From the IMG/VR virus record IMGVR_UViG_3300031227_000178, positions 1 through 36,904 of that record: DNA of 36,904 nt. The stretch is one strand, 5' to 3'. The first letter of the stretch is position 1. Each line of letters starts with the position of its first letter. The stretch comes from a virus. A program made the position numbers and the translations under genes. Positions 1-36,904 of this stretch are shown piece after piece. The notes beneath the pieces are model-generated. The model made no database searches, was not told where the DNA came from, and was given only the letters and a program-made list of their open reading frames with translations.

Positions 1-255
1 AAATGGTTTTTACCCCAAGATTTCATGCGGGGAACACTGGGCGAGTTATACGTTGGCTATGAGGCATCAGCTAGGCTTTCAGAATTAGCTAGCCAGTACC
101 CGGAAATGATAGAAAGTCAAAGGGCAGGCAAGTATTTAAAACGTCGCATACGCTACGAAGATATTACTAACTGGTTTGAAACAATACCAACTTCAATGCA
201 AAATATATTTAAACAAAATGGCGTAAGCATAAGCCAACAATCAACACTATTATGA
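1..255 (+). CDS. C-terminal part of a winged-helix-like phage protein (cut by window start)
   Basis: The frame is open from base 1, so this is the 3' part of a longer gene; the first internal ATG at 25 would start mid-domain. The visible protein contains LYVGYEASARLSEL and then GKYLKRRIRYE. This resembles small phage winged-helix proteins in which a GxxASxRLSEL helix is followed by a basic wing, which suggests DNA binding. The fragment starting at 36865 looks like its N-terminus. The stop TGA overlaps the next start (ATGA). The family name is inferred from motif pattern only. Confidence 0.6.
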   Translation, partial: KWFLPQDFMRGTLGELYVGYEASARLSELASQYPEMIESQRAGKYLKRRIRYEDITNWFETIPTSMQNIFKQNGVSISQQSTLL

Positions 256-410
256 ATTGGACAAACTTAAAAAAAGACCAATGCCCAAAGTGCAAACATA
301 AGCTAATGCCTAACGGCGAAGACGAGAACCTTACTATTTGCTCTAACGGTCAGTGCGATTTTAAAATAGCTAATAAAAAGCTAGATGCACTAAAAGCTAA
401 ACTAAGATAG
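252..410 (+). CDS. Small zinc-ribbon protein (52 aa)
   Basis: A 52-residue frame starts at the ATGA overlap with the preceding stop. It carries CPKC near the N-terminus and a second cysteine pair spaced C-x4-C (CSNGQC), a typical four-cysteine zinc ribbon. The C-terminus is a lysine-rich helix. The tight overlap and good cysteine spacing support it as real. The function is unknown; such proteins are common in phage early operons, where they may bind DNA or host proteins. Confidence 0.6.
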   Translation: MNWTNLKKDQCPKCKHKLMPNGEDENLTICSNGQCDFKIANKKLDALKAKLR

Positions 411-411
411 C

Positions 412-567
412 ATGCCTAAGCCGGAAAAATGTAAACAGTGTGGTCATCTGCAAAGTAAACACATGCCTTATTATGACGGTAGCGGTTGGGTTTGTACTGT
501 AGATAATTGTTCAAGGTGGGATCTATGCAAACGACCAAAAAATTATAAGAAGTTTTTAAAAAAGTAA
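412..567 (+). CDS. Small cysteine-rich protein (51 aa)
   Basis: The frame starts one base after the previous TAG. It contains CKQCGH followed by three further cysteines (VCTV, DNCS, DLCK) and ends in a basic lysine-rich tail, consistent with a metal-binding domain. I do not recognise a family. The position in a contiguous string of tiny overlapping genes supports translation. Confidence 0.55.
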   Translation: MPKPEKCKQCGHLQSKHMPYYDGSGWVCTVDNCSRWDLCKRPKNYKKFLKK

Positions 568-577
568 TTATAAAGAA

Positions 578-793
578 ATGAAAAACAGAACAGTAGCAGT
601 ATTGCTTGCATTTTTCTTTGGTGGGCTAGGCTTACACAAAGCCTATTTAAACCAACCGGGAAAAGCAATTTTGTATTTTATATTCTGTTGGACTTTCATA
701 CCAGCTTTAGTTGCCCTAATTGACATGGTTATTTTATTAGGCACTAGCCAGGAAAAGTTTGACGAAAAATACAATGCGACCAATACCAAGTGA
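578..793 (+). CDS. TM2-domain membrane protein
   Basis: This 71-residue protein has the TM2 signature. A first hydrophobic helix (residues 6-20) contains FFFGGLGLHKAYL, a short polar turn holds a Gly, and a second helix (about 30-55) contains IPALVALIDMVILL. TM2 proteins are small two-helix membrane proteins, widespread in bacteria and phages, with no defined enzymatic role. The 3' end overlaps the next gene by 20 bp. An early inner-membrane protein could alter the host envelope, but that is inference. Confidence 0.8.
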   Translation: MKNRTVAVLLAFFFGGLGLHKAYLNQPGKAILYFIFCWTFIPALVALIDMVILLGTSQEKFDEKYNATNTK

Positions 794-1130
794 ACTAAGA
801 GAGCAACTGGAAGCAGACCCGTTTATGAAGCGGTGTATTTACACCCTGCCAGGAGCCCCAAATAACGCTTGTCGTGGACGTATAGAGTGGGAGCACGCCT
901 TTGTCTACAAACAACAGATAAACGAAGTGTGGGCTATTGTAGGGTGCTGTACAGCTCACAATAGGGGTAATGCTATGGTTAAAAGTTATAACCGCTACAT
1001 TGCCCTGGTACGAGCCAAAGAACTAGGCCTGTGGGACGAAGTAAAAACAAAGTACCCTCGGCACGACTGGGATCAAGAGTTTAAATATTTAAGTAGTCTT
1101 TATGAAAAAAATAAAATTAGCACAAAATAA
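774..1130 (+). CDS. HNH-type endonuclease-like protein
   Basis: I place the start at the ATG at 774 rather than the in-frame TTG at 759. The protein has about 118 residues. The core reads GRIEWEHAFVY ... QINEVWAIVGCC ... HNRGNAM, which resembles phage HNH proteins with a first His in an EWEHA context, a Cys pair and a late His-Asn-x-Gly. The neighbouring basic helix RYIALVRAKELGLW is typical of the same group. It probably nicks or cuts DNA, or acts in recombination near RecT/NinB-type genes. It overlaps the next gene by 29 bp. Confidence 0.6.
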   Translation: MRPIPSELREQLEADPFMKRCIYTLPGAPNNACRGRIEWEHAFVYKQQINEVWAIVGCCTAHNRGNAMVKSYNRYIALVRAKELGLWDEVKTKYPRHDWDQEFKYLSSLYEKNKISTK

Positions 1131-1587
1131 ATATGCTATTGTAGATGATGAAGATTATCCCGTTTTGTCAAGGTTAAGTTGGCACTCTGACCCAAAGTCA
1201 AAAAATATATATCATTGCTACCAAGGAAAAGAAGATAAAATATCGAGAAGCATGGGTATGGAATATTTATTATTACCAAAACTTAAATCAAAAGATTTTA
1301 GATTAGTACACCTAAATGGAAATAACCTTGATTATAGAAAATCTAATTTAGAGTATTGGCGAGTTGGCGATAAAGCACATAATAATAAAAAATCAGACAA
1401 TAAGACTTCTATATATAAAGGTGTTTATTGTGATTATAAATTTAACCGATGGAGAGCATACATTACATATCGTTATAAGAGGATATGGTTGGGTAGTTTT
1501 AGATCAGAAAAAGAAGCAGCAATGGTCTATAATAAAAAAGCAAAAGAGTTTTACGGCGAATTAGCTTATCAAAATAAAATAAATTAA
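1102..1587 (+). CDS. HNH homing endonuclease with AP2 DNA-binding domain
   Basis: This 161-residue protein has two parts. Residues about 60-85 hold the HNH_3-like motif VHLNGNNLDYRKSNL. Residues about 105-158 form an AP2 domain (IYKGVYCDYKFNRWRAYI, then WLGSFRSEKEAAMVYNKKA). This is the standard architecture of free-standing phage HNH-AP2 homing endonucleases. The gene looks like a recent insertion: it is more AT-rich than its neighbours and contains no CTAG, while adjacent genes carry several per kb. Its start lies inside the previous gene. Confidence 0.85.
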   Translation: MKKIKLAQNKYAIVDDEDYPVLSRLSWHSDPKSKNIYHCYQGKEDKISRSMGMEYLLLPKLKSKDFRLVHLNGNNLDYRKSNLEYWRVGDKAHNNKKSDNKTSIYKGVYCDYKFNRWRAYITYRYKRIWLGSFRSEKEAAMVYNKKAKEFYGELAYQNKIN

Positions 1588-1588
1588 A

Positions 1589-1729
1589 ATGTCTTTCAAT
1601 AAATCAAAACAGCTTTTAAAAGACGAAGCCTATAAACGCCGACAAAAAGCTAAACGCAAAAGGTACGAGGCTGACCAGCTAGACAAGGAAGCTGACGGCT
1701 TTGATGCCCAGGCAGAAAAATTAAATTAA
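1589..1729 (+). CDS. Small highly charged protein (46 aa)
   Basis: An ATG directly after the HNH-AP2 stop opens a 46-residue frame rich in Lys, Arg and Asp/Glu (KRRQKAKRKRYEADQLDKEA), predicted to be one charged helix. There is no recognisable family. It fills the space exactly between two genes, which supports it being coding. An RNA- or DNA-binding or antagonist role is possible but not shown. Confidence 0.45.
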   Translation: MSFNKSKQLLKDEAYKRRQKAKRKRYEADQLDKEADGFDAQAEKLN

Positions 1730-1736
1730 AACAAAA

Positions 1737-2198
1737 ATGAAAAAAAGTACAAACATAGTTTTATGGCTGGCAGCGATATTTGTTATATTATTGCTGGGCT
1801 TACTTCTACGCCTGGAAACTTACGCTAGTGGCTGGGTAAAAACTGAGAACAAACAGCTACGTACAGACTTAGAAGCTGCCGGCTTCAATGAAATTTATTT
1901 GACCAATGAAGCTAACCACCTGGCACAATTTCATACTTTCCGCAACGCTTTAAAAGATATTGATATTATAGACTATAACCGGGAAACAAATAATTGCTAT
2001 GACCAAAGCCAGGCCCTACAAGCCAAGCTACGGGAAATGGGAATAGAAAGTACCATAGCCGTTGTAGAGGGTAGGGAGCATGCTTTCCTTATGCCCTGGG
2101 TGGAAGCTACCACCGGGGATTTTATATCGCCGGAAATAGGCTATAAGCTAATAGAGTTTAGATCAGAAAAGCACAATGTAATTTGTAATAACGAGTAA
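1737..2198 (+). CDS. Membrane-anchored transglutaminase-like cysteine protein
   Basis: This protein has 153 residues. A basic start is followed by a hydrophobic segment (about 7-25), which suggests a signal anchor with the rest outside the membrane. The soluble part has NNCYDQSQALQAKL with Cys87, then GREHAFLMPWVE with His115, then GDF with Asp128. This order and context match the Cys-His-Asp triad of bacterial transglutaminase-like (papain-fold) domains. It could cut or crosslink peptide bonds in the envelope or be a catalytically altered binder. Function in this phage is unknown. Confidence 0.6.
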   Translation: MKKSTNIVLWLAAIFVILLLGLLLRLETYASGWVKTENKQLRTDLEAAGFNEIYLTNEANHLAQFHTFRNALKDIDIIDYNRETNNCYDQSQALQAKLREMGIESTIAVVEGREHAFLMPWVEATTGDFISPEIGYKLIEFRSEKHNVICNNE

Positions 2199-2199
2199 T

Positions 2200-2370
2200 A
2201 TGGCAGAAGATAAAACAATAAAAAAAGGCAAAGTCTATCATGCCACCTGGCATACGGTAAGCGACCCATTGCACTATGTAGAGTGTCCACACTGTAAGGC
2301 TACTATTTTTATGAGTACGCCCAAGGTAATAGAAAAATTAATAAGCTGGGCTAAAAGATTTAAAAAATGA
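2200..2370 (+). CDS. Small protein with one CPHC motif (56 aa)
   Basis: The frame starts two bases after the previous stop and ends in ATGA overlap with the next gene. It encodes YHATWHTVSDPLHYVECPHC and then a basic C-terminal helix. The CPHC pair with upstream histidines could bind one zinc ion. The family is not recognised. Confidence 0.5.
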   Translation: MAEDKTIKKGKVYHATWHTVSDPLHYVECPHCKATIFMSTPKVIEKLISWAKRFKK

Positions 2371-2570
2371 CAGTCGCCAAAGCACAGAAAATTTTAGACA
2401 AAGACAAGCACTTGAATTGTGATAAGTGCCATGAAGATTATTACTCTGTTTTTGACCGGCTGTTTATTTTTAAGTACGAAGTCTGCCCTGACTGTATTTT
2501 AAAAATGTATTGCCAGCGAAGACTAGACAGTATGAGTAGTATTATATTTGATGTAATAAAAAAACTATAA
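2367..2570 (+). CDS. Small four-cysteine zinc-finger protein (67 aa)
   Basis: This frame starts inside the previous stop (ATGA). It has CDKCHEDYYSVFDRLFIF followed by CPDC about 25 residues on, a clear CxxC...CxxC zinc-binding pattern, then a C-terminal helix. It is the fourth small cysteine-rich protein in 2.4 kb. Its role is unknown. Confidence 0.6.
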   Translation: MTVAKAQKILDKDKHLNCDKCHEDYYSVFDRLFIFKYEVCPDCILKMYCQRRLDSMSSIIFDVIKKL

Positions 2571-2577
2571 AATAATT

Positions 2578-3045
2578 ATGGCATTAAAAGAACGTAAAAT
2601 TTGGCCAAAGTGGCACGGCAAAGCTAAAGCAGGCACTCTTGTTTTCAATGACCCCGAAGCAGTACAAAAACATTTATTAGTTATGGACGACAAGGAGTTA
2701 GATATAACTATAAAGCCACACACAAAAATGAGGTCTAGGCAAGAAGAAAAGTTTTACCACGCCGTAGTAGTTCGCATGGTGGCAGAAGCTATGGACATAC
2801 TAGATCAAGAAGCCCACGAATTTTTAAAAAACTCTTTCCTACGCTTAGAAGCAATAACCTCTACCGGTGTACGCTACCATAGAGTTTTAAGCACTACGGA
2901 ACTTTCCAGTGGTGCTTATAGAGATTATTGGGAAACGTGTATAAAGTGGGCAGCACTGCCTACCTTGCCCCAGGGTCTAAGCATTAATAGTGGCTTAGCT
3001 CTTGTAATTCCATACCCTAACGAAGTGGACTATCAAGACTGGTAA
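2578..3045 (+). CDS. NinB-like recombination accessory protein
   Basis: This 155-residue protein centres on RSRQEEKFYHAVVVRMVAEAM, close to the KRSxxQNxxYhxxi pattern of NinB-like phage proteins that bind single-stranded DNA and help RecA-independent recombination. The later STTELSSGAYRDYWE segment and the closing IPYPNEVDY are typical of the broader phage group. It lies just upstream of the replication-initiator-like gene and in the same early region as RecT and an exonuclease. The assignment rests on motif resemblance. Confidence 0.5.
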   Translation: MALKERKIWPKWHGKAKAGTLVFNDPEAVQKHLLVMDDKELDITIKPHTKMRSRQEEKFYHAVVVRMVAEAMDILDQEAHEFLKNSFLRLEAITSTGVRYHRVLSTTELSSGAYRDYWETCIKWAALPTLPQGLSINSGLALVIPYPNEVDYQDW

Positions 3046-3071
3046 TGTGTAAAAACTGTGCAGAAAAAGTA

Positions 3072-3100
3072 TTGCTAAATAATTAGAAATGATGTATAAT
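3072..3100 (+). promoter_or_regulatory. Early promoter, copy 1 (leaderless for the 3107 gene)
   Basis: The -35 is TTGCTA at 3072-3077, followed by a 17-nt spacer and TATAAT at 3095-3100. The first 15 spacer bases, AATAATTAGAAATGA, are identical in the promoters at 30482 and 35068. Only 6 nt separate TATAAT from the ATG at 3107, so transcription should start at or within one base of the start codon. Confidence 0.8.
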
Positions 3101-3106
3101 ACACCC

Positions 3107-3838
3107 ATGACCAACACAACTATAATGGAATTTTTTAAAAGACCAATAGCCTACCAGCCATTACTCGGCAAGGCGTTTGAGTCAGTCAACCTAGGCATAC
3201 TTTGGAGCCAGCTATACTACTGGACTGATAAAACAAAAGACGGGTGGATCTATAAAACCCATAAAGATATTTATAAAGAAACTGGTTTGTCCAGGCGTGA
3301 ACAAGATACTGCCCGGAAGATAGGCAGGAAGCTGGGAGTACTCGAAGAAAAGCTAGCCGGTTGCCCAGCTACATTAAATTTTAAAGTAAACATAGAGCAA
3401 GCTATAAAAATTATAGAAATATTTTTAGAAAAACAGAACAGTGGCCAAGCCCCGCTATTCAAAGAACCAAAAAAACACACTGGTTCAATTTCATATCTAA
3501 GGGCATTACCAGAAGCAGATATAAAAGAGTTGGCCGAAAAGTTTTTTGTAGATTTTAAGTTCGTAAAGGATAGAGCCGAAGATGTTATTGACTACTGCGA
3601 AGCTAAAGGAAAAAGTTATAGCAACTACAAAGCTGCCCTACGGAATTTTATAAAAACACATATTGAAAAAAACCCGCAGTCAGTAATAGCCATGCGGCAG
3701 GCACAAAAAAATAAACAGCAAGAGGAACTGCAAGCCATACAAGATAAAAAAGATATTAGAACCCCAGCCGAACAGGCCAGGGTAAATAAACGCTTAGCAG
3801 ATTTAAAGAAGAATTTAAAAGTTAAACTATCAATGTAA
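3107..3838 (+). CDS. Replication initiator / helicase-loader-like protein
   Basis: I chose the ATG at 3107 because the promoter's expected start point falls on it; the in-frame ATG at 3089 lies before the -10 box. The protein has about 243 residues. The N-terminal 90 residues match the winged-helix replication proteins of phages: RPIAYQPLLGKAF, ILWSQLYYW, DGWIYKTHKDIYKETGLSRR, KIGRKLGVLEE. A charged C-terminal part (about 130-243) with DFKFVKDRAEDVI and helical Lys/Gln-rich stretches resembles a loader tail. It probably binds origin DNA or recruits host helicase. Confidence 0.7.
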   Translation: MTNTTIMEFFKRPIAYQPLLGKAFESVNLGILWSQLYYWTDKTKDGWIYKTHKDIYKETGLSRREQDTARKIGRKLGVLEEKLAGCPATLNFKVNIEQAIKIIEIFLEKQNSGQAPLFKEPKKHTGSISYLRALPEADIKELAEKFFVDFKFVKDRAEDVIDYCEAKGKSYSNYKAALRNFIKTHIEKNPQSVIAMRQAQKNKQQEELQAIQDKKDIRTPAEQARVNKRLADLKKNLKVKLSM

Positions 3839-4005
3839 TGAGTGGAAAACAAAGCAAAAAAATAAGGCAAATGTTTCGCCGTACTGTTAAAGACCGAGCC
3901 GAGGAAATGGGCAAAATGATTGGCAACGCCATGAAGCCTAAGCCTAAATATATACCTTGGCGTATATGGTTATGGTTAGTTAAATTAGTAATAAAAACAA
4001 AATGA
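3838..4005 (+). CDS. Small basic protein with C-terminal hydrophobic segment (55 aa)
   Basis: This frame begins in TAATG overlap with the preceding gene and ends in ATGA overlap with the methyltransferase. The first 30 residues are basic and helical; residues about 39-53 (IPWRIWLWLVKLVI) form a short hydrophobic stretch that could sit in a membrane. No family is recognised. The double overlap supports coding. Confidence 0.5.
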   Translation: MSGKQSKKIRQMFRRTVKDRAEEMGKMIGNAMKPKPKYIPWRIWLWLVKLVIKTK

Positions 4006-4532
4006 TAAAGCTAGACATGGGTAGTGGCCGCAGACACTTTGAAGATTATTTAACAGTAGACAGTGACCCTAAAGTAGGGGCTGACTTTTGTCTTGACATA
4101 GAAAATTTTGACTTTGCACTTTTTAAACATTTTTATAATGTAGAAAAAGATATAGATATAACAGCAAATAGCGTTGACGAAATAAGGGCCTGCCATATTT
4201 TAGAACACATACAGCCGGCCAATAAAGTAAAAGTAATGCGGTTTTTCTATGATCTACTAAAGCCAGGTGGATTTATAAAAATAGAGGTGCCATGTTTTCC
4301 TTGCCCGGCTAGCGTACAAGACCCAACACATATTAGTTTTTGGAACAAAGAAAGTTTTTATTATTTTATTAAAGGCAATAAGTTTGGTGAGGGCTTCGCT
4401 AAAAGACACTCCACCCCGGAAGTACCACTATTTGAATTTGTTGCTAGCAATGGTAAAGAACACCCTGGCAAAGAAATTTTAACAAAATATTACGCTTATA
4501 ATTTAATCTTAAAAAAACCAAATGGAAAATAA
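4002..4532 (+). CDS. Class I SAM-dependent methyltransferase
   Basis: This 176-residue protein starts with LDMGSGRRHFEDYLTVD, the SAM-binding motif I plus the acidic residue ending strand 2. It continues with a motif-II-like ILEHI and a motif III (LLKPGGFIKIEVP). This is the Methyltransf_11-like fold usual for small-molecule or sugar methylases. It opens a five-gene overlapping cassette with two glycosyltransferases, a LicD-like protein and a cytidylyltransferase. A glycan or phosphoalcohol substrate is therefore the best guess; the substrate itself is not visible. Confidence 0.8.
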   Translation: MIKLDMGSGRRHFEDYLTVDSDPKVGADFCLDIENFDFALFKHFYNVEKDIDITANSVDEIRACHILEHIQPANKVKVMRFFYDLLKPGGFIKIEVPCFPCPASVQDPTHISFWNKESFYYFIKGNKFGEGFAKRHSTPEVPLFEFVASNGKEHPGKEILTKYYAYNLILKKPNGK

Positions 4533-5217
4533 AAAAACACCTTTAATTTCAGTAGTAGCAGTTAACTATTACGGCGACGATTTTAAAGAGTTATTACTAA
4601 ACTCCTTAGAAGCAAACACTAACGATTTTGAAAGTATAGAAATTCTTATACACGACAATAGCAGCCCAGCTAACATAGGCCACGCTGGTGGTTTAGATAA
4701 GTTAGTAGCTGATGCCCAGGGTAAATATATTATGGCCCTAGATATTGATAGCCATATTTTATTGAAAGACTGGGACTTAAAAATAGTTAAATACTATGAA
4801 AAGTCCGGTGTAAAATTATTAGCCGGTGAGGGTGGCCAACTAAAACCAATAAGGCCATGCGTTGCTTTTTTTGAAAAAGATTATTTCTTAAAAAACAAAA
4901 TGAGTTTTGCCCCAAAGAATGTGGACGGTGCCAAGTTCGACGTAGGCATACTTTTCTTTTTCCAGGTACTTAGTGCCGGTGGCAAAGTAGAATATCTAAA
5001 ATATCAAAAGTCAATCTACACTGATGTTATAGGAAATAATTATAAACTAGGCGACGAAACTTTAGCCTTTCATCACTGGTATGGTACACGTTGGTATAAC
5101 GTACATGGCAAACGTGTGCATGAAAAAATTGACAGGGTAGAGTGGCCAAAGTTCGAGCAATCTAAGAAAAACTTATTAAAACAATATGGAATTATCAAAA
5201 CAACAGCAAAAAACTAA
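4522..5217 (+). CDS. GT-A (family 2-like) glycosyltransferase
   Basis: This 231-residue protein begins ISVVAVNYYGDDFKELLLNSL, the nucleotide-sugar binding strand of GT2 enzymes. The sequence IHDNSSPANIG follows, and the metal-binding DxD is in MALDIDSHILL near residue 77. The length suits a single soluble GT-A domain without membrane helices. It overlaps the methyltransferase by 11 bp and the LicD-like gene by 32 bp, so the cassette is translated together. Likely transfers a sugar from a nucleotide donor; the acceptor is unknown. Confidence 0.8.
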   Translation: MENKKTPLISVVAVNYYGDDFKELLLNSLEANTNDFESIEILIHDNSSPANIGHAGGLDKLVADAQGKYIMALDIDSHILLKDWDLKIVKYYEKSGVKLLAGEGGQLKPIRPCVAFFEKDYFLKNKMSFAPKNVDGAKFDVGILFFFQVLSAGGKVEYLKYQKSIYTDVIGNNYKLGDETLAFHHWYGTRWYNVHGKRVHEKIDRVEWPKFEQSKKNLLKQYGIIKTTAKN

Positions 5218-5779
5218 AGCCTTTGACAACCTCTTAAAATTGAAAGAGGTATTAGACTTTTTTAAAATTGACTTCATGTTGGACGGTGGCACGCTACTGG
5301 GTGCTTATCGGGACGGCGACTTTTGCGACGATGATCATGACGACATAGACCTAACCACTATTGACCCAGTGAATGACTACATGGTTTTAAATATTATAGA
5401 AGCCATGGGAAAGCACGGCCTAGCACTTTATCACTATTGGAAAAAAGGCGACCAAGGAACAGCCCAAATTTCTTTAGTCGATGAACATAATTTAAAGCTA
5501 GACCTAATGTTCAAAGAAGTTAGGGAAGATAATGGTTGGTGGACTATACGCCAGGGCAAAAAATTAGTTTATAAAAAAGTACCAGCTAAATTTTACAAAG
5601 AACAAAAGCGATTTGAGTTTAAAGGTTTTGAATTTTTAATACCATACGAAGTTGAGGATTATCTAACCTACCGCTATGGCGACTGGAAAACTCCAGTACA
5701 CCGCAAGGACTTTTCCTGTTATACAAGCGACAAGGCTATATTAGGCATGAATAAATTTAAAGAAATTAAAAATGACTAA
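5186..5779 (+). CDS. LicD-family phosphotransferase/nucleotidyltransferase
   Basis: This 197-residue protein carries the LicD core: FMLDGGTLLGAYRDG (residues 30-44) followed by an acidic run (48-56) ending DDIDL, which supplies the metal-binding aspartates. LicD proteins add phosphocholine or other phospho-alcohols from CDP-linked donors onto glycans. The gene directly follows a glycosyltransferase and is followed by a CDP-alcohol-forming enzyme, so donor synthesis and transfer sit side by side. The start at 5186 overlaps the previous gene; it is the only ATG ahead of the core. Confidence 0.85.
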   Translation: MELSKQQQKTKAFDNLLKLKEVLDFFKIDFMLDGGTLLGAYRDGDFCDDDHDDIDLTTIDPVNDYMVLNIIEAMGKHGLALYHYWKKGDQGTAQISLVDEHNLKLDLMFKEVREDNGWWTIRQGKKLVYKKVPAKFYKEQKRFEFKGFEFLIPYEVEDYLTYRYGDWKTPVHRKDFSCYTSDKAILGMNKFKEIKND

Positions 5780-6179
5780 CCAAAACACTAGGCCTATAAT
5801 TGGTTTAACCTTTGGGGCTTTCGAGATATTCCACCAAGGCCACTACAATTTACTTAAAAATGCTAAAGCTAAATGCAACCACCTTATTGTTTGCGTTTCT
5901 AGTGATAAGTATATTGAAAAAAACAAAGGGCATAGACCAGCTATAAATACAAAGCTACGCCAGCAAATAGTTAAGTCAATGAAATTTGTTGATGAGGTAG
6001 ATATCCAGGCAATATTTTTTACAAAAAAACAAGCAGTAGAAAAGTTTAAACCTGACTTTATTTTTGTAGGCGACGACTGGACACCCAAGACTTTTGGTGG
6101 CGAGGGCCTAGGCGTACCAGTAGTTTACCTACCAAGAACTAAGGACATATCTTCAACAAAATTAAGAACAGATAAATGA
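5772..6179 (+). CDS. TagD/GCT-like cytidylyltransferase
   Basis: This 135-residue protein is the normal length of a glycerol-3-phosphate cytidylyltransferase. It has the nucleotidyltransferase HxGH motif as HQGH (21-24), KPDFIFVGDDW in the middle, and ISSTKLR near the C-terminus, matching the ISTTxIR signature. It should join CTP to a phospho-alcohol to form a CDP-alcohol that LicD-type enzymes use. The exact alcohol (glycerol, choline or other) cannot be read from the sequence. It overlaps both neighbours. Confidence 0.85.
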   Translation: MTNQNTRPIIGLTFGAFEIFHQGHYNLLKNAKAKCNHLIVCVSSDKYIEKNKGHRPAINTKLRQQIVKSMKFVDEVDIQAIFFTKKQAVEKFKPDFIFVGDDWTPKTFGGEGLGVPVVYLPRTKDISSTKLRTDK

Positions 6180-7078
6180 AAAATCTAACCGCAGTATTAA
6201 TTAGTTTCTTACGCCCCGAGTACACATTCGAGTGCATAAGAACATTACATAAAGAATACAAAGACATAAAAATATTAGTAGCAGAAAACGGCCAGTACAA
6301 TAAAGAGCTACACGAATATATACATGCTAGAGGTGGTCGTTATTTTTTAATGCCGTTTGATAGCGGCGTTTGCTATGCACGAAATAGATTAGTAGAGTTA
6401 GCTGACACTGAGTATATCTTAGTTGGCGACGACGACTTCTACTACAATAAAGAAGCTAAGGTTAGAGAAATGTTAAAGTTTCTACGAGGAAACAAAGACT
6501 TTGATTTAATTGGTGGGCGTATCCGTGAACGTGGCAAGATTTTAGACTACCAGGGTTTTATAAATATATACCCCGATCACTTTGAATATAAGAAAATGAA
6601 CCCCGAGCATAATTTATACGACATACCTAGCAGGCTTGTTTACCAAAAATGCGATATTACCTTTAATTTTTTTGTAGCTAGGCGTGAAAGTATTATAGGT
6701 ATTCCATGGGACGAAAAAATCAAGGTAGCCTATGAACACTCCGATTGGTTTATTAGCATGATGAAAGCCAAACGAAGCGTGGCCTATACACCTGATGCAA
6801 TAGTAATTCATAAGCCTGACCATATAGTAATTAAAAATGAAAATGATTATAAATACTACCGCCACCGGAAGACTGACCAAGCCCGCTTTTTTGATAAACA
6901 CAAAGTAGATTACTCAATAGGCTTTAGGGGTGTGAAGTCAAATTTTAGGAAAGAGGTAAAACTGGCTAAGCATAAATATTATACAAAAAGGACAATGTGT
7001 TATGACGGTCGAAGCTATAACGCCGGCGATATTATAACTACAAAGAGGCCTACCGACGACATGGTGCCATTGATGTAG
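6176..7078 (+). CDS. GT2-family glycosyltransferase with C-terminal extension
   Basis: This 300-residue protein begins TAVLISFLRPEYTFECIRTL and has VAENGQYN, SGVCYARNRLVEL and ILVGDDDFYY, the DxD-type metal site near residue 84. HSDWFISMMKAKRSVAYTPD further on is the usual acceptor-side segment of GT2 enzymes. The last ~30 residues (CYDGRSYNAGDII) form a small extra module I cannot name. It is the last gene of the overlapping cassette; a 38-nt gap containing a new promoter follows. Confidence 0.8.
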   Translation: MKNLTAVLISFLRPEYTFECIRTLHKEYKDIKILVAENGQYNKELHEYIHARGGRYFLMPFDSGVCYARNRLVELADTEYILVGDDDFYYNKEAKVREMLKFLRGNKDFDLIGGRIRERGKILDYQGFINIYPDHFEYKKMNPEHNLYDIPSRLVYQKCDITFNFFVARRESIIGIPWDEKIKVAYEHSDWFISMMKAKRSVAYTPDAIVIHKPDHIVIKNENDYKYYRHRKTDQARFFDKHKVDYSIGFRGVKSNFRKEVKLAKHKYYTKRTMCYDGRSYNAGDIITTKRPTDDMVPLM

Positions 7079-7102
7079 ACCTTTATTTTATGGGCAAAAA
7101 AT

Positions 7103-7110
7103 GATATAAT
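7103..7110 (+). promoter_or_regulatory. Extended -10 promoter, leaderless for the ParB-like gene
   Basis: TGATATAAT ends at 7110 and the ATG is at 7117, a 6-nt gap. There is no good -35 (TTTATT at 7082-7087). The TG upstream of TATAAT makes it an extended -10 element. Confidence 0.75.
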
Positions 7111-7116
7111 AAGACT

Positions 7117-7725
7117 ATGGGAAAGTTTATTTGGACAAATGAAAAACGCCCCGTCAAAGATTTATTGCCAGCCGATTATAACCCTAGGAAGCTGACAGTG
7201 AACCAACGGGCTAATTTAATCAAAAGCATTGAGAAATTTGATGCTGTTGAGCCTGTTGTTATAAATACCGGTACAAGGGCCAACGTGCTGATAGGTGGCC
7301 ACCAAAGGGTCAAGGTGTACGCTGACCTAGGCTTCACAGAAATTGACGTTAGAGTGCCAAATAAAGAGCTTACACTCGCAGAGGAAAAGGAACTAAACAT
7401 AAGATTAAATAAAAACGTAGGGGGTTGGGATAATGAAAAGCTGCTAAGTTTTGACGAAGACTTTTTAAAAGACGTTGGCTTTGAAGATGATGACCTGCTT
7501 TTCTACCATGCCCAGGACGAACAGACCTTTAATTTACCAACTGCCGAAAAAGGCAAGTTCCAACAGATTACCTTTATTTTGTCAAATGAACAGGCCATTG
7601 CAATACAGGCAGCCATGGCCAAGGTTGATAACAAAGAAGCTGAAATATTAGGAAACAAAAACAAAAACGGCAATGCAATTTATACAATAGTAGACCAATG
7701 GGAAAAGCAAAGAAAATCAGAGTAG
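7117..7725 (+). CDS. ParB/Spo0J-like nuclease-domain protein
   Basis: This 202-residue protein carries a ParB-like N-terminal domain in residues about 10-110: LLPADYNPRKLT, VNTGTRANVLIGGHQRVK with the GGHxR motif, and ELNIRLNKNVGGWD. Phage proteins of this type often sit beside or are fused to DNA methylases. The C-terminal 80 residues are less conserved. It overlaps the Mom-like gene by 28 bp, so the two are probably made together. A role in the DNA-modification reaction or its targeting is inferred from this pairing. Confidence 0.75.
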   Translation: MGKFIWTNEKRPVKDLLPADYNPRKLTVNQRANLIKSIEKFDAVEPVVINTGTRANVLIGGHQRVKVYADLGFTEIDVRVPNKELTLAEEKELNIRLNKNVGGWDNEKLLSFDEDFLKDVGFEDDDLLFYHAQDEQTFNLPTAEKGKFQQITFILSNEQAIAIQAAMAKVDNKEAEILGNKNKNGNAIYTIVDQWEKQRKSE

Positions 7726-8363
7726 CCGTAATTCCTGCCAAAGTGGCCAATGAATTTATTAAACGGGTTCATTATAGCGGCAAAGTAGTACCTAATAGCC
7801 AGGTACATTTTGGTGCTTTCCTAGAGGGGGATCTACACGGGGTTATGAGTTTTGGCCCCAGCACTGACAAAAGCAAACTTATTGGCTTAGTAGAGGGTAC
7901 CCAATGGAATGAATTTATAGAATTAAACCGCCTAGCCTTTGACGACTACCTACCCAGGAACTCCGAAAGCCGTGCCATAGCCATAGCTATAAAGCTATTC
8001 AGAAAAAACGCCCCACAGGTTAAGTGGATTATTTCTTATGCTGACGGGACACAATGCGGCGACGGAACTATTTATAGGGCTAGTGGTTTTATACTTACTG
8101 CCATAAAAAAGAACAATGGTCTACGCCAGGACGAGCAGGGGAATGTGTATAATCAGATTACCTTTTCAGCCCACCGCCCAAATGAAATGCACTTGTTTAG
8201 AAAAATGAAAAAACTGCCAGGCTTCCAGCTTCGCTATATATATTTTATTGATCAAGACAGTAGGGGAAAGCTAACAGTACAGGAAATACCGTTTAGCAAA
8301 ATAGCTGAATTAGGAGCAGGAATGTACAAAGGCAAGAAAACAAACCATGCCTCGGTAGCTTAA
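7698..8363 (+). CDS. mom: Mom-like DNA adenine-modification protein
   Basis: This 221-residue protein resembles the Mu Mom family (GNAT-related), which converts adenine in phage DNA to a carbamoylmethyl form and protects against host restriction. Supporting segments are FIKRVHYSGKVVPNS near the N-terminus, VMSFGPSTDK, the RNSESRAIAIAIKLF helix, and WIISYADGTQCGDGTIYRASG. This order of motifs is characteristic. Its last 15 bp form the 5' strand of the following tRNA-like element. Modification of this phage's DNA is inferred. Confidence 0.8.
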   Translation: MGKAKKIRVAVIPAKVANEFIKRVHYSGKVVPNSQVHFGAFLEGDLHGVMSFGPSTDKSKLIGLVEGTQWNEFIELNRLAFDDYLPRNSESRAIAIAIKLFRKNAPQVKWIISYADGTQCGDGTIYRASGFILTAIKKNNGLRQDEQGNVYNQITFSAHRPNEMHLFRKMKKLPGFQLRYIYFIDQDSRGKLTVQEIPFSKIAELGAGMYKGKKTNHASVA

Positions 8364-8425
8364 TTAGCAAAGCGACTGGCAATCCAGCCAGCAGACGGCA
8401 GTGCGAAACTGACCCCGAGGCTCCA
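8349..8425 (+). tRNA. Degenerate tRNA-like element
   Basis: This 77-nt element has a perfect 7-bp acceptor stem (GCCTCGG with CCGAGGC), an encoded TCCA 3' end, TA at positions 8-9 and a D arm (GCTT with AAGC). The anticodon-like stem CTGGC/GCCAG has a 6-nt loop AATCCA instead of 7. The T arm has stem GGCAG against CTG(A)CC with a bulged A and loop TGCGAAA. The D-loop GG and T-loop TTC are both altered. No anticodon fits cleanly. It overlaps the end of mom. It could be a decayed tRNA, a tRNA mimic, or an integration-site relic. Confidence 0.5.
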
Positions 8426-8602
8426 AAATTTTTGAGAAATTAGCGACGAAAAATCAAAATGAATTAAAGCCCTATGTCTTGCGTATTCTCTACCTCTCCC
8501 CCCTCGAGAGGGAACCCCAATTTTACTATATGCGATAGGGGAGTGGAGTAGATAGGCTAAGACTAGCCAAAGACTAAAAACCCCACTCGCCCAGGAAAAA
8601 CA
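8426..8602 (+). other. Structured non-coding region upstream of terminase (candidate packaging site)
   Basis: No gene is present. The stretch contains C-runs and G-runs that can pair (CTCCCC near 8504 with GGGGAG near 8538). It also has a hairpin GGCTA-AGAC-TAGCC, flanked by GAGTGG and CCACTC that pair around it. Phage cos or pac sites usually lie next to the small terminase gene, so this is a candidate packaging site or a structured leader RNA. Neither is proven by sequence. Confidence 0.35.
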
Positions 8603-8631
8603 TCGACAGGGGGGGACAAAAAGTATATAAT
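8603..8631 (+). promoter_or_regulatory. Terminase promoter (leaderless for TerS)
   Basis: TCGACA at 8603-8608 (5 of 6 to TTGACA), a 17-nt spacer and TATAAT at 8626-8631 make a strong sigma-70-type promoter. The ATG at 8638 follows after 6 nt, so the transcript should be leaderless. Confidence 0.75.
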
Positions 8632-8637
8632 TAGAAT

Positions 8638-9144
8638 ATGAATAAAGATATTAGTCAAGACCAATGCACAGAAATGCACACATTACTGACTTTGAACGCT
8701 GGGTACTGTGTAGTTTCACAGGAACAGGTCAGGACTATAAACAATAAAATAGCTTTCCTTGAATTCTTTGAGAGTAGCATGGGCATTATAACTTCGGCCT
8801 GCGAGAACGTTGGTATAGCCAGGCGTACTTATTATTTATGGGTAAAGACAGACCCTAAATTTGCAGTAGAGGTAGAACGCATAGCTAAGCAACGGGACGG
8901 CGAAGTAGAAGACAGACTATTTCAAAAAATAAGAACAGGCGACGGTGCCTGTATTCGCTTTTATCTTGAACGGGTGCATAGTAAATATAGACAAAAAATA
9001 CTTAACGAGGTTGTGTCTGGCGATAGAACCCTAGAAGATTTAATTGATGAAGCCGAAAGGGAAAACGAAAAACTAGACAAAAAAGAAAATGAAAAAGATA
9101 GCACTGGACAACAAAAGCCTAATACAGAGCCTATTAAAGATTAG
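8638..9144 (+). CDS. terS: Terminase small subunit
   Basis: This 168-residue protein has a helix-turn-helix core: NKIAFLEFFESSMGIITSAC, VGIARRTYYLWVKTDPKF, then VEDRLFQKIRTGDGACIRFYLER. This matches the homeodomain-like phage DNA-packaging proteins that bind the packaging site. The C-terminus is charged and helical, as expected for oligomerisation or TerL contact. It overlaps TerL by 56 bp. Confidence 0.85.
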   Translation: MNKDISQDQCTEMHTLLTLNAGYCVVSQEQVRTINNKIAFLEFFESSMGIITSACENVGIARRTYYLWVKTDPKFAVEVERIAKQRDGEVEDRLFQKIRTGDGACIRFYLERVHSKYRQKILNEVVSGDRTLEDLIDEAERENEKLDKKENEKDSTGQQKPNTEPIKD

Positions 9145-10567
9145 GGATAAGCGGGGCGTAAAGGTACCGTTTAAATTAAACGTTGCCCAGCTATACTATT
9201 GGAAACGAAAGACCCGTAGAAACCTAATTGTAAAAGCCAGGCAAAAGGGCCTTAGTAAAGTAATTGATGCTGATCAGCTAATTGACTGTATTAAAAAATC
9301 TACAAACGCTGTGGTTATTTCCCATGAACGAGAAAGCACCAAGCGTTTATTTGCTGCTGTAAAATACTACATAGACAATATGGAAGTGAAGCCTGCCCTG
9401 TCTATTGATAGTAAACAAGAGATGCGTTTTCCTAAGCGAGATAGTTATTATTTTATTGGTACTGCCGGACAAAAAGCCTTTGGTCGTGGCGATACTGTAG
9501 ATAGAGCCCACCTTTCAGAAGCGGCGTTTTATGATGACCTAGAGAAAATACTAGCCGGTATTGCCGAAGCTGCCGAATATGGCACTATAGATATTGAAAC
9601 TACACCTAACGGCCGTGACCAAATATATGATATGTGGCAGAAGATTAAAGCAGGTAAAAGCCCGTACACTGCTATTTTTATACCCTGGTTTATTGACCAG
9701 GAATATAGCGTAGATAGTTTAACCACCAAAGAAAAAGAGGGCCTATCCGATGCTGTGCGTAAAATGTTTGCTATACCTGATGACCAGTTCATTGCAGATT
9801 TAACCGCAGAGGAAAAGCTGCTAGTCAAAAAGGTAGCAGAACAATGGAAGATTATTTTAACTGCCGGACAGATGAAGTGGCGACGTTATAAGATATGGGA
9901 TAAGGGCGGTCTATTTTGGCAGGAATATCCGGAAGATGAAGTTAGCTGTTTCCTACAAAGTGGCCGTAGCGTATTTAGCCAAATTACTACCGACCCTAGC
10001 AAACGTATTGACATGGAAAACTTTGATACACTACCCGAGGAGTTCCGTTTAGAAATGTCAGAACGCCAACTATATGCCGGCGTTGATTGTGCAGAGGGTA
10101 CGCTAACCGGCGACAGGCACGTGTTCTCAGTCATTGACGTACCAGACCCAGCCAAGGGCGTAGGCTATGTTATTTATGAATATGCTAGCAACGAGCCTAT
10201 TGATATATTCTGGACTAAGATAGGCAAGCTATTAAGCAACCCTGCCTTACAATTTGTTTTAGGTATTGAGAAAAATGGTGTAGGTGTGGCCCATGTAAAT
10301 AAAGCTATGACTATGGGCTTATCTTTTAACGAATGGACTACCACTGCCGCTAACCGTTCTTTGATGATCACTGACCTAGAGGAAGCCTATCGAAAGGGCG
10401 ACCTGGTAGAAAGCTATCCAGAAGCAGAAAACGAAGCCAGGGATATGTTCTATAATAAATCTAACCGGGCAGAGCATAGGTCTAACAAACATGACGATAG
10501 GGTATTTTCTAGGGCTATTGCATGGCAACAAGCTAACGCCCCCGTACCTCGTATATCAAGACTTTAA
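9089..10567 (+). CDS. terL: Terminase large subunit
   Basis: This 492-residue protein has the expected length. The ATPase half shows a Walker-A-like KARQKGLSK (residues 49-57; a variant of the RQxGKS loop common in phage terminases), NAVVISHERESTKRLF, and VDRAHLSEAAFYDD in the Walker B region. The nuclease half has LYAGVDCAEG, FVLGIEKNG and HDDRVFSRAIAW, giving the acidic metal residues of the RNase-H-like fold. It packages DNA into the prohead, working with TerS and the portal. Confidence 0.92.
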   Translation: MKKIALDNKSLIQSLLKIRDKRGVKVPFKLNVAQLYYWKRKTRRNLIVKARQKGLSKVIDADQLIDCIKKSTNAVVISHERESTKRLFAAVKYYIDNMEVKPALSIDSKQEMRFPKRDSYYFIGTAGQKAFGRGDTVDRAHLSEAAFYDDLEKILAGIAEAAEYGTIDIETTPNGRDQIYDMWQKIKAGKSPYTAIFIPWFIDQEYSVDSLTTKEKEGLSDAVRKMFAIPDDQFIADLTAEEKLLVKKVAEQWKIILTAGQMKWRRYKIWDKGGLFWQEYPEDEVSCFLQSGRSVFSQITTDPSKRIDMENFDTLPEEFRLEMSERQLYAGVDCAEGTLTGDRHVFSVIDVPDPAKGVGYVIYEYASNEPIDIFWTKIGKLLSNPALQFVLGIEKNGVGVAHVNKAMTMGLSFNEWTTTAANRSLMITDLEEAYRKGDLVESYPEAENEARDMFYNKSNRAEHRSNKHDDRVFSRAIAWQQANAPVPRISRL

Positions 10568-10573
10568 AAAATG

Positions 10574-10582
10574 TGATATAAT
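10574..10582 (+). promoter_or_regulatory. Extended -10 promoter, leaderless for portal gene
   Basis: TGATATAAT ends at 10582 and the portal ATG is at 10589 (6-nt gap). TATCAA lies 17 nt upstream of the hexamer at 10554-10559; the same TATCAA in the same place precedes the promoter at 26964. Confidence 0.75.
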
Positions 10583-10588
10583 AAATCT

Positions 10589-12745
10589 ATGAAATGGAAT
10601 AAAATCTTTAGCATGTTTAAGAAAAAGACAGCCGGCACCGAACTAGGCGGCTTTGAACTGCTAGCCAGGTTAACGTCAAAGAATTGGAGTAAAAAGAAAA
10701 TGCTGCAACAGTACGAAAAATCTTTGTACGTATTTGCCTGCGTAAATAAAATAGCTGAAAAGTGTAGTAGCATTGATCTAGAGCTATATCAAATACTTAA
10801 TTCTAGCGGCGACAATAAAGAAATTATAAGCCACGAAGCCCTAGACCTACTTTATAAAGTTAACCCGTTTCAAACAAAAACGGAGTTTATGAAGATTACA
10901 GTCATCAACCTGCGACTTGCCGGTGATGCTTTTTGGGTTAAGATTAGGAACAACGGGGGCAAGGTAGCAGAGCTTTGGAACCTACGCCCTGACCTTATTG
11001 AAATAGTGAAAGACCCTAACGAGTATATCAAAGGCTATAAGTTCACTAAGTCTGCCGGGGAAATTGTATTTTTTGCTCCAGATGATATTGTGCATTTCAA
11101 AAGCCCTACACCGTTAGACGATTACTACGGCATCAGTCCAGTGAAAAGTGCTAGCATACGAATTGAAACAGAGGCCCACGCTTCTGAATATCAAAGGGAC
11201 TTTTTCCTAAACAACGCTAGACCAGATGCTATTGTAAAAGCTGCCGGCAACCTAACACCCAGGCAGAAAAAAGAAATGCGAGAGAACTTTGAATTACAAC
11301 ACAAAGGCAAAGGTAAAAATAGTAAGCTGGGTATATTCGAGGGCGGTTTAGACTATCAACAAATTTCTATTTCTCAACGTGAAATGGACTATATTGAAAG
11401 TATGAAGTTTACCAGGGACGATATACTGGTTGCTTTCCATACACCAAAACCTATTGTGGCCATTACTGATGACGTTAACTATGCAAACGCTAATACAGCT
11501 ATGTATATTTTCTTGTCCGAAACTATCAAGCCATTGATGGGCGATATTGTAGAAAAAATAAATGAAGAACTTATTAGCCCTGACTTTGGGGAAAATTTAT
11601 ATTTAGACTTTCCAGACCCTACACCAGAAATGAGAGAACAAACCCTAAAGGACTATGAGAACGGCTCAAAAAATCACTGGTTGCTTATAAATGAAATTAG
11701 GCAGAAAGAGGGCCTAGAGCCTATTGACGGTGGCTGGGATTTATACATGCCACTAAACAACGTGGCTTCCGGTGGCCTAAAGCAAACCAAGCGTGCCAAG
11801 ACAATGGAAGATTGGGCAATGCTTCAAAACAAAAAGACTAGAATTAAAGCTATAAAAACTTTTCGTGGTAAACGTGAATTACGCCAAAGGTTTTTTATTG
11901 CAGAACAATTTAAAAAAGAATTGACTAAAACGCTAAAGGCCTACAAGGTAGAAGCTGAGGCAGAAGCTAAAGCAAAAGCTAAGGTAGCCAAAAAACTTAA
12001 ACCGCTTATTAAAGGCGAAGATCTACGTAATAAATATTTTGCTATGGTAAATAAGTCCATAGACCAAAAGGCAGCCAAGCTAAAAGAAGATGTTATTAAA
12101 TTAGCTACTGCACAGGAAGCTGAATTTATTGCCAAGCTGGCACAGATAGATGACCTAACCAAGAGCAAAGCCCTGGGCAAAAATGCTAACGCAGAAATTA
12201 AAAACTTCTATGCTGGCCAAGAGGCTGTGTGGGCAGAGTTTATTTTCCCGTTCATTGAAGACTATACTAGATCAGCCGGGCTAGATGCTATGCTTATGGT
12301 TAACCCGGAAACAAATTTTGAAATGACTGATGCTGTCCGTAAGGTACTAAAGAAACGTGCCGCCGAGTTTGGGCTGGGTGTAAACAAAACAACCAGGGAA
12401 AAAATAACCAAAGCTATAAATACTGGATTAGCAGAGGGCGAAAGTATGGCCAAAATATCAAACAGAGTAAACGATAGCTATAAAGAATTTAGCACATATA
12501 GAGCAGACCTTATTGCTCGAACAGAAGCCACCGCAGCTAATAATGAGGGCTTCATTGAAGCATATAAACAAAGTGGCGTTGCCACACATAAAGAGTGGAT
12601 AGCAACCAAGGACGATAGAACCAGGGACGAACACTTAGCAATGAATGGGGAAATAGTTAAGGTCAATAAAAAGTTTTCAAACGGGCTTATGTACCCCAAG
12701 GAACCTAATTGCCGTTGTGTAATTGGCCCAGCTCTTGACGACTAA
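10589..12745 (+). CDS. Portal protein fused to MuF-type head morphogenesis domain
   Basis: This 718-residue protein has two parts. Residues 1-400 are an HK97-type portal: SLYVFACVNKIAEKC, LRLAGDAFWVK, DIVHFKSPTPLDDYYGISP and TPKPIVAITDDVNYANA. A Lys/Ala/Glu-rich linker around 450-470 precedes a C-terminal MuF domain (about 600-715) with LIARTEATAANNEGF, DDRTRDEHLAMNGE and PNCRCVIGP, the hallmark His and Cys pattern. Portal-MuF fusions occur in other phages; usually these are two genes. It forms the DNA entry vertex and probably carries a minor head protein into the capsid. Confidence 0.9.
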   Translation: MKWNKIFSMFKKKTAGTELGGFELLARLTSKNWSKKKMLQQYEKSLYVFACVNKIAEKCSSIDLELYQILNSSGDNKEIISHEALDLLYKVNPFQTKTEFMKITVINLRLAGDAFWVKIRNNGGKVAELWNLRPDLIEIVKDPNEYIKGYKFTKSAGEIVFFAPDDIVHFKSPTPLDDYYGISPVKSASIRIETEAHASEYQRDFFLNNARPDAIVKAAGNLTPRQKKEMRENFELQHKGKGKNSKLGIFEGGLDYQQISISQREMDYIESMKFTRDDILVAFHTPKPIVAITDDVNYANANTAMYIFLSETIKPLMGDIVEKINEELISPDFGENLYLDFPDPTPEMREQTLKDYENGSKNHWLLINEIRQKEGLEPIDGGWDLYMPLNNVASGGLKQTKRAKTMEDWAMLQNKKTRIKAIKTFRGKRELRQRFFIAEQFKKELTKTLKAYKVEAEAEAKAKAKVAKKLKPLIKGEDLRNKYFAMVNKSIDQKAAKLKEDVIKLATAQEAEFIAKLAQIDDLTKSKALGKNANAEIKNFYAGQEAVWAEFIFPFIEDYTRSAGLDAMLMVNPETNFEMTDAVRKVLKKRAAEFGLGVNKTTREKITKAINTGLAEGESMAKISNRVNDSYKEFSTYRADLIARTEATAANNEGFIEAYKQSGVATHKEWIATKDDRTRDEHLAMNGEIVKVNKKFSNGLMYPKEPNCRCVIGPALDD

Positions 12746-12774
12746 TTGCGTCACTCTCAAATAAATGATATAAT
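12746..12774 (+). promoter_or_regulatory. Promoter, leaderless for prohead protease
   Basis: TTGCGT at 12746-12751, a 17-nt spacer and TATAAT at 12769-12774, with an extended TG. The ATG at 12781 follows after 6 nt. Confidence 0.75.
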
Positions 12775-12780
12775 AAATAT

Positions 12781-13551
12781 ATGAAATTCAAGCAAAATGA
12801 GATGCTAAAAACAAAGTTATATTTTCATACAAAGGAAATTGACGAAAAGAACTTTACGCTTACTGGTGTTTTGTCTACTGGCGAAACTGATAGACACAAT
12901 GAAGTGATAGACCAAAATGGCTGGGACACCAAAGAATATATGTTAAACCCAGTAGTTTTATTTGCACATGACCAATATCAACCAGCCGTAGGGCAGATGC
13001 TTAAACTTTATAAAAATGCTGACGGTGATTTAGAGGGTGTTATAAAGTTCGCCGCAGAGGAATACGACTTTGCAATGACATTGTTTAAGCTATATGCTGG
13101 CCGCTACATGCGTGCCTTTTCTGTCGGGTTCCAAAATAATAAATATGAAGTTGATGAGGAAACTGATATTATTACTTTAAAAGAAAATACACTGTTCGAG
13201 CTTAGCTGTGTGAATGTTCCGGCTAACGCTATGGCACTAGCTAAGAGTGCAGGCGTTAACGTTGAACCATTGCAAAAAATAATGAAAAAGATTTTTGAAA
13301 GTAAAACCGGAAAAGAATTTGAAAAGTCTGTAAAAACATTAACCAAAACAATAGACAAAGTAAATCATAAACAAAACAAAATCATAACTGCCTTAAAAGG
13401 CCAAAGTAAAGATAACGCTAGGACTGATAAAACCAAAGTCGAAACCCCTGCTAGCGAGGGCGATAAAAAAGGGAATTCAGTCAGCCACATAAATAAGCTG
13501 ATTAGAAACCTACAAAAGCAAAAGAAAAATATTAAAAATAAAACAAAATGA
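12781..13551 (+). CDS. HK97-type prohead serine protease
   Basis: This 256-residue protein has the U35/S78 protease layout: FTLTGVLSTGETDRHNEVI, NPVVLFAHD with catalytic His63, MRAFSVGF with catalytic Ser114, and FELSCVNVPANAMAL. The C-terminal 80 residues are Lys-rich and helical and could serve as scaffold. It matures the capsid by cutting the delta domain. The stop overlaps the capsid start. Confidence 0.9.
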   Translation: MKFKQNEMLKTKLYFHTKEIDEKNFTLTGVLSTGETDRHNEVIDQNGWDTKEYMLNPVVLFAHDQYQPAVGQMLKLYKNADGDLEGVIKFAAEEYDFAMTLFKLYAGRYMRAFSVGFQNNKYEVDEETDIITLKENTLFELSCVNVPANAMALAKSAGVNVEPLQKIMKKIFESKTGKEFEKSVKTLTKTIDKVNHKQNKIITALKGQSKDNARTDKTKVETPASEGDKKGNSVSHINKLIRNLQKQKKNIKNKTK

Positions 13552-14918
13552 ATATAAAAGAATTGATAAAAAAGTTTGTCGACAAAGGCTATGAAGCCTT
13601 AGAAGACAGCGAAAAAGAACTACTCCGTGATAACACTAGCCTTATGGAAAAGGAAGTAGCCAGCAAATTTGCTGAGGCTGAAAAAGACCTAGGCGAACTA
13701 GGCGACCTTGACGAAGAGGGCTTAAAAACTCTTATTGCTGAGGGCGTTAAAGAAAACTTAGGTGGCGACAACAAAGCTCTAGTTGAGAAGTTATCCGATC
13801 AATTAGTTGCCAAGTTTTTATCAGGTGTAAAAACTAACAGAGCTAAAGTCATTGATGCAGGCGAAAATAAAGAAGTTATTACTGATGAAAAGAAAAAAGA
13901 TAATATTACCCGTGGCTTTTTGAAAGCATTAGTCCATGACGATAAGACTGCATTGAAAACAATGCACGAAAAAGCTACTACCTTTAACCAAGGTGGCGAC
14001 GATGCAAGAGGTGGTTATCTAGTTCCCGAGGAACTTATGGCAGGAATATTACGTATAGCTCAAACTGGTTATGGTGTAGCCCGTCGTGAATTTAGATATT
14101 TACCTTTCAGTGGCCCAGGCAACGAAAGAAAAATACCTACCTTAGCTTCTAGTGTCACCGTTTATTGGGTTGATGAGGCAGCTTCTAAGTCAAGTTCAAA
14201 CCCTACTTTCGGATTAGTCACACAGACTTTAAAGAAATTAGCTGCTATTATTCCTTTCTCAGAGGAAATTATGGAAGATGCTGCTATTAACATTACCCAA
14301 CTTATTGCTGAATTGTTTGCAGAAGCCATAACCAAAGAGGAAGATGCACAGTTCCTATATGGTACAGGCTCACCTTGGACTGGTATTTTGAATAACGGTA
14401 GTGTAAATTCTGTTGCTTTAGGCACAGGTTTAGGTGTTTCTAGCGTTAGTTTTGAAAAATTAGTTGATATGCAAGATGAAACTCCAGCTGGAGCTTTAGC
14501 AGGTGCTAAGTATTACATGCACAGAACTATCGTAAGCTATCTACGTAAACTACGTACTGATGCTGTTAGTGCTTCTGACGGAGCAGGTGCGTTCTTACTA
14601 CCGCCTACTAAATCTTCTATTGAAGATATACTAGGTTATCCTATTGAATTATCCGAGGCTTTCCCTAGCAAAACTTTAACTGGTGCTTCTAAACCATTTG
14701 TAGTTTTTGGTAATTTGAAGTTAGCTTGTATTCTAGGAGATAAACAGCAAATTAGAGCTAAATTGCTTGACCAAGCAACCATTACCGATGGCGATGGTAC
14801 TACTACTATTAACTTGGCCGAACAAGACATGCTAGCATTACGTTTAGAGGAACGTGTTGGTTATATTCTAGCTATCCCAAGTGCAATCACCGTTCTAACA
14901 ACAGGTGCCGCTTCTTAA
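13548..14918 (+). CDS. HK97-fold major capsid protein
   Basis: This 456-residue protein has a helical N-terminal delta-like segment (about 1-130, Glu/Lys-rich). The capsid fold follows: GGYLVPEELMAGILRIAQ, PFSEEIMEDAAINI, FLYGTGSPWTGILN, YYMHRTIVSYLRKL, LGYPIELSEAFPS and LRLEERVGYILAIPSAITVL. Order and length are typical. The protease just upstream supports cleavage of the N-terminal part. Confidence 0.92.
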   Translation: MNIKELIKKFVDKGYEALEDSEKELLRDNTSLMEKEVASKFAEAEKDLGELGDLDEEGLKTLIAEGVKENLGGDNKALVEKLSDQLVAKFLSGVKTNRAKVIDAGENKEVITDEKKKDNITRGFLKALVHDDKTALKTMHEKATTFNQGGDDARGGYLVPEELMAGILRIAQTGYGVARREFRYLPFSGPGNERKIPTLASSVTVYWVDEAASKSSSNPTFGLVTQTLKKLAAIIPFSEEIMEDAAINITQLIAELFAEAITKEEDAQFLYGTGSPWTGILNNGSVNSVALGTGLGVSSVSFEKLVDMQDETPAGALAGAKYYMHRTIVSYLRKLRTDAVSASDGAGAFLLPPTKSSIEDILGYPIELSEAFPSKTLTGASKPFVVFGNLKLACILGDKQQIRAKLLDQATITDGDGTTTINLAEQDMLALRLEERVGYILAIPSAITVLTTGAAS

Positions 14919-14938
14919 TACGCATTAGGTTTTTTATA

Positions 14939-14962
14939 GGGAGCCTCGGGTGCGGGGCTTCC
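14939..14962 (+). terminator. Strong hairpin after capsid gene (terminator-like, no U-run)
   Basis: GGGAGCCTCG, loop GGTG, CGGGGCTTCC form a 10-bp stem with two G-T wobbles. It sits 20 bp after the capsid stop. No T-run follows on either strand, so it may be an RNA processing or stability element that protects capsid mRNA rather than a classical terminator. Confidence 0.5.
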
Positions 14963-14996
14963 AAACAGATAACTTAATAAAATTAAAGTCAATTAT

Positions 14997-15509
14997 ATGG
15001 CAGCAACAGTAGAAATTTGCGAAAGTAATGGAGCAGGCGAAGCCATTACTCACAATATTACAAATTCAAATAAGGGTAGTGTCGACACCCCTAATTTAGT
15101 GGCAGCCGATTATCCCGTTGTGCCAGGCGAAAATAGCTTTGAAAAATGGCAGCGTATTCACGTCACGGCTATGGGTGGTTCAAGTAAAATTGATAACCTA
15201 AAAATTTGGCGTGTCACAGCCCTTGGTGGATCCGCAGTGCATAAAACTAACGCTAGAGAGAGTGCATACGACGGAGCCCAAACCTACGCCCAGCCCTCTG
15301 CTTCTGACCGTAGCGGCACTTATGACTACACAGAAGCTATGCCTACTACTGAACCTAGCGGAGCTAACCTAGGCATTGGTGGTGCTTTAGCAGGCGAGTT
15401 AACCGGTGTAGGTTATTCAGACTACTTAGTCCACCAAATACAAACTGACGGTGCCGACGTAGCAGGTGCAACTACCACAATGCACTATCAATATGACGAA
15501 ACAGCTTAA
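14997..15509 (+). CDS. Putative virion protein (170 aa)
   Basis: The protein is rich in Gly, Ala, Ser and Thr with beta-like stretches: NSFEKWQRIHVTAMGGSS, NLKIWRVTALGG, GVGYSDYLVHQIQT, MHYQYDET. The NLKIWRV pattern is seen in head-decoration or fibre-like phage proteins. Position immediately after the capsid gene suggests a capsid decoration protein. No signal peptide or membrane helix is present. Family not identified. Confidence 0.55.
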   Translation: MAATVEICESNGAGEAITHNITNSNKGSVDTPNLVAADYPVVPGENSFEKWQRIHVTAMGGSSKIDNLKIWRVTALGGSAVHKTNARESAYDGAQTYAQPSASDRSGTYDYTEAMPTTEPSGANLGIGGALAGELTGVGYSDYLVHQIQTDGADVAGATTTMHYQYDETA

Positions 15510-15520
15510 TATAAAAATAT

Positions 15521-15727
15521 ATGTCAAAACACATTTGCTCTCCTTGTAATAAGGAATTTGCCACTGAGGCAGAATACTTGGCCCACGTTTGTGTAAAGTC
15601 AGGTAAAAAACCAACTGAACAAGATCACTTAAAAAATACTACCACACCACATATAGCCAAAGTGTCTGCTGGTGCTTTAAAACGTGGTGCTGATAAGGTG
15701 GCCAAACCCGCTACACCGGCCAAGTAA
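15521..15727 (+). CDS. Small zinc-finger protein (68 aa)
   Basis: Residues 6-24 read CSPCNKEFATEAEYLAHVC, a C2H2/C2HC-like finger (C-x2-C-x12-H-x-C). The rest is a basic Lys/Ala-rich tail ending PAKPAK-like. Small fingers of this kind occur in phage structural regions; role unknown. Confidence 0.6.
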   Translation: MSKHICSPCNKEFATEAEYLAHVCVKSGKKPTEQDHLKNTTTPHIAKVSAGALKRGADKVAKPATPAK

Positions 15728-15737
15728 AATATAAATA

Positions 15738-15809
15738 AATAGCAGCGTACTCAATACGTAATGCAGGGTGGCTTTCCCCACCTACCGGACTACAATACCC
15801 CCTGCTATT
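15738..15809 (+). ncRNA. Candidate multi-stem structured RNA
   Basis: AATAGCAG (15738-15745) pairs perfectly with CTGCTATT (15802-15809). Inside lie CGTA-CTCAA-TACG and GGTGG-CTTTCC-CCACC hairpins, giving a junction-like fold. The closing strand lies in the loop of the terminator that follows, so the two structures may compete or form a pseudoknot. No known RNA class is recognised. Confidence 0.4.
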
Positions 15810-15825
15810 TGCTCGGGGTATTTTT
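15794..15825 (+). terminator. Rho-independent terminator
   Basis: AATACCCC (15794-15801) pairs perfectly with GGGGTATT (15815-15822) around a 13-nt loop, and T bases continue to 15825. It ends the capsid-side transcripts before the fibre genes. Confidence 0.75.
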
Positions 15826-15826
15826 G

Positions 15827-15904
15827 CGAAGCTATACATTTTAATTAGATATATTGGCTAACCTTAGTCAAAGCTAAAAACGAAGTTATACATTTTAAAA
15901 ATTA
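15827..15904 (+). repeat. Imperfect direct repeat upstream of the 15917 gene
   Basis: CGAAGCTATACATTTTAA at 15827 recurs as CGAAGTTATACATTTTAA at 15881, one base different. The TATACA inside could be a weak -10. The 90-bp gap between terminator and gene is otherwise featureless, so these may be regulatory copies. Confidence 0.4.
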
Positions 15905-15916
15905 AATAACAACACA

Positions 15917-16360
15917 ATGCAAGAACCAAAATTTACTTTCGTCAATATAGTCGACGGAAAAGAAAAGCTAGAGGAAGTGAAGCTAGAAAATTGGATATGG
16001 GCCGTCACTTATAAAGACGGCAATGAACTACACCAATTTGACAATCAACGTACCTTTCATCGGTTGGCCGAAATAGACCAAAGCAAGGTCGCTGTGTGGA
16101 CACTATACCAGCCAAAAGGCAAAGGCGATGGCCATATTACTTTTGTTCTACCGCTAGACAAAGAAGTAGCCCTAATTCATAAATACCGTAATTACGTTTT
16201 TAACTCCGGGCAAAAAAATGAAAAGAAAGTCCGCATTTATATTTTTGGTTATAAGGTCAAGGGCCAGGTGCCACACTATAATTTTATAATGCCGGACAAT
16301 CGTATTGTTCAATCGTTTGGCGACCAGAACCCTAAGCTAAGTAGTGATGCAATAAAATGA
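15917..16360 (+). CDS. Hypothetical phage protein (147 aa)
   Basis: The protein has mixed alpha/beta character: FVNIVDGKEKLEEVKLENW, VAVWTLYQPKGKGDGHITF, KKVRIYIFGYKVKG. No signal peptide or transmembrane helix. Not recognised. It starts a set of genes that leads to the repeat-bearing fibre proteins and overlaps the next gene by ATGA, so a structural or fibre-assembly role is possible. Confidence 0.5.
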   Translation: MQEPKFTFVNIVDGKEKLEEVKLENWIWAVTYKDGNELHQFDNQRTFHRLAEIDQSKVAVWTLYQPKGKGDGHITFVLPLDKEVALIHKYRNYVFNSGQKNEKKVRIYIFGYKVKGQVPHYNFIMPDNRIVQSFGDQNPKLSSDAIK

Positions 16361-16836
16361 CAACCAAAGAAGCTACAATAATAAATTACGAGGTTTTTAT
16401 ACCTATACTAAAAAAGCTGCCTTATACTCACAGGTATTGGCTTGAGTTTCGTGATCAGTATTTTCCTGACGAACCGGAAGTAAACGAAAGTGTGGCCACT
16501 AATATATTGGCAAAGCTAGACGAAGTTTTAGCCGGTGTTAAACTTATGACCCCCGAGGAATTTGAAGACTGCGAGTGTGAGAAAAAACCTTGCCTTATGT
16601 TTCATGACCATACCAAACCAATTATAATGCCGTTTTCTTTGATAGCTGAATACCGGGAGCAAATTACTTTATTGGACGACTCAATACCAACCTTTGATTT
16701 AAAAATAGTCCATGAAAATGACTTGACCAACCCGCTTATTATTGAACAGCATTATTTGTATGGTGGCATAAAAAGAGAAACAAGATATACAGACGAAACC
16801 AAACAAGAAATTGAAACAATAATCGAGGAAGTATAA
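16357..16836 (+). CDS. Hypothetical phage protein (159 aa)
   Basis: A 159-residue acidic soluble protein with a CECEKKPC-like cysteine cluster near residue 70 (EDCECEKKPCLMFHDH) that may bind metal. No family is recognised. ATGA overlap with the upstream gene suggests coupled translation. Confidence 0.5.
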   Translation: MTTKEATIINYEVFIPILKKLPYTHRYWLEFRDQYFPDEPEVNESVATNILAKLDEVLAGVKLMTPEEFEDCECEKKPCLMFHDHTKPIIMPFSLIAEYREQITLLDDSIPTFDLKIVHENDLTNPLIIEQHYLYGGIKRETRYTDETKQEIETIIEEV

Positions 16837-16840
16837 ACCT

Positions 16841-17203
16841 ATGGCATGCTATTTAAACGGAACATGTTGCGACGGCAATCAAACCGGCAAAGAAGAGCTG
16901 ACCGGTTTTACCCACAGGGCTGGTGGTCAAAATAACCGCCCCCCGTTCCTTTCAATTTGTACTTTAAAGGTAGGTATAATTCCGCAAATTTACCAGGGTG
17001 GGGTATGGATAAACATGTCGCTTGTTTATGCAAATATAGGGACTTCCCCTGCTTCCGCCTCGCCCTATTCAAGCTACCCTTGTTCTAAAAATACTACCTT
17101 TACTCTGACACCCAGGGTCGGTAGTGGCGGGGCTACGCTAGCTGTCGTTATAGAGTTTCTGACAAGACCTATGTTTATTATTGCTACTTCACAGTACAGG
17201 TAA
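16841..17203 (+). CDS. Hypothetical protein, possible N-terminal part of a frameshifted fibre gene
   Basis: The 120-residue product begins MACYLNGTCCDGNQTGKEEL and has beta-rich stretches (LKVGIIPQIYQGGVWIN, TFTLTPRVGSGG, IEFLTRPMFIIATS). The next frame, at -1, is open from 17125 and already matches the 14-residue repeat before any start codon. This gene and the next may therefore be one product joined by a frameshift, or one gene split by an indel. Confidence 0.5.
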   Translation: MACYLNGTCCDGNQTGKEELTGFTHRAGGQNNRPPFLSICTLKVGIIPQIYQGGVWINMSLVYANIGTSPASASPYSSYPCSKNTTFTLTPRVGSGGATLAVVIEFLTRPMFIIATSQYR

Positions 17204-17232
17204 ACTCTACCGGGCCAACCGTAGTAGCTATT

Positions 17233-17577
17233 TTGAAAGCCCTAGAGTATGCCGTAGTTGCCCCAACTGATATTACCAAGGCGTTGACCTATACCGTGGT
17301 CGCACCAAACGAATTAACAAAGCCTTTAGCTTACACAGTAGTTGCCCCGGCGGAAATAACTAAGCCACTCGCTTATAGCATTGTGTCGCCTGTCAGCATA
17401 GACAAGGGACTGCAATACACCGTTTCTACCCTTGCAGCTATAACAAAGGGTCTAAACTATGCCATTGTGGCTCCTGTGGCTTCCATAGACAAGGTTTTAG
17501 CCTACGAGGTACGTATTTACCCCTACTGCCCGCAAACAAGTCCTTACGTGCCAAAAAATAAAAGAATATGCAATTAA
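17233..17577 (+). CDS. 14-residue-repeat protein, short copy (fibre-like)
   Basis: About seven tandem copies of a 14-residue unit (consensus x-[IL]-[TDN]-K-x-L-x-Y-x-[VI]-x4), e.g. DITKALTYTVVAPN and EITKPLAYSIVSPV. The tail is YEVRIYPYCPQTSPYVP. The only start near is a TTG at 17233, but repeat-like sequence already appears upstream in frame (GPTVVAILKALEYAVV), so the true beginning is uncertain. It shares repeats and tail with the 933-aa protein that follows. Probably a tail or head fibre part. Confidence 0.55.
   Translation: MKALEYAVVAPTDITKALTYTVVAPNELTKPLAYTVVAPAEITKPLAYSIVSPVSIDKGLQYTVSTLAAITKGLNYAIVAPVASIDKVLAYEVRIYPYCPQTSPYVPKNKRICN
17500..17531 (+). repeat. 32-bp perfect direct repeat, copy 1
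   Basis: Identical to 20251-20282, inside coding sequence and in the same reading phase. It encodes the start of the shared AYEVRIYPYC tail. Spacing is 2751 bp, a multiple of three, so recombination would swap gene tails in frame and remove most of the 933-aa gene. Confidence 0.85.
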
Positions 17578-17583
17578 AATAAA

Positions 17584-20385
17584 ATGTCAATTTTAAACGA
17601 TAACAACAAAATAACAGGCTACGAAACAGGCGACAATACTTTTTTAAAAGAAAAGATTGCTGACGTAGCCCGTAAAGCAGAAATTGAAATAGGCGATAAA
17701 AAACAGCCCGACTTATTTTACCCACAGTTTAAAACTAAGCACTGGGATAACGAGTGTAATTTATCTTTGCGTTTGGTAGATAGTGATTACCAAGGTGGCA
17801 TTTTAAAAACTGATCAGGAAAAAATAGAGTGGGAACGTGCTGGCCGTAAAATTATATTTTATGAAAAAGATATTGCCGAAGCTGAGGACGGCGGCTTTGA
17901 AATAGAAGTAGAGCTAGCAGGAAAACCAGCCAGCAATGTGTTGGAATTTTCTATACAAACAAAAGGCTTAAATTTTCTTTATCAGGACGAGCTTACGCAA
18001 GAGGAAAAAGACAGGGGACTAACCAGGGCTGACAATATTATTGGGTCTTACGCCGTTTATCATAGTACCAAAAAAAATAATACAGTTGGCGGAAAACATT
18101 ATAGAAGCGGTAAAGCATTTCATATTTATAGACCCTATGTCGAAGATGCAAACGGAAATAAAATTTGGTGCAATCTCAACATAGACACTGAACTTGAAAT
18201 ACTAACAATAACTGTACCGCAGGAATTTTTAAACACGGCTGTTTACCCGGTTATTATTGACCCTACTTTTGGCTATACTAGCATTGGCTCTACAGCCGGT
18301 TATTTGCAAAGTACATATATTGTTGGAACAGCAGGTACTTTGAGTGCTGCCGGAATAATAAGTAAAATGACAGCTTATTTAAAAACCGGTTGGCAATCTG
18401 GTCAAGATATTCAATTAGCTATTTATAATGACGACGGCACCTACACCGGCAATAGTACAGAGGAAAAAGACGACGGAACAGAGAACGCCTGGATAGACTG
18501 GGATTTTGGCAGTCCTGTAAACCTTGCTGCCGATGATTATTTGTTAGTGGCCTGGACAAACGGGTTTAATATACAATGTGCTGCTGACAGTGGGTCTTCT
18601 GGTCAAGTATGGGACATTACCCCCGGAGCTAGTTATAATGCTTGGCCAACAATAGACGGTTTATCAGGAACTTATATTTATTCTATTTATGCCACCTATA
18701 CCCTAGCACCAACAGAGGAAGACATAACTAAGAGCCTGGGGTATGCAGTGATCACTACGCCAAGCGAAAAAACAAAGGGTCTAGTTTATACAGTAGAAGC
18801 CCCTGCCGACATAACAAAAACTTTAGGCTACGGCATATTGCTTGATTTTGATATTACTAAAACGTTGGCATACGAGGTCACATTTCAGCAACTACTAAAC
18901 AAGGGATTAGTTTATACAGTAAAGGCTCCTGTCGACGTACAAAAAAGTTTGGGCTACACCGTTATTACTCAAACCGACGTACAAAGGCTACTTACTTATC
19001 ATGTTATAAATTTCTCTGACATTACCAAAGGCCTGACCTATGCCATGAAACCTAGTATTGATATTACAAAAGGTTTAGCCTATACAGTTCAAACCGCAGA
19101 CGAAATAACAAAAAATCTGACCTACGAAATAATAACAAGCACCGATATTACTAAGGGGCTTGATTATGGAATTTCAGAATTAGAAGTAATTGACAGCTAC
19201 TCCGAAACAGACCAAGACTTAGAAATAGGCATGTATGCAGGGGGCCTAGTTGGAGTTGCCCAGTCTTTTGAAGCAACTGACATGTACGAGCTCGATAGTT
19301 CTAAAATGTACCTAAGAAAATTAGGCTCACCTACCGGCACTGTTTACGTTCATATTTATGAACACTCAGGTGTGTTTGGAACAAGCAGCGTACCTACCGG
19401 CTCACCGTTGGCCACCGCTAGCATTGCTGCCAGTATTTTAAATCCCGATAGTTTATATTTAATGAAGTTCCTTTTTACAGGGGCTAATAAAATAAAATTA
19501 GACCCTGGCTACTATGTTATAGCAGTAGAATATAACGGCGTTGATGTTAACAATAATGTAGTAGTCGGCATTGATAATAGTACGCCCACACACGGCGGAA
19601 ACGCAGCACTTACAACAGGGGCATGGTTCCCAATAGCTGGCCTTGATACGGTTTTCTTTGCCTACGGTTTGCCAATAGCTCAAACAGATGTAAATAAAAG
19701 TTTAGGCTACGCTATAAAAACAGAAACCAGCCTAGACATAGATTTGACCTACGCCGTTCTTACTGACACAGCAATAAATAAACCACTAGGCTATGCTGTT
19801 ATTACTGACTTTGATATTGATAAAACATTGACCTATGCCGTATTAACTGACCAGGTATTAAACAAAGGATTGCAATATACTTTAGCCACTTTTTCTGATA
19901 TAAACAAAACCCTGGAATATACTATTTTAACTGACACCGGAATTGATAAGGGTCTAGAATATATTATTATACAACAGCTATCTATAACAAAAGCCCTAGC
20001 CTACACTATAAAATTTGAAGAGGATATTACCAAGGTTCTAAGCTATCAAATATTTTTACAAACAGAACTAACAAAACAATTAGAGTATGCCGTAGCCTGG
20101 CAATATGATATTACCAAGGTGCTGGCTTATAGCGTTATTACTGACACTGGCATTGCTAAAAATTTGGTGTACGCCATTGTGTCTGAGTTGGACATAACTA
20201 AGCCCTTGGTTTATGTGGTAGCTTATGAAGTTGAAATTACGCTAGCCCTGGCCTACGAGGTACGTATTTACCCCTACTGCCCTAAAGATAGCCCCTACTC
20301 ACCGGCAGATAGCCCGTTCAGCCCTAAAGACGACATATACACTGGCAAGGCAAGTCTATATACCGACTTCCCTAAGAATTGCTAA
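17584..20385 (+). CDS. Large fibre-like protein with about 25 copies of a 14-residue repeat
   Basis: 933 residues in five parts. (1) 1-235 is a beta-rich head with YRPYVEDANGNKIW and YPVIIDPTFGYTSIG. (2) 236-377 is a jelly-roll-like domain (IQLAIYNDDGTYTG, LAADDYLLVAWTNG). (3) 378-532 holds about 11 repeats such as DITKTLGYGILLDF. (4) 533-698 is a second jelly-roll-like domain (GTVYVHIYEHSG, LDPGYYVIAVEYNG). (5) 699-896 holds about 14 repeats and ends in an SPYSP-type tail. The strand-like period suggests a beta-solenoid shaft carrying binding domains. Host attachment is the likely job; the repeat family is not one I know. Confidence 0.7.
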   Translation: MSILNDNNKITGYETGDNTFLKEKIADVARKAEIEIGDKKQPDLFYPQFKTKHWDNECNLSLRLVDSDYQGGILKTDQEKIEWERAGRKIIFYEKDIAEAEDGGFEIEVELAGKPASNVLEFSIQTKGLNFLYQDELTQEEKDRGLTRADNIIGSYAVYHSTKKNNTVGGKHYRSGKAFHIYRPYVEDANGNKIWCNLNIDTELEILTITVPQEFLNTAVYPVIIDPTFGYTSIGSTAGYLQSTYIVGTAGTLSAAGIISKMTAYLKTGWQSGQDIQLAIYNDDGTYTGNSTEEKDDGTENAWIDWDFGSPVNLAADDYLLVAWTNGFNIQCAADSGSSGQVWDITPGASYNAWPTIDGLSGTYIYSIYATYTLAPTEEDITKSLGYAVITTPSEKTKGLVYTVEAPADITKTLGYGILLDFDITKTLAYEVTFQQLLNKGLVYTVKAPVDVQKSLGYTVITQTDVQRLLTYHVINFSDITKGLTYAMKPSIDITKGLAYTVQTADEITKNLTYEIITSTDITKGLDYGISELEVIDSYSETDQDLEIGMYAGGLVGVAQSFEATDMYELDSSKMYLRKLGSPTGTVYVHIYEHSGVFGTSSVPTGSPLATASIAASILNPDSLYLMKFLFTGANKIKLDPGYYVIAVEYNGVDVNNNVVVGIDNSTPTHGGNAALTTGAWFPIAGLDTVFFAYGLPIAQTDVNKSLGYAIKTETSLDIDLTYAVLTDTAINKPLGYAVITDFDIDKTLTYAVLTDQVLNKGLQYTLATFSDINKTLEYTILTDTGIDKGLEYIIIQQLSITKALAYTIKFEEDITKVLSYQIFLQTELTKQLEYAVAWQYDITKVLAYSVITDTGIAKNLVYAIVSELDITKPLVYVVAYEVEITLALAYEVRIYPYCPKDSPYSPADSPFSPKDDIYTGKASLYTDFPKNC
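20251..20282 (+). repeat. 32-bp perfect direct repeat, copy 2
   Basis: Same sequence and codon phase as 17500-17531. It lies at the end of the repeat block of the 933-aa protein, just before the Ser/Pro/Tyr-rich tail. Confidence 0.85.
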
Positions 20386-20387
20386 TA

Positions 20388-20396
20388 TGATATAAT
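20388..20396 (+). promoter_or_regulatory. Extended -10 promoter for connector/tail genes
   Basis: TGATATAAT ends at 20396. The gene's ATG is at 20416, so this one gives a short leader of about 13 nt (A-rich, no Shine-Dalgarno). No clear -35. Confidence 0.65.
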
Positions 20397-20415
20397 AAAT
20401 TTATATAAAACAAAT

Positions 20416-20988
20416 ATGAAAGGCTATACAAACGAACAAAACATTGAAAATTATCTACTGCAAGATATAGACAGTAGTTTTAGCACGCAACTAAATACAT
20501 GGATTACGGCCATGGAAAAATACATTGACAATTTAACGGGCCGTAATTTTGTTGCTGATGCAGAGGGTAGCGAAACCACCAAAGTTTACGACGGCAATAA
20601 CAGTGCCAAAATGAACATTGACGATTTCTTAACTATTACTGTACTTACTATCGACGAGGCCGCAGTCACGGTTGACGACTGGTACTTATACCCAAACAAT
20701 GAAACTGCTAAATATCAAATAATTTTAAAGTCTAATTACTTTACTGCCGGACTTCAAAACATTTCTATAACTGGTCGCTTCGGCTATTCCGTAGCCGTGC
20801 CGGAAGACGTGCAATTTGCTTGCACAGTTTTAGTTGCCGGCATTTTAAATTATTCCAATAACAGCAAGGGAAAAGTACGTAGCGAAACCATAGGCAGTTA
20901 TTCAGTTAGCTACGCCACAGAGAAAGACTGGCAAGACTTTAAACGTGCCGAGGGAATACTAGCCGCTTATAAAAAATTTAGCTTTTAA
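20416..20988 (+). CDS. Head-tail connector protein (gp6-like)
   Basis: This 190-residue protein has IENYLLQDIDSSFSTQLNTWITAMEKYIDNLTGR at its start, typical of the gp6-like adaptor that docks below the portal. It continues with strand-rich middle parts (DDFLTITVLTIDEAAVTV) and ends FKRAEGILAAYKKFSF. Position before head-closure and tail genes fits. Forms a ring extending the portal channel. Confidence 0.75.
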   Translation: MKGYTNEQNIENYLLQDIDSSFSTQLNTWITAMEKYIDNLTGRNFVADAEGSETTKVYDGNNSAKMNIDDFLTITVLTIDEAAVTVDDWYLYPNNETAKYQIILKSNYFTAGLQNISITGRFGYSVAVPEDVQFACTVLVAGILNYSNNSKGKVRSETIGSYSVSYATEKDWQDFKRAEGILAAYKKFSF

Positions 20989-20989
20989 T

Positions 20990-21304
20990 ATGATTAGTGA
21001 TCACTACGCAGAAACAGTAGAGGTTCAAAGACTGACAACCGTTAGTGGCCATAAAAAGGACTACACCACTCACATAGCCAGCGTGGCTTGCCACGTTCAG
21101 CCCTTTGACCCCGAAATAACCCAGGACATAGACATAGGCTTCGGCAAAGACTATCTGATGTTTTGTGCTGTACTAGATATTCAAGAGGGCGACCATGTTA
21201 TTTGGGACAGCAACGAATACCGAATTGTAGGTATAAAAAACTTTTTTCAATTTAACCAGGAAGCTAAACACATGGAAATTAGAATTAGAGTATTTCAATC
21301 ATGA
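20990..21304 (+). CDS. Head-tail joining / head-closure protein
   Basis: This 104-residue beta-rich protein has YAETVEVQRLTTVSGHKKDYTTH, then VACHVQPFDPE, then GDHVIWDSNEYRIVGIKNFF. This matches small phage head-closure proteins (SPP1 gp16 / lambda FII-like). Located between the connector and tail-completion genes, in conserved order. Confidence 0.7.
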   Translation: MISDHYAETVEVQRLTTVSGHKKDYTTHIASVACHVQPFDPEITQDIDIGFGKDYLMFCAVLDIQEGDHVIWDSNEYRIVGIKNFFQFNQEAKHMEIRIRVFQS

Positions 21305-21756
21305 GTGTAGCTATAAAAATAAAAATAAAAAACCTTGACCAAATCCAAAGCCTTTTTAAAAAGGCACCTGCTAAAATGGGCAAAGAATTAAACACAGCCG
21401 TTAGCAGGGTAATTACCAAACTAGAAAGCACTGCGAAAAAAGAAGCCCCGGTAAGTAAACAATCCGGTGGCGGAAACCTACGCCAAAGTATTTTATCTGC
21501 AATGACTGGCCAGGCCAGGGGCGTAGTTCGAGTAGGGGCTAGCTATGGTATATTCGTACACGAGGGAACTAGACCACACTTAATAACAGTTGTCAGAAAA
21601 AAATCTTTAGCAAATAGGCGTACCGGACAATTTTTTGGCAAACGAGTTAGACACCCAGGCACAAAAGCAAACCCATTTTTGACCAGGGCAGTTGATAAAG
21701 AACAGGGCTTTATAGACAAAGAGTTTAGCCTAGCCGTAGCAAGAGTATTAAAATAA
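21301..21756 (+). CDS. HK97 gp10-like tail-completion protein
   Basis: This 151-residue protein has a helical start (IQSLFKKAPAKMGKELNTAVSRVI), KKEAPVSKQSGGGNLRQSI and GASYGIFVHEGTRPH, then NPFLTRAVDKE. This is the usual gp10-like signature (APVdTGxLrxSI, YaxyvExGT). ATGA overlap with the preceding gene. It joins head and tail. Confidence 0.85.
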   Translation: MSVAIKIKIKNLDQIQSLFKKAPAKMGKELNTAVSRVITKLESTAKKEAPVSKQSGGGNLRQSILSAMTGQARGVVRVGASYGIFVHEGTRPHLITVVRKKSLANRRTGQFFGKRVRHPGTKANPFLTRAVDKEQGFIDKEFSLAVARVLK

Positions 21757-21760
21757 AAAC

Positions 21761-22195
21761 ATGGCAACAGATTTTAAAACAATTAGGGCTGCTATAAAAG
21801 CAGTGATAGATGCAAAGATAGCTGACAGTAGTAAAATACAGGCTGTTTATGCTTATGCCAGGTCAACCTTTGGCGACGGGTTCCCGGTGGTCACAATCAC
21901 GCCTAGCAGCAATGAGGCTGACTATGGTTCTACTTCAAACGACAGGGTACAATTCGCTTTTAACCTACGTATTTATTACCCTATTCAAAAAGAAGCTGAA
22001 CATGCTGATGCAGAGATAGCCTTAGAGGAAGTAGTAGACGAGCTATTAACATTGTTTAGACCCCGTAATGTTCTAGGTGCTACCTGCGATTGGGTGGCCC
22101 CAACGCCTAGTATTTGGGAGTATGAAGTCCGGGGCGAGGCCGTATTCAGAGTGGCCGAAGTAAACCTATCTTGCATTAAATATGTCGCAGAATAA
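21761..22195 (+). CDS. Tail terminator-like protein
   Basis: A 144-residue protein with a helix at the start (IRAAIKAVIDAKI), YARSTFGDGFPVVTITPS, NLRIYYPIQ and ALEEVVDELLTLFR. Mixed alpha/beta architecture and genomic position just before the tail-tube gene fit a tail terminator that caps tube growth. Assignment rests mainly on position. Confidence 0.65.
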   Translation: MATDFKTIRAAIKAVIDAKIADSSKIQAVYAYARSTFGDGFPVVTITPSSNEADYGSTSNDRVQFAFNLRIYYPIQKEAEHADAEIALEEVVDELLTLFRPRNVLGATCDWVAPTPSIWEYEVRGEAVFRVAEVNLSCIKYVAE

Positions 22196-22202
22196 AAAAA
22201 TG

Positions 22203-22211
22203 TGATATAAT
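22203..22211 (+). promoter_or_regulatory. Extended -10 promoter for tail tube gene
   Basis: TGATATAAT ends at 22211, 28 nt before the ATG at 22240. The leader is A/T-rich and lacks a Shine-Dalgarno. No clear -35. Confidence 0.65.
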
Positions 22212-22239
22212 ATAATTAACTAAATAATAAACCAAAAAT

Positions 22240-23250
22240 ATGGCACTAATAAGAGGAGAAGACCTAAACGTTGGTGTGGGCGTAGAAAACCCGTCAACAA
22301 GAGGCATAAACGTTGTTGCACAAAAGTGGGTACCAGGTAGAGCCCCTGCCGGCGTGAATGTAGAGGTCGTAAAAACTTTAATCAAAGAAACCAAAGCATC
22401 AGGAATAATGAGCCAAGGTTCAGAGGTCGTTCAGCGTAAAGCTATTGGCGGTCTTGAATTTAATGTAAAGAGTGAAAGTATAGGCTACTTTCTAAAATCA
22501 TTATTGGGCAAATGTACTACTAGCGTTGTTGCTGGTTCAGTAAACAGCCACCTATTCGAGATACTACTTAACAGTCCACAATTTCCTACACTGACAATGT
22601 TGCTTTCTCAGCCTGACCACCAAGACTATGAATACCCAGGGGCCTTAATAAAATCTTTAGAAATTAGGACACCGGTTGACGACTTGGCTAATGGCACACT
22701 TGAAATGGTCGCATGGGACGAGGAAGAAAGCGGCGAAACTCAAACACCTACCTTTGCTAGTACAGACTACATATTCAGAAATTATGATGTGGAAATTAAA
22801 ATTGCTGCTAACCTAGCTGGCTTAGCTGCTGCCGAGGCACTGGCCACTAAAGAGTTTAGTTTAAACATTGCCAATAACGGAAAAGAAAATCAGCCAATAG
22901 GTTCTATAACTCCAACTGATACTTTAGCAGGCTTGTTAGAAATTGGCGGTAATATTGTTTTAGACTATGAAGACGATACCTACCACGACCTTTATATGGC
23001 AGGTACTTATAGAGCAATGCAAATTACATTAACCCGTTCTGATATTGATATAGGCGGCGGTAGTAATCCAACAATTACTATTCAGCTTGCTAGAGTAAGT
23101 TTTGAAACTTCTAACCCGGACAGGCCTATTGACGATATTGTAAAAGACGGTTTTACTATATTAGCCCACTATTCAGATACAGATAGCGAAGCTATAAATA
23201 TTACCGTAGTTAACACTGTTGAAGATTACGACTACGACGTACAATCATAA
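22240..23250 (+). CDS. Major tail (tube) protein
   Basis: This 336-residue protein has the late strong-promoter position expected of tail tube. It is beta-rich: RKAIGGLEFNVKSESIGYFL, SHLFEILLNSPQFPTLTM, LIKSLEIRTPVDDLANGTLEM, TKEFSLNIANNGKENQ. The pattern of alternating strands and the 'generic substitution' segment (MAGTYRAMQITLTRS) match phage tail-tube proteins. It is followed by the G/GT chaperone and tape measure, the standard order. Confidence 0.8.
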   Translation: MALIRGEDLNVGVGVENPSTRGINVVAQKWVPGRAPAGVNVEVVKTLIKETKASGIMSQGSEVVQRKAIGGLEFNVKSESIGYFLKSLLGKCTTSVVAGSVNSHLFEILLNSPQFPTLTMLLSQPDHQDYEYPGALIKSLEIRTPVDDLANGTLEMVAWDEEESGETQTPTFASTDYIFRNYDVEIKIAANLAGLAAAEALATKEFSLNIANNGKENQPIGSITPTDTLAGLLEIGGNIVLDYEDDTYHDLYMAGTYRAMQITLTRSDIDIGGGSNPTITIQLARVSFETSNPDRPIDDIVKDGFTILAHYSDTDSEAINITVVNTVEDYDYDVQS

Positions 23251-23268
23251 TAAATTTAATAAAAAAAA

Positions 23269-23628
23269 ATGAAAGCTCCAACAAAAAAAATCACAACCCC
23301 GGCTGCCAAGGCAGTAGTGGAAATTAAAGACTGGATCACTGGCGAAGATGCCGAATACATTGACGATGCACTTATGAGTGCAGTTGACGTAAAACCTGAC
23401 CAACGAGGCAGTGCAAACTTTGGCAAAATGAATGTAGCAAGTGCTATAACAGAGCAGGCCCACAGAGAAATAGAAAAGTTTATTGTTTCTATGAATGAAA
23501 AAACTGATAATGTATTAAAAGATATTTTAGGCTTGCCTGAGGAAGACTATCAATTTATACAAGACGAAATTAAAAAACTTCGTAAAAAAAAAGTTCTAGG
23601 TGCCGGGGATACTCCGGTCAAACCGTAG
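23269..23628 (+). CDS. Tail assembly chaperone G
   Basis: This 119-residue protein lies between tail tube and tape measure. Its helical C-terminal part (AHREIEKFIVSMNEKTDNVLKDI and DEIKKLRKKK) is typical of gpG. The Lys codons are a run of nine A bases at 23584-23592 followed by G, a -1 slippery site. The -1 frame is open from there to 23741. Confidence 0.8.
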   Translation: MKAPTKKITTPAAKAVVEIKDWITGEDAEYIDDALMSAVDVKPDQRGSANFGKMNVASAITEQAHREIEKFIVSMNEKTDNVLKDILGLPEEDYQFIQDEIKKLRKKKVLGAGDTPVKP

Positions 23629-23741
23629 TCTTAGTTTGCATGTCTATGGGCTGGGATTACCACACTTTCATGGCTCAGCCTGAGTGGTTCGTCAAACAAA
23701 CCGTACAGGTCATTGACGATTTAAGTAAACAAAAAAAATAA
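23586..23741 (+). CDS. T part of the GT frameshift product (-1 frame)
   Basis: After -1 slippage at A AAA AAA within the nine-A run, reading continues without a stop to TAA at 23739-23741. The tail includes GWDYHTFMAQPEWFVKQ, the classic Trp-rich end of GT chaperones. GT would have about 157 residues against 119 for G. An ATG at 23640 exists in this frame but independent start is less likely. Confidence 0.8.
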   Translation, partial: KKSSRCRGYSGQTVVLVCMSMGWDYHTFMAQPEWFVKQTVQVIDDLSKQKK

Positions 23742-23742
23742 C

Positions 23743-25440
23743 ATGCCACAGACTACGCACAAATTACAAGTTGTTATAGAAGCGGAAAATAGAGCAAATG
23801 CCGCTTTTAATGGTGTTCGACAAAACCTTGACACTATGAAAACCAAGCTGCAAAAAATGCAGCCTGCTTTTCAAAAAATGGCACTATTTGGTGGTGCTGC
23901 TTTTGCCGGCATAGCCGTTGGTGTAAAAGGGGCAATAAGCCAGGTAGCTATTGCCGAGGGTGCTTATAACAAATTTAATACTGTATTCGGGGAACACTCT
24001 GACGACATGTTAAATTTCGTAAATGATATTAGAAAAGAAATGCCGACTGCCACTTCTGAAATTGTACGCATGGCTGCCGACCTACAAGACTTAATGGTAC
24101 CGCTTGGCTTATCACGTGAACTGGCCGCAGATATGTCTAAGGGCTTCCTGGACGTTTCAAACAAAATCGCAGCCTTTAACGACGTTGACCCTACACAGGT
24201 GCTAGAAGCTATAAAATCGGGCTTGTCAGGCTCTAGCGAGCCACTACGGCGTTATGGTGTAAATGCACTGGAAACTTCACTAGAAGCCAGGGCATTGAAA
24301 GAGGGGCTACTAGAAACTGGCCAGGCCTTTAAAGATTTAGACCCCGAAGTAAAAACGCAAATAAGAGCCCAGGCATTACTAGCACAAATAATTGACAATT
24401 CCTCTGATGCAATAGAGGGCTTTGAGGAAAATAACGACTCTTTTATTCGTAGGCAGCAAGAGCTAAACGCTACCATACTGGAAACCAAAGAACGAATAGG
24501 TACGTTGTTGCTTCCTATGTTTGACCAGTTGTTAAAAAAATTACTACCAATAATAGAAAAAATAGCAGCTTGGATTGAAAAACACCCCGAGCTTACTAAA
24601 AATATAATTCTTGTCGCCGCCGCACTAACCGGACTAATAGCTGGCATAGGTTTATTAGGTATGGTACTTCCGGCGATCATAACAGGCGTGTCTTTATTGG
24701 CAGGCCCTTTTGGCATTGTTGCCGCCGCCATAGTCGCCCTGGGCATTATATTAAGTAAGGCACAAATAGACTGGGGCAATTTCATGCAAAGCATCGAGGA
24801 AAAAACAGGGCTTATATCTATGCTAACTGAACTGTGGGAAGATTTAAACGACCTATGGGTAAGTCAGGTATTACCAGCCTTAAAAGATTTGTGGGATAGC
24901 ATGACACCACTATTGCCGGTGCTAGAATTTTTAGCTAAAGCTATTGGTGTTGTTTTGCTGGGGGCTATATATGCAGCTATAACAGCTATAAGAATAATAG
25001 CTAGCTTACTTTCACTGGTAATTACTGCCGGTGCTGCCCTTTCCTCTGCCGTCACTGACTTTTGGGTTAGTTCATTTCAAAAGTTTGGCGACATTGTTAA
25101 CTGGGTAGTTGAAAAAATACAAGCCTTAATTGATGCTATAAAAAGACTAAACGTTGTACAGGGTGCTAGAAACGCTATCAGTAGCGTAGCAGGCACCGTA
25201 GGGGGCTGGTTTGGACGTGCTGCCGGTGGTGCAGTCCAGGCAGGCAGAACAATGCTTGTTGGCGAACATGGCCCTGAATTATTTACACCAGCTAGTCATG
25301 GTCGAGTAATGGCGGGGCTAGGTGGCGGGGCTAGTTTAAATATTACTATTACCGGTAATAACTTTGTTGGCGAAGAGGGAATAGCTGAACAAATAGGCAA
25401 CGACATTATGAAAGTAGTAAAATCAAATATAAGATTATGA
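23743..25440 (+). CDS. Tape measure protein
   Basis: This 565-residue protein has helical coiled stretches at the start (ENRANAAFNGVRQNLDTM), then ITSEIVRMAADLQDLMVPLG-like TMP segments. Two hydrophobic parts follow around 285-335 (IILVAAALTGLIAGIGLLGM) and 400-430. The C-terminus has the common MLVGEHGPELFTPASHG motif. It sets tail length; 565 residues predict a tail of roughly 80-90 nm by the usual 0.15 nm per residue. It overlaps the next gene by ATGA. Confidence 0.9.
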   Translation: MPQTTHKLQVVIEAENRANAAFNGVRQNLDTMKTKLQKMQPAFQKMALFGGAAFAGIAVGVKGAISQVAIAEGAYNKFNTVFGEHSDDMLNFVNDIRKEMPTATSEIVRMAADLQDLMVPLGLSRELAADMSKGFLDVSNKIAAFNDVDPTQVLEAIKSGLSGSSEPLRRYGVNALETSLEARALKEGLLETGQAFKDLDPEVKTQIRAQALLAQIIDNSSDAIEGFEENNDSFIRRQQELNATILETKERIGTLLLPMFDQLLKKLLPIIEKIAAWIEKHPELTKNIILVAAALTGLIAGIGLLGMVLPAIITGVSLLAGPFGIVAAAIVALGIILSKAQIDWGNFMQSIEEKTGLISMLTELWEDLNDLWVSQVLPALKDLWDSMTPLLPVLEFLAKAIGVVLLGAIYAAITAIRIIASLLSLVITAGAALSSAVTDFWVSSFQKFGDIVNWVVEKIQALIDAIKRLNVVQGARNAISSVAGTVGGWFGRAAGGAVQAGRTMLVGEHGPELFTPASHGRVMAGLGGGASLNITITGNNFVGEEGIAEQIGNDIMKVVKSNIRL

Positions 25441-26954
25441 GTGTAGTTTTAACAATAGGTGGTGCTGATAAAACCAGCATTATAAAAAGCAGAAGCCTTA
25501 AAAAAAAGGACGAAGCAAACTACCTCGCAGACGACCTACGGTTCCAGATTATATACCATGCAGGCCAAACATTTAGGCCGGAGTCAAACAGCGAGGTTAT
25601 TTTAACTATTGACGGAACAAGAGAATTTGGCGGCAAAATTTATTCTGTTAGTAAAGAAGCTACCGGCAATAGTTCGGTTTTATATACAGTGAAGTGTAGG
25701 GATTATTCCTATGATCTAAACAGGCAATTAGTCCAGGCACAATACGAAGACATGACTGTTGGGGCAATTATTGCAGATCTACTTACTAATTTTACCGACG
25801 GAAGTTTCACAGGCACTAATGTTGTATGTATAATACCGGTTAGCAAAATTGTTTTTAAACGTGTGCCTCTAGTAGAAGCAATACAAAGATTATCTGATTT
25901 AACCAATTTTGTTTGGTACGTTGACTATAATAAGGACGTACATTTCTTTGAAAAAAATACAGAATTAGCACCTTTTAATTTAACCGATACTAGCGATAAC
26001 TTTATTTTCGACACCCTAGAAATTGAAAATGATTTATCACAAATAAGAAACCGGGTTTATATTACCGGTGGCGAAATTGAGGGTGACGACGAAAGGCTAG
26101 AGTACCTAGCTGGCGACGGGGAACGTTTGCAATTTCCACTGTCTAATAAATTTGCAAACCTACCGACTGTTATAGTTGATAGCGTAGCCCAAGACGTTGG
26201 CGTTGATTTTTTAAGCAAAGAGGAAGACTACGACTGCTTCTGGAATTTTCAAGCACAGTCATTACGTTTTAAAACAACCACCGTACCGTCAGACCAAAGC
26301 GGGGCTAATAATATAACCGTAGAAGCAATACCACTTTTTACCCTGGAAGTTAGAATATCTGAGGAAACTTCTATTGCCCAATATGGTTTGTTCGAGTTTG
26401 CCAAGATAGACAAAAAGCTAGTTAGCCGTGATCAAGCCATTGATTTTGCCCAGGCCCAATTAGAAGCATACGAGGACGGCGTTATAGAGGGCGAATTTAC
26501 AACCTACACTCCTGGGCTAAGGTCAGGTCAAATAATCAATATAAATTCTACACTACTTGATGTTAACGAAAATTTTATAATACAGTCAGCTACCTACACA
26601 ATGGTTAGCCCTACCCGCTATATGTGGAAAGTAAAATTAGCCACCCTGCGGACAATAGGCATTGTTGACTTTTTAATAGCAGCACTGCGAGAGGGCGATA
26701 GACTTATACAAGAAGACACCGACACCCAACTGCATCACGTAGTTTACCCTAGGGACAAAGTGAACGTAGGCGATGTAGTAAATATAAACACTGACGATTA
26801 TTTGCAGGAAGACGAAGTAGAGGTAGGCGATGCATTAACAACTACCTTTCCGTCAGGCGATATTGTTTATGTTTTAGGCCCTAAGATACCTGACGTTGGT
26901 GTTGACTTACGTCGTGTTTTCCGTACCGGCAGAGGCAAGCTATCAAACTTTTAA
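25437..26954 (+). CDS. Tail hub / baseplate protein
   Basis: This 505-residue protein has beta-rich domains: RSLKKKDEANYLADDLRFQI, EVILTIDGTREFGGKIYSV, YTVKCRDYSYDLNRQLV, IQRLSDLTNFVWYVDY, then ALREGDRLIQEDTD. The arrangement resembles tail hub (gp27/late-control D-like) proteins: domain 1, inserted domain and a C-terminal ring. It lies just after the tape measure as usual. It closes the tail tip and holds fibres. Confidence 0.7.
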   Translation: MSVVLTIGGADKTSIIKSRSLKKKDEANYLADDLRFQIIYHAGQTFRPESNSEVILTIDGTREFGGKIYSVSKEATGNSSVLYTVKCRDYSYDLNRQLVQAQYEDMTVGAIIADLLTNFTDGSFTGTNVVCIIPVSKIVFKRVPLVEAIQRLSDLTNFVWYVDYNKDVHFFEKNTELAPFNLTDTSDNFIFDTLEIENDLSQIRNRVYITGGEIEGDDERLEYLAGDGERLQFPLSNKFANLPTVIVDSVAQDVGVDFLSKEEDYDCFWNFQAQSLRFKTTTVPSDQSGANNITVEAIPLFTLEVRISEETSIAQYGLFEFAKIDKKLVSRDQAIDFAQAQLEAYEDGVIEGEFTTYTPGLRSGQIININSTLLDVNENFIIQSATYTMVSPTRYMWKVKLATLRTIGIVDFLIAALREGDRLIQEDTDTQLHHVVYPRDKVNVGDVVNINTDDYLQEDEVEVGDALTTTFPSGDIVYVLGPKIPDVGVDLRRVFRTGRGKLSNF

Positions 26955-26960
26955 AATAAA

Positions 26961-26969
26961 TGTTATAAT
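26961..26969 (+). promoter_or_regulatory. Extended -10 promoter, leaderless for the 26976 gene
   Basis: TGTTATAAT (one base from the other late promoters) is 6 nt before the ATG. TATCAA lies at the -35 position (26941-26946), as in the portal promoter. Confidence 0.75.
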
Positions 26970-26975
26970 AAATAT

Positions 26976-27482
26976 ATGGACAAAGACTTATTAGACAAAT
27001 TAAAGCATCACTGTGCAGTCAATAAAGACAAGGTTGGGGCTTATGGTGTTTGGCGTGCTACGTTGGAAGACGTGAACACCGGAAAAAAAGAGATAAAATA
27101 TTTCTATAATGTGGTGCCTTTGACTGGCTTAGGCATGGTTTGTAATAACTTTGCTGACCCCACCCCGGACAACGCTATGCTTTTAACTCACTGCTTACTT
27201 GGCAGTAATGCTACGGTCGTGACCGAAAACGACACTACGCTAGGCACCGAGGTTTATAGAAATACTATACAATCTAAAACCAGTGCGGCTAATATTCTTT
27301 ATGGTACTGGCTTCTTTTCTCAAACAGAAACAGACGGCACCTACAAGGAAGCTGGCATAGTTAGCGACGGATCCGCAGGAGCAGACACCGGCATTTTAGT
27401 TAGCCATGTAAATATTGATATTACAAAAACTGCCGTACAAAAATTAACACTAGACTTTGTAATAACGTTCACACCAGTATAA
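26976..27482 (+). CDS. Tail tip / fibre-associated protein (168 aa)
   Basis: This protein starts with a short helix, then beta-strands: VYRNTIQSKTSAANILYGTG, FFSQTETDGTYKEAGIVSDG, TAVQKLTLDFVITFTPV. The TLDFVITFTPV ending is common in phage tail-fibre or distal tail proteins of this size. It is probably a minor tail protein. Soluble, no signal. Confidence 0.55.
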   Translation: MDKDLLDKLKHHCAVNKDKVGAYGVWRATLEDVNTGKKEIKYFYNVVPLTGLGMVCNNFADPTPDNAMLLTHCLLGSNATVVTENDTTLGTEVYRNTIQSKTSAANILYGTGFFSQTETDGTYKEAGIVSDGSAGADTGILVSHVNIDITKTAVQKLTLDFVITFTPV

Positions 27483-27489
27483 AAAATAT

Positions 27490-28182
27490 ATGGGAATAAT
27501 ACCAGAAAATAAAGTAGACGACGAGGAAGTAGGTTATACAGAAATGAACCTGCTACGTAATTTAGGTTTTATAGTTGATCTAAATGCCGGCGAAACAATA
27601 GCCGGAGCCACTTTGCCGGTACCTGTTTATATAGATGCGACTGAGAATGAATGGATGGCGTGTGATGCCAACGTTCTAACAAAGCTAGAATTTCTTGGCT
27701 TTGCTATAAGTAGTAGTACAAATGGCAATCCTATACAAGTACAAAAAACTGGCGTGGTTGGTGGCTTCACAGGGCTTACTATTGGCGACCCTTGCTACGT
27801 ACAAGATGACGGAACAATAGGCCACTCAATGGGTACCTACGAAGTTTTAGTAGGCTATGCTGTTTCTGCTACACAAATTTTAATACAAAAAGGTAAGTGG
27901 GAATATATGGGCAGTGTTTCAGACACCGCCGATGCTATCACAGCACCAGCCGGAGCAAGATTTGCTATAATTCAATTAACTGGTGGTGGTATGGGTGGCT
28001 ACAGTCTTGGTGGCCAAGTCACGCTAGCTAAAATTGGAGCAACAAGTGTGACCCTTTATTTTAACGCTTGGTCATTACAACACACTCAGCTTAGTGCTTC
28101 TTGGAGTGGCAATACAATAACACTATCCCACTCCGGCGATGGTACGACTAGCGTAGCCGGTACAGCTAATTTTTATAGATAA
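27490..28182 (+). CDS. Virion fibre-like or decoration protein (230 aa)
   Basis: Gly/Thr-rich beta protein: MNLLRNLGFIVDLNAGETI, VYIDATENEWMACDANV, GFTGLTIGDPCYVQDDGT and SATQILIQKG. The C-terminal half (YSLGGQVTLAKIG, SWSGNTITLSHSGDGT) reads like a fibre tip. No catalytic motif. Probably attaches to the tail tip. Confidence 0.55.
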   Translation: MGIIPENKVDDEEVGYTEMNLLRNLGFIVDLNAGETIAGATLPVPVYIDATENEWMACDANVLTKLEFLGFAISSSTNGNPIQVQKTGVVGGFTGLTIGDPCYVQDDGTIGHSMGTYEVLVGYAVSATQILIQKGKWEYMGSVSDTADAITAPAGARFAIIQLTGGGMGGYSLGGQVTLAKIGATSVTLYFNAWSLQHTQLSASWSGNTITLSHSGDGTTSVAGTANFYR

Positions 28183-28186
28183 AACC

Positions 28187-28495
28187 ATGGACTTATCAGT
28201 AGCATTACAAGTATTCACTCTAGCTGCTATGCTACTGACAGCATATAAGGTCTTTTTTAAACAGGGTGCAAAATCAGAATTGGCCGACCAAAAACAAAAG
28301 GGTGCAATGGATTTATTAAAAAGCCAACTAGACGCAGCTACTAAACAAAATTTAGAACTTATCCAACAGGCAACCAACCACATGCACACCCAGGACGAAA
28401 GTATAAAATCTAATATGCAGGCTATAAATAATTTGACAGTTCATATAGGAAAATTAGAAACAATAATTGACGAACGAATACCGAAAAAAACATAG
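28187..28495 (+). CDS. Membrane-anchored coiled-coil protein (lysis-related candidate)
   Basis: This 102-residue protein has a single N-terminal hydrophobic helix (about 5-24, VALQVFTLAAMLLTAYKVFF) followed by a long helical, Gln/Lys/Glu-rich coiled coil (about 30-95). The layout fits a spanin-like or XhlA-like lysis accessory protein. Position just before the peptidase and holin genes supports that. No conserved residues identify a family. Confidence 0.5.
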   Translation: MDLSVALQVFTLAAMLLTAYKVFFKQGAKSELADQKQKGAMDLLKSQLDAATKQNLELIQQATNHMHTQDESIKSNMQAINNLTVHIGKLETIIDERIPKKT

Positions 28496-28525
28496 TTCTT
28501 TAGTTGCCCCCGTTGCTGGGGAAAA

Positions 28526-28568
28526 GGGGGAGAGCATATACAAAACAGTGTGCTATAAACACTCCCCC
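28526..28568 (+). terminator. G/C-rich hairpin, terminator-like without U-run
   Basis: GGGGGAG (28526-28532) pairs with CTCCCCC (28562-28568), enclosing an inner AGCA/TGCT stem. It lies between the coiled-coil gene and the peptidase gene. No T-run follows, so the role may be RNA processing or folding. Confidence 0.4.
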
Positions 28569-28597
28569 CTCTACTTACTAAAATTAACAACACATAT

Positions 28598-29824
28598 ATG
28601 AAAAATAGAAACCACGGCTGCGTGCCGGAACTAGAAAGCGTACAAGACCCTAGAAACTACGATGCAGAGGCTATAATGGGCTCTGTGCTAGCTGAACAGC
28701 AAATAGACTATTCTAAGGTCAGGGGCGGCGTTGTATTCGATATAGAGGTAATTATGGCTTATATACAGCGTGTTGGTGTAAAGAAGTTTAGATCACGTAC
28801 TTGGTCTATTGCCTACGCCCAGGAAATTATGGCCACCGAGAATGGCCGTTTTATAACCCCGAGTAAAAATCAGATAGGCATGGACAACTGCGTTTGGCAG
28901 GCTAAGGCTTTTTATGGCCAGGTGCTAAACTTTATTGAAACCGGCAAGTGGGTTGATCTTTCATCTATTTTTAAATTTTGGCAGTATGCCTTGGCTTATG
29001 GTACCTACATAGTACGGGCCTGCATCAGTGCAGTTAAGGACGGGTTTGCTTTAGAGGAAGACGTGCCTAGCTATAGATATTTTAAAACAGACGACGGTAG
29101 ACAACACCCGGATATGGACAGTGCTTTTGCTCGAAACAGGAAGCATGAAAACGAAACTGTTTATAAAAAAGCTAAAGAGTACCAGGCTAAAGGCTACGCT
29201 AAAATTACTAGCAGGAACCTAGAACGTATTGCACAGATTAGTATTTTAAATTTTGGTTGTTTAGGTGGCTACTATGTAAACGGCATGTCCTTTAAAAATG
29301 TTTTAAAAAATATATTCCGGTTAACTAATAGCCCTAAGAGTGGTGGCCACTGTAATTACTTTGGTGGCAAAATTACTCTAGAACAGGGCAGGTTAACTAT
29401 ATGGTCTAAAGATAGCTACGACGGTTATAATGATCGGGACAAAACAAACGGCTGGCTAGGTCACCAAGAGGAAACCTTGAAAGGTGGCATGTACTTTAAT
29501 TGGTACACAATTATTGATGCTAAAAATATTGGCGTAGTGGACGAGTTTAAAAAAGAAGTCGCACTGAAACAGTTGCTATTTATGAATGGTCGAAAAACAA
29601 AAGACGTTGGCAACACTGCGGTTATGTTTATTCGAGTAGAAAAAAACAAAGGTGCTAAGGGTCAGGCCTATCTTATTATAAGAGATAAGACCGGCAAAAT
29701 TATAGGCTTTAAATATTTGCATGGTAGACCGTGTGATCTATTCGGCTATTTCGTAGAGAACGAATACCTAGTACCTATACCCGAGAGCCTTTGGGAAAAA
29801 ATTAAATACGCTGAAATAAAATAA
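28598..29824 (+). CDS. Papain-like (C1-type) cysteine peptidase
   Basis: This 408-residue protein has NQIGMDNCVWQAKAFYG with Cys98 in the position of papain's catalytic Cys (Q...GxCW). SGGHCNYFGGKI has His251, and WSKDSYDGYN follows where the catalytic Asn/Trp (NSWG) belongs. The order Cys-His-Asn/Trp is right. The remaining parts are unfamiliar. Next to a holin, it may serve as lysis or entry enzyme that cuts envelope proteins or peptidoglycan peptides. No signal peptide. Confidence 0.6.
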   Translation: MKNRNHGCVPELESVQDPRNYDAEAIMGSVLAEQQIDYSKVRGGVVFDIEVIMAYIQRVGVKKFRSRTWSIAYAQEIMATENGRFITPSKNQIGMDNCVWQAKAFYGQVLNFIETGKWVDLSSIFKFWQYALAYGTYIVRACISAVKDGFALEEDVPSYRYFKTDDGRQHPDMDSAFARNRKHENETVYKKAKEYQAKGYAKITSRNLERIAQISILNFGCLGGYYVNGMSFKNVLKNIFRLTNSPKSGGHCNYFGGKITLEQGRLTIWSKDSYDGYNDRDKTNGWLGHQEETLKGGMYFNWYTIIDAKNIGVVDEFKKEVALKQLLFMNGRKTKDVGNTAVMFIRVEKNKGAKGQAYLIIRDKTGKIIGFKYLHGRPCDLFGYFVENEYLVPIPESLWEKIKYAEIK

Positions 29825-29925
29825 TGTATAGTCGGCAGCAAAAAATAATTACTATTTTATTGATGCCCGGCTACGTAATATATTATATAGCTCTAATACT
29901 TAGAGATAACATAAAAAATTATTAA
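29824..29925 (+). CDS. Small membrane protein (33 aa)
   Basis: Starts in the stop of the peptidase gene (TAATG). The sequence is basic at the start, followed by one hydrophobic helix (IITILLMPGYVIYYIALIL) and a short polar end. It lies just before the holin, so may be an accessory holin or antiholin. Length is below normal ORF calling. Confidence 0.5.
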   Translation: MYSRQQKIITILLMPGYVIYYIALILRDNIKNY

Positions 29926-29937
29926 CCATAAAAAGAA

Positions 29938-30210
29938 ATGGAAAAAGAAATTATCGACATCATTACACTGCAAGAAGTATTGATAAAATCTGCATGGCTA
30001 TTGCCCCTAGTAATTGGTTTAGTCGAAGTGCTAAAGCAGGCTGTTAGAGTTCCTGCAAGATTTCTACCTTTAACCTCTGTACTTATCGGGTTGGCGGTTG
30101 GCCTAATAGTCATACAGCTATCTGTGCTTGGTGGCATAGTAGGCGTAATTTTAGGACTTGGCGGAGTTGGTCTTTGGGAATTCGGCAAGACTACCATAGC
30201 AGGCAAATAA
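29938..30210 (+). CDS. Holin-like membrane protein
   Basis: 90 residues with hydrophobic segments at about 18-34 (SAWLLPLVIGLVEVL) and 44-78 (LTSVLIGLAVGLIVIQLSVLGGIVGVILGL), followed by a short basic end. Size and topology fit a holin, which makes holes in the inner membrane to trigger lysis. It is the last late gene. Confidence 0.7.
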   Translation: MEKEIIDIITLQEVLIKSAWLLPLVIGLVEVLKQAVRVPARFLPLTSVLIGLAVGLIVIQLSVLGGIVGVILGLGGVGLWEFGKTTIAGK

Positions 30211-30211
30211 C

Positions 30212-30220
30212 TGCTATAAT
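30212..30220 (+). promoter_or_regulatory. Extended -10 promoter of a small RNA
   Basis: TGCTATAAT ends at 30220, immediately after the holin stop. Transcription should start near 30227, with no ORF following before a strong terminator at 30271-30300. Confidence 0.65.
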
Positions 30221-30226
30221 AAAATA

Positions 30227-30303
30227 AGTCGGCTGTGTGTTGGAGTTGACTACTTACTTCGTGAGGAGTTGAAAGGAAGCGGGTAAAACCGCTTCTTTTT
30301 ATT
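30227..30303 (+). ncRNA. Short independently transcribed RNA (about 75 nt)
   Basis: A promoter (TATAAT 30215-30220) and a rho-independent terminator bracket about 45 nt with no ORF. It contains a CTTAC-TTC-GTGAG hairpin and repeated GGAGTTGA. It also has GAGGAG and AAGGAAG, which resemble Shine-Dalgarno sequences that the phage genes lack. No RNA family is recognised. Confidence 0.6.
30271..30300 (+). terminator. Rho-independent terminator
   Basis: GAAGCGG (30276-30282), loop GTAAAA, CCGCTTC (30289-30295), then TTTTT. The stem can extend through A/T pairs. It separates the late operon and the small RNA from the early region. Confidence 0.85.
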
Positions 30304-30355
30304 GTGGCAATTCTGTTTATAAGTAGTGTATAAATAGCTTTAGATTGGCTGAATA

Positions 30356-30472
30356 GTGCAACCAGTTGCACATATCCGCCCAACTGGATTGGCGGTAATG
30401 TGCAGTCTATCATTATCAGAGATTACGACATAGACTACTAATATATGTTTTTTTTATAAATAGTTATCCACA
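30356..30472 (+). other. Candidate replication origin: inverted repeats, AT-rich tract, DnaA box
   Basis: Three inverted repeats lie in a row. GTGCAACCAGTTGCAC is at 30356-30371. TGCACAT/ATGTGCA (30367-30404) encloses CCGCC/GGCGG. AGTCTAT/ATAGACT spans 30404-30436. A T/A-rich tract (30440-30463) and a perfect TTATCCACA DnaA box (30464-30472) follow, then an early promoter. The stretch 30304-30550 has no gene. Origin function is inferred from composition; operator sites are an alternative. Confidence 0.45.
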
Positions 30473-30481
30473 ATTAGAGTA

Positions 30482-30510
30482 TTGCTAAATAATTAGAAAT
30501 GAATTATAAT
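30482..30510 (+). promoter_or_regulatory. Early promoter, copy 2
   Basis: TTGCTA (30482-30487), 17-nt spacer with the shared 15 bases AATAATTAGAAATGA, TATAAT (30505-30510). It lies 9 nt after a perfect DnaA box. Unlike the other two copies it has a leader of about 35 nt before the gene at 30551. Confidence 0.8.
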
Positions 30511-30550
30511 ATATGTATAACTTATTAGCTAACAATTAAAGATAAAATTT

Positions 30551-30736
30551 ATGTGTAAAAGAAAAAAAGTTTGTTTCAATTTCAAACACGAGGGTGAGGA
30601 CGAAAACGGCGTGCCGGTTGGCAAATTAACTTGGAGTGATACCGGTAAGTCAGTATTAAAAAATGGTGTGTGGGCTAGGCTAAACGCAGTAAAAAAATTT
30701 GCAAGAACAAAAAGAATACAAGTAATAGAGTTTTAA
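30551..30736 (+). CDS. Small basic early protein (61 aa)
   Basis: First gene downstream of the early promoter and candidate origin. It has MCKRKKVCFNFKH with two Cys, GKLTWSDTGK and a basic C-terminus. No recognised family. A first-expressed small protein could be a regulator or host takeover factor. Confidence 0.5.
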   Translation: MCKRKKVCFNFKHEGEDENGVPVGKLTWSDTGKSVLKNGVWARLNAVKKFARTKRIQVIEF

Positions 30737-30759
30737 TTAAGTAATATAACAATAAATTT

Positions 30760-31047
30760 ATGTGTGCTACAAAAAATTATTTCACAGGTGATTGGTCAAG
30801 AAAAAACCTTGAACTATTAGCTAACTACCACAACTGGCAAATTGGTGCAAAAATTGACACCAAGCTAGAAACAAAGGAATTAGAAAAAGCAATTTTAGAA
30901 CACGGCAACATAGGCGACACCGAAGCCCGCAAGCTCTACGAAAATAAAAACTGGCTAGTGTACCTGTCAATCGACAGTGGCACAGAAGTAGTTAACCATA
31001 TATGCAAAAATGAAATGGCTGAAAGTGAAGCCACAGAAATAAATTAG
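30760..31047 (+). CDS. Hypothetical early protein (95 aa)
   Basis: Helical charged protein (SRKNLELLANYHNWQIGAKI, ELEKAILEHGNIG) ending in an acidic region. Not recognised. In the early operon. Confidence 0.5.
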   Translation: MCATKNYFTGDWSRKNLELLANYHNWQIGAKIDTKLETKELEKAILEHGNIGDTEARKLYENKNWLVYLSIDSGTEVVNHICKNEMAESEATEIN

Positions 31048-31078
31048 TATTTAATTAGTTTTTTTAACCAACACAATT

Positions 31079-31675
31079 ATGGGTGAAGTAGAAAACACTA
31101 CTATGGATATTTCCGTAGTCGAAAAAAAAGTTTTTGGTATGAACGAAACCGTCGAAAATACCAAAATAGAAAGTGAGAAAGACCTAAGCAAGGTAGCCGA
31201 CACTATAAAAAATATTAAGGTGCTAGGCAAATTTGTGAAAGCAGAAAAAGAAAAGTTTACCAAACCTGCCCAGGAAATTATAAACAATGCCAGGGCAAAA
31301 TTTCTACCGTTTAAGAAAGCCTGCAATGAAGCAGAAGCAAGTCTAAAGTCAAAAGTAAATATCTACATGACTGAGGTTGAAAGAGTACGCCAAGAAAAAG
31401 AAGATAAAATTGCCAAGCGTGCTGAAAAGGGAACCATAAAAGAGGAAACAGCCGTAAAGAAATTAGACGACCTAGGCGACACCAAAAAAACTGTTGACAC
31501 CGGCACTAGCCAGGTGCAACAAAAGAAAATTAAAAAGGTGGAAATTGTTGATCGTGAAAAAATACCACACGAGTATTGGGTGGTCGACGAAGTAAAAGTT
31601 AGAAAGGTTGCCCTAGCCGGCGTGGAAATTCCAGGTGTGGTAGTCAAAGAGGAAACCACAATAGCTGTAAAATAA
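31079..31675 (+). CDS. Recombination-associated coiled-coil protein
   Basis: This 198-residue protein is helical for about 120 residues (AEKEKFTKPAQEIINNARAK, ACNEAEASLKSKVNIYMTEV, VRQEKEDKIAKRAEKG). It ends with a small domain: REKIPHEYWVVDEVKVRK and EIPGVVVKEETTIA. This arrangement (long helix, then a 'ip..yw.vD...V' domain) is common in phage operons that carry RecT and exonuclease. It is thought to be a nuclease-associated accessory protein. I cannot name the exact family. Confidence 0.55.
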   Translation: MGEVENTTMDISVVEKKVFGMNETVENTKIESEKDLSKVADTIKNIKVLGKFVKAEKEKFTKPAQEIINNARAKFLPFKKACNEAEASLKSKVNIYMTEVERVRQEKEDKIAKRAEKGTIKEETAVKKLDDLGDTKKTVDTGTSQVQQKKIKKVEIVDREKIPHEYWVVDEVKVRKVALAGVEIPGVVVKEETTIAVK

Positions 31676-31679
31676 TTAT

Positions 31680-31766
31680 ATGCTAATAACAGACAAAAGA
31701 TTTTCTTATTTAGATTTATTAGCCATAGCAATTATTGGTTATATAATTCAAGTAATAGCGAAATAA
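31680..31766 (+). CDS. Tiny membrane protein (28 aa)
   Basis: A 28-residue frame four bases after the previous stop, mostly one hydrophobic helix (YLDLLAIAIIGYIIQVIA). No family. Low confidence because of its length, though spacing to neighbours is tight. Confidence 0.4.
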   Translation: MLITDKRFSYLDLLAIAIIGYIIQVIAK

Positions 31767-31770
31767 ATAT

Positions 31771-32019
31771 ATGTCTGATGCTGACATGTGGGAAACAATG
31801 CACGAGGAAAGCCAGGCAAAAAAAGCTAGCAATGAAAAGAACTCGCTAGCCATACTGAAAGCCAAGGGCATAGAAGTAAAAGTTTTAAATGCCGGTTCAC
31901 GGCATTATAGAGTAGGTACGTTTGATTTTTGGCCAAGCACCGGAAAGTTTTATAACCAAAAGACTGGTCAAAAAGGACGTGGCGTATTCAATTTAATAAA
32001 ATTACTAAAACAAAAATGA
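31771..32019 (+). CDS. Conserved small phage protein (82 aa)
   Basis: Starts MSDADMWETMHEESQAKK and ends with GTFDFWPSTGKFYNQKTGQKGRGVFNLI. The 'DFWPxTGxxxxxKTGxxGRGVFNLI' pattern recurs in small phage proteins of unknown function, usually in early or recombination regions. Soluble and basic. ATGA overlap with the next gene. Confidence 0.65.
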   Translation: MSDADMWETMHEESQAKKASNEKNSLAILKAKGIEVKVLNAGSRHYRVGTFDFWPSTGKFYNQKTGQKGRGVFNLIKLLKQK

Positions 32020-32573
32020 AAACATTTTTAAAAATTGTATTGATAGTTGGTGCTGTGGCATTATTTATTCATGCTATTAGCTATTCAGCTAACCGGCAAG
32101 AAAAAAAAGAATGTTATAACTGGCAGAACCAGGCTCAAATTTACCCTAGCTTCTACCTGCTAGAATGGCAAAAGCAACAATGCGACCACTGGGGCATTGA
32201 CGTATTGCCTAAACCAGCCCCCCAGGAGCCCAAAAATGAGCCAGGTGAGGGTTTAGCTAGCTGGTACGACTATGACCTTAGAACTAGCGACCAACGCTGT
32301 TTAGAGGAAAACGAGCCGTGCCATAGCCAGGTGGCAACTACGTGTGCTTCCAGGGACTATCCCAGGGGGTCAGTATTAAAAGTAAGCTACCCGCAACCAC
32401 TAGAAGCTGACGGGCTATTCCACCCATATTTTTATAAAGCTATAACCTGCCTAGTCAATGACTATGGCCCTGCCGATAAAAGCAGAATTATAGATTTAAG
32501 CAGTTATGCTTTTGGCATGCTGGCTGAACCAAGCCTAGGGCTTATAAGGGTTAAAGTAGAATTTTTAGAATAA
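32016..32573 (+). CDS. Membrane-anchored RlpA-like double-psi beta-barrel protein
   Basis: This 185-residue protein has a hydrophobic signal anchor (about 5-22) and an exported domain. GEGLASWYDYDL opens the RlpA-type fold, YPRGSVLKVSYPQ follows, and LVNDYGPADKSRIIDLSSYAFGML carries the conserved Asp. RlpA proteins cut bare glycan strands of peptidoglycan. Eight cysteines suggest an extracytoplasmic, disulfide-bonded form. It is an early gene, so entry repair, exclusion or cell-wall remodelling is as likely as lysis. Confidence 0.7.
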   Translation: MKTFLKIVLIVGAVALFIHAISYSANRQEKKECYNWQNQAQIYPSFYLLEWQKQQCDHWGIDVLPKPAPQEPKNEPGEGLASWYDYDLRTSDQRCLEENEPCHSQVATTCASRDYPRGSVLKVSYPQPLEADGLFHPYFYKAITCLVNDYGPADKSRIIDLSSYAFGMLAEPSLGLIRVKVEFLE

Positions 32574-32579
32574 ATAATT

Positions 32580-33737
32580 ATGGAAAAGAAAATAAAAGTA
32601 TTGAGTTTATTTGACGGAATAAGTTGCGGGCAGGTAGCCCTAAATAGTTTGGGTTATGACGTAGAATATTACGCCAGCGAAATAGATAAACATGCTATTG
32701 AAATTACAAATAGAAATTACCCAGGCACCAAGCAACTTGGCGACGTTAAAAATATTAGCTACAAAGAACCATACCTATTTTATGGTAGTGGGCATAAACC
32801 AGTTTTTGAAGTTAAAGATATTGACTTGCTTATAGGCGGTAGCCCATGCCAGGGCTTTAGCTTTGCTGGTAAGCAGTTAAACTTTAATGACCCACGATCA
32901 GCATTATTCTTTGAGTTTGTACGGGTATTAAAAGAAGTAAAACCAAAATACTTTTTATTGGAAAATGTAAAAATGAAGCAAGAGTTTCAAGATATAATAA
33001 GCGAACACCTGGGCGTTAAACCAATAATTCTAAACAGCAATATTGTTTCGGCTCAAAATAGAAAACGGCTTTATTGGACTAACATACCAGTTATAGATTT
33101 GCCAAAAGACAGGGGGATAATGTTAAAAGATATTATTCACGAAAACCTTGACAACATGGGAATGAAAGATTTAGAAGACTATGTTGTGCCTTTTGACAAA
33201 ACACTAAAAATTTTAGATAAAGAAGTGCAGAGGGGAAAGGTTGGTTATTTCAGAAAAGATAGCCAGGCAAATAGGGTTTATTATATTCATGACAAAGCTA
33301 TTACATTAACCGGTGAGGCTGGCGGTGGTGCTGCCAAAATGGGACAATATTTGTTAGGGGTAGTCAATAAGAAAAGAGGAAATAATAAAGGTGGGCTAAG
33401 AAATAATGGTAAGAAGTCGCCAACTATATCTGCTAATTCATGGGAGCAAAATAACCATTTATTATTTGGCTGTTTAACTCCCGACAGGGTTGACCAAAGA
33501 CAAAGAGGTCAAAGATTTTCAGAGGGAAATAAATTTTATACTTTAACCGGGCAAGATAAGCATGGCATATTAGTTGAGGGCTATATTAGAAAGCTAACAC
33601 CTATTGAATGTGAACGACTACAAACATTGCCGGACAATTATACTGAGGGAATATCAAACCCCCAAAGATATAAAGCACTTGGCAATGGCTGGACAGTCGA
33701 AGTAATAAAACACATTTTAAAATATATAAAAAATTAA
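32580..33737 (+). CDS. dcm: C5-cytosine DNA methyltransferase
   Basis: This 385-residue protein has motif I (FDGISCG, 11-17), motif IV with catalytic Cys90 (GGSPCQGFS), motif VI (LLENVKM), the QNRKRLYW motif VIII, and motifs IX-X (ERLQTLPDNYT, KALGNGW). Length and motif order are complete, so it should be active. The target is unknown. The gene contains no CTAG in 1158 bp, unlike most of the genome, suggesting acquisition. It probably protects phage DNA from restriction together with Mom. Confidence 0.9.
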   Translation: MEKKIKVLSLFDGISCGQVALNSLGYDVEYYASEIDKHAIEITNRNYPGTKQLGDVKNISYKEPYLFYGSGHKPVFEVKDIDLLIGGSPCQGFSFAGKQLNFNDPRSALFFEFVRVLKEVKPKYFLLENVKMKQEFQDIISEHLGVKPIILNSNIVSAQNRKRLYWTNIPVIDLPKDRGIMLKDIIHENLDNMGMKDLEDYVVPFDKTLKILDKEVQRGKVGYFRKDSQANRVYYIHDKAITLTGEAGGGAAKMGQYLLGVVNKKRGNNKGGLRNNGKKSPTISANSWEQNNHLLFGCLTPDRVDQRQRGQRFSEGNKFYTLTGQDKHGILVEGYIRKLTPIECERLQTLPDNYTEGISNPQRYKALGNGWTVEVIKHILKYIKN

Positions 33738-33748
33738 AAACAAATAAA

Positions 33749-34096
33749 ATGGATTTAAATTTAGTACAAATTTGTGGCAGGCTAACAGCCAAGCCGGAAC
33801 TGGTAAGTTTACCAAGTGGGAATGTTTTAACTAATATAACTTTAGTCACGAACCGAAGCTATAAAACCCCTAGTGGCGAAGTAGAAAAGCCGTCAACGTT
33901 TCATAAGGTAGTAGCGTTTGGCTCAATGGCAGAAGTTATGGTTAAATACATGAACAAAGGCGACGAGGTTTATATACAGGGTCGCATAAATAATAGAAGT
34001 TGGGACGCACCTGACGGCAGTAAACGTTATAGCACAGAGGTGGTTGCTGAAAAATTTGAGTTTGGGCGTAAGGCCAGGGCTAACCAAGGGCAGTAA
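33749..34096 (+). CDS. ssb: Single-stranded DNA-binding protein (OB fold)
   Basis: This 115-residue protein is the OB-fold core: VQICGRLTAKPELVSLPSGN, VTNRSYKTPSGEVEKPSTFHKVVAF, MNKGDEVYIQGRI, and TEVVAEKFEF. It stops with TAA at 34094. The usual acidic tail is missing, but in the same frame the next 31 codons are open and contain an acidic sequence. It coats ssDNA in replication and RecT recombination. Confidence 0.9.
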   Translation: MDLNLVQICGRLTAKPELVSLPSGNVLTNITLVTNRSYKTPSGEVEKPSTFHKVVAFGSMAEVMVKYMNKGDEVYIQGRINNRSWDAPDGSKRYSTEVVAEKFEFGRKARANQGQ

Positions 34097-34111
34097 ACAG
34101 ACCCCGAACCA

Positions 34112-34189
34112 ATGTCAGACAAAGAACCTATAACTGATTTTGGTAGCGATGAAGAGCAGGAACAGGCAATAGAAGATTTAAAACTTTAA
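34112..34189 (+). CDS. Acidic 25-aa frame in phase with SSB (possible separated SSB tail)
   Basis: ATG at 34112 gives MSDKEPITDFGSDEEQEQAI and an EDLKL end. It is in the same frame as SSB, separated only by TAA and 15 bases of open frame. It resembles the acidic C-terminal tail of SSB proteins. It may be a tail split off by a nonsense mutation, a readthrough extension, or its own small gene. Confidence 0.5.
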   Translation: MSDKEPITDFGSDEEQEQAIEDLKL

Positions 34190-34199
34190 TATAAATTTT

Positions 34200-34502
34200 A
34201 TGCAAACAATGTTAAACCAAATTAGGCAGTGTGGTGAGTGTGGCGGACTAGGTAAAATTAAACAGGACAACGTGAAGCGTGAAGACCTAGAGCTATGCGA
34301 TAAATGCAACGGCACAGGCATATTGTTAGAAGACAGGCTAGCAGAAATTGTGCATGAGTTTTGCCCCGAGATAAAAGAACGCCGGGGTGATCTAGCTAAA
34401 ATGCTGGCTAAGGTTTTTGAACTATATAGCGGGAAGCTGGACGAAGTTTATAAAATGGGTATAGCAGACGGCAAAGCCCTTAACGAAAAAAAAGATGTTT
34501 AG
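34200..34502 (+). CDS. DnaJ-type zinc-finger protein
   Basis: This 100-residue protein has CGECGGLGKI and CDKCNGTGILL, the CxxCxGxG repeats of the DnaJ central zinc domain, then a helical C-terminus. Free-standing forms are common in phages. It may bind unfolded proteins or nucleic acid. Confidence 0.7.
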   Translation: MQTMLNQIRQCGECGGLGKIKQDNVKREDLELCDKCNGTGILLEDRLAEIVHEFCPEIKERRGDLAKMLAKVFELYSGKLDEVYKMGIADGKALNEKKDV

Positions 34503-34788
34503 AAAACAAAGAATAAATAAATACCCCAAGAATGTTTTTGACTACAAGGTGTTAGCCGAGGAAAGGCTAAGCCCCGACCAAATGGCTAAACGTTTTGGTA
34601 CTAGCAAAGAAAAAGTTAACCTAGCTTATTTAATTAGCTGGGTAAAAACTAGGTTTGGTAAACTTAATATTCTTTTTCCACTCCCACTAAAGGACTATAA
34701 AAAATATAGGCTAACCAGGGACGATAAAGTTATTATTAAAAAGCAAATACAGGACAGTATTTTAAAGAAGCTGGAAGACCGGTTATGA
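34495..34788 (+). CDS. Small helix-turn-helix-like basic protein (97 aa)
   Basis: Has AEERLSPDQMAKRFGTSKEKVN, a possible HTH, flanked by many Lys/Arg. Possibly DNA-binding. No family identified. Overlaps both neighbours by a few bases. Confidence 0.5.
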   Translation: MFRKQRINKYPKNVFDYKVLAEERLSPDQMAKRFGTSKEKVNLAYLISWVKTRFGKLNILFPLPLKDYKKYRLTRDDKVIIKKQIQDSILKKLEDRL

Positions 34789-35063
34789 TAGACCTAGTTG
34801 TTTACAGAGCAGACGGCAAGGCACCCAGGCACCGCATAAATTTTTGGTGGTACCATGCACACAAATGGTTGCATGAAGTAGAAGCAACCTTTAAAGAAAA
34901 AACCACAGAAATGGACTATATTGACGTGCAGGTTTATACCTGGCAAGACATGCCCGTTGATTACGGCGAATTTAAAACCTTTGCAGAAGCCCACGAATTT
35001 TTAAAAGCAGTTTTAGCCAAGGCAAAAGCCGGCGGGTACCCAGGGGCATATTGTCCACAGTAG
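34785..35063 (+). CDS. Hypothetical protein (92 aa)
   Basis: Aromatic-rich protein with HRINFWWYHAHKWLHEVEAT and YIDVQVYTWQDMPVDYGEF. No family recognised; stop lies just before the next promoter. Confidence 0.5.
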   Translation: MIDLVVYRADGKAPRHRINFWWYHAHKWLHEVEATFKEKTTEMDYIDVQVYTWQDMPVDYGEFKTFAEAHEFLKAVLAKAKAGGYPGAYCPQ

Positions 35064-35096
35064 GGTATTGCTAAATAATTAGAAATGATATATAAT
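35051..35096 (+). promoter_or_regulatory. Early promoter, copy 3, with DnaA-box-like site; leaderless
   Basis: TTGTCCACA at 35051-35059 (one base from the consensus box), 8 nt, then TTGCTA (35068-35073), the shared 15-base spacer and TATAAT (35091-35096). The ATG at 35103 follows after 6 nt. Confidence 0.75.
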
Positions 35097-35102
35097 ACAA
35101 CC

Positions 35103-35378
35103 ATGGAAAAAGCAGACAAAAACTTAATACAAGTCGTTAAAAACAAACTTTGGAAGTTTGGTTATAGCGTAAGGGACGTGTCAGACATTGATGTGCCATA
35201 CGACATTTTGGTTGACAACAAACACAGGGTAAAAATAGGCAGTGAAAAACCAAGTGTACTGCCAAGTAAGGTCGATGTTTATGCCCTAGTAAAGAAAAGC
35301 GAAGTAGTATATTTTGTAAAACCAAAAGCAGGTTTGGCGGAACACACGTCGCCCTATGCCGTTTTTGGTAAAAAATAG
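35103..35378 (+). CDS. Small protein, possible PD-(D/E)XK-like fold (91 aa)
   Basis: Start placed at 35103 from the promoter; the ATG at 35085 lies upstream of the expected transcript. The core DVPYDILVDNKHRVKIG, then KVDVYALVKKSEVVYFVK, resembles small PD-(D/E)XK-type nucleases. Not certain: the second acidic and Lys residues are only suggestive. Next to RecT and an exonuclease, a nuclease or resolvase role would fit. Confidence 0.45.
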   Translation: MEKADKNLIQVVKNKLWKFGYSVRDVSDIDVPYDILVDNKHRVKIGSEKPSVLPSKVDVYALVKKSEVVYFVKPKAGLAEHTSPYAVFGKK

Positions 35379-35403
35379 TTTATTAGTTTAAATAAAAAAT
35401 CTT

Positions 35404-36279
35404 ATGCAAGACAACACAAAAAACACAATGATTGGTTCCGCACCAAAGAAAAAAGACGGGGAAAAACCAGTCGCTAAAAAAAAAGAGAAACCAGGCAAGG
35501 TCAAAGAAGAGAAGCCAGCAAAAGAAGTTAAAGAGAAAAAGCAGGCTATACAAATAGTCGAGAAACACCTAACTAGCAATGATGCTGAGGACGCTTTCAA
35601 GAAAATGACCAAGCCACAAATAGAGCTTATAAAGTCAACGCTAGCCAAAGGTGCTACCGATGATGAATTGAAGCTCTTTTTAAATGTTTGCGTTGGTGCT
35701 AGACTCAATCCGTTTTTACGCCAGGTTCATTTTGTAAAGCGTTGGGACAGCAAACAGGGCAAGGAAGTTGGGCAAATACAGGTAGGCATTGACGGCTTCC
35801 GGGCTATTGCTGAGGGTGGCGGTCAATATGCTGGTAGTGATGATCCAATAATTGAAATGGACGAGAACACTAAGCTGCCAATAAAAGCTACCGTCACTGT
35901 TTACAAACTAATGGAAAACGGGGAACGCTACCCTTTCACAGCGACAGCCCACTGGGTTGAATATTGCCCAGCAGATAAAATGGCTTTTATGTGGAAAAAA
36001 ATGCCTAAGGGGCAAATTGGTAAGTGTGCCGAAGCACTGGCATTACGCAAGGGCTTCCCTAAATTGCTAAGCGGTTTATATGCACCCGAGGAATTAGAAA
36101 AGGTTGACGATAAGCCAGCCGAAACTATGCTTGATAAAGCTACCAATGCCATAGGCAAATTACCTGCTGAAAAACTACCCGAGCTAAAAGAAAAAATAGA
36201 GGGTTCTAAAAAGTATAGCCAGGACGACAAAGACAAATTACTTAAACAAATTGACGAAAGGTTAAATGCTAACACCTAG
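35404..36279 (+). CDS. RecT/Bet single-strand annealing protein
   Basis: This 291-residue protein has a Lys/Glu-rich N-terminus (1-50), then FKKMTKPQIELIKSTLAKG, CVGARLNPFLRQVHFVKRWD, VGIDGFRAIAEGGG, ATAHWVEYCPADKMAF and GKCAEALALRKGFPKLLSG. All are typical of the Bet/RecT family that anneals complementary strands. It sits directly upstream of its exonuclease partner. It should anneal recessed ends made by that exonuclease. Confidence 0.9.
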   Translation: MQDNTKNTMIGSAPKKKDGEKPVAKKKEKPGKVKEEKPAKEVKEKKQAIQIVEKHLTSNDAEDAFKKMTKPQIELIKSTLAKGATDDELKLFLNVCVGARLNPFLRQVHFVKRWDSKQGKEVGQIQVGIDGFRAIAEGGGQYAGSDDPIIEMDENTKLPIKATVTVYKLMENGERYPFTATAHWVEYCPADKMAFMWKKMPKGQIGKCAEALALRKGFPKLLSGLYAPEELEKVDDKPAETMLDKATNAIGKLPAEKLPELKEKIEGSKKYSQDDKDKLLKQIDERLNANT

Positions 36280-36868
36280 ACCATATCTTAGCTGGACACA
36301 GCTTGACTTATTTGAGAAGTCGCCGGAACGCTATAAAAAAACCTACCTAGAGGGCGAGGCTATACCAATAAATCGTGGTATGGCCCTGGGCAAGGAAATT
36401 GCTGATGCACTAGAAACCGGCGAAGCCACAGGCGACCTTATGAAAGATGTCGTTATAGCCAAGTTTGAAAAACTAGACCAAATGGACTGGGACTATAAAG
36501 CAACTATTACTGTTGATAAATTAGAAATTCCCCTGTTCTCTCGAATAGATACAGCTTCCAAAGACGGCAGGAAGTTTAAAGAATACAAAACAGGCATTAC
36601 TAAATGGAACCCGGACAAAGTAAATTTGCATGGTCAAATAACATTTTACGCAGTGGTGCTTTATGCCTTAACCGGAAAAATACCGGAAGATATAGAGTTA
36701 GCCTGGGCAGTTAGCGAAGCCGACGAGTTTGGCGTGCCACACCTAACTGGCGAAGTAAGAGTTTTTAAAACAAACCGAAGCCTGGCAGACATTTTGAAAA
36801 TGAAAATCAGAATGAGAAATGCCTGGCAAGGTATAAATAAATTAGTTGAAAAGGAGATAGGTTTATGA
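36266..36868 (+). CDS. PD-(D/E)XK exonuclease (RecB/Cas4-type)
   Basis: This 200-residue protein begins YLSWTQLDLFEKSPERYKKTYL (the conserved start of the PDDEXK_1 family). FSRIDTASKDGRKFKEYKTG follows with the catalytic D and ExK, then VNLHGQITFYAVVLYAL (QxxxY motif). These give the active site. It overlaps the RecT gene by 14 bp, a recombination pair as in lambda Red. No cysteine cluster for Fe-S is present. Confidence 0.85.
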   Translation: MLTPRPYLSWTQLDLFEKSPERYKKTYLEGEAIPINRGMALGKEIADALETGEATGDLMKDVVIAKFEKLDQMDWDYKATITVDKLEIPLFSRIDTASKDGRKFKEYKTGITKWNPDKVNLHGQITFYAVVLYALTGKIPEDIELAWAVSEADEFGVPHLTGEVRVFKTNRSLADILKMKIRMRNAWQGINKLVEKEIGL

Positions 36869-36904
36869 AAACACAACACGAAAAAATAATAGCTACCATG
36901 GCAA
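36865..36904 (+). CDS. N-terminal part of a gene cut by the window end
   Basis: ATGA overlap with the exonuclease. It reads MKTQHEKIIATMA and runs off the end. If the last base is the same as base 1, the frame joins that of 1-255 and forms one winged-helix-like protein of about 97 residues. Confidence 0.5.
   Translation, partial: MKTQHEKIIATMA

Follow-up and report, generated by a model that had tools for sequence, protein, structure and literature searches.

A tandem repeat of 14 residues with the pattern K-x-L-x-Y-x-V, present in a viral DNA stretch of 36,904 nucleotides (IMG/VR record IMGVR_UViG_3300031227_000178, hereafter the window), is, judging from sequence comparison, an uncatalogued module common to many uncultivated phages. 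We consider the 933-aa protein that holds most of its copies to be, with somewhat better than even confidence, an adhesion fibre of the virion whose gene belongs to the head/connector module. The features of the locus are collected in Table 1.

Table 1. Features of the repeat locus (positions in the window; res, residues of the 933-aa protein)
Feature	Position	Strand	Basis
170-aa conserved protein, first cassette gene, directly 3' of the major capsid protein	14997..15509	+	relatives
147-aa companion, second cassette gene	15917..16360	+	relatives upstream of repeat gene
Probable 5' part of disrupted gene (N-terminal module, short repeat protein)	16841..17203	+	frame analysis
Probable 3' part of disrupted gene (last jelly-roll-like strand, 7 repeats, PY tail)	17120..17577	+	open frame, alignment
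14-residue repeat, 7 copies	17233..17517	+	repeat count
Modular fibre-like protein, 933 aa	17584..20385	+	ORF
Conserved N-terminal domain, family A1, res 1-235	17584..18288	+	relatives; AlphaFold2
Jelly-roll-like domain 1, res 236-377	18289..18714	+	beta-rich AlphaFold2 model
Repeat block 1, 11 copies, res 378-532	18715..19179	+	repeat count
Jelly-roll-like domain 2, res 533-699	19180..19680	+	phmmer matches in relatives
Repeat block 2, 14 copies, res 700-895	19681..20268	+	repeat count
PY-rich C-terminal tail (YPYCPKDSPYSPADSPFSPK...), res 896-933	20269..20385	+	similar tails in relatives
Head-tail adaptor, directly downstream of repeat gene	20416..20988	+	phrog_442, 2.9e-17

The first-pass annotation had counted about 7 copies in a short gene and about 25 in the 933-aa protein, and recounting gave 7 and 25 (11 + 14), 32 in total, with the period of 14 residues confirmed apart from a few spacings of 15. 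The motif K.L.Y.[VILM] is found 23 times in the 933-aa protein and forms 20 adjacent pairs 14 or 15 residues apart, as against a mean of 0.17 motifs and zero pairs at the right spacing in 2,000 shuffles of the same protein. Amino acid identity at lags of 14, 28 and 42 residues is 0.39, 0.43 and 0.39, compared with about 0.06 elsewhere. The DNA of the copies has diverged, as had been noted earlier (mean nucleotide identity 0.49, and 0.42 for third bases at identical residues), while the residue pattern is intact, so that selection maintains the pattern at the protein level.

Two jelly-roll-like domains had been described as interspersed with the repeat blocks; both are present, but only the second lies between the blocks, the first preceding block 1 directly after the N-terminal domain. 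The latter, which we call the A1 domain, was modelled by AlphaFold2 with a pLDDT of about 90 across most of its length, and the first jelly-roll, which follows it in many relatives, with moderate confidence. The second jelly-roll matched L116 by phmmer at 4.6e-26, in which it is the sole N-terminal module ahead of the 14-mers, and L028 and L148 at 2e-12. Neither jelly-roll-like domain had a family match. In BFVD, Foldseek matched the A1 model to a 713-aa viral protein (A0A5Q2W7D1, 27% identity, E 1.7e-41), and it also returned a chain of 201 aa from the capsid asymmetric unit of cyanophage A4 with a probability of 1.00 and a TM score of 0.47 by target, at an E value of only 0.01.

The short gene of the first-pass annotation is probably not an independent gene. 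This ORF, 17233-17577, begins with a TTG within the first repeat, and upstream of this codon the frame stays open to about 17120, where 'YVYYCYFTVQV' stands against 'SIYATYTLA' of the jelly-roll. The product of the extended frame aligns, at an E value of about 1e-15, to residues 365-476 of the 933-aa protein. Given the open frame and the likeness to the last jelly-roll strand, 16841-17577 probably represents a single gene whose reading frame has been disrupted. The product of its 5' part had no relatives among the loci compared. A programmed frameshift was considered and set aside, as inspection by eye gave no convincing slippery site, and mutation or assembly error is therefore preferred; these two are indistinguishable because the sole second copy of the locus (L004/L054) is an identical contig.

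When viral contigs were scanned for stretches of three copies in tandem, at least 118 such stretches were obtained. Filtering and removal of duplicates left at least 63-66 distinct arrays, which together contain at least 1,318 copies. Among the matches listed, a protein carries up to 86 copies, and the copies follow the consensus I-[TEQ]-K-[SG]-L-x-Y-x-[VI]. Over the at least 1,318 copies, Lys is conserved at 93%, Leu at 92%, Tyr at 99% and Val/Ile at 95%, values that are somewhat overstated because the scan pattern itself fixed K/R, hydrophobic, Y and hydrophobic. A PY-rich tail (at least two PY in the last 60 residues) ends 30 of the 59 complete relatives among the matches listed. Array length changes by whole repeats, close relatives differing by gaps of 14, 28, 42, 57 and 58 residues. 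The N-terminal parts vary: the A1 domain (ahead of the 14-mers in L148), a jelly-roll (the second one of the window in L116), LamG (Laminin_G_3, three times), CBM_4_9, MAM, kelch (L009) or, in some proteins, a short leader of the type LLxExGDxxLLE. The LamG, CBM, MAM and kelch modules are domains of sugar-binding or propeller type, and their presence on repeat proteins speaks for the adhesion fibre. Several proteins (L050, L058, L067, L106, L107, L126, L144 and others) consist of repeats only behind a common leader, YxLLxExGDxxLLxExxDxILLE, which is possibly a virion-anchoring peptide.

That the repeat belongs to no recognised family, as previously stated, was upheld by profile and sequence searches, in which no single stretch was significant in Pfam, NCBIfam, PHROGs or PDB sequences. 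The Pfam and NCBIfam matches to CwsA, PulA_N1, TRAUB, YTV and DUF1717 were rejected since none has a stretch significant alone, those to PulA_N1 and YTV arising from the sum of many weak stretches, and the matches to sortase (phmmer, E 0.49) and adenylosuccinate lyase (hmmsearch, E 1.4) were attributed to chance. Among 50,697 named phage records, no match was obtained for the repeat proteins L144 and L131 or for the 170-aa protein and its companion of about 140 aa, and the 170-aa protein had none in Pfam and PHROGs either. The A1 domain had one match in these records, MW202647.1 (Podoviridae sp. ctMEh928, Manatee Spring), whose protein shares the N-terminal domain at 32% identity, but stops after the jelly-roll without repeats. 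A literature search found no 14-residue phage fibre repeat. Within the reach of the tools used, we found no earlier description of the repeat, of its cassette or of its spread in uncultivated phages; the phage fibre as a kind of object is already known, and it is the shaft repeat that is new.

The repeat gene sits in the head/connector module, within a cassette whose order is 170-aa protein, companion of about 140 aa, repeat protein and head-tail adaptor. Among the matches listed, the 170-aa protein (aligned relatives 61-77% identical) lies upstream in 28 of the 33 loci with enough flank and the companion in 30 of the same 33, and an adaptor of the phrog_442 type follows in 32 of 44 loci, mostly within less than 200 bp. 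A gene site between capsid and adaptor genes implies late structural expression, and coding together with head/connector genes makes it probable that the product is mounted on the capsid or neck. One could instead regard the protein as an ordinary tail fibre or tailspike, a receptor-binding protein of the tail tip whose gene came by chance to lie in the head module, and this we hold to be unlikely although it keeps an appreciable chance. Upstream neighbour genes match PHROG 'tail fiber' families at some loci, lectin-like modules fit a receptor-binding protein, and no second large fibre gene was found in the window, the part past the tape measure included, an absence that also counts in favour of the adhesion fibre. 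However, in most loci the cassette adjoins head-tail adaptors and not tail-tip genes, and in the window the hub gene (25437-26954) lies about 5 kb beyond it.

The shaft appears to be swappable, since the same N-terminal domain is found on quite different short repeats. About 30 A1-domain relatives were found in IMG/VR and 4 in MAGs, in which the domain is joined to repeats of period 22 (L005), 18 (L015), 21 (L017), 20 (L026, L031) or 24 (L024, L035), to Ser/Thr-rich tracts (L019, L021, L030, L034), or to C-terminal halves made of unrelated 14-residue repeats (SRDAEITG in L012, SERGLYIQG in L023); the K-x-L-x-Y-x-V 14-mer in turn is also found behind other N-termini.

The regular strand pattern had led the first-pass annotation to suggest a beta-solenoid or stacked-strand shaft. 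Of this the strand is supported, both by covariation and by modelling, with solenoid and trimer as candidate arrangements. Charge and hydropathy covary at i/i+2 within the repeat (positions -3/-1, z = -10; +3/+5, z = -9), as in an extended strand on which the side chains concerned would point to one face, and an AlphaFold2 model of the repeat predicts a strand of about 11 residues and a turn of about 3 per copy, at a pLDDT of 54 and a pTM of 0.38. A second AlphaFold2 job, run without the repeat alignment, left the repeats disordered; this, the low pLDDT and the E value of the A4 match count against the adhesion-fibre reading; the A4 likeness itself speaks for it. A turn of about 3 residues is too short to connect two parallel 11-residue strands lying side by side in the same sheet. 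The chain would therefore have to run either as antiparallel hairpins, or as a coil or trimer with successive strands on different faces. Lag analysis for a superperiod of two, three or four repeats (hairpin, triangular coil) gave no clear signal overall, and inter-repeat covariation gave scattered, uninterpretable peaks. A regular loop-length pattern was seen only in L093, where lengths run 15-15-14-14 over long stretches (a 5544 pattern). Several indels of 57-58 residues, equal to four repeats, separate L057 from L114 and L106 from L107; together with the L093 loops they may point to a four-repeat superunit in some arrays.

A further alternative, in which the repeats serve as a flexible and mostly disordered spacer between binding domains and the K-L-Y-V pattern comes from weak or transient strands, is in our estimate rather improbable. 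Both AlphaFold2 models have low pLDDT there, and L030, L034 and L021 have Ser/Thr-rich low-complexity tails in the same place behind the same N-terminal domain, but the near-invariant Tyr, Lys and Leu, the near-fixed 14/15 spacing and the i/i+2 covariation would be unexpected of a disordered linker.

Known shaft folds offer partial likenesses. The triple beta-spiral of the adenovirus fibre and reovirus sigma1 forms a trimeric shaft from tandem beta repeats of about 15 residues, the two short strands of each being linked by a conserved Gly/Pro turn. No such turn recurs in every copy of the present repeat, as in the profile of at least 1,318 copies Pro reaches at most 30% (position -5) and Gly at most 24% (position +1), and near-invariant Lys and Tyr are found instead. 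Beta-solenoids, such as left-handed beta-helix enzymes and curli CsgA, are also built of strand plus turn, and the best Foldseek matches of the repeat model in PDB were mostly beta-helices, at E values of 0.16 or above, which are not significant. In a solenoid core the conserved Lys, presumed to face inwards, would be unusual.

Relatives carry modules that bind surfaces or act on walls, namely LamG, CBM, kelch and Amidase_2. In three of them an amidase lies C-terminal to the repeats: L120 (Amidase_2, 1.2e-18, residues about 713-855), L168 and L169, and the last two, located in Patescibacteria chromosomes, point to a wall hydrolase fused to the fibre cassette. Such fusions, and exposed conserved Lys and Tyr that could bind polymers, would also fit repeats that are themselves binding elements for wall or glycan, like choline-binding repeats, and that deliver a hydrolase or lectin module; yet most arrays have no hydrolase, and the alternation puts the most conserved residues (I, K, L, Y and V) on the same face, as would be expected in a core, making this quite improbable.

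For the adhesion fibre that we favour, each repeat would form one beta-strand, with I-x-K-x-L-x-Y-x-V on one face, and a short turn, and the stacked strands, most likely trimeric, would yield a stiff shaft of variable length. The jelly-roll modules, like LamG, CBM, kelch or amidase in relatives, would contact the host surface, and a fibre so placed on capsid or neck would raise adsorption. We infer the virion location, oligomeric state and ligand of the 933-aa protein.

Fibres on the capsid or the neck have precedents, and for several of them a role in adsorption is described (PMC7602432, PMC12796354, PMC10172136, PMC10966104), and capsid or head fibres and adhesion decoration proteins include phi29 gp8.5, T4 Hoc, SPP1 gp12, phicrAss001 gp21/gp29 and those of phage 7-7-1; accessory virion proteins are there thought to carry adhesion modules or fibres, with a host-adhesion role for several (PMC7602432, PMC10172136, PMC12796354). 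Known capsid-fibre shafts are coiled-coil, Ig-like or collagen-like; in the portions of this literature at hand no K-x-L-x-Y-x-V 14-mer is described, and no sequence match was found here. The Anabaena phage A-1(L) proteins gp80-82 form fibres at the head-tail junction with a distal carbohydrate-binding module, which showed no host binding (PMC10966104), and this counts against the adhesion-fibre reading. In A-1(L), each fibre is a string of separate trimeric beads, whereas the window protein would be a single chain of 14-mers.

More tentatively, and at somewhat less than an even chance, the repeats may constitute a new class of fibre shaft, in which stacked 14-residue strands form an undescribed trimeric or solenoid beta-fold, in a large group of uncultivated phages that includes phages of Patescibacteria. 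Length would then be set by gain and loss of whole repeats. Fourteen residues might even be the basic unit of such a fold, a notion suggested by the same period in the unrelated consensus of L012 and L023 on the same N-terminal domain. The repeat may represent a novel type of beta-fibre whose length is given by repeat number and whose ends are freely swapped in evolution. Little is known of how phages attach to Patescibacteria and other hosts not yet in culture. The repeat, recognisable and with a fixed gene neighbourhood, could serve as a metagenome marker for such fibres, and it offers a compact, expressible target for structure determination.

As to hosts, the trio of 170-aa protein, companion and repeat protein was found in 2 of 380 genomes of the GTDB set, drawn from the phylum of a Patescibacteria MAG, and in none of 384 Omnitrophota genomes. 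The two contigs are of chromosome size (1.10 and 0.82 Mb), portal and capsid genes accompany the trio in one genome, and the repeat proteins end in an amidase domain. Patescibacteria would be hosts for part of the family, and not necessarily for the window phage; the window's capsid and terminase relatives are remote and spread over many hosts. A non-virion protein in a late operon, such as a lysogen surface protein or superinfection factor, would suit the copies in Patescibacteria prophages, but is very improbable, because in many different phages the gene lies between those for the capsid and the adaptor.

Elsewhere, the window encodes a GT2 glycosyltransferase (6176-7078), a fusion of portal protein and Mu gpF-like domain (10589-12745; PF04860 + PF04233), a C-5 cytosine methylase (32580-33737) and a RecT recombinase (35404-36279). 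After the tail genes, 28598-29824 encodes a 408-aa protein without family match that, by eye, could be a peptidase or lysin.
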